Assembly (NCBI GenBank): GCA_900635465.1
Contig: LR134135.1
Location: 2,356,001-2,420,000, forward strand
From: Lelliottia amnigena
GTDB lineage: Bacteria; Pseudomonadota; Gammaproteobacteria; Enterobacterales; Enterobacteriaceae
Length of the DNA stretch: 64,000 bases
Direction: 5' to 3'
Made by a program: the position numbers and the translations under genes. The notes under the pieces were generated by a model, which was not told where the DNA came from, ran no database searches, and worked only from the letters and a program-made list of their open reading frames with translations. Of this stretch, positions 1 through 64,000 are shown one piece after another (positions within the stretch are counted from its first letter, which is position 1; the number at the start of each line of letters is the position of its first letter).

Positions 1-218
1 GAAAAATAGCGACGTGAAAAACGATTAGCGACTTTCTTCAACAATGGCTCCAGCGCAACGGCCAGCAGCATTCTGACGGGTTTACGGGCGACCGTTTTTA
101 CCGCCCAGCCCGCTACGCCTGCCGGGCCATAACGTAATGCTGTCAGTAAAACGAATTTCCCTGCGAATTTCAGGCCGGGCTTCATTTTCTGACCGGCCTG
201 TTGCCAGTTTGATTTCAT
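1..218 (-). CDS. pspD: Phage shock protein D, partial (C-terminus off the window)
   Basis: Small peripheral inner-membrane protein of the phage-shock response, last gene of the pspABCD run seen here. Reading leftward from the ATG at 216-218, the product starts [15 protein letters not shown] and continues with the hydrophobic/basic segment [18 protein letters not shown] typical of PspD. About 72 codons are visible and no stop is reached, so only the last residue or two are missing compared with the roughly 73-residue family. It starts 15 bases beyond the pspC stop, consistent with one transcript from the sigma54 promoter upstream of pspA. Its individual role is poorly defined in the literature. 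Confidence 0.9.
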
Positions 219-232
219 GTTATTTCTCTCAG

Positions 233-592
233 TTAGAGCTGACGAAAACGGCTTCTGAGCGTAAAGGTATCAGAGGTGACATAACGCTCCATTTCGCGCA
301 GGCGTTTCTCCCCGGCAGCCAGTTCAGCATCCACGGTGTCCAGCAGATCGCTGCTTGTAGGCGCTTCATCTGAATAAAGCGCGCCGTCCGGGATCGGATC
401 CAGAACAAAGGACAAAATGATGTAAGCCACTAAGGTAATGAAGGCCAGCCCAAAGAAAATCGACAGCACTGTCACGACGCGAACCAGCTTTACCGGGACA
501 TCCAGATAATGCGCCAGGCCTGCGCAAACACCGCGAACCATCCCCTGCTGGGGAATACGCCATAATTTTTTGTTCAGATTAAGTCCGGCCAT
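233..592 (-). CDS. pspC: Phage shock protein C, envelope stress sensor
   Basis: Inner-membrane protein that, with PspB, senses envelope damage and draws PspA away from PspF. The 119-residue length equals that of E. coli PspC. The N-terminal PspC domain (about residues 8-65) carries the characteristic [20 protein letters not shown] stretch, followed by a long transmembrane helix around residues 40-65 and a charged C-terminal half with an [11 protein letters not shown] segment. The start codon overlaps the pspB stop, so the pair is translationally coupled. Expression should follow the psp sigma54 promoter. Confidence 0.97.
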
Positions 593-816
593 TAACCATT
601 CCTCCAGTTCGGATGCTCTGCGTCGAGAATGTCTTCCAGCGTCTGGATACGTTCACGCATTTTTTTCGCCTCGTCGGTGAGCTGCATCAGGCGTTGCTGT
701 TCACTTTGTGACAGATCGCCCCGGGCTGAACGGTTGCTGTAATGCAGCCATAACCAGATCGGCAGGACGAAAAGCACGAAAATGGTCAGGGGAATAGCCA
801 GAAATAGCGCACTCAT
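592..816 (-). CDS. pspB: Phage shock protein B, membrane partner of PspC
   Basis: Small membrane protein (74 residues) that works with PspC to activate the psp response. The ATG at 814-816 gives MSALFLAIPLTIFVLFVLP, an N-terminal transmembrane helix, followed by a cytoplasmic coiled-coil-like segment rich in Glu/Gln/Arg. The frame is open further upstream, but the chosen start reproduces the E. coli length exactly. It lies 54 bases after pspA and overlaps pspC by one base. Confidence 0.96.
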   Translation of the reverse strand: MSALFLAIPLTIFVLFVLPIWLWLHYSNRSARGDLSQSEQQRLMQLTDEAKKMRERIQTLEDILDAEHPNWRNG

Positions 817-870
817 ATGTACTCCTTGTCTTACGATGCGTTGCGGCACGCCAGGGTGCCGCTTCAATTA

Positions 871-1540
<670 letters not shown>

Positions 1541-1599
1541 AATTCGAATCCTCACATTTCATATTTCTGTTATCGGGCGATGCCCTGCTGAACAGATAA

Positions 1600-1616
1600 T
1601 ACAAATGCCATGCCAA
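1600..1616 (-). promoter_or_regulatory. Sigma54 (-24/-12) promoter of pspABCD
   Basis: On the minus strand the sequence reads TTGGCATGGCATTTGTA. It has the GG of the -24 element and the TG of the -12 element spaced as in sigma54 promoters (TGGCAYG-N4-TTGCW). It sits about 60 bases upstream of the pspA ATG in the gap between divergent pspA and pspF, where the E. coli psp sigma54 promoter lies. PspF enhancer sites and an IHF site would be expected toward 1620-1700, but I did not delimit them. Confidence 0.8.
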
Positions 1617-1714
1617 CTTTATATCTTATTGATTTATAAGATTGTGGTTGATTTTAATGCAACGAGAACCTACTCTCACCTGGTGAATATCGCTAACGAG
1701 TGGTTAATTTCATC

Positions 1715-2692
1715 ATGACTGAATATAAAGATAATTTGCTTGGTGAGGCCAACAGTTTTCTGGAGATGCTGGAACAGGTGTCCCGGCTCGCACCGCTCAA
1801 TAAGCCAGTATTGATCATTGGTGAGCGCGGGACCGGGAAAGAGCTGATCGCCAACCGCCTGCACTTCCTGTCTGGGCGGTGGGATGGTCCGTTTATTTCG
1901 CTCAACTGCGCCGCGCTCAATGAGAACTTGCTGGATTCCGAACTGTTCGGCCATGAAGCGGGCGCTTTTACGGGTGCGCAAAAGCGCCATCCGGGGCGTT
2001 TTGAGCGGGCGGATGGCGGGACGTTGTTCCTCGATGAACTGGCCACGGCCCCAATGCTGGTGCAGGAAAAATTGCTGCGAGTGATTGAGTACGGTGAGCT
2101 GGAGCGTGTGGGCGGAAGCCAGCCTCTGCAGGTGAACGTCCGCCTGGTCTGTGCGACAAACGCCAACCTGCCGGAAATGGTGGCGGAGGAAAAATTCCGC
2201 GCTGACCTGCTGGACAGGCTGGCCTTTGATGTTGTCCAGTTGCCACCCCTGCGCGAGCGAAGCGGCGATATCATGCTCCTGGCAGAGCAGTTTGCGATTC
2301 AGATGTGCCGCGAATTAGGCCTGCCGCTTTTCGCCGGTTTTAGCGACTACGCGCGTGAAACGCTGCTCAGTTACGCCTGGCCTGGGAATATTCGTGAACT
2401 GAAAAACGTGGTTGAACGCTCTGTTTACCGCCATGCCAGCAGCGAAACTGAGCTGGACACTATCATTATCGACCCCTTCCATCGCAACGTTCCCGTGAAT
2501 CCTAAACCTGCGCATAATACGGATGCACCAGCTTTGCCGCTCGATTTGCGCCAGTTCCAGCATGTTCAGGAACAGCAGTTGCTGGAACACAGCCTGAAAA
2601 CGGCAAAATATAATCAGAAACAGGCAGCCGAACTGCTGGGCCTGACCTACCATCAATTAAGGGCATTGCTCAAAAAGCATCAAATGCGCTGA
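1715..2692 (+). CDS. pspF: PspF, sigma54 enhancer-binding activator of the psp operon
   Basis: AAA+ activator of the divergent psp operon; it lacks a receiver domain and is held inactive by PspA. The 325-residue product has Walker A GERGTGKE, the sigma54-contacting GAFTGA loop, Walker B-like GGTLFLDE, an arginine-finger region near FRADLLDRL, and a C-terminal Fis-type HTH (KYNQKQAAELLGLTYHQLRALLKK). The ATG at 1715 (MTEYKDNLLGEANSF) matches the E. coli start; the open frame extends five codons further upstream. Divergent from pspA and followed by sapA on the same strand. Confidence 0.97.
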   Translation: MTEYKDNLLGEANSFLEMLEQVSRLAPLNKPVLIIGERGTGKELIANRLHFLSGRWDGPFISLNCAALNENLLDSELFGHEAGAFTGAQKRHPGRFERADGGTLFLDELATAPMLVQEKLLRVIEYGELERVGGSQPLQVNVRLVCATNANLPEMVAEEKFRADLLDRLAFDVVQLPPLRERSGDIMLLAEQFAIQMCRELGLPLFAGFSDYARETLLSYAWPGNIRELKNVVERSVYRHASSETELDTIIIDPFHRNVPVNPKPAHNTDAPALPLDLRQFQHVQEQQLLEHSLKTAKYNQKQAAELLGLTYHQLRALLKKHQMR

Positions 2693-2700
2693 CATTATCA

Positions 2701-2741
2701 GCACTTACCCGCAGACATTTTTACGTAGCTAGGGTAAGTGC
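2701..2741. repeat. Perfect 10-bp inverted repeat between pspF and sapA
   Basis: GCACTTACCC at 2701-2710 is repeated inverted as GGGTAAGTGC at 2732-2741, with a 21-base T-rich loop. It begins eight bases after the pspF stop and ends 39 bases before sapA. It could be the pspF terminator (the loop rather than the tail is T-rich, which argues against this) or an operator or RNA hairpin for the sap operon. Function not determined. Confidence 0.5.
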
Positions 2742-2780
2742 GATACACTTTGCAGATCGAATCTAAAAATCTTGAAAATT

Positions 2781-4423
2781 ATGCGTCTGGTTTCATCGTC
2801 CCTGATTGCACTCGGTCTGTTTAGCCGCCTGGTCTATGCTGCGCCTGAACCGGCTACGCCTCCTGATATTCGCGACAGTGGTTTTGTCTATTGTGTCAGC
2901 GGGCAAGTCGACACGTTCAACCCGCAAAAAGCTGGTAGCGGCCTGATCGTCGATACGCTTGCCGCACAACTTTACGATCGTCTGCTTGATGTCGATCCCT
3001 ATACGTATCGTCTGGTTTCAGAGCTGGCCGACAGCTGGGAGGTGCTGGATAACGGCGCGACTTACCGTTTCCATCTGCGCAATGACGTCGCATTTCAATC
3101 AACGCCCTGGTTTAAACCCACGCGTAAATTGAACGCCGATGACGTGGTCTTTACCTTCCAGCGCATTTTTAATCGCAATCATCCCTGGCATAACGTTAAC
3201 GGCGGAAGCTTCCCCCTACTTTGACAGTCTGCAGTTTGCTGACACGGTCAAAAGCGTGCGCAAACTGGATAATCACACGGTTGAATTTAACCTCACGCGC
3301 CCTGACGCCTCTTTTTTGTGGCATCTGGCTACGCACTACGCGTCTGTAATGTCAGCTGAATATGCGGCGCAATTGACGAAGCAGGATCATCAGGAATTAC
3401 TGGACCGCCAGCCGGTCGGGACGGGCCCCTTCCAGTTGGCAGAATACCGTGCCGGTCAATACATTCGCCTGCAACGCCATGAACATTTCTGGCGCGGTAC
3501 GCCGTTGATGCCGCAAGTGGTGGTTGATCTGGGGTCTGGTGGGACGGGTCGACTGTCTAAACTGCTTACCGGCGAATGTGATGTCCTCGCCTGGCCAGCC
3601 GCTAGCCAGTTGACCAGCCTGCGCGACGATCCGCGTCTGCGTTTGACCTTGCGACCGGGAATGAATATCGCCTATCTGGCATTTAATACCGATAAACCGC
3701 CGATGAATAATCCCGCGGTTCGTCACGCTCTTGCGCTCGCTATCAATAATCAGCGTCTGATGCAGTCGATCTATTACGGCACAGCGGAGACTGCGGCGTC
3801 TATTTTGCCACGCGCCTCCTGGGCCTATGATAGTGACGCAAAAGTGACTGAGTACGATCCCGCAAAAGCACGCGAACAGCTCAAAGCGCTGGGTGCCGAG
3901 AATCTTACGCTGCAGCTTTGGGTCCCGACCAGTTCGCAGGCATGGAACCCTAGCCCCTTAAAAACCGCAGAACTGATTCAGGCGGATATGGCACAAGTGG
4001 GCGTTAAAGTGGTGATCGTTCCCGTCGAAGGTCGTTTCCAGGAAGCGCGGTTTAATGGACATGAATCATGACCTGACGTTATCCGGCTGGTCTACGGACA
4101 GTAACGATCCCGACAGTTTCTTCCGCCCACTTTTGAGCTGCGCGGCAATTCGGTCACAAACCAACTTTGCGCACTGGTGTAACCGGGAGTTTGACGCAGT
4201 TCTGCAAAAAGCGCTGTCGTCTCAGCAACTGGCATCGCGAATAGAAGCTTACGATGAAGCACAGAATATCCTGGCCAAAGAGTTACCGGTGCTGCCGTTA
4301 GCCTCTTCGCTGCGCCTGCAGGCCTATCGCTACGATATTAAAGGCCTGGTGCTTAGCCCCTTCGGCAACGCTTCGTTTGCGGGCGTATCGCGTGAGAAAA
4401 AGGAAGAGGTGAAAAAACCATGA
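2781..4423 (+). CDS. sapA: SapA periplasmic peptide-binding protein (two frameshifts, probable sequencing errors)
   Basis: Solute-binding component of the Sap transporter, linked to antimicrobial-peptide resistance and putrescine export/K+ uptake effects in enterobacteria. The ATG at 2781 gives [20 protein letters not shown], a signal peptide, then the SBP_bac_5 fold ([39 protein letters not shown]). The protein is spread over three frames. An extra C in CCCCC at 3212-3216 and an extra T in TTT at 4051-4053 each shift the frame; correcting both yields a roughly 547-residue protein collinear with E. coli SapA. A TTG nine bases earlier is an alternative start. The stop overlaps the sapB ATG (ATGA). 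Confidence 0.92.
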
Positions 4424-5385
4424 TTATTTTTACCTTACGTCGTTTGTTGCTTCTGGCGATTACGCTGTTCCTTCTGACGTTTGTTGGTTTCAGTCTGAGC
4501 TATTTTACGCCACATGCGCCGCTTCAGGGTTCGTCGCTGTGGGATGGTTGGCTGTTCTGGTTTAACGGAGTGTTGCACTGGGACTTTGGCGTTTCCAGCA
4601 TTAATGGTCAGCTTATCTCTGATCAGCTCAAAGAAGTTTTCCCGGCGACAATGGAGCTGTGCATTCTGGCATTTGGTTTTGCCCTGATGGTGGGGATACC
4701 GGTCGGTATGCTCGCGGGGATCACGCGCAACAAATGGCAGGACAAATTGATCAGCGCAATCGCCCTGCTCGGCTTTTCGATTCCTGTATTTTGGCTGGCG
4801 CTTCTTCTCACTCTGTTCTTCTCGCTCACGCTCGGCTGGCTGCCGGTTTCCGGACGCTTTGATCTGCTTTATAACGTGAAAACCATTACGGGCTTCGCCA
4901 TTATTGATGCCTGGCTTTCGGACTCTATCTGGCGTCATGAAATGATCATCAGCACGCTGCGACACATGGTATTACCGGTGTTGACGCTGGCCGTTGCGCC
5001 GACCACGGAAGTCATCCGCCTGATGCGTACCAGCACAATAGACGTCTTCGATCAAAACTATGTAAAAGCGGCCGCCACGCGCGGTTTATCACGACTCACC
5101 ATTTTGCGTCGCCACGTTCTCCATAACGCACTCCCGCCGGTAATTCCAAAACTGGGGCTGCAATTTTCTACCATGCTGACGCTAGCGATGATTACCGAGA
5201 TGGTCTTTAGCTGGCCTGGTCTGGGGCGCTGGATGATTAATGCGATTCGCCAGCAGGACTACGCGGCAATTTCTGCCGGGGTGATGATCATCGGTTCGCT
5301 GGTGATCATCGTCAACGTGATTTCCGACATTCTGGGCGCTATGGCTAACCCGCTGAAACATAAGGAATGGTATGCCTTACGATAG
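4420..5385 (+). CDS. sapB: SapB, ABC transporter permease
   Basis: Inner-membrane permease of the Sap system, 321 residues as in E. coli. It begins [20 protein letters not shown], has about six hydrophobic segments, and carries the DppB/OppB-type EAA loop ([20 protein letters not shown]) that docks the ATPase. Its ATG overlaps the sapA stop, and its 3' end overlaps sapC by 14 bases, so translation is tightly coupled. It forms the channel with SapC and is powered by SapD and SapF. Confidence 0.97.
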
Positions 5386-6261
5386 CGTATACAGGGAAAA
5401 ACGCGCTCCCGGTGTTCTGCGCACCGTGTGGCGCAAATTCTATGGCGACACCACGGCGATGATCGGCCTTTACGGCTGCGGTGGTCTGGCATTGCTGTGC
5501 ATTTTTGGTTCGTGGTTTGCGCCTTACGGACTCGATCAGCAGTTCCTTGGCTATCAGCTGCTGCCCCCTTCATGGTCGCGCTATGGCGAGGTTTCCTTCT
5601 TTCTCGGCACCGACGATTTAGGCCGCGATGTGTTGAGCCGCCTGTTAAGCGGCGCCGCCCCGACGGTCGGCGGCGCATTTGTTGTGACGTTTGCCGCCAC
5701 CGTTTTTGGTCTGGCGCTCGGGATTTTTGCCGGTGCTACGCACGGTCTGCGTTCGGCTGTTCTGAATCATATTCTGGATACGCTACTGTCGATCCCGTCG
5801 CTGCTGCTGGCCATTATTGTGGTCGCCTTCGCTGGGCCGCATCTTTCTCACGCGATGTTTGCCGTCTGGCTGGCGCTGCTCCCGCGCATGGTTCGCTCAG
5901 TTTACAGTCTGGTTCATGATGAGCTCGAGAAAGAGTATGTGGTCGCGGCACGCCTCGACGGGGCAACGACCATGAATATTTTGTGGTTTGCGGTGATGCC
6001 GAACATTGCCTCTGGGCTGGTGACGGAAATTACGCGCGCGCTTTCAATGGCGATTCTGGATATCGCCGCGCTCGGTTTTCTCGATCTTGGCGCGCAACTT
6101 CCCTCCCCGGAATGGGGCGCGATGCTTGGCGACGCGCTGGAATTAATTTATGTTGCGCCGTGGACGGTGATGCTACCTGGTGCTGCAATTATGGTGAGTG
6201 TTCTGCTGATTAACCTGCTGGGCGATGGTATCCGCCACGCGATTAATGCGGGGTGCAATAA
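5372..6261 (+). CDS. sapC: SapC, ABC transporter permease (3'-terminal frameshift, probable sequencing error)
   Basis: Second permease of the Sap transporter (DppC/OppC type) with an N-terminal cytoplasmic arm, a [20 protein letters not shown] motif and an EAA-like loop near [18 protein letters not shown]. As sequenced the frame runs on to 6355 with a foreign tail. In the G run at 6250-6253 one G seems to be missing; restoring it gives an ending INAGVQ followed by TAA at 6259-6261. That yields the family length of about 296 residues and a TAATG overlap with sapD, so I end the gene at 6261. Confidence 0.9.
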
Positions 6262-7252
6262 TGCCGTTACTGGATATCCGCAATCTCACTATCGAATTCA
6301 AAACCTCCGAGGGCTGGGTGAAAGCCGTAGACCGCGTGAGTATTACGCTGGCTGAAGGCGAAATCCGCGGACTGGTGGGCGAATCTGGCTCGGGTAAAAG
6401 TCTTATAGCCAAAGCCATTTGCGGCGTCGCGAAGGACAACTGGCGCGTGACAGCCGACCGCATGCGGTTTGACGATATCGATTTGCTACGGTTGTCACCA
6501 CGCGAGCGCCGCAAGCTGGTGGGTCATAACGTGTCGATGATCTTCCAGGAGCCACAATCCTGTCTCGATCCTTCAGAACGTGTCGGCAAACAGTTGATGC
6601 AGAATATTCCCGGCTGGACCTATAAAGGCCGCTGGTGGCAGCGCGTGGGCTGGCGTAAACGCCGCGCTATTGAGCTGTTGCACCGCGTCGGGATTAAAGA
6701 TCATAAAGACGCGATGCGCAGCTTCCCGTATGAATTGACCGACGGCGAATGTCAGAAGGTGATGATCGCCATTGCGCTGGCCAATCAGCCACGCATGTTG
6801 ATTGCCGATGAACCGACAAACGCCATGGAGCCGACCACCCAGGCGCAAATTTTCCGCCTGCTGACGCGCCTTAATCAGAACAATAACACCACCATTTTGC
6901 TGATCAGCCACGACCTGCAGATGCTGAGTAAATGGGCGGATAAAATTGACGTGATGTATTGCGGACAGACGGTAGAGACCGCCGTCAGCGAAGATCTGGT
7001 GTCTGCGCCGCACCATCCGTATACCCAGGCCCTGATCCGCGCTATTCCTGATTTTGGCAGCGCGATGCCGCATAAAAGCCGTCTGAATACTTTACCGGGG
7101 CGATTCCGTTGCTGGAGTCGCTGCCGATTGGCTGTCGACTGGGTCCTCGCTGCCCTTATGCGCAGCGCAAATGCATTGAGACGCCTCGGTTGACTGGCGC
7201 TAAAACGCATCTTTTTGCCTGTCATTTCCCGCTGAACATGGAGAGAGAGTGA
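6261..7252 (+). CDS. sapD: SapD, ABC transporter ATPase (3' frameshift, probable sequencing error)
   Basis: ATP-binding subunit of the Sap system. It has Walker A GESGSGKS, a Q-loop region [18 protein letters not shown], an unusual signature [15 protein letters not shown] in place of LSGGQ (also seen in E. coli SapD), and Walker [14 protein letters not shown]. In the G run at 7097-7100 one base appears missing. Restoring it converts the divergent tail into the expected family ending with the Cys-containing oligopeptide-type C-terminus ([15 protein letters not shown]) and a TGA at 7250-7252, 330 residues in total. The ATG at 6261 overlaps the sapC stop. Confidence 0.92.
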
Positions 7253-7253
7253 A

Positions 7254-8060
7254 ATGGTCGAAACATTGCTTGAAGTACGCAATCTCAGTAAGACCTTTCG
7301 CTATCGCACTGGCCTGTTTCATCGCCAGACGGTCGAGGCAGTAAAACCGCTCAGCTTTACCCTGCGCGAAAAACAGACGCTGGCTATTATCGGCGAGAAC
7401 GGTTCCGGTAAATCGACGCTGGCGAAAATGCTTGCAGGAATGGTGGAACCGAGCGCAGGCGATGTGCTCATTGACGATCATTTTTTGTCGTTTGGTGACT
7501 ATTCATTCCGCAGTCAGCGCATTCGTATGATTTTCCAGGATCCGTCGACATCACTGAATCCGCGGCAGCGCATTTCGCAAATTCTCGATTTCCCGTTGCG
7601 CCTGAATACGGATCTGGAACCCGAGGCACGCCGCAAGCGAATCATTGAAACGCTGCGAATGGTGGGTTTGCTGCCCGATCATGTCAGCTATTATCCGCAC
7701 ATGCTGGCTCCAGGGCAGAAGCAGCGTCTCGGGCTGGCGCGTGCGCTTATCCTGCGTCCGAAGGTGATTATCGCCGATGAAGCGCTGGCTTCGCTGGATA
7801 TGTCGATGCGTTCGCAACTGATCAACCTGATGCTGGAATTACAGGAGAAACAGGGGATCTCCTATATCTATGTGACACAGCATTTAGGAATGATGAAACA
7901 CATCAGCGATCAGGTTCTGGTGATGCATCACGGCGAAGTGGTTGAGCGTGGAAGTACTGCGGATGTTTTGGCCTCTCCGCTTCACGACCTGACGAAACGA
8001 TTGATTGCCGGACATTTTGGCGAAGCATTAACGGCAGACGCGTGGCGGAAAGATAAATAA
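7254..8060 (+). CDS. sapF: SapF, ABC transporter ATPase
   Basis: Second ATPase of the Sap transporter, 268 residues as in E. coli. Walker A is GENGSGKST, the signature is LAPGQKQRLGLARAL, and Walker B is KVIIADEALASLD followed by an H-loop-type segment (YVTQHLGMM). The ATG follows the corrected sapD stop by one base, with a GAGAGAG Shine-Dalgarno inside the sapD 3' end. Last gene of the operon, closed by a strong hairpin terminator. Confidence 0.97.
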   Translation: MVETLLEVRNLSKTFRYRTGLFHRQTVEAVKPLSFTLREKQTLAIIGENGSGKSTLAKMLAGMVEPSAGDVLIDDHFLSFGDYSFRSQRIRMIFQDPSTSLNPRQRISQILDFPLRLNTDLEPEARRKRIIETLRMVGLLPDHVSYYPHMLAPGQKQRLGLARALILRPKVIIADEALASLDMSMRSQLINLMLELQEKQGISYIYVTQHLGMMKHISDQVLVMHHGEVVERGSTADVLASPLHDLTKRLIAGHFGEALTADAWRKDK

Positions 8061-8062
8061 TA

Positions 8063-8086
8063 AAAGGCGGATTACACCGCCTTTTT
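8063..8086 (+). terminator. Rho-independent terminator of the sap operon
   Basis: AAAGGCGG and CCGCCTTT flank a 6-base loop and are followed by a T run, three bases after the sapF stop. Confidence 0.9.
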
Positions 8087-8318
8087 GTTATCTCCAGGTG
8101 CCATCATGAAGATGATAACTGGTGATAACAAAATAACAGGAAGAGTGAATTTAATCCCCTCCCGCTCCTCTGGGGATGTTTATGTTGTGGTTCCGTAACA
8201 GCACGATTAACGCATTCAACAGGTTCGCTGTGTATTTTCGGATTCATAATAATGATGCTACATGAATATTTTTAGAGATAATTAATAAGTTGCCTAACTT
8301 TATTAATTGCGAACAAAA

Positions 8319-8972
8319 ATGAATTCATCTCGACTCCACCCCACATTATTTTCATCTTCTTTGGAAAAACCACAGGATCATATTTTACGTTTAATCAAGA
8401 CGTTGTCCCCGCACGCTAAGGTTGTTCCCGGCGACAAACTCTCCACGCTCGACTTTGTCAGAGCCAATACTAAACAGTGCTATTTGCTGGAAGAAGGTCA
8501 TGTGATCATCAATCGCAGAGATGATGGCATTACCCTCAACACCGAATCAGCCCCATTCGTCTTTGGATTTACCTTAAACAGCAATCTGCATCCACGCTTG
8601 TGTATCCGGCCGTCACCCGACGCTGTGCTTCGCAGGCTTTCGCTCGAAAGTGCCATGCATTTTGTTGAAAAAGAGTCACTCTGGGAATCGTTGACCCAGT
8701 TGCTTATTTTCATCTCAGCACGTCTGTTTAGGCACTGTACAAGGCTGTCACAATCAGGAATGTATGAAACGGTTCGCTCGCTTTTAATTGAGCTCATTAA
8801 TGAGTCACCCAAAATCCGTCATGCTGAATCAACCTACAATTACATTCAAAACAGGTGCTTACTTTCCCGCAGCGGAATTATGTCGATACTTTCTTCACTT
8901 CGTGCTGGCGGACACATTGAGCTAGAGAATGGTAAGCTCGCAAAAATCAATTATCTGCCTGAAAAAATATGA
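8319..8972 (+). CDS. IprA/YaiV-like regulator, CRP-fold with C-terminal winged helix (copy 1)
   Basis: Predicted cytoplasmic transcriptional regulator of about 217 residues. The N-terminal two thirds resemble the cyclic-nucleotide-binding-type beta fold (CYLLEEGHVIINRRDDG) without the cAMP-contact residues of CRP. The C-terminus is an HTH with the family hallmark YIQNRCLLSRSGIMSILSSL followed by a basic tail ending KINYLPEKI. This matches the IprA family (YaiV in E. coli), whose Salmonella member influences peroxide resistance. The ATG at 8319 is chosen; a TTG four codons upstream is possible and neither has a clear ribosome site. Relatively AT-rich. Tandem paralogue of the next gene, between sap and fabI. 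Confidence 0.8.
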   Translation: MNSSRLHPTLFSSSLEKPQDHILRLIKTLSPHAKVVPGDKLSTLDFVRANTKQCYLLEEGHVIINRRDDGITLNTESAPFVFGFTLNSNLHPRLCIRPSPDAVLRRLSLESAMHFVEKESLWESLTQLLIFISARLFRHCTRLSQSGMYETVRSLLIELINESPKIRHAESTYNYIQNRCLLSRSGIMSILSSLRAGGHIELENGKLAKINYLPEKI

Positions 8973-9078
8973 GTTAAATCAACTACTCTTCCTATTTTTA
9001 AACGTTGTAAATTCCAAACTATTTATCTACTCTTATCATTACATGTTTATTAGGTTTAATATTAAGGATGGAAAACCT

Positions 9079-9690
9079 TTGGAAACCCCTGCATTAAACC
9101 AGCCATTTCCGTGGGCCAAACAACTGGTCGAATCCTTAACGCCTTTTGCGCCAATAAAATCCTATCGCAAAGGGATACGCCTGGGGCTCATTGAGAACGA
9201 TGAGCCGGTATGTCGTTTGATTCATTCAGGCTCAATTGAAGTACACCGTTCTTCAGATGGACTACTCATTGTCTCGCTACCCGCACCCGGAATCATTGGT
9301 CTGGGTGTACATGACGCCTTTCTTGTGACGGCTGAAACGTGCAAAGTCTCCACGCTGACCGTAGCAGAGATGCAGCAGCACATTTCTGATAATGGTCTTT
9401 GGGAGATAGCGGCCCAGCATATGATTGTTGTCACGAATAAGCTTTATTCCTACAGCAAACAAATGAGTGCGCCCACTGCGTATGAAGTGATTCGTAACCA
9501 GCTACGTGAACTGAGTCACGAACCCGCACACCTTCGTGAAAACGTCACGATTGAACGCTACATCCGCGATAAAACACATCTCTCCCGAAGCAGCATAATG
9601 AAAATCTTGTCTGAGTTAAAAACGGGCGGATATATCGTCATTAAGGACGGGCGGTTATGCGAGATTAAGCATCTTCCCGCAAAATACTGA
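9079..9690 (+). CDS. IprA/YaiV-like regulator, tandem paralogue (copy 2)
   Basis: Second CRP-fold/HTH regulator of the same family: LIHSGSIEVHRSSDGLLIVS in the beta domain, then YIRDKTHLSRSSIMKILSEL in the HTH and a C-terminus ending CEIKHLPAKY. It aligns with the preceding gene along its length. I place the start at the TTG at 9079 because AAGGA lies ten bases upstream, and it matches the start of homology between the two copies. An in-frame ATG at 9043 is the alternative (12 more codons). Function unknown; possibly oxidative-stress or envelope regulation by analogy with IprA. Confidence 0.78.
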   Translation: METPALNQPFPWAKQLVESLTPFAPIKSYRKGIRLGLIENDEPVCRLIHSGSIEVHRSSDGLLIVSLPAPGIIGLGVHDAFLVTAETCKVSTLTVAEMQQHISDNGLWEIAAQHMIVVTNKLYSYSKQMSAPTAYEVIRNQLRELSHEPAHLRENVTIERYIRDKTHLSRSSIMKILSELKTGGYIVIKDGRLCEIKHLPAKY

Positions 9691-9799
9691 CCGCGGCGCG
9701 GGAGGTTGGATCAGTTCAGATCCTTTCTACTGGTATCATCCTGCCGTGTTATGTCGTTATCTTAAAAGCTGAAACCTGACGGCTCTTTTGAAATTCAGG

Positions 9800-9829
9800 T
9801 GACATTTCATCTGCATAGTGGGCTATAAT
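9800..9829 (+). promoter_or_regulatory. Probable sigma70 promoter of fabI
   Basis: TGACAT at 9800-9805 and a perfect TATAAT at 9824-9829 with an 18-base spacer lie about 90 bases upstream of the fabI ATG in the only gap before it. Confidence 0.65.
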
Positions 9830-9919
9830 TCTGCCCTGCTATTTATTTATTCTGGCGATGTGATTTCTAACTATATGAATACAAAGCCAAAGTAAGCAAT
9901 GACTATAAGGATCAAAGCT

Positions 9920-10708
9920 ATGGGTTTTCTTTCCGGTAAGCGCATTCTGGTAACTGGCGTCGCCAGCAAACTGTCCATCGCCTACGGCATCGCACAGGCT
10001 ATGCACCGCGAAGGCGCTGAACTGGCGTTCACCTACCAGAACGACAAGCTGAAAGGCCGCGTTGAAGAGTTCGCCGCGCAGCTGGGTTCAAGCATCATTC
10101 TGGAATGCGACGTTGCTCAAGACGAAAGCATTGACGGTATGTTCGCTGAACTGGCAAAAGTATGGCCAAAATTCGACGGTTTCGTTCACTCAATCGGTTT
10201 CGCACCGGGCGATCAGCTGGACGGCGACTATGTGAATGCGGTAACCCGTGAAGGCTTCAAAATCGCTCACGACATCAGCTCTTACAGCTTCGTGGCCATG
10301 GCAAAAGCGTGCCGTACCATGCTGAATCCAGGCTCTGCTCTGCTGACTCTGTCCTACCTGGGCGCTGAGCGTGCTATCCCTAACTACAATGTTATGGGTC
10401 TGGCTAAAGCGTCTCTGGAAGCTAACGTGCGCTACATGGCGAACGCAATGGGTCCAGAAGGCGTGCGTGTTAACGGTATATCTGCCGGTCCAATCCGTAC
10501 TCTGGCAGCTTCCGGTATCAAAGATTTCCGTAAAATGCTGGCGCATTGCGAAGCGGTTACGCCGATTCGTCGTACCGTTACCATCGAAGACGTGGGTAAC
10601 TCCGCGGCATTCCTGTGCTCTGACCTCTCTGCTGGCATCTCCGGCGAAGTGGTTCACGTTGACGGCGGTTTCAATATCGCTGCGATGAACGAGCTGGAAA
10701 TTAAATAA
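9920..10708 (+). CDS. fabI: Enoyl-[acyl-carrier-protein] reductase (NADH)
   Basis: Catalyses the last reduction in each round of type II fatty-acid elongation (trans-2-enoyl-ACP to acyl-ACP with NADH), in the cytosol. The 262-residue protein, starting [19 protein letters not shown], is nearly identical to E. coli FabI. The divergent SDR active site [10 protein letters not shown] supplies Tyr156 and Lys163. Residue 93, where substitution causes triclosan resistance in E. coli, is the wild-type Gly. The frame is open seven codons upstream, but the ATG at 9920 has an AAGGATC site and the family N-terminus. Monocistronic, with promoter and terminator visible. Confidence 0.98.
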
Positions 10709-10713
10709 GCTTT

Positions 10714-10742
10714 AACTCTCTTCCCTCACGGGAAGAGAGTTT
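10714..10742 (+). terminator. Terminator of fabI
   Basis: AACTCTCTTCCC and GGGAAGAGAGTT form a 12-bp stem around a short CTCAC-type loop just after the fabI stop. The T tail is short. Confidence 0.8.
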
Positions 10743-10880
10743 CCCCCTGCTGTGTGCCTGTCAATTCTCGGTTTTCCCTTTCGTTATTCCGTTCTGCTAT
10801 TTGTTATCACCTAACAATATTTTTCCGCTCGTTAGCCATGCGCCAGGATATTGATCGCCATTTGAGATCAAGGAACGCAC

Positions 10881-11882
10881 ATGGAACAACGCCGTTTTTC
10901 CGGCAAAGGCCACTGGTATCACGAAACCCAGACGAATCACTGTCCGGATGACGTTCTCCCGTTGGTTCCCGAGGCCGCTAATGTCGCCGACCGTTTTTTG
11001 CTCGATTTAGCGTTACCGAATGAAATTGTGACGCACTGTGAACGCTGGTTAGCGCCTTCGCGGGTATTACGCGAGCGGCTTTTTCCACGGCAGGTTCCGC
11101 TGAGTCGTCTTCATACGCTCAGCGCTTATGACCGCTTAAGTACCGCGCTGACTGTCGCTCAGGCGTGCGGCGTCCAGCGCTTATGTAATCATTATGCCGC
11201 CCTGCTGGCTCCGCTTCCGGGTCCGGATTCTTCGCGTGAAAGCAATCAACGTCTCGCCCAAATTACTCAGTATGCTCGCCAGCTTGCCTGTTCACCTGAC
11301 GTTATCGATGCAAAGGCACAGCAGCAGCTAGATGAAGTGGGTCTGACGACCTACGACGTTATTCTGATCAATCAAATTATCGGTTTTATCGGCTTTCAGG
11401 CTCGCGTGGTAGCTACGTTTCAGGCGTTGCTAGGGCACCCGGTGCGTTGGTTGCCAGGTCATCACATTCCCCCTCATGCTCCAGTCGACGATATCAATAT
11501 GAGCGAATGGGCATCGATTATCCCAAACGTAGAGTTACGCTACGCGAGCGCGCAGCAGCTGGAATCGCTTGCTCGCTGGCAATCAGAAACCTGTCTCGGC
11601 GATCTCACGCCGGTGCTATGCCATGAGCCCGCATTACTGGATTGCCTGGGTGAGATTTTGACAAGCGGCATTCAGAATTTACCGGCGTACTACGCAAACC
11701 ACCCGTCACTTCCGGCTGCTGTGGATTTACTTACACGCTCGCCCGACCGCTTCAGCGCCGCGCAACTGACACCTCTCATTGACGATGGGATTCCGGCTGT
11801 TGATGCCATTAATTTGCTGACCTGGTCCGCTTTTTGCGGGTGGCTTAACCGCCTGAAAATCGCGTTGCGCGCGGGCGAATAA
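10881..11882 (+). CDS. yciW: YciW, AhpD-like/carboxymuconolactone-decarboxylase-family protein
   Basis: Uncharacterised 333-residue protein of the AhpD-like superfamily, in the same place next to rnb as E. coli yciW. E. coli yciW has been linked to CysB-regulated cysteine/sulfur metabolism; the reaction is not known. The start MEQRRFSGKGHWYHE follows an AAGGAA site. Central helical segments (LNSAYDRLSTALTV-like region and the YDVILINQIIGFIGFQARVV stretch) fit two CMD-like repeats, but no obvious CxxC redox pair is visible. Between fabI and rnb, no clear operon partner. Confidence 0.85.
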   Translation: MEQRRFSGKGHWYHETQTNHCPDDVLPLVPEAANVADRFLLDLALPNEIVTHCERWLAPSRVLRERLFPRQVPLSRLHTLSAYDRLSTALTVAQACGVQRLCNHYAALLAPLPGPDSSRESNQRLAQITQYARQLACSPDVIDAKAQQQLDEVGLTTYDVILINQIIGFIGFQARVVATFQALLGHPVRWLPGHHIPPHAPVDDINMSEWASIIPNVELRYASAQQLESLARWQSETCLGDLTPVLCHEPALLDCLGEILTSGIQNLPAYYANHPSLPAAVDLLTRSPDRFSAAQLTPLIDDGIPAVDAINLLTWSAFCGWLNRLKIALRAGE

Positions 11883-11970
11883 CCTTACTGATTACCTAAA
11901 GAGCGCTTGCTGTACCAGGCAGAATCGCGTAAAACTGTCAGCCGCTCAATGGCCACGAAAATAGAACACT

Positions 11971-13905
11971 ATGCTTCAGGACAACCCGCTGCTAGCGCAG
12001 CTTAAACAGCAACTGCATTCCCAGACGCCGCGTGCAGAAGGGGTCGTAAAAGCCACGGAAAAAGGCTTTGGCTTCCTGGAAGTCGACGCGCAGAAAAGCT
12101 ACTTCATCCCGCCTCCGCAGATGAAGAAAGTGATGCACGGCGATCGTGTGACGGCGGTGATTCACACCCAAAAGGATCGTGAAACTGCCGAGCCAGAAGA
12201 ACTTATCGAGCCTTTCCTGACCCGTTTTGTCGGGAAGGTGCACAAGAAAGACGACCGTCTTTCTATTGTTCCAGACCATCCGCTGCTGAAAGATGCGATC
12301 CCTTGCCGTGCGGATCGTAACTGCGAGCACGATTTCAAAGAAGGTGACTGGGCCGTTGCCCAGATGCGTCGCCATCCCCTGAAAGGCGATCGCGGTTTCT
12401 ATGCCGATCTGACCCATTTTATTACCTACGGCGACGACCATTTCGTCCCGTGGTGGGTGACGCTTGCGCGTCATAACCTGGAAAAAGAAGCGCCGAACGG
12501 CGTGGCGACCGAAATGCTGGATGAAGGTCTGGAACGTCGCGATCTGACGGCCCTGAACTTTGTCACCATCGACAGCGCCAGCACCCAGGATATGGATGAT
12601 GCGCTGTACGTAGAGGAAGGCGATAACGGCAAACTGCATCTGACCGTGGCGATTGCCGATCCGACCGCGTGGATTGCAGAAGGCAGCAAACTGGACGATT
12701 CGGCCAAAGTCCGCGCGTTTACGAACTATCTGCCGGGCTTTAACATCCCAATGTTGCCCCGCGAGCTGTCCGACGATCTCTGTTCGCTCCGTGCAAATCA
12801 GGTTCGCCCGGTTCTCGCCTGTCGTATGACTATCGCAGCCGATGGCACGATTGAAGATGACATTGAGTTTTTCGCCGCGACTATCGAGTCAAAGGCCAAA
12901 CTGGCTTACGACGACGTTTCTGACTGGCTGGAAGGCGCAGGCAACTGGAAACCAGAGAGCGAGGCCATTGCACAACAGATCACGCTGCTGCAACGCGCCT
13001 GTCTGAGTCGTGGCGAATGGCGTAAAACCCATGCGCTGGTCTTCAAGGATCGCCCTGATTATCGCTTCGTGCTTGGCGAAAAAGGTGAAGTGCTGGACAT
13101 TGTTGCCGAACCGCGCCGCATCGCCAATCGCATTGTTGAAGAATCGATGATTGCTGCCAATATTTGTGCCGCCCGCGTTCTGCGCGACAAATTAGGCTTC
13201 GGCATTTATAACGTGCATACCGGTTTTGACCCAGCCAACACCGAAGCGCTGGCTGCCTTGCTCAAAACTCACGACGTGCACGTTGATCCGCAGGAAGTGC
13301 TGACCCTGGAAGGATTCTGCAAACTTCGTCGCGAACTTGACGCGCAACCGTCAGGTTTCCTCGATAGCCGCATTCGTCGCTTCCAGTCGTATGCTGAAAT
13401 CAGCACCGAGCCGGGCCCGCACTTTGGTTTAGGCCTTGAAGCATACGCGACTTGGACTTCTCCAATCCGTAAATATGGCGACATGGTTAACCATCGTCTG
13501 CTGAAAGCGATCGTGAAAGGCGAAACGATTGCGCGTCCGCAGGATGAAGCCACTGTACAGATGGCTGAGCGCCGTCGCCTGAATCGCATGGCTGAACGTG
13601 ATGTCGGTGACTGGCTGTATGCGCGCTTCCTGAGTGACAAAGCCGGCACGGATACCCGTTTTGCGGCTGAAATCATCGACGTCAGCCGTGGCGGTATGCG
13701 CGTACGGCTGGTGGATAATGGTGCCGTTGCCTTTATCCCTGCGCCTTTCCTGCATGCTGTCCGTGATGAACTTGTGTGTAGCCAGGAAAACGGTTCTGTG
13801 CAGATTAAAGGTGAAACGGTTTATAAGGTCACCGATGTGATTGATGTGAACATCGCGGAAGTCCGTATGGAAACCCGCAGCATTATCGCGCGCCCTGTCG
13901 TCTGA
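11971..13905 (+). CDS. rnb: Ribonuclease II (3'-5' exoribonuclease)
   Basis: Processive hydrolytic exoribonuclease acting on single-stranded RNA. The 644 residues give the standard RNase II layout: two N-terminal cold-shock domains, the RNB catalytic domain (Mg-binding aspartates in the [18 protein letters not shown] stretch around residues 200-217, and [19 protein letters not shown] near 490-505), and a C-terminal S1 domain. Same length as E. coli RNase II. A terminator follows the stop. Confidence 0.98.
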
Positions 13906-13919
13906 TAACCTTTGAAATG

Positions 13920-13955
13920 TCGGCGGTTCCTCTTTTGGGATCGCCGATATTTTTA
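13920..13955 (+). terminator. Terminator of rnb
   Basis: TCGGCG and CGCCGA pair (with a mismatched inner extension) and are followed by TATTTTTATTT, 15 bases after the rnb stop. Confidence 0.8.
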
Positions 13956-14226
13956 TTTCCCCCCTAAATTACGCCCTCATCACTATTTCTTAATATTTTC
14001 CTCCTGAACCCCGCAAAAACTATCACAATTATCTACAGTAAAAGAAAACCTTCATCTTTGGTGGCCGGAATTTTTATCCATATGTATCCTTTTTAGCGTT
14101 TCTCGTTTTACTATAAGAATTCAGGGAAAAAACAATAAGTTCACTTCGGTTATGCCGCTGCATTACTACGGAAAAGTCGAATGCAGATGCATAATTTTGC
14201 GCTATTAAGCAGGTACTGGAGAAAGC

Positions 14227-16218
14227 ATGATTGACGATATGGAGCAAAATTTGCTGTTTCGTTACATGGGCACCCACAGTCCCTGGTGGCGGTTGGCAGC
14301 GGACAGCAATGCTCTGCATCTGGCCGCAAGCGAAGATGCGGATATCACGCAAGTGATTCCTCTCAGTGACGAGCAAGCCGACATTATTCGTCAGCTGACG
14401 GTAATTACCTCCAGCGTCACCATGACCCTCTCTTTGTATGGTGCTGACGTACCGGTGCATCTCGTCGGCCGCAAAATCAATAAAAAAGAGTGGGCAGGCA
14501 CCGCGTCAGCGTGGAATGACACCCCTTCTGTGGCGCGCGATCTGGTGCAAAGCCTGTCCTTCGCCGAACAGGTGGTTTCTGAAGCGAACTCCGTTATTGT
14601 TATCCTGGATCAGCACGGCAATATTCAGCGCTTCAATCGCCTAAGCGAAGAATATACGGGTCTAAAAGAACAGGAGGTTATCGGACAAAACGTCTTTAAA
14701 CTCTTCATGAGCCGCAGTGAAGCAGCCGCCTCTAAGCGCAATATCTCAGGGTTTTTCCGTAACGGCAGCTCCTATGAAGTGGAGCGCTGGATCAAAACGC
14801 GCAAAGGCCAGCGGTTGTTTCTCTTCAGAAATAAATTTGTGCACAGCGGCAGCGGTAAAAATGAAATTTTCCTGATCTGCTCGGGCACCGATATCACGGA
14901 AGAACGTCGGGCGCAGGAGCGACTTCGGGTTCTGGCGAATACGGATACTATTACAGGCCTGCCAAATCGTAATGCGATCCACGAATTAATCAGCGACGCG
15001 ATTTCTCAACGCGGCGACACTCAGGTCGGGGTGGTTTATCTCGATCTCGATAATTTTAAGAAGGTAAACGATGCTTACGGGCATATGTTTGGCGACCAAT
15101 TGCTGCAGGCTGTCGCGTTAGCCATTTTAAGCTGTCTGGACGACGGCCAGATGCTGGCGCGTCTCGGGGGCGATGAATTTATCGTTCTGGCTACCGACAC
15201 CTCACAGAGCACGCTAGAGGCGATGGCATCGCGGATCCTGACGCGGTTACGCCAACCTTTCCGTATCGGTCTCATTGAGATTTATACCGGTTGTTCCCTG
15301 GGCATCTCCCTTGCTCCGCAGCATGGTACGGATCGTGAAAGTATTATTCGTAACGCAGATACCGCGATGTATACGGCAAAAGAAAGCGGCCGCGGTAAAT
15401 TCACCGTCTTCTCGCCGGAAATGAACCAGCGTGTTTTTGAATATCTGTGGCTGGACACCAACCTGCGTAAAGCCCTGGATAAGGATCAACTCCTCATTCA
15501 CTATCAGCCCAAAATCACATGGCGCGGCGAAGTCAGAAGCCTGGAAGCGCTGGTTCGCTGGCAGTCACCGGAACGCGGCCTGATCCCTCCTCTTGAGTTT
15601 ATCTCCTACGCTGAAGAATCCGGATTGATTGTGCCCCTTGGCCGCTGGGTCATGCTGGACGTAGTGCGTCAGGTTGCGAAGTGGCGTGACAAAGGTATCA
15701 ACCTGCGCGTCGCTGTTAACGTTTCAGCGCGTCAACTCGCCGATCAGACTATTTTCAGCGATTTAAAACAGGCGTTGAAAGATCTCAATTTTGAATATTG
15801 CCCGATCGATGTGGAATTAACGGAAAGCTGTTTGATTGAAAACGAAGAGCTGGCGCTGTCGGTTATTCAACAATTCAGTAAACTTGGGGCACAGATCCAT
15901 CTTGACGATTTCGGCACCGGTTATTCCTCTTTATCGCAACTGGCTCGCTTCCCCATTGACGCGATTAAACTTGATCAGGTGTTTGTGCGTGATATTCACA
16001 AACAATCTATTTCCCAGTCGCTGGTGCGCGCCATTGTGGCCGTGGCTCAGGCGTTGAATTTGCAGGTTATTGCGGAAGGCGTTGAGAGCACAAAAGAAGA
16101 CGCCTTTCTGACCAAGAACGGCGTCAACGAACGGCAAGGTTTTCTGTTTGCTAAGCCGATGCCCGCTGCCGCATTCGAGCGGTGGTTTAAGCGCTACCAG
16201 GCAAAAAAAATGCGCTAG
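14227..16218 (+). CDS. rpfR: RpfR/PdeR (Gmr): PAS-GGDEF-EAL DSF receptor and c-di-GMP enzyme
   Basis: Cytosolic receptor-enzyme of the RpfR family (E. coli orthologue gmr/pdeR). In RpfR proteins, binding of a diffusible fatty-acid signal (DSF type) to the PAS domain stimulates c-di-GMP phosphodiesterase activity. The 663 residues show an N-terminal domain of about 100 residues matching the RpfF-interaction region, PAS from about 110 ([20 protein letters not shown]), GGDEF at residues 314-318, and EAL at 440-442 with downstream [10 protein letters not shown]. The ATG at 14227 has GGAG upstream. The neighbouring convergent rpfF encodes the presumed signal synthase; the two stop codons overlap in CTAG at 16215-16218. 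E. coli has only this gene here. Confidence 0.9.
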
Positions 16219-17084
16219 CTGGCTTTACGTATCCCAACGGCATTGTGGCGATTTTGCAGCATGACCAGGCGTTCCATGTAGGCGATATCTTTTGGCTCCA
16301 GGCAAAATGCCGCATCGACCCAGTCTTCGGTGATATCCATCAGTTCGCTGCGAGGCAGTTGCATCACGCGCTGCCGCGCACGCAGCATCGCCCTGACGCC
16401 ATTGAGTTTTGGCTGTAACGTATCGATGAACGTGCGTGTCGACAGGTAGCCGTGACCCGGTTCGAAAAGTACATCCACAAGCCCATATTGCTCATGCCAT
16501 TCCGCAGTGTGTGATTCACCTTTATAGATAAGTTCCTCGGCCAGTTTCATGCCTGCACGGCGCGCAACCAGCGAGTATCCTCCCATGCCCGGGAACAGAT
16601 TAAACGCGATTTCCGGGAAACCTAGCCGGGCATCACGCTGCGCCAGCACAAAATGGTGCGCCAGTGCCGCTTCGAACCCTCCGCCGAGTGCGCTGCCCTC
16701 AACCATTGCTAACGTAATCGCGCCCGTATCAAAGCCTCGAGAAGCCGCGTGCACGCAATCGACACAGGCGCGGGCGTATGCGCGTAACGCTTCGCGTCGG
16801 CCATTCTGGATACATTCAACGAAGAAACGGAGATCGCCTCCGGTATTGTACATATCGGGAACAAGCGAACCGGTCACCCAAAAATCCACGGCATAGCCCG
16901 ATTGCCTGACCAGCCACGATATATTCATGATCTCTTCAATTAACGCATGGTTAAAGCATGGACGTGGCTGGGCACGGAGCATCATCCATAGTGTGCGTCT
17001 TTCCTCCTCGTAATATCCCGCGAGTTGGGTGAAACGGTCGGGGTCGGTGAACAGTTTACAGGTTGCTTGATCGATGACTGTCAT
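16215..17084 (-). CDS. rpfF: RpfF-family DSF synthase (crotonase fold)
   Basis: Predicted synthase of cis-2-unsaturated fatty-acid quorum signals from acyl-ACP (dehydratase plus thioesterase, crotonase superfamily). The 289 residues equal the usual RpfF length. The oxyanion-hole region [20 protein letters not shown] and the following [19 protein letters not shown] place acidic residues at Glu138 and Glu158, a 20-residue spacing matching the catalytic Glu pair (141/161) of Xanthomonas RpfF. The ATG follows GAGGAA by six bases. Convergent with rpfR and sharing its stop region. Absent from this site in E. coli. An ordinary enoyl-CoA hydratase is less likely given the neighbour and the Glu pair. 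Confidence 0.9.
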
Positions 17085-17277
17085 AGTCTAATTCCTCATA
17101 TAAAAAAGCGCGTTGCGCGCAGTTTTAGACTAATCCACTCCCGATCGCCTCTGTACGCTGCAGGACAAATTAATCACTTTCATTTATGTAATTTAGTTAG
17201 CGCATTTTTTCCCTTCTCTTTTGTGACCAATTTCTGCATCATTGAAATTATTCACTTTTCGCTTGATGGGGAACTTC

Positions 17278-17460
17278 ATGTCTGAAATTGACGCACAGAA
17301 AGTGGCGCAACGCATTGATACGGTGCTGGATATCCTTGTGGGTGGCGACTATCACTCTGCCATTCGTAATCTTGAGATTTTAAAATCCGAATTACTGGAT
17401 CACATCAGCGCGGAAAATACCCCTGATTCGGCTCAGCCAAAGGCGCCGTGGGAAGTGTAA
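17278..17460 (+). CDS. yciZ: YciZ family small protein
   Basis: 60-residue soluble protein, [20 protein letters not shown], rich in helix-forming residues and ending KAPWEV. It matches E. coli YciZ (57 residues), which likewise lies between gmr and yciT. Function unknown. The start at 17278 is chosen over an in-frame ATG 12 codons upstream because it reproduces the known N-terminus and has a GGGGAA element just before it. Confidence 0.88.
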
Positions 17461-17524
17461 ATTCCCCTCATTTAAATAAGACTTATTTTTAACCAGCGGC
17501 GCAGGCCGTCTTAATATGGATGCT

Positions 17525-18277
17525 ATGAATTCCCGACAACAACTTATTCTGCAGATGGTGATCGACAAAGGACGCATGAGTGTCGTCGAGCTCGCTAAAA
17601 CGACGGGTGTTTCTGAAGTGACTATCCGCCAGGATCTCAACTTGCTGGAAAAGCAGAGCTATCTGCGGCGTGCCCACGGTTATGCTGTTCCGCTCGACAG
17701 TGAAGATGTCGAAACGCGTATGATGAACAACTACGCACTCAAGCGTCAGTTGGCTGAGTTTGCGGCGTCGCTGGTCAGTAATGGCGAGACCGTGTTCATT
17801 GAGAATGGCAGCAGCAACGCCCTTTTGGCGCGAACCCTGGCGGAACAAAAAGACGTCACCATAATTACGGTGAGCAGCTATATCGCCCATCTGTTGAAAG
17901 AGACCACCTGCGAGGTGATTTTGCTGGGCGGTATTTACCAGAAGAAAAGTGAAAGCATGGTTGGTCCATTGACCCGCCAGTATGTTCAGCAAGTTCACTT
18001 CAGCAAAGCATTTATTGGCATCGATGGTTGGCAGGCTGAAACGGGATTTACCGGACGCGATATGATGCGTTCTGACGTGGTCAACGCCGTGCTCGAAAAA
18101 GGCTGTGAGGCCATTGTGTTGACCGATAGCTCTAAATTTGGTGCGGTACACCCCTACACCATGGGCCCCGTATCACGCTTTAACCGCGTGATTACGGATG
18201 AGCGCCTGAGTGAGGCCCACCGCGAACAATTAGTCAGCGATGGTCTGATTGTCGATATTGTTAATAAAACGGCCTGA
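17525..18277 (+). CDS. yciT: YciT, DeoR-family transcriptional regulator
   Basis: DeoR-type regulator of about 250 residues. N-terminal HTH ([25 protein letters not shown]) with the DeoR-type LRRAHG motif after it, then a sugar-phosphate-sensor domain ([22 protein letters not shown]). The E. coli orthologue sits at the same place and has been tied to osmolarity response. Start at 17525 (MNSRQQLIL) preferred over the ATG at 17516 because GGA lies just upstream and it matches E. coli. Confidence 0.93.
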
Positions 18278-18288
18278 CCCCTCTAAGA

Positions 18289-18306
18289 CGCCCGTATAAC
18301 CGGGCG
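18289..18306 (+). terminator. Possible terminator of yciT
   Basis: CGCCCG and CGGGCG flank a six-base loop 12 bases after the yciT stop. The following sequence is CT-rich rather than a clean T run, so efficiency is uncertain. Confidence 0.45.
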
Positions 18307-18484
18307 CCCTCTTCTTCTGAGACAATTCCGAGCAATTCTTTAAGACTATTTACCTGTTGTTTATAGGTCAAAAACTTACAATTATCATTAGCGATATAAC
18401 AGGAAGTGACTATCACCTGCGTGATTTTGTAACCACCTGCGCGACATGGTTTCACGGAAAAAAGATTCATAAGTATTCATATTG

Positions 18485-18495
18485 TCTATACTTAA
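18485..18495 (+). promoter_or_regulatory. Sigma-S-type -10 element upstream of osmB
   Basis: TCTATACTTAA matches the RpoS extended -10 consensus (KCTAYRCTTAA) and lies about 45 bases upstream of the osmB ATG. E. coli osmB is driven by a sigma-S-dependent promoter, which fits. Confidence 0.75.
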
Positions 18496-18536
18496 CAGAC
18501 TTATTTCCGTGAATCGATTATTCAGGAGAAAGTATT

Positions 18537-18755
18537 ATGATCTTAACAAGCAAAAAATTAACAGCAGCAGTTTTGGCAGTCACACTCGCAATGTCCCTGA
18601 GCGCATGTTCTAACTGGTCTAAACGCGACCGAAACACGGCGATCGGTGCTGGTGCTGGTGCTCTCGGCGGTGCAGTGTTGACGGACGGTAGCACACTCGG
18701 AACATTAGGTGGTGCAGCCGTAGGTGGTGTTATTGGACACCAGGTCGGTAAATAA
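18537..18755 (+). CDS. osmB: Osmotically inducible lipoprotein OsmB
   Basis: 72-residue outer-membrane lipoprotein. Signal peptide with lipobox LSAC (Cys23 predicted lipidated), then a short glycine-rich tail (GAGAGALGGAVLTDGSTLGT, GGAAVGGVIGHQVGK) typical of the Gly-zipper OsmB family. Same length as E. coli OsmB. Start supported by AGGAGA upstream and by the sigma-S -10 element. Confidence 0.96.
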   Translation: MILTSKKLTAAVLAVTLAMSLSACSNWSKRDRNTAIGAGAGALGGAVLTDGSTLGTLGGAAVGGVIGHQVGK

Positions 18756-18824
18756 TCCGGATATATTGCCGCGACAATATTGGATTATCATAGCGTGATG
18801 TTGTTTGACTGACGCTCATACAAA

Positions 18825-18848
18825 AAGCCACGGTTTCTGCCGTGGCTT
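18825..18848. terminator. Bidirectional terminator between osmB and yciH
   Basis: AAGCCACGG and CCGTGGCTT with A-rich and T-rich flanks, placed between the convergent osmB and yciH genes. Confidence 0.85.
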
Positions 18849-18853
18849 ATTAT

Positions 18854-19180
18854 TTATCCGCCTGCAAGTTTCACTTTCATCCCTTTTGCTTCAAGCAGCG
18901 ACTTAATTAAATCGCGATTGTCCCCCTGTATTTCAATCACGCCGTCTTTAACTGCCCCGCCGCAACCACATTTTTTCTTGAGCTCGGCGGCAAGCTTAGC
19001 AAGCGTAGCGTCATCCGCGTCGATACCTGTTATCAAACAAACGCCTTTGCCTTTACGGCCGCTGGTTTGACGTTGAATACGAACGATGCCATCGCCTTTA
19101 GGTCGTGGAGCAACGGTTTTGGGTTCGTCAATTCGACCGCTATCGGTCGAATAAACCAAACGACTGTTAGAGTCACTCAT
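18854..19180 (-). CDS. yciH: YciH, SUI1/eIF1-like translation initiation factor
   Basis: 108 residues with a C-terminal SUI1/eIF1 domain ([40 protein letters not shown]). E. coli YciH resembles eukaryotic eIF1 and can affect initiation fidelity, but its physiological role is unsettled. Its ATG overlaps the pyrF stop by four bases, so it is co-transcribed and probably coupled with pyrF, as in E. coli. Confidence 0.95.
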
Positions 19181-19917
19181 CCTGTCACCTTGCCCAATGA
19201 AGTGTTAATCGCTTTTAAGGTTAGCGCAGGGTCGGCAGATTGCGTTATTGGCCGGCCAATCACCATATAATCTACGCCGGCCGCGAGCGCCTCTTCAGGC
19301 GTCATTATGCGGCGTTGATCGCCCGCCTCACTGCCCTGCGGGCGAATGCCTGGCGTCACCAGCTTAAAGTTGTTGCCCAGAGCAGATTTAAACCGCACAG
19401 CTTCCTGCGCAGAACACACCACCCCATCAAGGCCGCAATGTTGCGTAAGGCGCGCAAGACGCTCAGCCTGATCCGCAGGTGACAACGTCACGCCTAAATC
19501 AAGCAGATCGCTTGCTTCCATGCTCGTCAAAACCGTCACAGCGATGAGCAATGGCGCATCTTTTCCAAAAGGAACGAGTGCCTCGCGGGCAGCCGTCATC
19601 ATTCTCGCCCCACCCGAAGCATGTACGTTGACCATCCAGACACCCAGATCTGCCGCGGCAGCAACCGCATGCGCAGTGGTATTCGGAATATCATGGAATT
19701 TGAGGTCAAGAAAGATATCGAAACCGCGCTGCTGTAGATCGCGAACAATTTGCGGTCCAAACAGCGTGAACATCTCTTTGCCCACTTTCAGACGGCAGTC
19801 TCGCGGGTCAATCAGGTCGACGAAGGCAAGTGCGCTATCGCGATTGTTATAGTCGAGAGCGACAACAACGGGAGATTCGGTAACTACGCGGGAAGAAGAG
19901 GATGCAACAGACGTCAT
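19177..19917 (-). CDS. pyrF: Orotidine 5'-phosphate decarboxylase
   Basis: Last step of de novo UMP synthesis: OMP to UMP plus CO2. 246 residues with the catalytic [10 protein letters not shown] motif (Lys/Asp tetrad), [17 protein letters not shown] at the N-terminus, and phosphate-binding [18 protein letters not shown]. The ATG at 19915-19917 ([12 protein letters not shown]) matches the E. coli start; the frame is open 25 codons upstream. Overlaps yciH. Confidence 0.97.
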
Positions 19918-20108
19918 GACCAGCCCTTTTCGTCTATGGGCGCCGCAGTTGGCGCGGGATAGATAAACGGCGAGCATTCTACCTGCCTGCACCGCAAATG
20001 AACAGAATCGTTTTATTTTCCTGCCAGACAGCCTACCGCACGGTGCCGCAAGAATGAAATCGTCATTAATAGTATGTTGTAACTAAAGCGTGGTGTTTTA
20101 AAAAAATA

Positions 20109-21278
20109 TCACTGCCCATCCAGGCCGCGGATTGGCTTGATGGTTGACCACGCGCGACATGAAGGGCAATGCCAGTAAAGCGTATACGCGGTAAATCCAC
20201 ACTTCTGGCAGCGGTAGCGAGGCTTACTGCGCACCTGCTCACCGACCATGTCGCGCAGAACCATCAGACTCTCTTTCGCGCGCCCTTCTTCCGCATCATT
20301 CAGATGGTAATCCATCAGTTTGTGGAAGACACGCATGGTTGGGTGGCGCTGTAACTGACGCGTAATGTAGACCTGCGCGGTATCGTTGCCTTCGTGTTGC
20401 TCGACAACGTCTGCCAGCATTAACTCTGCCATTGCGCCTGTGTTTTCTTCAACGCAGCGGCGTAAGAAGGCAACCCATTCATCAGGTTTATCGAGTTGCT
20501 GATAGCACGTTTGCAACATTTCAAGCGTTTCGCTGACCAGTTCTTTGTCCTGATCGATGACACGCAACAGGCATTCCACCGCCCTGGCAAACTCGCCCTT
20601 CGCCATAAACACGCGCCCCATCATGATGGAGATTCGCGCGCTGTTGCGATCGGCCGAAGCGCCCTTTTTCAGCAATGCCATGGCTTTATCCATGTCATCG
20701 CCGGCCATCTGCTGCAAGGCAAGCTCACAGTAGAAATGCGCGATTTCGACACGCTGCTTATCTTTGCCCAGTTTGACCAGACGTTCGGCTGTGTCGATGG
20801 CTTTTTGCCAGTCACTGGTCAATTGATAGATTTGCAGGAGTTGCTGCAGAGCGCTGACGCGGAATTCCGTTTCATCGACCAGTTGGCTAAACATATCTTC
20901 AGCACGGTCATAAAGACCCGCAGCCATATAGTCGCGGCCTAACTGCTGAACCGCTAACAGTCGCTGATCGTATGTCAGAGAAGCGCTTTCCATGAGCGTC
21001 TGGTGAATGCGAATAGCCCGGTCAACTTCGCCACGCGAGCGGAACAGGTTTCCGAGGGTGAGATGAGCCTCAACGGTTCCGGTGTCCTCTTTAAGCATGT
21101 CGAGGAACAGGTCTACCGCTTTATCCTGTTGATTACTCAGAAGGAAGTTTACCCCCGCAACATAGTCACGGGACAGTCGGTTAGCCTCATCCTGCTTTGT
21201 TTGTTGCGCACTTCTGCGGCCCATATACCAGCCATAGGCTGCGGCGACAGGCAAAAGCAGAAACAACAACTCCAGCAT
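20109..21278 (-). CDS. lapB: LapB (YciM), LPS assembly/LpxC-turnover protein
   Basis: Inner-membrane-anchored TPR protein that controls LPS synthesis by promoting FtsH-dependent degradation of LpxC. 389 residues as in E. coli. N-terminal transmembrane anchor (MLELLFLLLPVAAAYGWYMG), about nine TPR repeats through residue 340, and a C-terminal rubredoxin-like metal site with two CxxC pairs (CQKCGFTAYTLYWHCPSC). Downstream of lapA with a six-base gap. Confidence 0.97.
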   Translation of the reverse strand: MLELLFLLLPVAAAYGWYMGRRSAQQTKQDEANRLSRDYVAGVNFLLSNQQDKAVDLFLDMLKEDTGTVEAHLTLGNLFRSRGEVDRAIRIHQTLMESASLTYDQRLLAVQQLGRDYMAAGLYDRAEDMFSQLVDETEFRVSALQQLLQIYQLTSDWQKAIDTAERLVKLGKDKQRVEIAHFYCELALQQMAGDDMDKAMALLKKGASADRNSARISIMMGRVFMAKGEFARAVECLLRVIDQDKELVSETLEMLQTCYQQLDKPDEWVAFLRRCVEENTGAMAELMLADVVEQHEGNDTAQVYITRQLQRHPTMRVFHKLMDYHLNDAEEGRAKESLMVLRDMVGEQVRSKPRYRCQKCGFTAYTLYWHCPSCRAWSTIKPIRGLDGQ

Positions 21279-21284
21279 ATTCGA

Positions 21285-21593
21285 TTATTCCTTCGCGACT
21301 GGCATACCAGGATTCACTGGAACGTCGGTTGCAGGTGCAATTTGATTTTCAAGACGTTTAATTTTGCGTTCAGCGCGCGCAAGAGAAACACGAATTTTAA
21401 GCCAGAAGAGACCACAAACTAACCAGCCGATAGCAAATCCAGCGGCGAATAAGACAGCAAGTAAACTCGATACGCGATACTCGCCCTGTGCCAGCAGATA
21501 ATTAAATGAAACCAGCTGATCGTTTTGCGCGCCCAATGTGACCGAAATGACAAAAATCGCCAATACCAGTAAGAAAATGAGTAAATATTTCAC
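21285..21593 (-). CDS. lapA: LapA (YciS), LPS assembly protein A
   Basis: 102-residue inner-membrane protein partner of LapB. Two hydrophobic helices (KYLLIFLLVLAIFVISVTLG and LLAVLFAAGFAIGWLVCGLF), then a basic coiled-coil segment LARAERKIKRLENQIA. Same length as E. coli YciS. First gene of the lapA-lapB pair. Confidence 0.95.
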   Translation of the reverse strand: MKYLLIFLLVLAIFVISVTLGAQNDQLVSFNYLLAQGEYRVSSLLAVLFAAGFAIGWLVCGLFWLKIRVSLARAERKIKRLENQIAPATDVPVNPGMPVAKE

Positions 21594-21734
21594 ATTACTT
21601 CCCGTTATGTGGTTTAAGCGAATAAAGAATGTTCAATTCACCGCAATCAGCCCTATAAACTACCATTTTAGCCGCGAGCGTGGAATGGGAAAAATTGTAC
21701 GTCCTGTCTGGATTTATGGGCAAAACGTCGATTT

Positions 21735-22508
21735 TCAACCCTGAGGGTCATCCTGCTGACGTTCTGCGATCTCTTTGTTCTCTTCCGGAGGCGGCATAAG
21801 TGGCCCGCAAAGCCGCTGGGCAATCCAGGTGGCCAACGTCACCAACAGCCAGGATATCAGGGTCGCCACCACCAGATCGCGTGGCCAATGCATCCCCAAC
21901 AGCAGACGGCTGCCCATGACGGCTGTGGCCCATACAAGCAAAATCGCAATCGTCACAGTACGACGACGCGGCCACAATAATCCGACCGCCAGTAAAGCCC
22001 AACTGGCTGCAAACATCGTATGACCCGACGGAAACGCAAATCCGGTCTCTTTTTGCCAATGGTGACGTAAGAATTTCGGAATATCCCGCTCCTCGGCAAG
22101 CTGATCTTTAACCAGATGCCCCCGATCTTTACGCTTTAAATTGTAGAAGGTATCTACCGGAATATGATGCGTTTTTTCAAGCCAGACGACAAAAGGACGC
22201 GGCTCCTGCACCCGGTCTTTCACCCATGACTTGATGCCCTGTCCGGCGACAATGGCCACACCGAGAATCACAAAAAGCATTATGGCCGGACGCAAACGAA
22301 AGCGCAGACACCACAGGAACCAGGCGCAAAGCACACCGTGGGTAATGATTCCCCAGGGCTGGGTGACCGTTTCGGTTATCCAGTAGAGCGCTTTCAGCCA
22401 ACTCTCATGATGTCCAGGGGTCCAGCTCCAGCCTGATACCCAGACGGCAACGGGCATAATAAGTAAGATAGCGGCGCCAGCAGCCGTGCGGCGAGCAATT
22501 GAAAGCAT
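21735..22508 (-). CDS. pgpB: Phosphatidylglycerophosphatase B / undecaprenyl-diphosphate phosphatase
   Basis: PAP2-family membrane phosphatase acting on PGP, undecaprenyl-PP and related lipids. About 257 residues. The three conserved PAP2 motifs are visible: KDRVQEPRPF, PSGHTMF, and SRLLLGMHWPRD (the His residues are catalytic). Six hydrophobic segments. The ATG at 22508 (MLSIARRTAAGAAILL) is preceded by GGAGA; the open frame extends 11 codons upstream. Divergent from ribA. Confidence 0.95.
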   Translation of the reverse strand: MLSIARRTAAGAAILLIMPVAVWVSGWSWTPGHHESWLKALYWITETVTQPWGIITHGVLCAWFLWCLRFRLRPAIMLFVILGVAIVAGQGIKSWVKDRVQEPRPFVVWLEKTHHIPVDTFYNLKRKDRGHLVKDQLAEERDIPKFLRHHWQKETGFAFPSGHTMFAASWALLAVGLLWPRRRTVTIAILLVWATAVMGSRLLLGMHWPRDLVVATLISWLLVTLATWIAQRLCGPLMPPPEENKEIAERQQDDPQG

Positions 22509-22703
22509 GATGTCTCCTTTTTCGCTAAGCTCAACAATCATAACTGAAATAAATGCCTTGCGGGAAAATGTCGGATTGTGCGTTTAACGCGCGGACAGTG
22601 TGGCCTCAACTAGGTGAACACTGACAGCTTGTGGCAAAATAGCAGGATACGAAAGCCGAAGGGCGAAAGACACGAAACGTGTCAGCATTCTCTGGAGAAT
22701 CAC

Positions 22704-23294
22704 ATGCAGCTTAAACGCGTGGCAGAAGCCAATCTGCCAACCCCATGGGGCGATTTCCTGATGGTGGGTTTTGAAGAAGTGGCAACCGGGCAGGATCACG
22801 TCGCGTTAGTCTTTGGCGATATTTCAGGACAAACACCGGTACTGGCTCGCGTCCATTCAGAATGCCTGACGGGCGACGCCCTGTTCAGCCTGCGCTGTGA
22901 TTGCGGCTTCCAGCTAGAAGCAGCACTTTCTCATATTGCAGAAGAAGGTCGCGGCATACTGCTTTATCATCGCCAGGAAGGTCGTAACATTGGCCTGCTG
23001 AATAAGATTCGCGCCTACGCGCTACAGGATCAGGGTTACGATACCGTTGAGGCTAACCATCAGCTTGGTTTTGCCGCTGATGAACGTGACTTTACGCTTT
23101 GCGCGGATATGTTCAAACTTCTGGGCGTCGATGAGGTTCGTCTGCTGACGAACAACCCGCGTAAAGTGGAAATTCTGGGTGAAGCTGGGATCAATATTGT
23201 TGAGCGCGTGTCGCTGATTGTCGGACGTAATCCTAAAAACGAACACTATCTGGATACGAAAGCCGCAAAGATGGGCCATTTGCTTAGCGAATGA
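22704..23294 (+). CDS. ribA: GTP cyclohydrolase II
   Basis: First committed step of riboflavin synthesis: GTP to 2,5-diamino-6-ribosylamino-pyrimidinone 5'-phosphate, formate and PPi. 196 residues as in E. coli. Zn-binding cysteines in [20 protein letters not shown]; substrate-contacting [20 protein letters not shown] follows. Start at 22704 ([18 protein letters not shown]) with CTGGAGAATC as ribosome site; the frame is open 30 codons upstream but without family support. Convergent with acnA. Confidence 0.97.
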
Positions 23295-23338
23295 TTCGTG
23301 TTGCCCGGCAGCGCGAAAACTGCCGGGCTACGATGCGA

Positions 23339-26015
23339 TTAATTCAGCATATTACGAATCACATAATGCAATATTCCGTCATTTTGGTAATACGTTAGCT
23401 CCGTCGCAGTATCGATACGGCAACGGCATTCCAGCATTTCTGCTTGACCATCAGCGCGCGTAAGTTGCACCTGGACGTTAGCCCCCGGCTTCACATTCTG
23501 CAGATCGCTGATATCAATTCTCTCTTCCCCGGTTAATCCCAGCGTTTTACGCGTGACGCCCTGTGGGAACTCAAGCGGCAAAATCCCCATCCCAATCAGA
23601 TTTGAACGGTGAATTCGCTCGAACGATTCGGCGATGACGACACGCACGCCCAGCAAACGTGGCCCCTTCGCCGCCCAGTCGCGGCTTGATCCAGACCCGT
23701 ACTCTTTACCCGCAATCACGGCTAAAGGCGTGCCTTCCTGCTGGTATTTCATCGCGGCATCGTAAATAGCGACGACATCGTTACCCGGCAAATGGCGGGT
23801 CATTCCGCCTTCAATACCGGGGACCATTTCGTTGCGAATACGAATGTTGGCAAAGGTCCCGCGCATCATGATTTCATGATTGCCGCGACGCGAGCCATAG
23901 GAGTTAAAATCGCGACGCTCAACGCCACGCCCCTGGAGATAGCGTCCGGCCGGACTGTCAGCCTTAATGCTCCCCGCTGGAGAAATATGGTCGGTCGTCA
24001 CGGAATCTCCCAGCATGGCGAGGATCCGCGCACCGTGAATATCGACCAGCGGTTTTGGTTCGGCTTCCATATCGTCAAAGAATGGCGATAAGCGGATGTA
24101 CGTCGAATCGTTCTGCCAGCCGTAAGTGTCAGACCGCTCCACTTCGATGGTTTTCCATTCAGGCGTGCCCTCAAACACCTCCGCGTACTCTTTGCGGAAC
24201 ATATCCGTGGAGACCTGCTCAACCGCGCGCGCAATTTCCTGCGCTGAGGGCCAGATATCTTTCAGATAGACCGGATCGCCTTTGCGATCGTGTCCAAGAG
24301 GATCGGTCGCCAGATTGATATTCATATTCCCCGCCAGGGCGTAGGCTACGACCAGCGGTGGTGACGCAAGCCAGTTGGTTTTCACCAGCGGATGGATACG
24401 CCCTTCAAAGTTTCGGTTTCCTGAAAGTACAGCCCCCACCGTCAGATCGCCCTGCTTAATGGCCTGCTCAATCGGATCGGGAAGTGGGCCCGAGTTGCCG
24501 ATACAGGTTGTACAGCCGTAGCCCACCAGGTTAAATCCCAGTTCATCCAGATAGGGCGTGAGTCTGGCCTGAGCCAGATAATCTGAAACCACTTTTGATC
24601 CTGGCGCTAACGAGGCTTTTACCCACGGCTGGCGCTTCAAACCCAGCGTCACCGCTTTTTTCGCCAGTAGCCCCGCCGCCATCAACACACTGGGGTTCGA
24701 CGTGTTGGTACAGGAGGTGATGGCCGCAATGACCACGGCACCGTCAGGAAGCTGATACTGATGGCCGTTCATAACATAGTTGACGGGATTGCGATCTTTT
24801 TGCGCCGTGTTGAGCTCCAGCTCGGCACTGGCTGCAAAGGCTTTTGGCACATCATTCAGCGAAACACGATCCTGCGGGCGTTTTGGTCCTGCAAGACTGG
24901 CTTCGACTTCATCCATGTCCAGTTCCAGCGTGCTGGTAAATACAGGTTCGTCACCCGGGTTGCGCCACATTCCCTGGGCTTTGGCATACGCTTCGACCAG
25001 CGCGACCTGTTCGTCGCTGCGCCCACTCAAACGCATGTATTCCAGCGTCACACCATCGATCGGGAAAAAGCCGCAGGTTGCACCATATTCGGGTGCCATG
25101 TTAGCGATTGTCGCGCGATCGGCGAGAGGTAATGAATCGAGTCCATCGCCGTAGAATTCAACAAATTTGCCCACAACACCGTGCTTACGCAGCATTTGCG
25201 TGACGGTCAGTACCAGATCGGTAGCGGTGATACCTTCACGCAGCTTGCCCAACAGTTTAAATCCCACCACATCCGGGATAAGCATCGAAACCGGCTGGCC
25301 CAGCATCGCCGCTTCAGCTTCGATACCGCCAACGCCCCATCCCAACACACCCAGGCCATTAATCATTGTGGTGTGGGAGTCGGTCCCCACCAGCGTGTCC
25401 GGATAGGCTATCCACTCTTTATCCTGGAGCTCACTCCAGACCGCCTTGCCAAGGTATTCAAGGTTGACCTGATGACAAATGCCGGTACCCGGCGGCACCA
25501 CGCTAAAGCGGCTAAAAAGCCTGCTGGCCCCATTTCAGAAAGACATAGCGCTCGTGGTTACGTTCCATCTCCAGACGGACGTTTTCTTCGAAAGCGTCAT
25601 CATCACCAAAATGATCGACCGTCACCGAGTGGTCGATAACGAGATCGACCGGAGAAAGTGGGTTAACTTTGGCGGTGTCTCCCCCCAGCCGTTTTACGGC
25701 TTCGCGCATGGCGGCCAAATCAACGACAGCCGGAACGCCGGTGAAGTCTTGCATCAGTACCCTGGCCGGGCGGTAGGCGATTTCACGATCGGCATGAGCG
25801 GCTTTCAGCCAGCCCGCCAGCGCCTGAATGTCATCGGCGGTAACCGACTCTTCATCCTGCCAGCGTAAAAGGTTTTCCAGTAAGACTTTCAGTGACTTAG
25901 GTAATCGCGAAATATCACCAAGTGTTTTGGCAGCCAGCGGCAAGCTGTAGTAGTGATAGGTCTTGTTCTCGGCTTGCAACGTGTCCTTACAGGCTTCGCG
26001 TAGGGTGAACGACAT
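23339..26015 (-). CDS. acnA: Aconitate hydratase A (single-base frameshift, probable sequencing error)
   Basis: [4Fe-4S] aconitase interconverting citrate and isocitrate; the stress-resistant isoenzyme in enterobacteria. Start at 26015 ([20 protein letters not shown]). The frame breaks after LKWGQQAF, where the coding strand has TTTTT instead of TTTT (AAAAA at 25514-25518). It resumes in the other frame as [11 protein letters not shown] and runs to the end. Corrected length is 891 residues, as in E. coli. Fe-S ligands in CTNTSNPS and [16 protein letters not shown] are intact, as is the C-terminal swivel domain ([16 protein letters not shown]). Convergent with ribA. Confidence 0.94.
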
Positions 26016-26150
26016 AAGCTCCTCCTTAATTACAGGGATACCCCGACAATCATCGGGGCCGTAATTAAAGATAACACAAAGATGTCGTAACGTTTTGATA
26101 ACAACCCAAATTGACAAATCAGGTTGTAGGGCAGCCTTGAGATAAAACAA

Positions 26151-26174
26151 AAAACCTCGCCGCAGCGAGGTTTT
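26151..26174. terminator. Bidirectional hairpin between ymiC and acnA
   Basis: AAAACCTCGC and GCGAGGTTTT form a 10-bp stem with a 4-base loop just after the ymiC stop. It should end the ymiC message before acnA. Confidence 0.85.
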
Positions 26175-26178
26175 AGAT

Positions 26179-26280
26179 TTAGTTTAGGGCCAGCCAGATA
26201 AGCTGACACCAGAACAGAATGGAGACAGTAAACGCGCCCATCCACGACCAGTATTTAACGTTTTGTAGAGTATTCATCAT
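26179..26280 (-). CDS. ymiC: YmiC-like small membrane protein
   Basis: Short gene encoding 33 residues (32 if the second ATG is used): VKYWSWMGAFTVSILFWCQL forms one transmembrane helix. It resembles E. coli YmiC, a small protein encoded upstream of acnA, in the YWSWMGAF core. Function unknown. The terminator immediately after the stop supports a short independent or ymiA-linked transcript. Confidence 0.7.
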   Translation of the reverse strand: MMNTLQNVKYWSWMGAFTVSILFWCQLIWLALN

Positions 26281-26410
26281 CTGACACCAGACTTTATATT
26301 TATTTGCTCGATCGGGTATTACCCGATTATTTATTACTGATGTGTATTTATTAAATAGTACAAAAGTGCACGGTTCATTGCCTGAAAGTACCCGGAGGAC
26401 AAGGCATCAA

Positions 26411-26581
26411 TTATTGTTTCTTCGGTTCGTCTTCTGCGAACGTATCAATAAACGCTTGCTGCTGAGCGGAAAGCTTCCAGGAGTCTGGGACGCTTGTTGT
26501 AGGCTCTTTACGCGCGGCAAGATTACTGTCACAAGGTTGACACAATTTTTTCACCGGTTCGATACGCATTTGAGTCGCCAT
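26411..26581 (-). CDS. yciX: YciX family small protein
   Basis: 56 residues, MATQMRIEPVKKLCQPCDSN with a CxxC pair (CQPC), then basic and acidic stretches to KKQ. It matches the small YciX protein found upstream of acnA in E. coli. Function unknown. Three bases downstream of the ymiA stop, so likely co-transcribed with ymiA. The ATG at 26581 is preferred over one four codons earlier on family grounds. Confidence 0.75.
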   Translation of the reverse strand: MATQMRIEPVKKLCQPCDSNLAARKEPTTSVPDSWKLSAQQQAFIDTFAEDEPKKQ

Positions 26582-26583
26582 AA

Positions 26584-26724
26584 TCATCCCCAATATTTCC
26601 AGACCAGTAACGCCACCACCACCCAGAACAGGGTGGAGCCAAGAAACACCGCCAGCCAGGCTTTACGCTTAAACGCGGAATCCCTCTGCGGTTCTTCACT
26701 TCCTGATGGCATTGCTAACCTCAT
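26584..26724 (-). CDS. ymiA: YmiA family small membrane protein
   Basis: 46 residues starting MRLAMPSGSEEPQRD, a charged N-terminus followed by one transmembrane helix (AWLAVFLGSTLFWVVVALLV) and a KYWG end. It matches E. coli YmiA in length and order between cysB and acnA. Role unknown. The frame is open 15 codons upstream; the start is chosen by family length. Confidence 0.8.
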   Translation of the reverse strand: MRLAMPSGSEEPQRDSAFKRKAWLAVFLGSTLFWVVVALLVWKYWG

Positions 26725-27062
26725 ACAATCGATTTCGCTTATCATTTTGATACCAAACAATCGGTACAACTAATCATGAGTTGAGATAAATCCTAAAGAA
26801 ACTTTAGTCGAAAAGCTAGTGAATTTACGAACGTTTTCCAGGGAATTAGTTAATCTTTTGACCAGAAATAAATAATTGAAACGAGGAATTTGCGAAGTGG
26901 GAATTTACTTTCTACTTTTGTCGCAATTTCGCGACAGTTTTTACAATAAACCGGTAATCTTTATCCGGTTATATAGTCAAGCAAATGAAGATGATGATAA
27001 TTCTAATTTAGCTTTAGGGCATTATTTCGGTATCTTCCCGGGCGGGAAGATACCGGATGTCA
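26725..27062. other. Gap between ymiA and cysB
   Basis: About 340 bases, strongly AT-rich, with no convincing gene. It should hold the ymiA promoter at its left side and the cysB 3' end structure (27028-27055) at its right. Confidence 0.6.
27028..27055. terminator. Long hairpin downstream of cysB
   Basis: CGGTATCTTCCCG and CGGGAAGATACCG pair in a 13-bp perfect stem with a two-base loop, eight bases beyond the cysB stop. The better T run lies on the plus-strand side (ATTATTTTT), so for cysB it may act mainly as a 3'-end stabilising structure. Confidence 0.65.
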
Positions 27063-28052
<990 letters not shown>

Positions 28053-28170
28053 TTAGCGTACACGGGCAATCGCTTAATACGATTTAATAATAAGAAAGGA
28101 GTTAACTATAACCACTATATCATTTATAGCCTGACTGTATAGTACGGAACAAAAAATAATAAGCGGGCAA

Positions 28171-28198
28171 TAAAAAAGGGCCGGAATCCCGGCCCTTT
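28171..28198 (-). terminator. Terminator of topA
   Basis: AAAGGGCCGG and CCGGCCCTTT flank a four-base loop, followed on the minus strand by a T run. It lies about 25 bases beyond the topA stop. Confidence 0.9.
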
Positions 28199-28223
28199 AA
28201 AGGTAAGTTAAGGTTAAGAAAGA

Positions 28224-30820
28224 TTATTTCTTACCTTCAACCCACTTCCCGTCAATAAAGAATGCTGACCATCCGGTCGCTTTGCCCTCTTTCTCAGCAG
28301 ACACATATTGCTGCTTCGTTTTACGGCTAAAGCGGACAACGGTTTTATTCCCTTCCGGATCCTGCTGTGGCGCATCAGCCAGATAACGCAGCTTTTCCGG
28401 TAAACGATCGCGGAAGCGATATAACTCTTCCACCAGCGGCGCACGCGTTTCGCGCGATTTAGGGAAGGTGTTCGCAGCAAGGAAGACCCCTGCAGCACCG
28501 TCACGCAGAACAAAATAGGCATCAGACTTTTCACACGGCAATTCAGGCAGCGGGACCGGATCTTCCTTCGGCGGAGCCACTTCACCATTACGCAGGATCT
28601 TACGCGTGTTTTTACATTCTTCGTTGGTACAAGCCATGTACTTACCAAAACGCCCCATTCTCAGGTGCATTTCAGAACCACACTTCTCGCACTCCACGAT
28701 GGGGCCGTCATAGCCTTTGATGCGGAACTCGCCCTCTTCGATCTCGTAGCCATCACACGTTGGGTTATTACCGCAGACATGCAATTTACGTTTCGGATCG
28801 ATCAGATAGCTGTCCATCGCCGTGCCGCATTTCTGGCAACGACGCTTCGCGCGCAGCGCATTGGTTTCGGCGTCATCACCTTCCAGAACGTTGAGAACTT
28901 CATTCTCAGGCACCAGGTTAATGGTGGTTTTGCAACGCTCTTTAGGCGGTAACGCATAACCGGAACAACCGAGGAACACGCCGGTCGTCGCGGTACGAAT
29001 ACCCATCTGACGGCTGCAGGTTGGGCAGTCGATGCTGGTCAGCACCATCTGGTTAGGCTGCATGCCGCCTTCTTCCGGATCTTTCTCGGCTTTTGCCAAC
29101 TGCTCGGTAAAATCACTGAAGAAACTATCCAGTACATTTTTCCATTCAGCCTGATGGTTCGCCACCTGATCCAGACGGTCTTCCATCTGCGCGGTGAAAT
29201 CGTAGTTCATCAGCTCGCGGAAGTTATCTTCCAGACGATCTGTGACGATCTCACCCATTTTTTCAGCGTAGAAACGACGGTTTTCAGCGCGGACGTAACC
29301 ACGATCCTGAATGGTCGAAATGATCGACGCATAGGTAGACGGGCGACCAATACCGCGTTTTTCAAGCTCTTTAACCAAAGAAGCTTCACTAAAACGTGCA
29401 GGTGGCTTAGTAAAGTGCTGAGCAGGAATGAGTTCAGTCAATGCAAGCTCATCGCCTTTATTTACCGGTGGCAAAATACGATCTTCATCGCCTTTACGTA
29501 GCGCAGGCATCACTTTCGTCCAGCCGTCGAAGCGCAAGATACGGCCACGGGCTTTGAGACGGAAATCACCTGCACCGACTGTCAGGGTGGTGGAATCATA
29601 TTTTGCAGGATTCATCTGACACGCAACAAACTGGCGCCAGATCAGCTGATAAAGCTTTTGCGCATCGGTTTCCATATCCTTCAGGGATTCGGAAACAACG
29701 GACACATCGGAAGGACGAATCGCTTCGTGCGCTTCCTGAGAATTTTCTTTGCTTGCGTACTGGTTCGCACTTTCCGGCAGATATTTCTTACCGAAGTTTT
29801 CACCGATATAGTCACGCACCATGCTGACGGCGTCCTGGCTCAGATTCGTCGAGTCAGTACGCATGTAGGTGATGTAACCCGCTTCATACAAACGCTGCGC
29901 CATCATCATGGTTTTCTTCACACCAAAGCCCAGACGAGTACTTGCCGCCTGTTGCAGGGTGGAGGTGATGAAAGGTGCGCCAGGTTTGCTGCTGGTCGGT
30001 TTATCTTCACGCTCAACGACCTGATAACGCGCCTTTTCAAGCTGCGCAACTGCAGCCATGGTATGGTCACGGTTAACAGGGCGGAAAGGTTTGTCATTTT
30101 CGTGAGTGACTTGCAGCGGCAGCGCGTCGCCGGCAGGCGTGGTGACGTTTGCATCAATTTCCCAGAACTCTTCCGGGACAAACGCTTTAATTTCGCGCTC
30201 ACGTTCGACAACTAAACGCACCGCAACGGACTGAACGCGCCCTGCGGAAAGTCCACGGGCAATTTTTTTCCACAGCAGTGGCGAGACCATATAACCCACA
30301 ACGCGGTCCATAAAACGACGCGCCTGCTGGGCATTTACACGGTCAATATTCAGTTCGCCCGGCTTCTCAAACGCCTGACGAATCGCATTCTTAGTTATCT
30401 CATTAAATACCACACGGCTGTAGCGTGTTTCATCACCACCAATGATTTCCCGCAGGTGCCACGCAATGGCTTCCCCTTCGCGGTCAAGGTCGGTTGCGAG
30501 ATAAATGTGGTCAGCTTTTTCTGCGAGCTGCTTCAGCTCATTGACAACTTTTTCTTTGCCTGGAAGCACTTCGTATTGTGCTTCCCACTCGTGCCATGGA
30601 TCGACACCCATACGGTTGACGAGCGCAGTACGTTCATCCTTTTTAGGCTTTTTAGCCCTTTGGTGGAGGTAGAGTCTGCGCTCTTTTTACTGGCTGAGCC
30701 ACTGGTCGGCAAATCGCGGACATGACCAACGCTGGACTTAACCACGTAGTCATTGCCCAGATACTTATTGATCGTTTTGGCTTTTGCCGGGGACTCAACG
30801 ATGACGAGAGCTTTACCCAT
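28224..30820 (-). CDS. topA: DNA topoisomerase I (single-base frameshift, probable sequencing error)
   Basis: Type IA topoisomerase relaxing negative supercoils. Start at 30820 ([26 protein letters not shown] domain). A base is missing from the C run at 30656-30658 (coding strand AAAGGG where AAAGGGG is expected), splitting the frame after SADSTSTK. The other frame carries the rest, with TOPRIM acidic [15 protein letters not shown], active-site Tyr in [13 protein letters not shown], and C-terminal four-Cys zinc ribbons (CPTCSRQMG..., [18 protein letters not shown]). Corrected length is 865 residues, identical to E. coli. Its near-essential role argues for a sequencing error. Confidence 0.95.
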
Positions 30821-31219
30821 ATTCACCTTTACCTAATTTAATTCTTCCAGGAATACGCCGCACGTTGATTCCCCTTCCACTGGCGACGTGCTTTTTATAT
30901 TGCATCGTTACCAGGGGATATCAACCCTATTTCTTACCAGACGCCGAAATTTGAACATCCAGGTGATTGAGATATCGGGCATTTTTACTTACATCAAAAT
31001 GACTATGCGACGAGCTTTCGGTCGAATGTCAAGCAATTCTGTTGCCAGATTGACGAAAGCGCACACTGTACCTGATAAAATCTGTTACGCAACTTTATTA
31101 GCATGCAAAAACAAATCACGCCAACTTTGCCCCTGCGCTGTAGCCCCTCGATTTACAGGGAAAATTTGCCCATGGAGTGTGTCCGGCGTAGACTAAAGCC
31201 ACTTTTTAAGGAGTGGAAT
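30821..31219. other. Gap between divergent topA and yciN
   Basis: About 400 bases holding the divergent promoters. No gene is supported. E. coli topA has several supercoiling-sensitive promoters here; I did not assign individual elements. Confidence 0.55.
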
Positions 31220-31470
31220 ATGCAGCAAAATAGCCAACCCATCGATCGTGAAACGTTGCTTGTTGAAGCGAACAAACTGATTCGTGACCACGAAGATACC
31301 CTGGCAGGTATTGAAGCCACCGGCGTTGAGCAACGTAACGGTGTGCTGGTGTTCAGCGGTGAGTATTTCTTGATGAGCAAGGTCTACCCACCCCCAAGAG
31401 CACAGCAGTATTTAACATGTTCAAATACCTGGCCCACGCGCTCTCAGAGAAATATCACCTGATCGATTAA
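31220..31470 (+). CDS. yciN: YciN family protein (single-base frameshift, probable sequencing error)
   Basis: Small protein of unknown function. Start at 31220 after TAAGGAGTGGAAT. The product is [20 protein letters not shown] and follows E. coli YciN to GEYFL, where a G is missing around 31372 (TTGATGAG for TTGGATGAG). Restoring it gives [20 protein letters not shown] and a stop at 31468-31470, for 83 residues as in E. coli. The uncorrected frame ends at 31462 with an unrelated tail. A terminator follows. Confidence 0.88.
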
Positions 31471-31475
31471 ACGTA

Positions 31476-31507
31476 AAACGCGAGGCAAATGCCTCGCGTT
31501 TCTTTTT
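31476..31507 (+). terminator. Terminator of yciN
   Basis: AAACGCGAGGC and GCCTCGCGTTT with a three-base loop, then CTTTTT. It lies in the gap between convergent yciN and sohB. Confidence 0.88.
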
Positions 31508-31515
31508 GACGTTGT

Positions 31516-32558
31516 TTACAGCAGCGGCTTCTGCCCGCGCTGCAACCAGCGCAATAAAAGACGATCCGCGCTATCGGCGGCACTGTTCGTAAAGCGATCT
31601 AACAGTCGTTTACGCTGGGTAAACCGCACACCGACCAGTTCACGACCGTCCATCAGACTCAGGAGCAAATCGTCGCTCGTGCCGACCTCGTCCACCAGCC
31701 CTTTCTCCTGCGCCTGGATGCCGTACCAGTGTTCACCTGTCGCCACCTGATCAATATCCAGCGAAGGACGCATGCGATGCACGAAATCCTTGAAAAGATG
31801 GTGCGTTTCATTCAGGTCTTCACGAAATTTCTGACGGCCCTCTTCGGTATTTTCACCCAGCAGCGTCAGCGTCCGTTTGTACTGCCCGCAGTGTGCAGCT
31901 CAATGTCGATCTCTTTATTTTTTAAGAAGCGATTGAAGTTAGGGATTTGCGCGACAACGCCTATTGACCCCAGGATCGCAAAAGGCGCCGCCACGATTTT
32001 GTCGGCTACGCAGGCCATCATATAGCCCCCGCTCGCCGCCACTTTGTCTACCGCTACCGTTAACGGGATCTGCTTATCACGCAAACGCTGCAACTGCGAG
32101 GCCGCCAGACCGTAACCGTGAACAACACCACCTGGGCTTTCTAACCGCAGAACGACCTGATCCTGCGGCTTGGCCACGGCCAAAACCGCCGTCACCTCTT
32201 CGCGCAGCGATGACACTTCATGCGCATCCATACTGCCTTTAAAATCCAGAACATACACGCGTGGTTTGGTGACTTCCTGTTGCGCCTGTTTAGCGTTCGC
32301 TTTTGCCGCTTTAGCTTCCAGCTTGTGCTTTTTCTTTTGCGCTTTATGCCACATCTTTTGCTGATGCCCATCCAGCAACGCAACCGACATGTCTTCCTGC
32401 ATCTCCTTATACTGCTCGCTTAAGCGGGTGATACGTAACTCGCCGCGCTGACGCTTGCGCTGCGTCAGATTCACGAGCAGAACCGCAATGGCGATAATAG
32501 CGATCGCTACCGTCGCGATTTTGGCCAAAAACAAACCATATTCAGAAAGTAATTCCAC
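31516..32558 (-). CDS. sohB: SohB, inner-membrane S49-family peptidase (single-base frameshift, probable sequencing error)
   Basis: Predicted signal-peptide-peptidase-like serine protease anchored in the inner membrane. GTG start at 32558 (ELLSEYGLFLAKIATVAIAI, N-terminal membrane helix) placed seven bases after AAGG; a GTG three codons earlier is possible. Catalytic Ser in VDKVAASGGYMMACVADKIV. After IELHTAG a base is missing from the C run at 31884-31886 (GGGG expected on the coding strand). The remainder, from QYKRTLTLLGENTEE to the RWLQRGQKPLL end, is in another frame. Corrected length about 347 residues, against 349 in E. coli. Confidence 0.92.
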
Positions 32559-32812
32559 GTGTTCCACCTTGATTTAACCACGAATCTTTCTCGACCAGTG
32601 TACAACAGCCTTCGTCAGGCGTCTCGCTCGCAACAATGCCCGTGCGAGCGGCTTTCAGGACCAGGCAATTATGGTAGAAATAGTTGCAAATTGTTAATTT
32701 CGAAGCGTTCTCTCCTGTAGACTGATTGAAATCATGCGCCGTTTCGGGCATAAAACCGAAAAGCGAACAAAAAGCAGGCGCAGCCGATGTGTTCCGCGCC
32801 GCAGGAGTCACC

Positions 32813-33574
32813 GTGCACTATCAACCGAAAAAAGATTTACTGCAAAATCGTATCATCCTTGTCACCGGTGCCAGCGACGGTATTGGTCGCGAAGCCGCGC
32901 TGACCTATGCTCGTTACGGCGCCACCATCGTACTGCTGGGCCGCAATGAAGATAAATTACGCAGTGTGGCTGACGAAATCGCCGCAATCAGCGGCGCGCC
33001 GGCTCGCTGGTACAGCCTGGATTTGTTGTCCTGCACACAAGAATCATGCCGCGAATTAGCCCAGCACATTGCCGGTGATTATCCGCGCCTTGACGGGGTG
33101 TTGCACAATGCCGGTTTACTCGGTGAAGTCCGTCCCATGGATGAGCAAAACGCCGAAATCTGGCAACAGGTTATGCAGGTCAATATCAACGGTACCTTTT
33201 TCCTGACTCAGGCCCTTCTTCCTTTATTACTCAAGTCTGATTCCGGGTCGCTGGTCTTTACGTCATCAAGTGTGGGTCGTCAGGGCCGGGCAAATTGGGG
33301 CGCGTATGCCGTATCGAAGTTTGCCACCGAAGGTATGATGCAGGTACTGGCTGAGGAATATCAAAGCCGTCACTTGCGGGTCAACTGCATTAATCCAGGT
33401 GGTACGCGCACTAAAATGCGGGCCAGCGCCTTCCCTTCGGAAGACCCGCAAAAGCTCAAAACGCCGGCAGATATTATGCCGCTTTATCTGTGGTTAATGG
33501 GCGATGATAGTCGTCGTAAAACCGGAATGACCTTTGATGCCCAGCCGGGCCGTAAGCCAGGAATTTCTCAATGA
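32813..33574 (+). CDS. yciK: YciK, short-chain dehydrogenase/reductase
   Basis: SDR-family oxidoreductase, 253 residues, substrate unknown. NAD(P)-binding VTGASDGIGREAAL, NAG motif in LHNAGLLG, catalytic Ser and YxxxK (TSSSVGRQGRANWGAYAVSK). GTG start at 32813 (HYQPKKDLLQNRIILV) seven bases after AGGAG; the upstream extension lacks family similarity. Ends overlapping btuR (ATGA), so yciK-btuR is an operon as in E. coli. Confidence 0.95.
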   Translation: MHYQPKKDLLQNRIILVTGASDGIGREAALTYARYGATIVLLGRNEDKLRSVADEIAAISGAPARWYSLDLLSCTQESCRELAQHIAGDYPRLDGVLHNAGLLGEVRPMDEQNAEIWQQVMQVNINGTFFLTQALLPLLLKSDSGSLVFTSSSVGRQGRANWGAYAVSKFATEGMMQVLAEEYQSRHLRVNCINPGGTRTKMRASAFPSEDPQKLKTPADIMPLYLWLMGDDSRRKTGMTFDAQPGRKPGISQ

Positions 33575-34161
33575 GTGAAGATCGCCACCAGCAACGCCAG
33601 CAACGATTGAAAGAACAGGTTGATGCCCGCGTCGCTGCAGCCCAGGACGAGCGCGGTATCGTCATTGTGTTTACCGGAAATGGAAAAGGGAAAACGACGG
33701 CGGCTTTTGGGACCGCCACCCGCGCCGTTGGGCACGGTCAGAAAGTGGGAGTGGTGCAGTTTATCAAAGGGGAATGGCCCAACGGCGAGCGCAATTTGCT
33801 TGAGCCTCACGGCGTAGAATTTCAGGTCATGGCGACCGGTTTTACCTGGGATACGCAAAATCGCGAAAGCGATACTGCAGCCTGTCTTGCCGTGTGGGAG
33901 CACGCAAAACGGATGCTTGCCGATCCGCAGCTCGATATGGTGTTACTCGATGAGATCACCTACATGGTGGCCTACGATTATCTTTCACTGGAAGCGGTAT
34001 TGACTGCGCTGAAAAACCGCCCTTCGCACCAGACGGCGATCGTCACCGGACGCGGATGCCACCGGGATATTCTGGACTATGCGGATACGGTCAGTGAGCT
34101 TCGCCCTGTTAAACACGCGTTTGACGCGGGCATAAAAGCGCAGATTGGGATCGACTACTAA
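33571..34161 (+). CDS. btuR: Corrinoid adenosyltransferase (BtuR/CobA)
   Basis: Transfers adenosyl from ATP to Co(I) of cobalamin/cobinamide to make the B12 coenzyme. 196 residues. P-loop GNGKGKTTAAFG, FIKGEWPNGER, and DMVLLDEITYMVAYDYLS as Walker B-like region. Overlaps the yciK stop by four bases. Followed by a shared terminator with rluB. Confidence 0.97.
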   Translation: MSEDRHQQRQQRLKEQVDARVAAAQDERGIVIVFTGNGKGKTTAAFGTATRAVGHGQKVGVVQFIKGEWPNGERNLLEPHGVEFQVMATGFTWDTQNRESDTAACLAVWEHAKRMLADPQLDMVLLDEITYMVAYDYLSLEAVLTALKNRPSHQTAIVTGRGCHRDILDYADTVSELRPVKHAFDAGIKAQIGIDY

Positions 34162-34169
34162 ATAAGAAA

Positions 34170-34197
34170 AAACCCGGCGATGCCGGGTTTATTTTTT
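34170..34197. terminator. Bidirectional terminator between btuR and rluB
   Basis: AAACCCGGC and GCCGGGTTT with a three-base loop, A run before and ATTTTTTT after, between convergent genes. Confidence 0.92.
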
Positions 34198-35072
34198 TAG
34201 CCGTTGTTGTTACGGCTGCCAGAACGGCGAGTCGGGCTCACCTGGCTATGGCGCTTGACCGCGCGGCGAATCTGATTCGCTTTCACGCGACGACGATCTT
34301 TCTCAACCGCCACTTTCGACGTGGTTTCTGGTTTGAGTTCGACCAGTTCACGCAAATAGTTGGTCTGGGTTAAATCCAGCTCCGTATACCCGCCGCGCGG
34401 CAGGCCTTTCGGCAGCAGAATGTCACCATAACGCACACGAATCAGTCGGCTAACCTGCACACCAACCGCTTCCCAAAGACGACGCACCTCACGGTTACGA
34501 CCTTCAGTCAGCGTGACGTTGTACCACTGGTTGATACCTTCACCGCCGGTGAATTTGATCGTTTTAAAGGCTGCCGGACCGTCTTCAAGCTGAACGCCGC
34601 GCGATAAGTCACGCAGTTTATGCTCGTCAACTTCGCCGAAGACACGCACCGCATATTCGCGTTCTACTTCGCGGCTCGGGTGCATCAGGCGGTTAGCCAG
34701 TTCACCATCGGTGGTGAATAACATCAGACCGCAGGTGTTAACATCCAGACGACCGACAGCAATCCAGCGCGCCCCGCGCAGTTTTGGCAGACGGTCAAAT
34801 ACGGTTGGACGTCCTTCCGGATCGTTACGGGTACACAATTCGCCTTCCGGCTTATAGTAAGCCAGCACGCGACAAATCTGTTCTGCGGATTCTTTCACCG
34901 AGATAACGTGGCCGTCGAGACGAATTTTCATTCCCGCGACGACTTCCACACGATCGCCCAGCTTGGCAATTTTGCCATCAACACTGACGCGACCGGCTTC
35001 GATAATAGTTTCGATTTCACGGCGTGAACCGTGGCCAGCACGCGCCAGCACTTTCTGTAATTTCTCGCTCAT
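34197..35072 (-). CDS. rluB: 23S rRNA pseudouridine(2605) synthase
   Basis: Makes pseudouridine at 23S rRNA position 2605. 291 residues. N-terminal S4 RNA-binding domain ([20 protein letters not shown]), catalytic Asp in [19 protein letters not shown], basic Arg/Lys-rich C-tail ending GSRNNNG as in E. coli. The ATG at 35072 (MSEKLQKV) matches E. coli; the frame is open nine codons upstream. Confidence 0.97.
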
Positions 35073-35171
35073 TGAGCATCCTTCAGGTGTCGCCTTCACA
35101 GGCGTCGAATTAGGGTCAAAAAAGCGATTTCCCGCTATTTTGATGGCCGCGTAGTATATCTGCTTATACCT

Positions 35172-35792
35172 TTACAAGAAAGGCTTAACGTCGCCCACGC
35201 CTTCACGAATCACTTCAGGCGCCTCTTCCGTCAGATCAACAACCGTTGTCGGCTGCTGGCCGAGATACCCGCCGTGGATAATCAGGTCAACCTGCTTTTC
35301 CAGACGGTCTTTGATTTCTTCCGGATCGGACTCCGTAAAATCACTGCCTGGCAGCATCAGCGACGTAGAAAGCATCGGCTCGCCAAGCGTTTCGAGCAAC
35401 ATCTGGGCAATCGGGTTGGAGGGCACGCGCATGCCGATCGTTTTGCGTTTTTCCTGTAACAAACGGCGCGGCACTTCCTTGGTTCCTTTCAGAATAAAAG
35501 TATAGTTGCCCGGCGTGTTGTTTTTAATTAAACGAAACGCGACGTTATCCACGTAGGCGTAGGTCGAGATTTCGGAGAGATCGCGACACATCAGGGTAAA
35601 GTTATGCCCATCCGGCAAATGACGAATGCGGCAGATACGTTCCATCGCCCCTTTGTCTTCGATTTTACAGCCCAGCGCATAGCCGGAATCCGTTGGATAA
35701 ACGATCACGCCGCCCTTACGAACGATTTCAACGGCCTGATTGATCAAGCGCGCCTGTGGGTTATCCGGATGAATATAGAAAAACTGACTCAT
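35172..35792 (-). CDS. yciO: YciO, YrdC/Sua5-family protein
   Basis: 206-residue RNA-binding-fold protein of the YrdC/Sua5 family (threonylcarbamoyl-AMP synthase paralogue); E. coli YciO has only weak activity of that kind and its role is unclear. GGVIVYPTDSGYALGCKIED and the TFILKGTKEVPRRLLQEKR segment carry the family motifs. The start overlaps the rnm stop by four bases. Confidence 0.95.
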   Translation of the reverse strand: MSQFFYIHPDNPQARLINQAVEIVRKGGVIVYPTDSGYALGCKIEDKGAMERICRIRHLPDGHNFTLMCRDLSEISTYAYVDNVAFRLIKNNTPGNYTFILKGTKEVPRRLLQEKRKTIGMRVPSNPIAQMLLETLGEPMLSTSLMLPGSDFTESDPEEIKDRLEKQVDLIIHGGYLGQQPTTVVDLTEEAPEVIREGVGDVKPFL

Positions 35793-36685
35793 ACTTCCCT
35801 CTCTTCAATGTGTTGCTGTGGCTGTTCCCAGAGCTGCCAGACGGGCTCTACGCCTGCGGGCAACCAGAGCTTGCGCCCCAGTTCAATCCACGCGCAAGGC
35901 TGATGGAAATCAGAGCCTTGCGAAGCCAGTAAACCAAACTGGCGGGCGTATGCCGCATGCTGCGTGCGCTCATTGGGAGCCTGCTGGCATTGGGCGACTT
36001 CCATCGCTTCACCGCCGAGTTCGGCAAAGTGAGCCAGCAGCCTTTTCAGCCACTTAGCTGACAGGTTGTACCGCCCCGGATGGGCCAATACCGCCTTTCC
36101 GCCAGAATGATGAATGACATCAATAGCTTGTTTTATTGTACACCACTGTGGAGGAACGTAACCGGTTTTACCGCGCGCGAGATATTTTTTAAATACATCG
36201 GCAAAGTTACTGGCTTTACCGGCCTCAACCAGGAAGCGCGCGAAATGGCCCCGCGTTACGGCTCCGCCGTTGGCGAGACGTTGTGCGCCTTCCAGCGCAC
36301 CGGGGATCAACGCTTTTTCAAGTCGTTCACCGATCAATACAGCGCGCTGGTTACGACGTTCTTTCTGCTCTTCCAGAAAGGCACACAGCGCCGGATGCGC
36401 AATATCAATGTTCAAGCCCACAATGTGAATTTCGTGATTTTCCCAGACGGTGGAAATTTCTACGCCAGAGATGAGGTTCAACGCCAGTCCGCTGCGCGCG
36501 ATTTCCACTCGTGCTGCCGGAATAGCATCTGTGGTGTCGTGATCGGTAATAGCCAGCGTCCCCACACGCATTTCGACGGCACGGTGGACCAGCGCTTCAG
36601 GCGTGAGCAGCCCATCAGAGGCTTGCGTATGGCTGTGTAAATCATAAATCACGGCGTATTTTGTCTCGCTCAAAGCGGTTTCCAT
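35789..36685 (-). CDS. rnm: Rnm (YciV/TrpH), PHP-family 5'-3' exoribonuclease
   Basis: PHP-domain phosphoesterase; the E. coli protein (RNase AM) trims 5' ends of rRNAs and hydrolyses 3',5'-bisphosphonucleotides. About 298 residues. Metal-binding motifs YDLHSHTQASDG, LAITDHDTTDA, HIVGLNIDI, KAVLAHPGRY and SQGSDFHQPC are all intact. ATG at 36685 chosen; a GTG one codon earlier and a TTG a few codons later are alternatives. Divergent from the trp operon and coupled to yciO. Confidence 0.95.
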   Translation of the reverse strand: METALSETKYAVIYDLHSHTQASDGLLTPEALVHRAVEMRVGTLAITDHDTTDAIPAARVEIARSGLALNLISGVEISTVWENHEIHIVGLNIDIAHPALCAFLEEQKERRNQRAVLIGERLEKALIPGALEGAQRLANGGAVTRGHFARFLVEAGKASNFADVFKKYLARGKTGYVPPQWCTIKQAIDVIHHSGGKAVLAHPGRYNLSAKWLKRLLAHFAELGGEAMEVAQCQQAPNERTQHAAYARQFGLLASQGSDFHQPCAWIELGRKLWLPAGVEPVWQLWEQPQQHIEEREV

Positions 36686-36749
36686 CACAGGTTTATCGTA
36701 TTTTAGAAGGCTATGATAACGGCTTGCGCGGAAATTCTGAAATCAGGGG

Positions 36750-36783
36750 TTGACAACGCCCCATTGAACTAGTTAACTAGTAC
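36750..36783 (+). promoter_or_regulatory. trp promoter and TrpR operator
   Basis: TTGACA at 36750-36755 and TTAACT at 36773-36778 with a 17-base spacer form the trp promoter. The operator palindrome ACTAGTTAACTAGT at 36768-36781 overlaps the -10 exactly as in E. coli, so TrpR with bound tryptophan should block initiation. Confidence 0.93.
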
Positions 36784-36811
36784 GAAAGTTCACTCAAGAA
36801 GGTATCTGAAA

Positions 36812-36856
36812 ATGAAAGCACATTTCTCCCAGCACGGTTGGTGGCGCACTTCCTGA
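36812..36856 (+). CDS. trpL: trp operon leader peptide
   Basis: 14-residue leader MKAHFSQHGWWRTS with tandem Trp codons, preceded by AAGAAGGTATC. The HGWWRTS end matches the E. coli leader (KGWWRTS), while residues 4-9 differ. Ribosome stalling at the Trp codons should favour the antiterminator and read-through into trpE. Confidence 0.93.
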   Translation: MKAHFSQHGWWRTS

Positions 36857-36901
36857 ATATCGGGCAGTGTCATTCGTGTGCGTTACGAAAACAGATACCT
36901 G

Positions 36902-36925
36902 GCCCGCGACTATGCGGGCTTTTTT
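36902..36925 (+). terminator. trp attenuator
   Basis: GCCCGC and GCGGGC separated by a six-base loop and followed by TTTTTT, 45 bases after the leader stop and 26 before trpE. This is the 3:4 hairpin. The competing 2:3 pairing would use the CGGGCAGTG region at about 36862-36870. Confidence 0.9.
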
Positions 36926-36950
36926 ATGAACAGAATATGAGAACAACAAT

Positions 36951-38513
36951 ATGCAAACAGCCAAAACAAAACTTGAGTTGCTGACCTGCGAAGCAATTTA
37001 TCGCCATAACCCTACCGCCTTGTTTCAGCAAGTCTGCGGCGCACGCCCTGCCACGCTGCTGCTTGAATCCGCCGATATCGACAGCAAAGACGACCTCAAA
37101 AGCCTGCTGCTGGTAGACAGCGCATTACGGATTACGGCTTTAGGTGACACCGTCACTATTCAGGCTTTATCCGAGAACGGCGCGTCGTTGCTGCCGCTGC
37201 TCGATGCCGCACTGCCTGCGGGCATCGAAAATGAAAAACGTCCAGAATCCCGTACATTGCACTTCCCTGCGGTAAGCCAACTGCTGGATGAAGATGCGCG
37301 TCTGTGCTCGCTGTCCGTTTTTGATGCGTTCCGCTTGCTGCAAAATCTGGTTGATGTTCCTGAGAACGAGCGTGAAGCGATGTTCTTTGGCGGGCTGTTT
37401 GCCTATGACCTGGTTGCCGGATTTGAAGATTTACCCGAAACCGAGCAAGGCAACCGCTGCCCGGATTACTGCTTCTATCTGGCAGAGACCCTGATGGTGA
37501 TTGACCATCAGAAGAAATACACCCGCATTCAGGCCAGTCTTTTCACGCCTTCCACTGCCGAAAAACAGCGCCTTGAGCAACGTATCGAACAGCTGCAACA
37601 GCAGATGACGGAAGAACCCACTGCGTTACCGGTGCAAAGTATCGAGCACATGCAGTGTGAAGTCAGCCAGACGGACGATCAGTACGGCGCGGTTGTCCGC
37701 CAGATGCAAAAAGAAATTCGTGCAGGCGAGATTTTCCAGGTGGTGCCGTCACGTCGCTTCTCGCTCCCTTGCCCTTCGCCACTGGCCGCATACGACGTGC
37801 TGAAGAAAAGCAATCCGAGTCCGTATATGTTCTTTATGCAGGACAACGATTTCACACTGTTTGGCGCATCACCGGAAAGCTCGCTGAAATTCGATGCGAC
37901 CAGTCGTCAGATTGAGATTTACCCGATCGCCGGGACGCGTCCACGCGGTCGCCGCGCGGATGGTTCACTGGACCGCGATCTCGACAGCCGCATCGAGTTA
38001 GAAATGCGTACCGACCACAAAGAGCTTTCTGAGCACCTGATGCTGGTTGACCTGGCGCGTAACGATCTGGCGCGCATCTGTACACCGGGCACCCGTTACG
38101 TCGCGGATTTAACCAAAGTTGACCGCTACTCCTTCGTGATGCACCTCGTTTCCCGCGTGGTGGGCGAGCTGCGCCACGATCTCGATGCGCTGCACGCCTA
38201 CCGCGCCTGCATGAATATGGGCACCCTGAGCGGCGCGCCAAAAGTGCGTGCGATGCAGCTCATCGCGGGTGCCGAAGGCCGTCGTCGCGGCAGTTACGGC
38301 GGCGCGGTCGGTTACTTCACCGCCCATGGCGATCTGGATACCTGCATCGTGATCCGCTCGGCCTATGTCGAAGACGGCATTGCCACCGTCCAGGCGGGCG
38401 CTGGCATCGTTCTTGATTCTGTTCCGCAGTCTGAAGCTGACGAAACTCGCAGTAAAGCACGCGCGGTCTTGCGCGCTATCGCCACCGCACATCACGCACA
38501 GGAGATTTTCTGA
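36951..38513 (+). CDS. trpE: Anthranilate synthase component I
   Basis: Converts chorismate to anthranilate with ammonia from the TrpG domain. 520 residues as in E. coli. Feedback-site segment [19 protein letters not shown] near the N-terminus and catalytic chorismate-binding blocks ([59 protein letters not shown]). Its TGA overlaps the trpD ATG, giving translational coupling. Confidence 0.98.
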
Positions 38514-40108
38514 TGGCTGACATTCTGCTGCTCGATAATATCGACTCCTTTACTTACAACCTGGCAGACCAGCTGCGTGCAAACGGCCACAACGTGGTGA
38601 TTTACCGCAATCATGTCCCGGCGCAAACGCTGATTGAACGTCTGGAAACCATGCAAAACCCGGTGCTGATGCTTTCTCCAGGCCCCGGTGCGCCAAGCGA
38701 AGCAGGCTGTATGCCTGAGCTGTTGACCCGTATGCGCGGCAAACTGCCGATTATCGGGATTTGCCTGGGGCATCAGGCGATTGTTGAAGCCTATGGCGGC
38801 TATGTTGGTCAGGCGGGTGAAATCCTGCACGGTAAAGCCTCCAGCATTGAACACGACGGTCAGGCGATGTTTGCCGGGCTGCCAAACCCGCTCCCGGTGG
38901 CGCGTTATCACTCGCTGGTGGGCAGCAACATTCCGGCGGGTCTAACGATCAACGCCTCTTTCGAAGGCATGGTGATGGCCGTGCGTCACGATGCGGATCG
39001 CGTATGTGGTCTGCAATTCCATCCGGAATCCATTTTGACCTCCAACGGCGCACGCCTGCTGGAACAAACCCTGAACTGGGCGCTACAGAAACTGGAGCAA
39101 ACCAATACGCTGCAGCCGATTCTTGAAAAACTGTATCAGGCGCAAACGCTCACCCAGCAGGAGAGCCACCAGCTTTTCTCCGCCGTCGTGCGCGGCGAGC
39201 TGAAGCCAGAACAGCTGGCAGCCGCGCTGGTGAGCATGAAAGTGCGCGGTGAGCAACCGCAGGAAATTGCCGGTGCCGCTACCGCTCTGCTGGAAAATGC
39301 AGCCCCCTTCCCGCGCCCGGATTATCAGTTTGCGGATATTGTCGGGACCGGCGGTGACGGCAGCAACAGTATCAATATCTCCACGGCCAGCGCGTTTGTG
39401 GCAGCGGCCTGTGGCATGAAAGTTGCGAAACACGGTAACCGCAGCGTCTCCAGCCGCTCGGGTTCGTCTGACCTGTTGGCCGCTTTTGGCATCAACCTGG
39501 AGATGAACGCTGAACGTTCGCGTGAAGCGCTGGACGATTTGGGCGTCTGCTTCCTGTTTGCACCGAAATATCACACCGGTTTCCGCCACGCGATGCCGGT
39601 TCGCCAGCAGTTGAAAACCCGCACGCTGTTTAACGTGCTTGGGCCATTGATCAACCCGGCGCATCCGCCGCTGGCGCTGATTGGCGTCTACAGCCCTGAA
39701 CTGGTTTTACCGATTGCTGAAACCCTGCGTGTTCTGGGTTATCAACGTGCCGCCGTGGTTCACAGCGGCGGGATGGATGAAGTGTCGCTTCATGCTTCAA
39801 CGCTGGTTGCCGAACTGCGCGACGGTGAAATCCAAAGCTACCAGTTAGAAGCGTCAGACTTTGGTTTGACGCCGTACCGCCAGGAACAGCTCGCTGGCGG
39901 CACACCGGAAGAAAACCGTGACATTCTGACACGCTTGCTACAAGGTAAAGGTGAGGCCGCCCACGAGGCCGCTGTCGCCGCGAATGTCGCGATGTTGATG
40001 CGCTTACACGGTGAAGAAGATCTCCAGGTTAACGCGCAGAAAGTGATGGCCGTATTGCGTTCTGGCGCAGCTTACGACCGCGTTACCGCACTTGCGGCAA
40101 GAGGGTAA
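38513..40108 (+). CDS. trpD: TrpGD: anthranilate synthase component II / anthranilate phosphoribosyltransferase
   Basis: Fusion protein, 531 residues. Residues 1-195 are a class I glutamine amidotransferase (nucleophile Cys in [15 protein letters not shown]; His/Glu in LQFHPESIL). Residues about 200-531 are anthranilate phosphoribosyltransferase (PRPP motif [33 protein letters not shown]). The same fusion occurs in E. coli and relatives. Confidence 0.98.
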
Positions 40109-40111
40109 ATA

Positions 40112-41470
40112 ATGCAGACCGTTTTAGCAAAAATCGTTGCCGATAAGGCCATCTGGGTTGAAGCCCGCAAAGAACAGCAACCGCTGGCCAGTTTTCAGAA
40201 TGATGTTGTGCCAAGCAGCCGCCGTTTTTATGACGCCCTGAAGGGCGCTCGCACCGCTTTTATTCTGGAGTGCAAAAAAGCCTCGCCGTCTAAAGGCGTG
40301 ATCCGCGACGATTTTGACCCTGCGCGTATCGCTGAGGTCTACAAACATCACGCATCGGCCATTTCGGTGCTGACGGATGAAAAATATTTCCAGGGCAGTT
40401 TTGATTTTCTGCCGATTGTCAGCCAAATCGCGCCGCAGCCGATTTTGTGCAAAGACTTCATCATTGACGCGTACCAAATCTGGCTGGCACGTTTTTATCA
40501 GGCTGACGCCTGCCTGCTGATGTTGTCCGTTCTGGATGACGAACAGTATCGCCAGCTCGCAGCCGTGGCGCACAGTCTGAATATGGGCGTGCTGACCGAA
40601 GTGAGTAATGAAGAAGAACTGGAGCGCGCGATTGCGCTCGAGGCCAACGTCGTTGGCATCAACAACCGCGACCTGCGCGATCTGTCCATTGATCTGAACC
40701 GTACGCGTCAGCTTGCTCCGCGTCTGGGTGCGGGTGTCACGGTCATTAGCGAATCGGGCATCAATACTTACGCTCAGGTGCGCGAGTTGAGTCATTTCGC
40801 AAACGGCTTCCTGATTGGCTCAGCTATGATGTCCTGCGAGGATTTAAACGTCGCCGTACGTCGCGTGCTGCTGGGCGAAAACAAAGTCTGTGGTCTGACT
40901 CGCGGTCAGGATGCTGCGGCAGCGCTCGAAGCGGGCGCGATCTATGGCGGTTTGATTTTCGTTGACGGCTCGCCGCGCACTCTTTCAGAAAGCCAGGCAC
41001 GAGACGTGATGGCCGCCGCGCCGCTCAGCTACGTTGGCGTGTTCCGCGATGCGCCCGTTGAGGACGTCGTAGCAAAAGCCGAAAATCTCTCCCTCGCCGC
41101 CGTTCAACTGCACGGCAGCGAAGACCAGCACTATATCGACGCGCTGCGCCAGGCATTGCCTGCGCAGATCCAGATCTGGAAAGCGCAGAGCGTAAGCAAC
41201 ACTTTACCGCCTCGCGATTTGAATCACGTTGATAAGTACGTGCTCGATAACGGCCAGGGCGGCACGGGCCAGCGTTTCGACTGGTCGCTGCTGAACGGTG
41301 AGAAGCTGGATAACGTCCTGCTGGCGGGTGGCTTAAGCCCCGACAATTGCGTAGAGGCCGCGAAAGCGGGCTGCGCAGGTCTCGATTTCAATTCAGGCGT
41401 AGAGTCCCAACCGGGAATCAAAGATGCCAGCAAACTGGCCTCGGTATTCAAGACGCTGCGTGCATATTAA
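40112..41470 (+). CDS. trpC: TrpCF: indole-3-glycerol-phosphate synthase / phosphoribosylanthranilate isomerase
   Basis: Bifunctional two-barrel enzyme of 452 residues. N-terminal IGPS ([20 protein letters not shown], with catalytic Lys; [12 protein letters not shown]) and C-terminal PRAI ([34 protein letters not shown]). Ends ten bases before trpB. Confidence 0.98.
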
Positions 41471-41480
41471 GGAAGAGAAA

Positions 41481-42674
41481 ATGACAACACTATTAAATCC
41501 GTATTTCGGCGAGTTCGGTGGTATGTACGTTCCGCAAATTCTGATGCCTGCCCTGCGCCAGCTCGAAGAGGCGTTTGTTAGCGCTCAGAAAGATCCGGCT
41601 TTCCAGGCCGAATTTACCGACCTGCTGAAAAACTATGCGGGTCGCCCGACAGCGCTGACCAAATGTCGTAACTTGACCGAAGGCACCAAAACCACGCTGT
41701 ACCTCAAGCGTGAAGATTTGCTGCACGGCGGCGCGCATAAGACCAACCAGGTACTCGGCCAGGCGTTGCTCGCCAAACGCATGGGCAAAACGGAAATTAT
41801 CGCCGAAACGGGTGCCGGGCAGCACGGCGTAGCGTCGGCGCTGGCCAGCGCCCTGCTCGGTCTGAAATGCCGCATCTATATGGGTGCCAAAGACGTTGAG
41901 CGTCAGTCACCGAACGTGTTCCGTATGCGTTTGATGGGTGCAGAAGTGATTCCTGTGCACAGCGGCTCCGCGACGTTGAAAGATGCCTGTAACGAAGCGC
42001 TGCGCGACTGGTCTGGCAGCTATGATACCGCGCACTACATGCTGGGTACGGCGGCGGGCCCACACCCCTTCCCGACCATTGTGCGTGAATTCCAGCGCAT
42101 GATCGGCGAAGAAACCAAAGCGCAGATCCTCGAAAAAGAGGGCCGTCTGCCGGATGCGGTGATCGCGTGTGTGGGTGGCGGTTCGAATGCCATCGGCATG
42201 TTCGCTGACTTTATTGATGACACCAGCGTCGGTTTGATTGGCGTTGAGCCTGCCGGTCACGGCATTGAAAGCGGCGAGCACGGCGCACCGCTGAAGCACG
42301 GTCGCGTGGGGATTTATTTCGGTATGAAATCGCCGATGATGCAGACCGACGAAGGGCAGATCGAAGAATCGTATTCCATCTCGGCAGGCCTCGACTTCCC
42401 GTCCGTCGGGCCACAGCATGCGCATCTGAACAGTATCGGTCGCGCAGATTATGTGTCGATTACCGATGACGAGGCGCTGGAAGCCTTCAAAACCCTGTGC
42501 CGCAACGAAGGGATTATCCCGGCACTCGAGTCTTCTCATGCCCTTGCTTACGCACTGAAAATGATTAAAGAGGCCCCGGAAAAAGAGCAGTTACTGGTGG
42601 TTAACCTTTCCGGTCGCGGTGACAAAGACATCTTCACCGTTCACGATATTTTGAAAGCACGAGGGGAAATCTGA
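41481..42674 (+). CDS. trpB: Tryptophan synthase beta chain
   Basis: PLP enzyme joining indole and serine; partner of TrpA. 397 residues, start [18 protein letters not shown] after GGAAGAGAAA (the frame is open 19 codons upstream inside trpC). PLP Lys in [16 protein letters not shown], phosphate-binding [13 protein letters not shown]-terminal [15 protein letters not shown]. The stop overlaps trpA. Confidence 0.99.
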
Positions 42675-43483
42675 TGGAACGCTACGATAACGCATTCGCT
42701 GAACTGAAAGCCCGCAAGGAAGGCGCCTTTGTTCCCTTCGTCACGCTTGGCGATCCAGGGCCTGAGCAGTCGCTGAAAATTATCGACACTCTGATTGCCG
42801 CCGGTGCCGATGCGCTTGAGCTGGGGATCCCCTTCTCCGATCCGCTGGCAGATGGCCCAACCATTCAAAGCGCAACTCTGCGTGCGTTTGCATCCGGTGT
42901 GACGCCAACGCAGTGTTTTGAAATGCTGGCGACTATTCGTCAGAAATACCCAACCATTCCTGTTGGCCTGCTGATGTACGCCAACCTGGTGTTCAACCGC
43001 GGGATCGATGAGTTTTACGCCGAGTGCGCACGCGTCGGTGTGGATTCCGTGCTGATCGCTGACGTACCGATTGAAGAGTCTGCGCCGTTTCGACAGGCGG
43101 CGATGCGTCACAACATCGCACCGATTTTCATCTGCCCACCGAATGCCGATGACGAACTGCTGCGCCAGATTGCCTCTCACGGTCGCGGCTATACCTATTT
43201 GCTTTCCCGCGCGGGCGTGACCGGCGCTGAAAATAAAGCGGCCGTTCCGCTGCATCACCTGGTCGAAAAACTGGCTGAATACCACGCCGCGCCGCCGTTG
43301 CAGGGTTTCGGTATTTCTTCCCCGGAGCAAGTGACAGCCGCCATTGATGCTAATGCTGCGGGTGCAATTTCGGGTTCAGCGATTGTGAAAATTATCGAGA
43401 AAAACGTCGATAAGCCCGATCAGATGCTGACGGAGCTTCGCGACTTTGTCACCGTAATGAAAGCCGCGACTCGCCACGCCTAA
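42674..43483 (+). CDS. trpA: Tryptophan synthase alpha chain
   Basis: Cleaves indole-3-glycerol phosphate to indole and glyceraldehyde-3-phosphate; indole is channelled to TrpB. 269 residues. Catalytic Glu and Asp in [18 protein letters not shown] (Glu49, Asp60 in E. coli numbering), loop [13 protein letters not shown]. Last gene of the trp operon. Confidence 0.98.
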
Positions 43484-43491
43484 GGCTCTCG

Positions 43492-43517
43492 CCGCCCGGC
43501 GTCATCCGGGCGGCGAA
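43492..43517 (+). terminator. GC-rich hairpin after trpA
   Basis: CGCCGCCCGG and CCGGGCGGCG flank a CGTCAT-type loop, about ten bases after the trpA stop. There is no T run after it. It may be the trp operon 3' end (possibly with Rho) or a REP-like stabilising element. Confidence 0.55.
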
Positions 43518-43686
43518 CTTGACTACCGCTTTCGTACCGCGCACGCGGGCAAAAGGGGTAGACCAGAATTGATCTGTTCGAGCTTTTCGAACGCCCTCGC
43601 TTTTCAAATATTCCCCGCAGCGTATTATTCCGTTTTCTTTCCGGCACTCAGCCGCGCAAACCCCTTCTGAGTTCAGAGGTTTACAC

Positions 43687-44898
43687 ATGTCATGGCAACA
43701 CTTCAAACAGGCATACCTGATTAAGTTCTGGTCCCCTGTACCTGCAGTTATCGCTGCGGGGATCCTCTCTACCTACTATTTTGGTATCACCGGCACCTTT
43801 TGGGCGGTCACGGGCGAGTTTACCCGCTGGGGTGGACAGCTTTTACAGCTTGGCGGGATCCACGCCGAAGAGTGGGGTTACTTTAAGCTGATCCATCTGG
43901 ACGGCACGCCGCTCACACGCATCGACGGCATGATGATTATCGGTATGTTCGGCGGCTGTTTTGCTGCCGCGCTATGGGCCAATAACGTCAAACTGCGGAT
44001 GCCCAGGAGCCGCATCCGTATCGCACAGGCGATTGTGGGCGGGATTATCGCAGGCTTCGGCGCACGTCTGGCGATGGGCTGTAACCTGGCCGCCTTCTTC
44101 ACGGGCATTCCCCAGTTTTCGCTTCACGCCTGGTTCTTTGCTGTTGCGACCGCCATCGGCTCGTACTTTGGCGCACGCTTCACGCTTCTGCCGATATTCC
44201 GCATTCCGGTCAAAATGACCAAAGTCAGCGCAGCCTCACCGCTGACGCAAAAACCCGATCAGGCACGACGCCGTTTCCGTCTGGGTATGCTGGTGTTTTT
44301 CGCCATGGTTGCCTGGGCGCTGTGTACGGCGATGAATCAACCAAAACTCGGGCTGGCCATGCTGTTCGGCGTGGGCTTTGGGTTATTGATCGAGCGTGCG
44401 CAGATTTGTTTTACTTCCGCGTTTCGGGATATGTGGATCACGGGCCGCACGATGATGGCGAAAGCCATTATTGCCGGGATGGCCGTAAGTGCGATCGGTA
44501 TTTTTAGCTATGTTCAGCTCGGCGTTGAGCCCAAAATCATGTGGGCTGGCCCAAATGCGGTCATTGGCGGCCTGCTGTTTGGCTTTGGCATTGTGCTGGC
44601 GGGTGGTTGCGAAACCGGCTGGATGTACCGTGCAGTTGAAGGTCAGGTGCATTACTGGTGGGTGGGGCTCGGCAACGTCATCGGGTCAACGATTCTGGCG
44701 TACTACTGGGACGATCTTTCCCCCGCATTAGCGACGAGTTGGGATAAAGTAAATCTGCTGAGTACCTTTGGTCCCCTGGGCGGATTGCTGGTGACATACG
44801 CCCTGCTCCTGATCGCGTTTTTACTGGTTATCGCGCAGGAGAAACGCTTTTTCCGCCGCGCAGCGCGTCAATCTGAAAGACAGGAGAATGCTGCATGA
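43687..44898 (+). CDS. yedE: YedE (TsuA-like) thiosulfate/sulfur transport membrane protein
   Basis: Inner-membrane protein of 403 residues with about nine to ten hydrophobic helices and two YeeE/YedE repeats. The repeat motifs with conserved Cys are visible (LAMGCNLAAFFTGIPQF, IERAQICFTSAFRDMW, LAGGCETGWMYRAVEGQ). Family members import thiosulfate or act in selenium/sulfur metabolism. Close to E. coli YedE throughout. In E. coli the yedE-yedF pair is near the flagellar genes, so its place after trp is a relocation or acquisition. Start MSWQHFKQAYL. Its stop overlaps the yedF start. Confidence 0.92.
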   Translation: MSWQHFKQAYLIKFWSPVPAVIAAGILSTYYFGITGTFWAVTGEFTRWGGQLLQLGGIHAEEWGYFKLIHLDGTPLTRIDGMMIIGMFGGCFAAALWANNVKLRMPRSRIRIAQAIVGGIIAGFGARLAMGCNLAAFFTGIPQFSLHAWFFAVATAIGSYFGARFTLLPIFRIPVKMTKVSAASPLTQKPDQARRRFRLGMLVFFAMVAWALCTAMNQPKLGLAMLFGVGFGLLIERAQICFTSAFRDMWITGRTMMAKAIIAGMAVSAIGIFSYVQLGVEPKIMWAGPNAVIGGLLFGFGIVLAGGCETGWMYRAVEGQVHYWWVGLGNVIGSTILAYYWDDLSPALATSWDKVNLLSTFGPLGGLLVTYALLLIAFLLVIAQEKRFFRRAARQSERQENAA

Positions 44899-45128
44899 AA
44901 GAGATCGTTCCCGACTATCGCCTCGACATGATGGGTGAACCCTGCCCTTACCCTGCCGTCGCCACGCTCGAAGCGTTGCCGCAGCTCAAGAAAGGGGAAA
45001 TTTTGGAAGTGGTCAGCGATTGCCCCCAATCCATCAATAATATTCCGCTGGATGCGAAAAACCACGGATATACCGTCCTCGACATTCAGCAGGACGGCCC
45101 GACTATTCGTTATTTGATTCAGAAATAG
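44895..45128 (+). CDS. yedF: YedF, TusA-like sulfurtransferase
   Basis: 77-residue cytosolic sulfur carrier of the TusA/SirA family: active Cys in the signature MGEPCPYPAVATLEALPQLK. Same length as E. coli YedF. Overlaps yedE by four bases. It presumably accepts sulfur from substrate brought in by YedE. Confidence 0.93.
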   Translation: MKEIVPDYRLDMMGEPCPYPAVATLEALPQLKKGEILEVVSDCPQSINNIPLDAKNHGYTVLDIQQDGPTIRYLIQK

Positions 45129-45137
45129 CGCTCAACA

Positions 45138-45164
45138 CAACGCCCTCTCTCGGGGCGTTGTTTT
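45138..45164 (+). terminator. Terminator of yedE-yedF
   Basis: CAACGCCC and GGGCGTTG flank a short loop and are followed by TTTT, ten bases after the yedF stop. Confidence 0.85.
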
Positions 45165-45267
45165 CCCTCACCGTTACGGCTAAAAAACAACCAGCACATT
45201 GCGTTAGCTCTCATTTTCTTTTGATGAGCGGGAATACTGTATCCTGAGTTTCCATGAGGATATTCTA

Positions 45268-45582
45268 ATGAAAAAATTACTGATCTGTTGTCTGTTCGGC
45301 AATACCGCTCAGTCTCTGGCTAAAAAAATGCAGCATTCTGCCGATGAACAAGGCATTAAGATTCTGGTCAGCGCCGTCGGTCTGGATAATTTTGCAAGCG
45401 TCGCCCCGGCGTTTGACGCCTATTTAGTCGCGCCCCATATTCAGTACAAACTGGAGGAGCTAAGGAAAGAAATTGCTGAAGGACTGCCCATGACGGTGAT
45501 CGAAAGCTATCCGTTTGCGTCGCTGGATGGTGAGAAAGTGCTGGCGTTTGCGCTTGAGAATATGCCGGAACTGACGCAGTAA
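45268..45582 (+). CDS. Orphan PTS lactose/cellobiose-type IIB protein
   Basis: 104 residues resembling the EIIB phosphocarrier of lactose/chitobiose PTS systems. The P-loop Cys is near the N-terminus (LLICCLFGNTAQSLAKKM, Cys8 by alignment with the C-S-A-G-M-S-T loop, which is diverged here). The C-terminal half follows the family (AYLVAPHIQYKLEELRKEIA, SLDGEKVLAFALEN). No IIA or IIC gene lies nearby, so it is an orphan. It may serve a distant transporter or have a regulatory role. The start follows a TGAGGATATTC site. Confidence 0.75.
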   Translation: MKKLLICCLFGNTAQSLAKKMQHSADEQGIKILVSAVGLDNFASVAPAFDAYLVAPHIQYKLEELRKEIAEGLPMTVIESYPFASLDGEKVLAFALENMPELTQ

Positions 45583-45634
45583 CAGAGTGGCAAAATGCTG
45601 AGAAAACAGGCCGCCGTGAGACCCGTTTTCTCTG

Positions 45635-46135
45635 TTAGTGAACCTCATACAGAATGAAATGCATCTCTAAAGCATCATCCAGTAAAATATGTTCATCGAA
45701 ATGACCCTTACTCACTGAGCCAATAGCAGATCGCCAGAATTGCAGTGCAGCGGTGTTTTCGAACATCACCCGGGTTTGCCAAAGCCCGGGGCGATGTTGC
45801 ACTGCAAGGCGAAAAGCTTCTTTGCCCACGCCCATCCCTTTGAATTTGCGCAAGATGAAAAACTGGTCAATATCATAACGTTCAAGATTATGCGGATAGC
45901 GTCGCAACAAACAGAAACCCGCCAGTTCCTCAGCGTGATAAATCAGAAACGGCCAGTGGTCTTTACGCTCCCAGTGTGGGTCCAACAGCGACGCGTTATA
46001 GCTATATTGCCCGTCACTCCCGCACGGCCATTTGCCATATTCAGCGAGATCGTAAACGTAATAATGAAAAAGGTTTTCGACAATATGCCGATGTTGCGCC
46101 GCTGATCGCAGACTCACGGTATTATCCGCAGACAT
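45635..46135 (-). CDS. GNAT-family N-acetyltransferase
   Basis: 166 residues. Acetyl-CoA-binding motif A is visible (FILRKFKGMGVGKEAFRLAV, R-x-x-G-x-G), followed by a motif B-like end (TAALQFWRSAIG). Substrate unknown. Convergent with the PTS IIB gene and separated from ygaP by about 220 bases without a clear gene. Confidence 0.85.
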   Translation of the reverse strand: MSADNTVSLRSAAQHRHIVENLFHYYVYDLAEYGKWPCGSDGQYSYNASLLDPHWERKDHWPFLIYHAEELAGFCLLRRYPHNLERYDIDQFFILRKFKGMGVGKEAFRLAVQHRPGLWQTRVMFENTAALQFWRSAIGSVSKGHFDEHILLDDALEMHFILYEVH

Positions 46136-46358
46136 TTTCGCTCTCCTTTAAAAAAACCAGGCCATAGACACAGAAACTCAGCGAAAGCCCATGAGAGCTT
46201 AATCACGCAGTATGGTTAATCTAACCGCTCTCCCCGCTGATTACGAAGAGTGATGAGAAGCCACATGCGGCGCATCGTTCTTGTTAATGACAGCTCTGTG
46301 CCTGAAACGGCCATCACAAACACTGAACAAGCTTGATCAAAAGGAATGTGGGCAATGG

Positions 46359-46886
46359 CTATTTCGCCGGTCTGTTCCAGGGCATTTTCAACAGTAAACT
46401 TGCCATGCCACACCAGCCACTCACCCCGGCAAACAGTAAACCCGCGCCGACAAAGCCTGACAGTAAAAACAGCCCGCTATTCACGGTGTATCCCAATACG
46501 ACGCCCGTAAGAATGAGAGTGCCTGCGACGATCTGAACTTGTCTCATTATCGGCAACGGCTGCCTTTTGTCTTCAGTCGTGGGGAGTTGGGCACTCTTCC
46601 ACGCGTTGATACCACCCGTCATCAGTAAAACCGGCGCGGGATTTACTGCGTTGATGAGCGTTGTGGCGTTCTGGGCCGTGCGCATCCCTGACTGACAATG
46701 AAAAATAACGGGCTGTCGCTCTGTGCCATCCACTCTTTTACCTTCCGCAATGTCGGAAAGAGGCACAGAGCGCGCATTAGGTATGTGCTCACGCAGATAT
46801 TCAGCACGGTCTCGAATATCAATGAGTAAGGCCCCTTGTTCAATACGCTTTTTTGCTTCCAGCGGTGATACAGATTCAGGCATCAT
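46359..46886 (-). CDS. ygaP: YgaP-like membrane rhodanese
   Basis: 175 residues. Rhodanese domain (LLIDIRDRAEYLREHIPNA) with active Cys in VIFHCQSGMRTAQNATTLI, then a C-terminal pair of transmembrane helices (RQVQIVAGTLILTGVVLGYT, GLFLLSGFVGAGLLFAGVSG) as in E. coli YgaP, a membrane sulfurtransferase. The ATG overlaps the ygaV stop by four bases, so ygaV-ygaP is an operon. Confidence 0.93.
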   Translation of the reverse strand: MMPESVSPLEAKKRIEQGALLIDIRDRAEYLREHIPNARSVPLSDIAEGKRVDGTERQPVIFHCQSGMRTAQNATTLINAVNPAPVLLMTGGINAWKSAQLPTTEDKRQPLPIMRQVQIVAGTLILTGVVLGYTVNSGLFLLSGFVGAGLLFAGVSGWCGMASLLLKMPWNRPAK

Positions 46887-47200
46887 TTGAGGTCCTCCGG
46901 ACAGAAAATGTCTTTTAAGGTAGAGATGACTTTTTTAACAGCCAGGTCTTTGATGAAATAGTTCACGCGTTGCGCCACCCTCTCCGACTCAATCAAACCA
47001 TCATCTTTCATCTTTGCCAGATGCTGTGAGGTTGCAGAGGGCGTTAAGCCAGTCAATTGCCCCAACTCCCCTGACGAGGTGCCAGGCCTGTCAATGAGAA
47101 TGCAGAGGATTAATAGTCGCTTGCTGTTACTCATCGACTTAAGCAGTGTTGTTGCCAGCGAGGCGCTTTCCTGCAATTGGTGCAACTGAGTATTTTTCAT
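46883..47200 (-). CDS. ygaV: YgaV-like ArsR-family repressor
   Basis: ArsR/SmtB winged-helix repressor of about 105 residues, HTH in TGLTPSATSQHLAKMKDDGL. Two cysteines (near residues 33 and 100, in LLILCILIDR and DIFCPEDLK) match the pair in E. coli YgaV and the related SqrR/BigR sulfide sensors, which form a polysulfide bridge on sensing. The ATG at 47200 is preferred over a TTG two codons upstream. Two tandem palindromes just upstream are probable autoregulatory operators. Confidence 0.9.
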   Translation of the reverse strand: MKNTQLHQLQESASLATTLLKSMSNSKRLLILCILIDRPGTSSGELGQLTGLTPSATSQHLAKMKDDGLIESERVAQRVNYFIKDLAVKKVISTLKDIFCPEDLK

Positions 47201-47207
47201 TTTCAAC

Positions 47208-47240
47208 TTTAGAATTGTCTAAATTTAGAAAACTCTAAAT
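47208..47240 (-). promoter_or_regulatory. Two tandem ArsR-type operators upstream of ygaV
   Basis: TTTAGA-N4-TCTAAA occurs at 47208-47223 and again at 47224-47239, directly abutting; the second extends to ATTTAGA-N4-TCTAAAT. They lie 8-40 bases upstream of the ygaV ATG, where an autorepressor would bind. Confidence 0.8.
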
Positions 47241-47522
47241 CAAAAGACACTCGTCCGCAATCGAAAAATCTCAAGCGATGCAAAGCCGCTGTACTGTCTG
47301 TGGTGTGAGCCGGCTTTCGGGTAAACCGACGAATTTGGCTAATCTGGCTTGTAACGATGTGCAGGCCGCATCAGAACGCCCGATAAACTTCACAGTGAGC
47401 TCCAAACGTGGTCAATAATCCCCCGCGTATCAGACTGGAAGCCCTCAAACCCTCGCGCCCACTGGCTGTTCGTGTGCTGTCCACGCCCAGGACTTTGCCG
47501 TTCTGCTTGAGATACTGGAAAT
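47241..47522. other. Region upstream of ygaV without a supported gene; possible gene remnant
   Basis: No start-to-stop gene is supported. On the minus strand, 47371-47514 reads as an open stretch without a start (YLKQNGKVLGVDSTRTASGR ... EVYRAF), followed in another frame by a second short open stretch to about 47275. This may be a decayed or frameshifted gene remnant; I do not recognise it. Confidence 0.35.
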
Positions 47523-47546
47523 AAAAAGGCCGCCCGTAGGCAGCCC
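47523..47546 (-). terminator. Probable terminator downstream of yagU (second hairpin)
   Basis: On the minus strand GGGCTGCC and GGGCGGCC pair around a TAC loop and are followed by TTTTT. Confidence 0.7.
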
Positions 47547-47550
47547 TTGA

Positions 47551-47577
47551 ATAAACCCGCGCTTCTGGCGGGCTCTT
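47551..47577 (-). terminator. Probable terminator downstream of yagU (first hairpin)
   Basis: On the minus strand GAGCCCGC and GCGGGTTT pair around a short loop, followed by a T-rich TTTATT tail, about 20 bases after the yagU stop. Confidence 0.65.
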
Positions 47578-47594
47578 AATGTTTGTTGCTTTGT

Positions 47595-48221
47595 TTATCT
47601 GAACGACGAATTCAGAGAAACTTCAGCGTCAGGTTCGTGCGTAATTCTGTTTCGGAGGTCACGACGAATGATCTCGATAGACCAGAACCATATTAAGTGC
47701 CCAACTATCTCAGAAACGTTTTCATACCACGGAAGGTCGAAAAGCGGTGGGGTCAAGCCCATAAGTGGGAATGAAATCATATGGACAAATAACTGAGCCA
47801 GCGCACCGGCCAGCAGCCCCTGCCATAACTTAATTTTAGGGAACACTTCTGCAACGACACAATACCCAACGGCGAACACGGTAGAGAATATAATGTGCGT
47901 TACACCAACCCAGTTAAAAGCATGCCCGGCAAAGGTATAGACAGCTGCATTAGGGTCAACCAATCCAAGCCAGTCGCGTAGAAAAATGTAGGGAGGATTT
48001 AGGAAGTTTCTGGAGCAGTCGATTTGCCCGGCAGCCCGAATTAATGATTCAGGTCCACACGCACTGGTAAATATATCAACTGGACTACGCGGTGGAAGGG
48101 GAACTTCAGCGCCCCATTTCACAAATGCCGAAACCACCCCTGAAATAAGCCCTATAAACAATGCAACACCGTAACGCCGTCTGCGAGGTTCGGTCTGCAC
48201 AAAAAAGTCTTTTACCGCCAT
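47595..48221 (-). CDS. yagU: YagU family inner-membrane protein
   Basis: 208-residue membrane protein of the DUF1440/YagU family, with about four to five hydrophobic segments ([60 protein letters not shown]). Very close to E. coli YagU, which has been linked to acid tolerance; in E. coli it lies far from ompW. Mechanism unknown. Start [18 protein letters not shown]. Confidence 0.9.
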
Positions 48222-48285
48222 AATTCCACCACTTAAATGAATATTTACAGTTCCTTAATATTCATTAAGTTGGACGATTCACATT

Positions 48286-48299
48286 TTGATACAGATCAC
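48286..48299. promoter_or_regulatory. Possible FNR/CRP-like site upstream of yagU
   Basis: TTGATACAGATCAC fits TTGAT-N4-ATCAA except for the last base and has a CRP-like ATCACA half. About 65 bases upstream of the yagU ATG. Sequence match only. Confidence 0.35.
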
Positions 48300-48706
48300 A
48301 CTTTTCACGGCAATCTCATTAAATTTACTTTCAAAACAAGAAGCCCGTGCTGGGACGGGTTGCTTTGCCTGTGGCGAGTATTATCCAGAACCCAGCGTGT
48401 CGATGTGCCGATCGTGCAATTGATCATAGTGACCACAAGGCAAATTGAGCCTGGTGCGTGATGCATGACAGTGAGTTCGTGATAGCGGCATGGTCAAGCC
48501 AAGCTCTTTGACGGTTGCATTCAGCAAAGCGAGGGATGACGGTGATTATGACGGGAAGGCAAAGGAATAGCGCCGAGCTTCCATGAGCAACGCTCTTTGT
48601 CCGAGCGCCTTTTCCGTGAGCAGGGAATTAACGCACAATAACTGTGTGGTCATTCCGGTCAATCAATGCCAAATATGTACCACGACACCTGTGGACAAGA
48701 GAAGCA

Positions 48707-48734
48707 AAAAACTGGCCGTATAACGACCAGTTTT
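48707..48734 (-). terminator. Terminator of ompW
   Basis: AAAACTGG and CCAGTTTT flank a 12-base loop, starting about 12 bases beyond the ompW stop, with an A run that reads as T run on the minus strand. Confidence 0.8.
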
Positions 48735-48745
48735 GCAGATGAGAT

Positions 48746-49381
48746 TTAAAAACGATAACCCGCCGAGAACATAAACACCCACGGGTCCAGTCGTGTATGG
48801 ACACTTTGCTGTTCGCCACCCGCTTTGAAGCGCACGTCGGTGTCGATATCCATGTACCAGACCGACATGTTCAGCAGCCAGTCACGATTGACTAAATAGT
48901 CCAGTCCCACCTGCCCCGCAGCGCCCCAGGAATCTTTAAGACTGAGATCGGACAGACCATTTTCTTTACCGTTATCGTTAAATTTCTCGTCAAAGAACGT
49001 GGTGTAGTTGACGCCTGCGCCAATATACGGGCGCGCCTTGCTATTGGCATCACCAAAATACCATTGCGCCATGAGCGTTGGTGGGAGCTGATGGACGGTT
49101 GCAATATTACCCGTCGGCCCGGTTCCTACCTTGTGGCGGAAAGGCGTAGCCGCCAGCAACTCAACACCGATATTTTCCGTTGCCATATAGGTAAACGTTA
49201 AACCTAACTGCGTGTTATTGCTGACGTTAAAGCCCCCGAGACTTCCTAATACGTTATCTGATCCTTCCGTCGGGCGAACCGTTGCCGAACCCGCGCGAAT
49301 AAAGAACTCGCCTGCTTCATGCGCATAAGCGCCACCAGAGAGACTGCTTAAGATCAGGGCTGCCACTGCTAATTTTTTCAT
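48746..49381 (-). CDS. ompW: Outer membrane protein OmpW
   Basis: Small eight-stranded beta-barrel of the outer membrane with a hydrophobic ligand channel; colicin S4 receptor in E. coli. 211 residues. Signal peptide MKKLAVAALILSSLSGGAYA, then alternating beta strands (LGLTFTYMATENIGVELLAA, PTLMAQWYFGDANSKARPYI) and the C-terminal aromatic end AGYRF recognised by BamA. Expression in E. coli is raised by FNR, and an FNR-like site lies upstream. Confidence 0.96.
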   Translation of the reverse strand: MKKLAVAALILSSLSGGAYAHEAGEFFIRAGSATVRPTEGSDNVLGSLGGFNVSNNTQLGLTFTYMATENIGVELLAATPFRHKVGTGPTGNIATVHQLPPTLMAQWYFGDANSKARPYIGAGVNYTTFFDEKFNDNGKENGLSDLSLKDSWGAAGQVGLDYLVNRDWLLNMSVWYMDIDTDVRFKAGGEQQSVHTRLDPWVFMFSAGYRF

Positions 49382-49484
49382 ATCCGCTCCATCGTTGTGG
49401 TTTTATTGGCGCGGAGAATATAACTATAAATGAGTAGGAAGTGATCAAACACAGATCACATTCGGTTCAGCAATTTAACATTTA

Positions 49485-49498
49485 TTGATCTGGATTAA
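49485..49498. promoter_or_regulatory. FNR-like site in the ompW upstream region
   Basis: TTGATCTGGATTAA matches TTGAT-N4-ATCAA at nine of ten consensus positions, about 105 bases upstream of the ompW ATG. It also lies upstream of yciC on the other strand. E. coli ompW is FNR-controlled. Confidence 0.5.
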
Positions 49499-49667
49499 TT
49501 TTTAACAAAAATGGAGAAACCTGATTGCGCCAATCAGGTCAAATTTGCTCAATACGCTTTGCTTTACAAAGATATGCTTTTCCATACAAGTCATGGTGCT
49601 GCCACGACAGAGTTATCCAGGGTACAATTGCCCGCTTATTAACACCTGCAATACTCAAGGAGAGTGC

Positions 49668-50411
49668 ATGTCTATCACGGCGAAGTCCGTCTACCGTGAC
49701 ACCGGGAATTTTTTCCGCAATCAGTTCATTACTTTTTTACTGATCGCTTTGCTTTGCGCGTTGATCACCGTCGTGCTTGGCCATGCGTTTTCACCGAGTG
49801 ATGAGCAAATTGCCAGCCTCAGCCAGGGCGACCATCTCGCTGGCAGCGTAGGGTTATTTGATCTGGTGCAGAACATGACGCCTGAACAGCAGCAGATTTT
49901 GCTGCGCGCCTCTGCGGCATCAACCTTTTCCGGGTTGATCGGTAACGCAATTATGGCGGGCGGAGTATTGCTGATGGTTCAGTTGGTTTCCGCGGGGCAA
50001 CGCGTCAGCGCGCTGCGCGCTATCGGCGCCAGCGCGCCGGTGTTACCTAAACTGTTCATCCTGATCTTTTTGACCACCTTACTGGTACAAATAGGGATCA
50101 TGCTGGTTGTGGTGCCGGGTGTGCTGTTGGCGATTATCCTCTCCTTTGCGCCTGTGATGCTGGTGCAGGATAAAATGGGGATTTTTACCGCCATGCGCAG
50201 CAGCATAAAACTGGCGTGGTCTAATATGCGTCTGGTTGCGCCTGCAGTGATCGGCTGGCTGCTTGCAAAAACGTTATTGCTGCTGTTTGCACCGAATTTT
50301 GCTGTGCTGACGCCAAACATTGGCGCGGTGGTTGCGAATACCATCAGTAACTTGATCTCCGCCGTATTACTGGTTTACTTGTTCCGCCTGTATACGTTGA
50401 TTCGCCAATAA
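49668..50411 (+). CDS. yciC: YciC, UPF0259 inner-membrane protein
   Basis: 247 residues as in E. coli, six hydrophobic helices, function unknown. Start [20 protein letters not shown] after CAAGGAGAGTGC; the frame is open about 40 codons upstream but the ribosome site settles the start. In the yciC-yciB-yciA order of E. coli, with yciB 59 bases downstream. Confidence 0.95.
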
Positions 50412-50470
50412 TATCCTGATGGCAGAGTGCGAGCGTGCGCTCTGCCCCACGCAGAAAATGGAATCTAAGA

Positions 50471-51010
50471 ATGAAGCAGTTTCTTGATTTTTTACCGCTT
50501 GTCGTGTTTTTCGCATTCTATAAGCTGTACGACATTTACGCCGCGACAACCGCCTTAATCGTCGCCACCGCCGTCGTGCTGATCTACACCTGGATTCGCT
50601 ATCGCAAAGTCGAAAAAATGGCGTTGATCACGTTTGTCTTAGTTGCCGTGTTTGGTGGCTTGACGGTGTTCTTCCATAACGATGAATTTATCAAATGGAA
50701 GGTGACGGTGATTTATGGCCTGTTTGCCGGTGCCCTGCTCTTCAGCCAGTGGGTCATGAACAAACCGTTGATTCAGCGCATGCTGGGCAAAGAAATTACC
50801 CTGCCGCAGGCAGTATGGTCGCGACTGAACATTGCCTGGGCTGTATTCTTTATTCTTTGCGGACTGGCGAATATCTATATTGCGTTCTGGATGCCGCAAA
50901 ATATCTGGGTCAACTTCAAGGTGTTTGGTCTGACGGCACTGACGCTGATTTTCACCCTGCTCAGCGGTGTGTACATTTACAAACACATGCCTCAGGACGA
51001 TAAGCACTGA
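50471..51010 (+). CDS. yciB: YciB (IspZ-like), inner-membrane septation protein
   Basis: 179 residues, five hydrophobic segments ([20 protein letters not shown] at the N-terminus; [24 protein letters not shown] segment). Intracellular septation family; in E. coli YciB is involved in cell-envelope synthesis and interacts with elongation and division proteins. Start at 50471 (MKQFLDFLP), family length. Confidence 0.95.
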
Positions 51011-51019
51011 TCCCTGTAT

Positions 51020-51041
51020 GCCAGACGGTACGCCGTCTGGC
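51020..51041 (+). terminator. Possible terminator of yciB
   Basis: GCCAGACGG and CCGTCTGGC with a four-base loop ten bases after the yciB stop. The T tail is weak, so read-through into yciA is possible. Confidence 0.5.
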
Positions 51042-51133
51042 CATTTGATACCCGTCTGATTTTCGTATTTCCCACCGCGTATAAATCATAGTAGCATCCC
51101 GCCTGTCGTCTTCCGTCACGAGCATAAATTACA

Positions 51134-51532
51134 ATGACAACAACGAATGACGCCCCTCAGGGCGAACTGGTTTTACGCACACTTGCAATGCCCGCCGACA
51201 CCAATGCGAACGGTGACATCTTTGGCGGTTGGTTAATGTCGCAAATGGATATGGGCGGCGCGATCCTGGCTAAAGAGATCGCGCATGGCCGCGTGGTGAC
51301 GGTCAGGGTCGATGGGATGACGTTTTTGCGTCCGGTTGCGGTGGGTGATGTGGTCTGCTGCTACGCCCGCTGCGTCAAGCGCGGTAACACCTCAGTTTCC
51401 ATTAATATTGAAGTGTGGGTCAAAAAGGTGGCCTCAGAGCCAATCGGCCAGCGCTACAAGGCGACTGAAGCGCTGTTCATCTATGTAGCGGTGGATAACG
51501 ACGGGAAACCCCGCCTGCTTCCACAGGTATAA
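51134..51532 (+). CDS. yciA: YciA, acyl-CoA thioesterase
   Basis: Hot-dog-fold thioesterase hydrolysing a broad range of acyl-CoAs. 132 residues. Catalytic Asp and the family motif PADTNANGDIFGGWLMSQMD, then GRVVTVRVDGMTFLRPVAVG. Shares a bidirectional terminator with tonB. Confidence 0.96.
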   Translation: MTTTNDAPQGELVLRTLAMPADTNANGDIFGGWLMSQMDMGGAILAKEIAHGRVVTVRVDGMTFLRPVAVGDVVCCYARCVKRGNTSVSINIEVWVKKVASEPIGQRYKATEALFIYVAVDNDGKPRLLPQV

Positions 51533-51557
51533 AAAAAAAGCCTCCATCGCGGAGGCT
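51531..51557. terminator. Bidirectional terminator between yciA and tonB
   Basis: AAAAGCCTCC and GGAGGCTTTT with a five-base loop, A run before and T run after, between the convergent genes. Confidence 0.92.
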
Positions 51558-51562
51558 TTTTG

Positions 51563-52282
51563 CTATTCCATCTGCGCCCCGCCGTTGAGGCGGAACACAA
51601 TATTCACAATCAATCCACTTCCCGGTTTCCCGGCTTCATATCGCCATTTGCGCATCGCCGCTTTCACTTCGCGCTCAAACATATTGGCAGGCTGGGCAGA
51701 AAGAATCTCCACGTTATCTACGCGTCCATCAGCCGTGACGTCAAACTTCACGCGCAGACGCCCCTCAATGCGCAAGGCTTGCGCACGCGCAGGATATTGC
51801 GGCTGATTGCGGCTTAGCGCGCGCGGGCCAGAAGGTGCCGAGACGACCGGTTTTGCCGTGGCCGGCGAGTTATTCATCACGGGTTTCGCCGGCGCCGTGT
51901 TTTGCACGGTCTGCGTCGTACGCGGTTCAACGGGACGCTCTTCTCGTTTTGGACGTTCTTCCACCTTTTTAACCGGTTTTGGTTTTGGCTTTGGTTTCGG
52001 CTTTGGCTCCGGCTTGTGGATCACCACTGGCGCTTCTTTCGGCGGCTCAGGGATCGGCTCCAGTTCAGGTTCCGGCTCAACAACAGGCGCTGGTGGTGGC
52101 GGGACGACCTGCGGCTCTAGCTCTGCGGGCGTCACCATGGTCACCGAAATCGGCTGCGCGGGCGCTGGCATTTCAATAACCTGATGTACCGATGTGTAGA
52201 GCAGACCCGCGACAACAGCACCGTGAATCACAACGGAAAGCAGCGTCGGCCAGGGAAAGCGGCGAGGTAAATTCAGGGTCAT
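51563..52282 (-). CDS. tonB: TonB, energy-transducing protein
   Basis: Couples the proton motive force via ExbB/ExbD to outer-membrane receptors. 239 residues from MTLNLPRRFPWPTLLSVVIH (an ATG three codons upstream is possible). Transmembrane anchor with the functional SxxxH (Ser and His within LLSVVIHGAVVAGLL), Pro-rich periplasmic region with Glu-Pro and Lys-Pro repeats (PEPELEPIPEPPKEAP, KPEPKPKPKPKPKPVKK), and a C-terminal domain with RALSRNQPQYPARAQALRIE. Confidence 0.97.
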   Translation of the reverse strand: MTLNLPRRFPWPTLLSVVIHGAVVAGLLYTSVHQVIEMPAPAQPISVTMVTPAELEPQVVPPPPAPVVEPEPELEPIPEPPKEAPVVIHKPEPKPKPKPKPKPVKKVEERPKREERPVEPRTTQTVQNTAPAKPVMNNSPATAKPVVSAPSGPRALSRNQPQYPARAQALRIEGRLRVKFDVTADGRVDNVEILSAQPANMFEREVKAAMRKWRYEAGKPGSGLIVNIVFRLNGGAQME

Positions 52283-52503
52283 CGAAGTCATAATCGTTAC
52301 AGTTAAAAAACCAGACCCCGATTTTAAATGCAAATAGCAATCATATTCAATAAGACACTCCATCTTCTCGCAATTTAAGTGCGCAAGCGGCGTATCCTGG
52401 CCTCGGTTTGTTACAGTTTTAACAAGGTCGTTATCTTTACATTGCAGTCATCGCTGCTTTCACATAACGTAAATGCCACTTTTTATGGTTAAGGAGCTCC
52501 GCC

Positions 52504-52800
52504 GTGCTTTACGTTATCTACGCTGAGGATGTTGCTGATTCTCTTGAAAAACGTCTTTCCGTCCGCCCTGCGCATCTGGCGCGACTGCAACTTTTGCACG
52601 ACGAAGGCAAACTGCTCACCGCAGGGCCAATGCCTGCCGTTGACAGCAACGATCCCGGCGCGGCCGGCTTTAGTGGCTCTACGGTGATTGCCGAATTCGA
52701 ATCCCTGGAAGCAGCACAGTTTTGGGCCGAAGCCGACCCGTACGTCGCCGCAGGCGTTTACGCAAAAGTCACCGTTCGCCCGTTTAAGAAAGTGTTTTAA
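52504..52800 (+). CDS. yciI: YciI family protein
   Basis: 98-residue alpha/beta protein with the YCII (ferredoxin-like) fold; the family His/Asp pair suggests enzymatic activity, reaction unknown. GTG start ([20 protein letters not shown]) six bases after AAGGAG. Same length and place as E. coli YciI. Confidence 0.94.
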
Positions 52801-52905
52801 GGTTGTGAATAAAGCGTCCTCACGCGCTTTTTAAAAAACATCAACTAGCGGAAATAAAGGACTTTATTTCACGCCTGCGCCACGCATTAATCACATTGAT
52901 ACAAG

Positions 52906-52932
52906 AAGCCCCGCATAGACGGGGCTTTATTT
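52906..52932 (+). terminator. Terminator of yciI
   Basis: AAGCCCC and GGGGCTT with an eight-base loop followed by TATTTTT. Confidence 0.88.
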
Positions 52933-53014
52933 TTAACTGGGCTTACAAGGTCGGCGTTCATTGAGCCCGTGACAAATGCGATGAGATTGTTTGCTAAGTC
53001 CAAAGTGCGGAACC

Positions 53015-53905
53015 TCACCCAGGCCCTTCGCTTCCTGCCGCCAGCAGAGGTACCAACACGTCACTGATGGGCGTAGGAATTCCATGTAATTTTCCTAGCC
53101 GCTGGATCACGGCGTTACGGACCTCCCATTCCATCGGGCGGTTAGACTGACGATCCGCCAGAATAGAAGTGCCTAAGTCTGCAGGCGCGCGACGAAAACC
53201 GTCCACGATTTCACGCGCAACGTCATCGTTCAGTATCGCCTTTTCAGCACGTGCCACCGCCAGACACTCGCGCAGGTAAGCCAGTGCCAGTTCTGTAATA
53301 TCTTCCCGCGAGAACATGCCAGCGCGGCGATTGGCGAGTACCATCAAACCTGCTGCCGCATTCTGCAACAGTTTGCGCCAGGCGATGGACGTGAAATCCT
53401 CCGAAAGCTCGACGGTGCAACGTGTATCAGTAAGCGCATCAGCTATCCTTTTTGCCTGCGGCGTATCCGGCAGCGTCAGGCGTGGTTTTGCACGCAGCCA
53501 GACAGAAGCGTCCGGTTCACGCTGTGCAGGAAACCAGACGACCGAAGGCACGACCGTGGCGCCGTTAACATAGGGCTCCAGCTGGCTTTTCTGCTCTACT
53601 CCGTTTTGCAGCGCGCAGACCACTGTGTTTTCATCACACAGTTTATCCTGCCAGCCTGCGCTCGATGCCGTCTGGGTCGCTTTCACCGCAACGAATACCA
53701 GATCGCACGGCTGAGTGATATTCGCCGCGTTGCTCAATACTGGCCCCGGCACGGTAATTTCATCTTCATCGAAGCGCAGCACTAATTTCGGATGGGATGT
53801 ACGTCCGCACAGTAACGGCTTGCGGCCAACCTCATGCAGTAGCGCGGCTATAGTCGTACCGATAGCGCCTGGACCAATGAGGGCAATAGTTGGACTGTCA
53901 GACAT
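53015..53905 (-). CDS. Ketopantoate-reductase-like (PanE/ApbA) NAD(P)-dependent oxidoreductase
   Basis: 296 residues. N-terminal Rossmann domain ALIGPGAIGTTIAALLHEVG and C-terminal helical domain with LLQNAAAGLMVLANRRAGMF, as in the ketopantoate reductase family. It is not the housekeeping panE, whose gene is elsewhere in enterobacteria, so the substrate is unknown. Start MSDSPTIALIG with GGGAGAAT upstream; the frame is open far upstream inside the DMT gene. Follows the DMT transporter by 20 bases, likely co-transcribed. Confidence 0.85.
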   Translation of the reverse strand: MSDSPTIALIGPGAIGTTIAALLHEVGRKPLLCGRTSHPKLVLRFDEDEITVPGPVLSNAANITQPCDLVFVAVKATQTASSAGWQDKLCDENTVVCALQNGVEQKSQLEPYVNGATVVPSVVWFPAQREPDASVWLRAKPRLTLPDTPQAKRIADALTDTRCTVELSEDFTSIAWRKLLQNAAAGLMVLANRRAGMFSREDITELALAYLRECLAVARAEKAILNDDVAREIVDGFRRAPADLGTSILADRQSNRPMEWEVRNAVIQRLGKLHGIPTPISDVLVPLLAAGSEGPG

Positions 53906-53925
53906 GTCGCATTCTCCCAATGTCG

Positions 53926-54753
53926 TTAACCGATAATGAGCGTGCCGGTGGCGATAACCACGCACGCAAGCGTTTTTCTTAGCGTTAGCGATTCGCCCAG
54001 GAACACGTAACCTAATATGGCGGCAAAGAGAACGCTGGTTTCGCGCAGTGCTGAAACGGTGCCCATCGGGGCACCCAACATGGCGTAGATAATGATCCCG
54101 TACGCCAGTAGCGAGACAAGGCCCCCTATCGCTGCACGAGGTAAACCCGGCCGCCAGCGCAATAAACTTCTTCTGTCGCGCAAAGCGATATAGAGTGCGG
54201 GCATCAGCCCTCCCCATAAGGCGCTCATCCACACGGTGTATGAGAGCGCATTGCCGGACAATCGCACACCTATCCCATCCACTACGCTATACGCGGCAAT
54301 GAAAGCACCGGTTGCCAGCGCATATTTCAGATTCGGCATCGCCAGTTTGTAGCCCTTCATGGCGAGCATCAGAATACCGCAGGAAACCAGCGTAATACCG
54401 CCAAGCGTATTCAGTTCAATTTTTTCACCGGCGAAGAGTGCCGCCGCGCATGTCACCAATAGCGGAGAGCAGCCGCGCGCAATCGGATAGGATTGCCCGA
54501 GATCCCCGCTCTGATAGCTACGTATCAGACACAGGTTATAGCCCACATGCAGCAGCGCCGAAAACAACACGTACTTCCAGCTGGCCGTGGATGGCACTGG
54601 CACAAACAGTGCGATTAGGCCGCTGGTCATGGCAATCGCCATGCACATAATGGTCATCGCCCATAATCGGTCAGTTGCCCCACGTAACAGAGTATTCCAG
54701 CTGGCATGCAGCAGAGCGGCGAATAGCGTCAGGAAAATAATATGGCTTGGCAT
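53926..54753 (-). CDS. DMT-superfamily (EamA) transporter
   Basis: 275 residues, about ten hydrophobic helices in two EamA-type halves (HIIFLTLFAALLHASWNTLL; LALSYTV-type region; ETSVLFAAILGYVFLGESLT). Predicted exporter of small metabolites; substrate unknown. Its position next to a ketopantoate-reductase-like enzyme and a LysR regulator suggests a shared metabolite. Confidence 0.85.
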   Translation of the reverse strand: MPSHIIFLTLFAALLHASWNTLLRGATDRLWAMTIMCMAIAMTSGLIALFVPVPSTASWKYVLFSALLHVGYNLCLIRSYQSGDLGQSYPIARGCSPLLVTCAAALFAGEKIELNTLGGITLVSCGILMLAMKGYKLAMPNLKYALATGAFIAAYSVVDGIGVRLSGNALSYTVWMSALWGGLMPALYIALRDRRSLLRWRPGLPRAAIGGLVSLLAYGIIIYAMLGAPMGTVSALRETSVLFAAILGYVFLGESLTLRKTLACVVIATGTLIIG

Positions 54754-54828
54754 AGGCTGATGCTAAGCAACCTATGCCTGTTTTAAAAGTGAAGTGTCGT
54801 CATCCGATCATGAGTGAAAGCTCATACC

Positions 54829-55734
54829 TTATGTATAGCTGAGCTGAGCCTGATGGGATTCAGCCATGAGCCAGGAGCAGAACGTCATAATGTGCGGCTG
54901 CGTTTCGATGCCGCCTGGACAGACAAAGTAATAGGCCGCGGGCGAAGAAAAAGGGATATTAAACAGCCTTACCAGACTGCCTTCCTTGAGCTCTTTTTCG
55001 ACGTGTCCACTGCGCGCTAACGCAATGCCCTGTCCCAGCAGCGCGGCTTCGATGGTCATATTGGTGTCTGCAAAACGTACGCTCTCATGCAACGCATCCG
55101 TCTGTATACCGGCCTGCTCAAACCAGGAATCCCATTTCGGAACCAGATCCGCACCGTCGCGCGTCAGAAGCGGATAGCGCAACAGCTCAGCCGGTTCATG
55201 GGGTGTTCCAAAACGTTGTAATAATGCCGGGCTGGCCACCGGAAAAAGCTGTTCGCGGAACATAAATTCCGTGTGCAGCGCCGGATAATTGCCGTGACCA
55301 AAGCGGATCGCCACGTCGGAATCGGAATTGGTGAAGTTAATGGCTCTGTCGGTGCTTTCAATCGTGACCAGAATCTCAGGATGCAGTCGGGTTAATTCTG
55401 GAAGACGTGGCAGCAGCCACTTCAAGGCGAAAGAATAGGTAGTACTTAAACGTAATCGTACACGGCTTTTTTGTTCGCGAAGATCGGCTAACGAGGTTTC
55501 CAGCTTTGTGAAAAACTCGCGCACGATAGGTGCGAGCGCGGCGCCAGCGGGCGTCAGTGTGAGTGTCTTACCGCGCTGAAAAAGCTGTAGGCCCCATAAT
55601 TCTTCAAGATTTTTTAACTGGTGGCTGACGGCGCTCTGCGTGATGAATAGCTCTGATGCGGATGAGGTAAACGTGGGGTGGCGGGTAGCAACTTCAAACG
55701 CACGAAGCATGGCGGTAGGAGGAATGTCACGCAT
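54829..55734 (-). CDS. LysR-family transcriptional regulator (GcvA-like)
   Basis: 301 residues. N-terminal HTH (FTSSASELFITQSAVSHQLKNLEELW) and substrate-binding domain similar to GcvA (STTYSFALKWLLPRLPELTR, NSDSDVAIRFGHGNYP). Target unknown; candidates are the adjacent DMT transporter and reductase, which are on the same strand and begin 75 bases downstream. Confidence 0.88.
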   Translation of the reverse strand: MRDIPPTAMLRAFEVATRHPTFTSSASELFITQSAVSHQLKNLEELWGLQLFQRGKTLTLTPAGAALAPIVREFFTKLETSLADLREQKSRVRLRLSTTYSFALKWLLPRLPELTRLHPEILVTIESTDRAINFTNSDSDVAIRFGHGNYPALHTEFMFREQLFPVASPALLQRFGTPHEPAELLRYPLLTRDGADLVPKWDSWFEQAGIQTDALHESVRFADTNMTIEAALLGQGIALARSGHVEKELKEGSLVRLFNIPFSSPAAYYFVCPGGIETQPHIMTFCSWLMAESHQAQLSYT

Positions 55735-55852
55735 CTTTCTTATCCTGTGAATGAGCTCAGACTCATGACACGATAGGCCTACACTTCTTCAAAAGAAAGC
55801 GTAAGAGTGATTGTCATCTCACGGGGATATTACGCTGAGATGTTTCACCATC

Positions 55853-55884
55853 AATAAAAATGGCTGCGAGAATATGGCAGCCAT
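55853..55884 (-). terminator. Terminator of the DUF2569 gene
   Basis: ATGGCTGC and GCAGCCAT pair; on the minus strand the stem is followed by TTTTTATT. It sits 24 bases after the stop. Confidence 0.8.
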
Positions 55885-55907
55885 AGACTGTTTAAGACTC
55901 GATTGGG

Positions 55908-56426
55908 TTAACGAATGAAGGTCTTCTTAGCGCGCACGGAATAGCGGAAGTAAGGGATCCAGATGCAGGCGTAAATTGTGTGGGTAACAATTGGCATCAC
56001 CTGATTAAAGCCCAGGGCAATCTGTGGGAACAGGTAAGGTGTGATGCACCGGTCAATAAACATGACGACGATACCAGCGACGAGCAACACACTGTATGCC
56101 AGCGGAAGTTCTTTCTTCTTGCGCAAAAAAAGTGAGGCAACATAGATAATGTAAAGCAAGAAAACAAAATTCACCCCCGCAGAAATAAACAGATAGGTTG
56201 ATTGCGCAAGCGGAAGATAACCTAGCGTATCAATGCTGGCCTTTAATGTGACGGCCAGTGAAGTGAAATAACCATACGCAATGAGGAACATATTCAGAAA
56301 TGGTACGAACAGCAAACCGCCAATTTTGCGATACCGTTTTTCCTCACATTCAGGGCAGTATTCCTGGTGCTGTGGAATGGTCTTATCACATTTAATGCAC
56401 GTCCATTTGAAAGCGGTATCGGTCAT
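55908..56426 (-). CDS. DUF2569-type membrane protein with N-terminal zinc ribbon
   Basis: 172 residues. N-terminal CxxC-x11-CxxC zinc ribbon (CIKCDKTIPQHQEYCPEC), then KIGGLLFVPFLNMFLIAYGY and four hydrophobic helices in the DUF2569 arrangement. Function unknown. Confidence 0.75.
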   Translation of the reverse strand: MTDTAFKWTCIKCDKTIPQHQEYCPECEEKRYRKIGGLLFVPFLNMFLIAYGYFTSLAVTLKASIDTLGYLPLAQSTYLFISAGVNFVFLLYIIYVASLFLRKKKELPLAYSVLLVAGIVVMFIDRCITPYLFPQIALGFNQVMPIVTHTIYACIWIPYFRYSVRAKKTFIR

Positions 56427-56577
56427 TATTTTTCCTTATTAACACGCAGGCTCTTAACGGCTCAGCTTGATTCCAGAGTGGGTAAATGGGTACTCAGAGA
56501 TATCGGCTAATCCAGGCGCAATCTTGAGCACTATTACACTCATCGCATCTCCGCTCTCCGCAACGGTATGCGTTCCT

Positions 56578-57213
56578 TCAGTGTAGCGATGCCAGTCGTG
56601 CGGCAAATCCCACAAACAACAGCCCGATCAACCCATTTCCCAGCTTCGCCAGTTTCTTTTTCGTCTTTAAGTAGCGTGTCACAAATGCCCCGGAGAAAAT
56701 CAAGAAACTCATGTACATGAAGCTGATCAGTTCTAAGGTTGTCGCGAGGATCAGGAAAGAGGTGCCTGTGTTTGGCGCACTGACATCAATGAATTGCACG
56801 AAAAACGAGACGTAAAACAGAATTGCCTTGGGATTGGTCAAACTCAATACCAGCGAGCGCTTCAGGATCATACTTGCCGGCTCTGCCCCTCCTGCCTGCG
56901 CGCTGTTTTTGCGCATAATGACCGACCAGAGCATTTTGCCACCGAGCCACAGTAAATATAGCGCGCCAAGATAACGCACAATATTGAATAGCACGGGTGT
57001 AGTTTGAATCAGTGCCGCCACGCCGGCCCAGGCCAGAAACATCAATACGGCATCGCCGATAAATACGCCCGTCGCGGCGAGATAACCTTTTTTGACGCCG
57101 TGACCTATGCCTGTTTTGAGAACAAATAAAGTATTGGGGCCAGGCACGAGAACAATAAAAAACGCGCCAACAACGTAGGTCCAAAAATTCAGTACACCAA
57201 ACTCCGCAAACAC
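56578..57213 (-). CDS. leuE: LeuE (YeaS), leucine exporter of the RhtB/LysE family
   Basis: 211 residues, six hydrophobic helices, N-terminal [20 protein letters not shown] motif. Close to E. coli LeuE along its length. GTG start at 57213 ([18 protein letters not shown]) is chosen because AAGGAG lies eight bases upstream and it restores the family N-terminus; a GTG one codon earlier and the far upstream ATG are alternatives. In E. coli leuE lies next to yeaR-yoaG, away from cls. Confidence 0.9.
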
Positions 57214-57335
57214 CACCAGCTCCTTTTTAAAACAGCGCGTCACAGCGTGGTTAAGAGAACCGAAACCGTGAACGCGCTATGCATCATGTCATTCTGACGT
57301 TCGCAAACCCTTGCGGGCGTCAGTACCGTTTATCC

Positions 57336-57467
57336 TTAAAGCATTGCCCAGTGCATGCCAAGCGCGTAAATAAATTGCCCTAGCTGCGTGAGCGACGAGA
57401 GTCCTAAATATTCCCTTAATGCATCTACGGCAAAAATTGCAATTAAGACCCAAAGGAAAGGATTCAT
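57336..57467 (-). CDS. Small hydrophobic protein, 43 residues
   Basis: Open frame from ATG to stop encoding MNPFLWVLIAIFAVDALREY followed by LGLSSLTQLGQFIYALGMHW and AML, with two hydrophobic segments: a plausible small membrane protein. I do not recognise a family. Ribosome site weak (AATAAGAAAA). An overlapping longer frame (57289-57489) on the same strand gives a Cys/Arg-rich peptide that looks non-genic. Confidence 0.5.
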   Translation of the reverse strand: MNPFLWVLIAIFAVDALREYLGLSSLTQLGQFIYALGMHWAML

Positions 57468-57570
57468 TTTTCTTATTCATCGCGTACATCGCCGCACATC
57501 ATACCGTAGCAGTGGAAGGATTTAACACGCGGGAAGCAAAATAGTACGCGTACAGGGGTTGATGGCTTAA

Positions 57571-57600
57571 AAAAACATCAGGCACCGAAAACGGTGCCTT
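57571..57600 (-). terminator. Terminator of yciY
   Basis: AGGCACCG and CGGTGCCT with a four-base loop, followed on the minus strand by GATGTTTTTTT, ten bases after the yciY stop. Confidence 0.85.
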
Positions 57601-57608
57601 CAGGGAAC

Positions 57609-57782
57609 TCAGAGATCGCGAACGGCGAACACCAGTGCATTACGGTGACGGCTTAGCCCACATTTTCTGATAGCGTGAATACGCATATTGCGGCGGGATT
57701 GAGCTTCCAGCCAGCGAGCCTTGCGGCGGCTCGTTTGTCGCAACATGCGCCAGCGCCCTACTTCAGTTCTACTGCGCTTCAT
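57609..57782 (-). CDS. yciY: YciY family small basic protein
   Basis: 57 residues, Arg-rich: MKRSRTEVGRWRMLRQTSRR ... SRRNMRIHAIRKCGLSR. It matches E. coli YciY in length and position beside clsA. Function unknown. ATG at 57782 with AAGGAAAGAG upstream. The in-frame upstream extension is not family-conserved. Confidence 0.88.
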   Translation of the reverse strand: MKRSRTEVGRWRMLRQTSRRKARWLEAQSRRNMRIHAIRKCGLSRHRNALVFAVRDL

Positions 57783-57924
57783 GGTTAAAACTCTTTCCTT
57801 AACAGAAACGCCATTATAAACCCTTGGTCGCGGCAAACCAGCGCTTTTAGCCGTCCTTTTTATTTGCCAGATCAATTCTGATGCGTACACTCATAACAAT
57901 ACGCTTTCAAAAGGATTTTTAATT

Positions 57925-59385
57925 ATGACAACCTTCTACACCGTGGTGAGTTGGCTGGTCATTCTGGGATACTGGCTGCTGATCGCAGGTGTGACGCTTC
58001 GCATCCTGATGAAACGCCGAGCTGTCCCCTCTGCCATGGCCTGGCTACTGATTATCTACATCCTGCCGCTGGTGGGAATTATTGCCTATCTTTCGTTTGG
58101 TGAATTGCATCTGGGCAAGCGTCGCGCCGAGCGTGCCCGCGCCATGTGGCCGTCGACCGCAAAATGGTTAAACGACCTGAAATCCTGCAAACACATCTTT
58201 GCCGAAGAAAATAGCAGCGTGGCATCTTCACTGTTTAAACTCTGCGAGCGGCGTCAGGGCATTGCCGGGGTTAAAGGTAACCAGCTGCAATTGTTGACGA
58301 CCTCTGATGACGTGATGCAGGCGTTGATTCGCGATATCCAACTCGCTCGCCATAATATCGAAATGGTTTTCTACATCTGGCAGCCGGGTGGGATGGCGGA
58401 TCAAGTTGCTGAGTCGCTGATGGCGGCATCTCGTCGCGGTATCCATTGCCGGTTGATGCTGGATTCTGCTGGGAGTGTGGCTTTTTTCCGCAGCCCTTGG
58501 GCTGGGATGATGCGCAACGCGGGTATTGAAGTTGTCGAAGCGTTAAAGGTGAATTTACTGCGCGTGTTTCTGCGTCGCATGGATTTACGCCAGCACCGTA
58601 AAATGATCATGATCGACAACTATATTGCCTACACCGGCAGCATGAATATGGTCGATCCGCGCTTCTTCAAACAAGATTCCGGCGTGGGTCAGTGGATCGA
58701 TTTAATGGCGCGTATGGAAGGTCCCGTCGCTACCGCAATGGGTATTGTGTATTCCTGCGACTGGGAAATTGAAACCGGCAAGCGTATTTTGCCGCCACCG
58801 CCCGACGCCAATATCATGCCGTTCGAGCAGGAAAGCGGCCATACCATTCACACCATTGCCTCCGGCCCGGGTTTCCCGGAAGACTTGATTCATCAGGCGT
58901 TGCTCACTGCGGCTTATTCTGCGCGTGAATATCTGATCATGACTACGCCCTACTTTGTGCCGAGCGACGACCTGTTGCATGCGATTTGTACCGCCGCACA
59001 GCGCGGTGTGGATGTCAGCATTATTATGCCGCGCAAAAACGACTCGGTACTGGTGGGATGGGCTAGCCGCGCGTTCTTTACAGAGCTTCTGGCAGCAGGG
59101 GTGAAAATCTATCAGTTTGAGGGTGGATTGCTGCATACCAAAAGCGTACTGGTGGATGGGGAACTCAGTCTGGTCGGGACCGTGAATCTGGATATGCGGA
59201 GTTTGTGGCTGAATTTTGAAATTACGCTGGTGATTGACGATGCGGGTTTTGGTGGCGATTTGGCTGCCGTTCAGGACGATTACATCTCCCGCTCGCGCTT
59301 GCTGGACGCCAGTTTGTGGGTCAAGCGGCCTTTGTGGCAGCGAATCACCGAACGACTGTTTTACTTCTTTAGCCCGTTGCTGTAA
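57925..59385 (+). CDS. clsA: Cardiolipin synthase A
   Basis: Membrane phospholipase-D-family enzyme condensing two phosphatidylglycerols to cardiolipin plus glycerol. 486 residues as in E. coli. Two N-terminal transmembrane helices, then two HKD catalytic motifs: [18 protein letters not shown] and [18 protein letters not shown]. Start supported by AAAAGGATTTTTAATT. Followed by yciU 34 bases downstream. Confidence 0.97.
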
Positions 59386-59407
59386 AACGTGCCCAACGAT
59401 GTTTTAA

Positions 59408-59749
<342 letters not shown>

Positions 59750-59750
59750 C

Positions 59751-59780
59751 AAAAGGCTGCGAATGCAGCCTTTTATATTT
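59751..59780. terminator. Bidirectional terminator between yciU and the K+ channel gene
   Basis: AAAAGGCTGC and GCAGCCTTTT with a four-base loop, followed by TATATTT. Confidence 0.88.
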
Positions 59781-60615
59781 AATCCGCTAATTCAGTCCCG
59801 CAGCGGTTACAAAATCGCGCGCTGTGCTCATGGTTCGCCTGCTGACAATGAGGGCATTTGCGCTGCTGCTGTCGATTCTGAAATGCTGCACTCATGTGCG
59901 TCGTGATAAGACCGGTAGGAATCGCTATCACGGAATAACCAATCAAAATGAGCATCGACGCCACAATTCTGCCAAGCGGCGTATGCGGTGTAATATCGCC
60001 ATATCCCACCGTCGTGACCGTGACAATAGCCCAATAGACGGATGCATTCAGGGTGGTGAATCCATATTTAGGCCCTTCTATCAGGTACATCAGCGCACCA
60101 AAGACAATCATTACAATGGCAATAAACGAATAGAACAGAATTAACTGATGCCGGGCACTAAATATCGCCTTCCAGAACACATGCAACGACGGCATTAAAC
60201 GCAACAACTTCAGGACGCGCAGCACGCGTATGGCGCGCATTGCCCGCCAGGCAAAAACATAATTGACGCTAATTTCAGGCCACAGCCACATCACATAGAG
60301 CGGCAAAATGGTCGCCAGATCGATAATGCCCCAAAAGCTAAAGACATATTTCGCCGGATTGGGCCAGCTGAAAACCCGCAGCAAATATTCCAGTGTAAAA
60401 ACCAGCGTGACGAAAAGCTCCAGCCAGACGAAGAGATGCCACTCGTCCATCGTCAGGTGATATTGCGTCCCAAGACCTGACTCAATAAAGATGATGAGTA
60501 CGCTGAGTAGCGCAAACAGTCCGCACAATCCTTCGAAATGACGACCTGAGCGGGTATTTTGATCGAATAGCAGACGGAACATCCGACGACGAACCGAAGA
60601 AACGGATAGCGACAC
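59779..60615 (-). CDS. Voltage-gated-type potassium channel with C-terminal zinc ribbon
   Basis: Six-helix ion channel of about 278 residues. Helices S1-S3, an Arg-rich S4 (RAMRAIRVLRVLKLLRLM), pore helix and filter TVTTVGYGD, S6 (GRIVASMLILIGYSVIAIPT), then a cytoplasmic tail with two CxxC pairs (CPHCQQANHEHSARFCNRCG). No RCK domain, unlike E. coli Kch near this site. GTG start at 60615 with GAGG five bases upstream. The first in-frame start, at 60648, lies inside the oppF terminator hairpin and is unlikely. Confidence 0.85.
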   Translation of the reverse strand: MSLSVSSVRRRMFRLLFDQNTRSGRHFEGLCGLFALLSVLIIFIESGLGTQYHLTMDEWHLFVWLELFVTLVFTLEYLLRVFSWPNPAKYVFSFWGIIDLATILPLYVMWLWPEISVNYVFAWRAMRAIRVLRVLKLLRLMPSLHVFWKAIFSARHQLILFYSFIAIVMIVFGALMYLIEGPKYGFTTLNASVYWAIVTVTTVGYGDITPHTPLGRIVASMLILIGYSVIAIPTGLITTHMSAAFQNRQQQRKCPHCQQANHEHSARFCNRCGTELAD

Positions 60616-60633
60616 GATAACCTCGCAAAAATT

Positions 60634-60658
60634 AAGGGCTGACATCATGTCAGCCCTT
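60634..60658 (-). terminator. Terminator of the opp operon
   Basis: AAGGGCTGACAT and ATGTCAGCCCTT form a 12-bp stem with a one-base loop, five bases after the oppF stop, followed on the minus strand by AATTTTT. Confidence 0.9.
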
Positions 60659-60662
60659 GCGA

Positions 60663-61667
60663 TTATAACGGGTCTACTTTCAGGCAGGAAACCGCGTGAC
60701 GGAAACTTCCTTCAAGTACTGGCCGGGTTTGTGCACATTCCGGACCGGCCAGCGGGCAGCGCGTACGGAATACGCAGCCAGATGGCGGGTTTATCGGTGA
60801 CGGCAACTCGCCTTCCAGAAGCTGAATTTTTTTATTTTTTTCCAGATCCGGATCGGGAACCGGCACCGCCGACATCAGCGCTTTGGTGTAAGGGTGCAGC
60901 GGATTGTGGTAAACCTCATCGTAGGTCCCCAGCTCTACCGCGTGGCCCAAATACATCACCAGTACACGATCTGAAATGTGTTTAACCACCGCCAGGTCGT
61001 GCGCGATGAAGATCAACGACAGCCCCATTTCACGCTGTAATTTTTGCAGCAGGTTAACCACCTGCGCCTGGATGGAAACATCCAGCGCGGAAACCGGTTC
61101 GTCGCAAATAATCAGCTTAGGTTCCAGAATCAACGCACGCGCAATACCAATACGCTGACACTGCCCACCCGAAAACTCATGCGGGTAGCGGTTGATGAGG
61201 TTGGGCAACAGCCCTACTTTCATCATCATCGCTTTCACGCGGTCGCGCGCTTCCTGGCGGGACATTTTGGGATGATAAGTGCGCAGAGGTTCCGCGATAA
61301 TCTCCCCAATCGTCATACGTGGGTTCAGGGATGCCAGCGGATCCTGGAAAATCATCTGGATGTCGCTGCGCACTTCGCGCCACTCGTCCGGCTTCATACC
61401 CAGCAGATCTTTGCCCAGCCACGCCACTTTACCTTCTGTAGCTTTAACAAGGCCGATGATGGCGCGGGCAAAAGTCGACTTACCGCAGCCCGATTCCCCA
61501 ACGACACCCAGGGTTTCACCTTCGTAAAGGCGCAGCGTGACGCCATCAACTGCTTTGAGGGTTTTGGCTGGCTGCCAGAACCACTGTTTGCCGTCCTTAA
61601 TGTCAAAATGCACTTTCAGATCGGCAATTTCGAGCAGCACATTTCTTTTTTCATCTATGGCGTTCAT
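60663..61667 (-). CDS. oppF: OppF, oligopeptide ABC transporter ATPase
   Basis: 334 residues. Walker A GESGCGKST, signature EFSGGQCQRIGIARAL, Walker B KLIICDEPVSALD, and the C-terminal oligopeptide-type Cys motif (CVFRTRCPLAGPECAQ). Pairs with OppD to power uptake through OppB/OppC. Overlaps oppD by four bases. Last gene of the operon. Confidence 0.98.
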   Translation of the reverse strand: MNAIDEKRNVLLEIADLKVHFDIKDGKQWFWQPAKTLKAVDGVTLRLYEGETLGVVGESGCGKSTFARAIIGLVKATEGKVAWLGKDLLGMKPDEWREVRSDIQMIFQDPLASLNPRMTIGEIIAEPLRTYHPKMSRQEARDRVKAMMMKVGLLPNLINRYPHEFSGGQCQRIGIARALILEPKLIICDEPVSALDVSIQAQVVNLLQKLQREMGLSLIFIAHDLAVVKHISDRVLVMYLGHAVELGTYDEVYHNPLHPYTKALMSAVPVPDPDLEKNKKIQLLEGELPSPINPPSGCVFRTRCPLAGPECAQTRPVLEGSFRHAVSCLKVDPL

Positions 61668-62668
61668 ACCAGCTCCTCGTACGGCTTAAAGCAGGCGCGC
61701 AGACGGCCTGGCGCAAACTCTTCCAGCGGCGGAGCGCTGTTACAGATTTCCATCGCATGCGGACAGCGTGGCTGGAACGGACAGCCTTTAGGCAGACGCA
61801 GCAGGTTCGGTGGGTTGCCTGGAATCGTCAGCAGAGATTCACCTTCCGCATCCAGACGCGGGACCGCATTCAACAGACCAATGGAATAAGGGTGCGCGGG
61901 ATTGTAAAACACATCGCGCGCCTTGCCGTATTCCATGGTACGGCCTGCATACATCACCAGCACCTTGTCACAGATACCCGCTACCACACCCAGGTCGTGG
62001 GTGATCATGATAATCGCCGTGTTGAACTCGCTTTTGAGTTCATTCAGCAACGTCATGATCTGCGCCTGCACGGTGACGTCCAGCGCGGTGGTCGGCTCAT
62101 CGGCAATCAGCAATTTAGGACGACAGAGCAACGCCATCGCGATCATCACGCGCTGGCGCATACCGCCCGAAAATTCATGCGGATACATGCGCATACGCTT
62201 ACGCGCTTCCGGCATTTTTACCGCATCCAACATTTTTACCGACTCTTCAAACGCTTCGGCTTTATTCATGCCTTTATGCAGCATGAGGACTTCCATCAGC
62301 TGCTCACCCACGCGCATGTACGGGTTCAGCGAGGTCATCGGGTCCTGGAAAATCATCGAAATCTGCTCGGCACGTAGCGTGTTCAGCTCGTGCTCCGGCA
62401 GGTTCAGAATGTTTTTACCGTTAAAGGTCGCGGTTCCGCTGATTCGGCCGTTTTGCGCCAGCAGGCCCATCAGCGCGAAGGCAGTTTGCGATTTACCGGA
62501 GCCAGATTCACCCACGATACCCAGCGTCTCGCCAGCACGCAGATCAAAGTTCAGATCGTTTACAGCCGTCACATCGCCATCGGGCGTTTGAAAGGTGACG
62601 CGTAAATCTTTGACGTCCAGCAGGACATTTTGCTGACGTGGCGCGGTTGCCGTTTCAATAATAGTCAT
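61664..62668 (-). CDS. oppD: OppD, oligopeptide ABC transporter ATPase
   Basis: 334 residues. Walker [11 protein letters not shown], signature EFSGGMRQRVMIAMAL, Walker B KLLIADEPTTALD, C-terminal Cys-containing motif (GCPFQPRCPHAMEIC). Starts 11 bases after oppC and overlaps oppF. Confidence 0.98.
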   Translation of the reverse strand: MTIIETATAPRQQNVLLDVKDLRVTFQTPDGDVTAVNDLNFDLRAGETLGIVGESGSGKSQTAFALMGLLAQNGRISGTATFNGKNILNLPEHELNTLRAEQISMIFQDPMTSLNPYMRVGEQLMEVLMLHKGMNKAEAFEESVKMLDAVKMPEARKRMRMYPHEFSGGMRQRVMIAMALLCRPKLLIADEPTTALDVTVQAQIMTLLNELKSEFNTAIIMITHDLGVVAGICDKVLVMYAGRTMEYGKARDVFYNPAHPYSIGLLNAVPRLDAEGESLLTIPGNPPNLLRLPKGCPFQPRCPHAMEICNSAPPLEEFAPGRLRACFKPYEELV

Positions 62669-62679
62669 GGCGGCACTCC

Positions 62680-63589
62680 TTAACGGTCTTTCGGGTCGAG
62701 GGCATCACGCAAGCCATCGCCGATAAAGTTGAAACAAAACAGGGTAACCACCAGGAAACCAGCCGGGAACAGCAGCAGCCACGGAGAAACTTCCATTGAG
62801 TTCGCGCCATCACTCAGCAGCGCACCCCAGCTGCTCAGCGGCTCTTGTGTACCCAAACCGAGGAAGCTCAGGAAAGATTCAAACAGAATCATGCTTGGCA
62901 CCAGCAGCGAGGCGTAGACCACGACGACGCCCAGCACGTTCGGAACGATGTGGCGTACCACGATCCCACCGACGGAAACACCGCCAACCTGCGCCGCTTC
63001 AATAAATTCTTTGCGCTTCAGGCTCAACGTCTGGCCACGCACAATACGCGCCATGTCCAGCCAGGACACCATCCCGATAGCCACGAAAATCAGCAGGATG
63101 TTTTGTCCAAAGAAAGTCACCAGCAAAATAACAAAGAACATGAACGGGAAGGAGTTCAGGATCTCCAGCAGACGCATCATCACGGAATCGACTTTGCCGC
63201 CCAAATAGCCGGAAAGAGAGCCGTAAAGCGTGCCGACAACAACAGCCACCAGCGCGGCGGCAATGCCCACCATCAGGGAGATACGTCCACCGATCGCCAC
63301 ACGCACCAGCAGATCGCGTCCGGATGAGTCGGTACCGAAATAGTGTCCAGACGTCATATCAGGCGCACTGGACATCATGCCCCAGTCGGTATCGAAGTAG
63401 GTGAACTGCGACAACACGGGGGGCGAGCGTCACGAATAATGCGATAAAGATCAGGACCACAAGGCTTGCGACCGCTGCACGGTTATGCATAAAGCGACGG
63501 CGGGCATCCTGCCATAGGCTGCGCCCTTCGACTTCGAGTTTCTCACTGAAGTTTTCCAGCGCCTCGCTGTTTTTATTACTCAACATCAT
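62680..63589 (-). CDS. oppC: OppC, oligopeptide permease (single-base frameshift, probable sequencing error)
   Basis: Inner-membrane permease with six helices and an N-terminal cytoplasmic arm (MMLSNKNSEALENFSEKLEV). The frame breaks after FVTLAP, where an extra G lies in GGGGGG at 63418-63423. The rest (from VLSQFTYFDTDWGMMSSAPD) is in the adjacent frame and includes the HYFGTDSSGRDLLVRVAIGG motif and EAA loop (EFIEAAQVGGVSVGGIVVRH). Corrected length 302 residues, as in E. coli. Confidence 0.94.
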
Positions 63590-63603
63590 GGCGTACTCCA
63601 GTG

Positions 63604-64000
63604 CTAGTAGCGAATTTTCGGGTCGATAACGGCATACAGCACATCGACAACGGCGTTAAAGAGGATCGTCAGTGCGCCAACGAGAATCGTCAGGCTCAGT
63701 ACTAACGAATAGTCACGGTTCAACGCGCCATTCACGAACAGCTGGCCGATACCCGGCAGGCCATAGATAGTTTCGATAACCATAGAGCCGGTGATAATCC
63801 CGACAAACGCAGGCCCCATATATGAGAGCACAGGCAGCAGCGCAGGTTTTAACGCGTGGCGAAGCACAATGCGATGCATCGGCAAGCCTTTAGCGCGCGC
63901 AGTACGAATGAAGTTTGAGTGCAACACTTCAATCATCGAACCACGGGTGATACGCGCGATGCTGGCAATGTAAGCCAGCGATAATGCCACCATTGGCAAA
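63604..64000 (-). CDS. oppB: OppB, oligopeptide permease, C-terminal part
   Basis: The last about 131 residues are visible; the gene continues beyond the window. EAA loop SNFIRTARAKGLPMHRIVLR and following helices match E. coli OppB (306 residues). Ends VDVLYAVIDPKIRY, 14 bases before oppC. Confidence 0.97.
   Translation of the reverse strand, partial: LPMVALSLAYIASIARITRGSMIEVLHSNFIRTARAKGLPMHRIVLRHALKPALLPVLSYMGPAFVGIITGSMVIETIYGLPGIGQLFVNGALNRDYSLVLSLTILVGALTILFNAVVDVLYAVIDPKIRY

Follow-up and report, generated by a model that had tools for sequence, protein, structure and literature searches.

Organization of the rpfF/rpfR locus

The stretch of DNA analysed here (the window; 64,000 nucleotides from Lelliottia amnigena) belongs to a 4.47-Mb genome assembled as one contig and contains two convergent genes. 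The first, rpfR (E. coli pdeR/gmr; 14227..16218, + strand), encodes a 663-aa FI-PAS-GGDEF-EAL c-di-GMP phosphodiesterase, a predicted BDSF receptor based on PRK10060, Pfam and PDB entries 6dgg and 6dga. The second, rpfF (16215..17084, − strand), encodes a 289-aa crotonase-fold protein, a predicted BDSF synthase based on PDB entries 6dgn_A and 5fus_A, NCBIfam PRK08788 and a phylogenetic tree. Both open reading frames were found at these coordinates with homology to RpfR and RpfF entries, confirming the claim of an earlier note on this DNA that a complete rpfF/rpfR pair is present at the gmr locus. Judged from the alignments, chance matches are excluded for both proteins, because RpfF reached 414 bits against RpfF entries and RpfR 1296 bits against the PdeR model; the genes and their family membership are established for this locus. 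The stop codons converge with an overlap of 4 bases, the CTAG common to both (16215..16218, no strand assigned). This overlap was found in 57/107 paired loci (the 108 loci holding both genes minus L080, which is broken), with a gap of 0–120 bases in 40 and a larger gap in 10.

The surrounding gene order is fabI-yciW-rnb-[rpfR]-[rpfF]-yciZ-yciT, followed further on by yciH-pyrF, all named by eye from the translations. The upstream gene rnb (RNase II; 11971..13905, + strand), the gene yciZ divergent from rpfF (17278..17451, + strand) and the regulator gene yciT (17516..18277, + strand) agree in order with E. coli K-12 MG1655, which has identical neighbours but lacks rpfF. The conserved rnb-yciT context described in the earlier note stands.

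The predicted synthase RpfF

In comparisons with solved structures, RpfF matched 6dgn_A and 5fus_A best (414 bits, ungapped over the 275 residues 6–280). The entry 5fus is the RpfF of Burkholderia cenocepacia, which was also used in the published RpfF-RpfR complex (PMC6361424); the title of 6dgn names Cronobacter, and the RpfF chains of the two entries are almost identical. Lower scores were obtained for 7zq7 (167 bits), for the homologous Xanthomonas RpfF (3m6m, 154 bits) and for the best ordinary hydratase (54.5 bits). The Pfam domains ECH_1 and ECH_2 were detected. The best NCBIfam model was PRK08788 (409 bits, cut-off 177), which names only a crotonase/enoyl-CoA hydratase family protein. 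RpfF scored 176 bits against the RpfF equivalog NF053515, far below its cut-off of 550 and set apart in this from the Xanthomonas RpfF/RpfC/RpfG system, and we do not claim equivalog membership.

The two glutamates pointed out in the earlier note are present, with Glu138 encoded at 16671..16673 and Glu158 at 16611..16613 (both − strand, read from the sequence). Together with Phe44 and Phe88 they are invariant in 111/111 aligned RpfF rows, and these intact residues are established for the window. In the numbering of Xanthomonas RpfF the catalytic pair is presumably Glu141/Glu161. Two conserved catalytic glutamates are described for that enzyme as well (PMC4504480), and Phe44 and Phe88 correspond to the two phenylalanines that shift in the published RpfF-RpfR complex (PMC6361424). 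The AlphaFold model of RpfF was poor (pLDDT 49) and was left unused, so the active site was judged from the alignment only.

In a tree of 41 crotonases, nine enterobacterial RpfF proteins formed one group (support 100/100), and RpfF together with 29 RpfF-like proteins of other families was split from the three other ECH_1 domains of the host (99/95), which sit on very long branches. Both in score and in grouping, the protein thus falls with RpfF-like proteins and not with the other ECH_1 domains of the host. An ordinary enoyl-CoA hydratase that lies beside pdeR by accident would be consistent with the general name of PRK08788 and the low equivalog score. This explanation is extremely improbable in view of the score of 414 bits with RpfF, compared with 54.5 bits or less with hydratases, and of the split in the tree, even with the long branches of the host domains. 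By analogy with characterised homologues, RpfF is predicted to make a cis-2-unsaturated fatty acid from 3-hydroxyacyl-ACP.

Among the matches listed, the nearest named RpfF proteins are from Lelliottia, with 96% identity in Lelliottia sp. V86_10 and 98% in P0021, which carries the NCBI name L. amnigena. In the JGI annotation, several of the close Lelliottia proteins are already called 'DSF synthase'.

The predicted receptor RpfR

RpfR scored 1296 bits against the NCBIfam PdeR model PRK10060 and matched the Pfam domains PAS_9, GGDEF and EAL, the latter two above the Pfam cut-offs. A PAS-GGDEF-EAL receptor next to rnb was correctly recognized in the earlier note, with rnb itself named by eye. 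The N-terminus is an FI (RpfF-interaction) domain (residues 1–95; 14227..14511, + strand), identified by phmmer matches to the RpfR entries 6dga and 6dgn and by an AlphaFold model (pLDDT 82), for which the first structural match was 6dgn_B (E 2.6e-13, TM 0.91, 65% identity). This comparison with RpfR FI domains, proposed in the earlier note, supports its reading.

The PAS domain (residues 115–224; 14569..14898, + strand) matched 6dgg_A with 214 bits. Its residues Ser169, Asn172, Tyr183, Arg187 and Asn202, in unchanged Cronobacter turicensis numbering, are the BDSF contacts of the crystal structure (PMC6361424); all five are present in the window and invariant in 109/109 paired RpfR rows. The GGDEF domain (residues 237–390; 14935..15396, + strand; PF00990, 155 bits) has its GGDEF motif at 314–318. 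The EAL domain (residues 412–644; 15460..16158, + strand; PF00563, 226 bits) has EAL at 440–442 and DDFGTGYSS at 560–568. Glu440, Glu533, Asp560/561 and Glu617, which we take to be the catalytic EAL residues, are present in the window, in 109/109 paired rows and in 27/27 orphan rows, i.e. receptors from loci without RpfF. By analogy, RpfR is predicted to bind BDSF and to answer with phosphodiesterase activity, and its FI domain to inhibit RpfF.

Distribution of RpfF and RpfR

In a sample of 295 genomes of the family, RpfF was present in 70 (E up to 1e-20) and RpfR in 100 (E up to 1e-150). Comparison of the two lists by hand showed that all 70 RpfF genomes also contain RpfR, while 30 contain RpfR alone and 195 neither. 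The company of RpfF and RpfR is thus shown across the family sample, and it further argues against an accidental hydratase neighbour. In a class sample of 369 genomes, 68 besides the window's own had an RpfF-like protein (E up to 1e-20, 33–45% identity), and RpfR at 1e-150 was absent from all 68; kin of RpfF therefore occur elsewhere without an RpfR-type receptor.

We examined 137 loci, in which rpfF and rpfR were convergent in 108/108 fetched loci holding both. RpfF was missing from 27 orphan loci and RpfR from two, namely L046, with no RpfR inside the fetched stretch, and L077, a second RpfF copy. The orphan rows represent 27 of the 30 orphan genomes; G028, G061 and G201 gave fragmentary matches and were omitted. 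The RpfF genomes are represented by 30 of the 70, fetched as stretches, and by the window's own (G000), and the other paired rows are named loci (best 80 of 302). L068 and L080, which have in-frame stops in RpfR, are within the 109 paired rows and were excluded from the tree and the counts based on it.

The weight that the earlier note gave to the pair as an intact enterobacterial example is not upheld, given its presence in 70/295 family genomes and the carriers already published, namely Enterobacter, Cronobacter, Serratia and Yersinia (PMC4698668) and Pantoea, Erwinia, Rahnella and Yokenella (PMC12838280). Our literature search on Lelliottia with rpfF, rpfR or quorum sensing returned no 'Lelliottia' among the matches listed. 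The pair is of a known kind, common in the family and ordinary for this enterobacterial branch.

Comparison with known systems and proposed function

Characterised counterparts of the pair come from C. turicensis and from Burkholderia, a genus that belongs to another bacterial order. The RpfF/RpfR pair of C. turicensis (structures 6dga, 6dgg, 6dgj and 6dgn) consists of the same two proteins with the same domain order; its FI domain is 65% identical to that of the window with the same fold, and the five PAS ligand contacts are common to both. C. turicensis is a different species, for which mutant data exist. In these mutants, c-di-GMP was 3.9-fold (rpfR) and 3.4-fold (rpfF) higher and biofilm was increased (PMC4698668). 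RpfFBc (BCAM0581) and RpfR of B. cenocepacia (PMC6361424, PMC12838280) are likewise similar, with 414 bits between the window RpfF and 5fus and with a like receptor architecture and binding residues; partners such as GtrR and BerB are described in Burkholderia. Related pairs in Cronobacter and Burkholderia, mentioned in the earlier note, are thus documented in the literature (PMC4698668, PMC6361424, PMC12838280). The Xanthomonas receptor is different, namely the hybrid kinase RpfC with RpfG (PMC4698668), whereas the neighbour of rpfF in the window encodes an FI-PAS-GGDEF-EAL protein.

We consider it very probable that RpfF and RpfR of the window make up a complete system of the type known from Burkholderia and Cronobacter, in which a BDSF-type signal would be sensed by RpfR and c-di-GMP would be lowered. 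Its chemistry, the identity of the signal, the inhibition by the FI domain and the sign of the change in c-di-GMP are inferred from characterised homologues. RpfF is described as a dehydratase and thioesterase that acts on 3-hydroxyacyl-ACP and releases BDSF (PMC4504480). According to PMC6361424, the FI domain of RpfR binds RpfF and reduces the thioesterase activity of the latter, phosphodiesterase activity is considered to rise when BDSF occupies the PAS pocket, and deletion of the FI domain raises BDSF and lowers c-di-GMP. In the window system, RpfF would be restrained by RpfR, docked through the FI domain; free signal that has accumulated would enter the PAS pocket and raise the phosphodiesterase activity of the EAL domain, and c-di-GMP and biofilm matrix would decrease. 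If this reading is right, the host genome is predicted to use fatty-acid signalling with a c-di-GMP output.

The pair might instead be genuine but mainly intracellular, with RpfF as a broad acyl-ACP thioesterase and RpfR as a sensor of the fatty-acid supply in the same cell, rather than part of a cell-to-cell quorum signal. RpfF homologues cleave many acyl-ACPs, the RpfR PAS domain co-purifies with saturated C12:0, and there is direct binding between synthase and receptor (PMC6361424). In the published C. turicensis assay, the BDSF biosensor stayed silent with the wild type and responded only when rpfF was carried on a plasmid (PMC4698668), and the presence of RpfR in 70/70 RpfF-bearing family genomes also fits. 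Burkholderia BDSF, however, accumulates outside the cell and is raised by deletion of the FI domain, and C12:0 was called an inactive isomer (PMC6361424). We regard this intracellular role as a possibility of rather low probability, and retain the complete RpfF/RpfR signalling system as our preferred reading.

Loss of rpfF

In a tree of the GGDEF-EAL part of the receptor (134 rows), the paired or orphan label requires 8 changes, at least 4 of them on well supported branches; as rooted, the same tree has 9 orphan clades, some joined with poor support. As read from this tree, RpfF has been lost repeatedly in enterobacteria, which is a new point of this analysis.

The clearest sequence trace is found in G239, from the window's own genus group, where pdeR and yciZ are 250 bases apart; measured in the same way, the distance in the window is 1063 bases. 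Within the G239 gap, tblastn read-outs of RpfF residues 271–289 (E 4e-4) and 18–37 (E 1e-3) were obtained, and these indicate that rpfF is deleted in place with both gene ends left. Because both ends of RpfF are read out, RpfF was lost there and not merely never gained. A less convincing trace of the RpfF C-terminus was seen in G268 (tblastn E 0.017), and in the remaining 25 orphan loci tblastn detected no rpfF remnant at E up to 1. One match of 18 bases, on the other strand of L148 (E 0.002), was ascribed to chance and not to an rpfF remnant. In E. coli, the place of rpfF is occupied by the small gene ymiD, which runs antisense to pdeR at the 3' end of the latter. YmiD was rejected as an RpfF fossil, since it aligned no better than shuffled sequences (910/2000 reach its score).

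Receptor change in the absence of RpfF

Among the tree rows, Ala29 is kept in 107/107 paired receptors and changed in 24/27 orphans. Changes were likewise found at Gly72 in 1/107 paired vs 20/27 orphan rows, at Ser27 in 0/107 vs 14/27 and at Asp26 in 0/107 vs 10/27; one or more of the five PAS contacts were altered in 0/107 vs 14/27. At least one of nine positions (26, 27, 29, 72, 169, 172, 183, 187 and 202) is changed in 26/27 orphan rows and in only 1/107 paired rows; the single paired exception is L176, with Asp at 72, and the single intact orphan is G239. Because these positions were picked for differing, the nine-position counts describe the pattern and do not test it. In independent-pair sign tests, which had too few pairs to be decisive, four pairs lay on well supported branches, of which the nine positions jointly gave three in the same direction and none in the opposite one.

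A first count of changes relative to EAL, with all paired branches as reference, gave a very strong excess for FI and PAS, with GGDEF also raised (p 0.005). Among 2000 random paired clade sets, the excess was reached in 0/2000 for FI, 0/2000 for PAS and 30/2000 for GGDEF. Whole-domain acceleration was rejected once the reference was limited to paired branches within the crown clade, as the FI excess vanished (FI/EAL 1.51 orphan vs 1.36 paired, p 0.29) and that of PAS was modest (PAS/EAL 0.64 vs 0.47, p 0.014); whole-domain change therefore speaks less strongly for a coupling of receptor and synthase. Since the whole-domain FI excess vanished within the crown clade, we relied on columns chosen by their invariance in the 34 paired rows outside it.

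In these fixed columns, the changes on orphan and crown paired branches (tree lengths 3.20 and 3.65) were 45:12 for FI, 17:3 for the linker, 55:19 for PAS, 15:13 for GGDEF and 27:21 for EAL. Combined, FI, linker and PAS had 117 vs 34 changes and GGDEF-EAL 42 vs 34 (Fisher p 0.0007, in a contrast of N-terminal and C-terminal parts that was added after the earlier whole-domain counts had been seen). Against EAL alone, p was 0.02 for FI, 0.049 for PAS and 1.0 for GGDEF; all column tests take parsimony changes as independent. The signal lies in particular, otherwise fixed columns and not in the whole FI domain, because the domain as a whole shows no excess. A bias of change towards FI and PAS columns in receptors without RpfF is shown, and what is new here is that FI and PAS columns fixed outside the crown clade changed disproportionately on RpfF-less branches as compared to GGDEF and EAL columns. 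This drift also argues against RpfF being an ordinary hydratase. No announcement of such receptor decay was found among the papers listed in our literature searches, although some of it may be visible in the S2 alignment of PMC6361424.

In the FI model, Asp26 and Ser27 lie in the β1-β2 turn and Ala29 at the start of β2, and thus not in the β2-β3 loop named in PMC6361424, whereas Gly72 lies between β4 and β5, in the loop that the same paper describes as buried at the interface with RpfF. Positions 26, 27 and 29 may, together with 72, form a synthase-docking surface. The comparison of RpfR with and without its synthase thus singles out receptor positions that seemingly depend on RpfF.

E. coli PdeR as an orphan receptor

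E. coli PdeR (Gmr, b1285) is the RpfR orthologue at the same site between rnb and yciZ-yciT. A blastn search with rpfF DNA (word size 11, E up to 1e-5) gave no match among 20,395 records of E. coli, whereas the window rpfR in the same mode matched 5372/5426 E. coli genomes, in agreement with the earlier statement that E. coli keeps the receptor only. A megablast search with rpfR had given no match to E. coli and was too insensitive, and the more distant mode was then used. In all seven E. coli strains read (7/7, K-12 included), PdeR has Ser26, Ser27, Val29, Glu72, Ser169, Asn172, Tyr183, Leu187 and Asn202 and thus, unlike the window receptor, is changed at positions 26, 29, 72 and 187. For Arg187, a second hydrogen bond to BDSF is described, and replacement of its Burkholderia counterpart by Ala raised c-di-GMP (PMC6361424). 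Ordinary BDSF sensing by PdeR is disfavoured because of the Leu at 187, and judging by these residues it is unlikely that PdeR answers BDSF as RpfR does. A possible regulation of Gmr by C12:0 has been raised as speculation (PMC6361424).

Since E. coli PdeR acts through DgcM and MlrA (PMC5635695), the window RpfR might be a trigger enzyme of the same kind, adjacent to RpfF but uncoupled from it, with RpfF as a relic. The window receptor, however, keeps all nine positions, as do 106/107 paired rows (window included), whereas at least one is changed in 26/27 orphans, and RpfF keeps the four checked residues Glu138, Glu158, Phe44 and Phe88. Such uncoupling is therefore very unlikely, and a coupled RpfF/RpfR system remains the preferred reading for the window.

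Taken jointly, the results may mean that the enterobacterial DSF system has been dismantled repeatedly by the same route, the synthase being deleted in place and the docking surface then lost, often with the signal pocket (Ser169, Asn172 and Arg187), while the GGDEF-EAL core is kept. On this reading, PdeR of E. coli would be a BDSF receptor that has been decommissioned and retained as a trigger enzyme driven by interactions. We consider this reading evenly poised between right and wrong; if it is true, the paired or orphan state of a genome would be readable from the receptor sequence alone. The pattern of loss and decay is the main added value of this analysis and offers concrete predictions for orphan receptors. 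Of two orphan receptors whose identity to the E. coli protein is about 95%, L162 has Arg187 and L154 has Leu at this position.

Remnant of rpfF and the E. coli PdeR locus

In genome G239, which belongs to the window's own genus group, RpfF residues 271-289 and 18-37 are still readable in the 250 bases 3' of pdeR (locus L143), and the middle of rpfF is missing between these two residual ends. Judged by its sequence, this stretch behind pdeR is an in-place rpfF remnant. The PdeR of G239 has all nine signal-related positions unchanged (26, 27, 29 and 72 in the FI domain; 169, 172, 183, 187 and 202, the BDSF contacts, in the PAS domain). Of these contacts, Arg187 is replaced by Leu in the PdeR of E. 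coli (7/7 strains read; L234 1258-3243 in K-12 MG1655), and is retained in the PdeR of a close relative (L162). The E. coli gene ymiD (L200 4799-4927; L234 1148-1276) sits where rpfF would lie, on the same strand, and shares bases with the end of pdeR. It was considered as a fossil of rpfF and rejected, because its likeness to RpfF was no greater than that of shuffles.

Interrupted RpfR frames and variant arrangements

Three loci carry rpfF, yet have in-frame stops in the RpfR frame, namely those of Siccibacter colletis (L068, one stop in the aligned frame), Pantoea conspicua (L080, five stops) and genome G171 (L178, one TAA). Genome G225, whose contig is as long as that of L068, has one TAG in its RpfR frame.

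In seven Buttiauxella loci, the convergent rpfR and rpfF are separated by ~1.4-1.5 kb. In Buttiauxella agrestis (L055), the intervening stretch (5479-6840) appears by eye to encode two proteins, a regulator of the LysR type and a small protein of the carboxymuconolactone decarboxylase type.

Atlantibacter subterranea has the usual RpfF/RpfR pair (L059) and, on the same contig, a locus with RpfF and without RpfR (L077). This second RpfF copy (4501-5370) is 77% identical to the window's RpfF, and two ORFs close to it resemble, by eye, LuxR-type regulators.

In the class-wide sample of 369 genomes, 68 besides the window's have RpfF-like crotonases (33-45% identity; set L201-L229), and none of these 68 has RpfR at E <= 1e-150.

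Two records titled Chryseobacterium sp. 18061 (L061) and Citrobacter freundii M-21 (L069) hold typical enterobacterial pairs, which place near Pluralibacter-like and Atlantibacter rows; these look like wrong titles or mixed assemblies.
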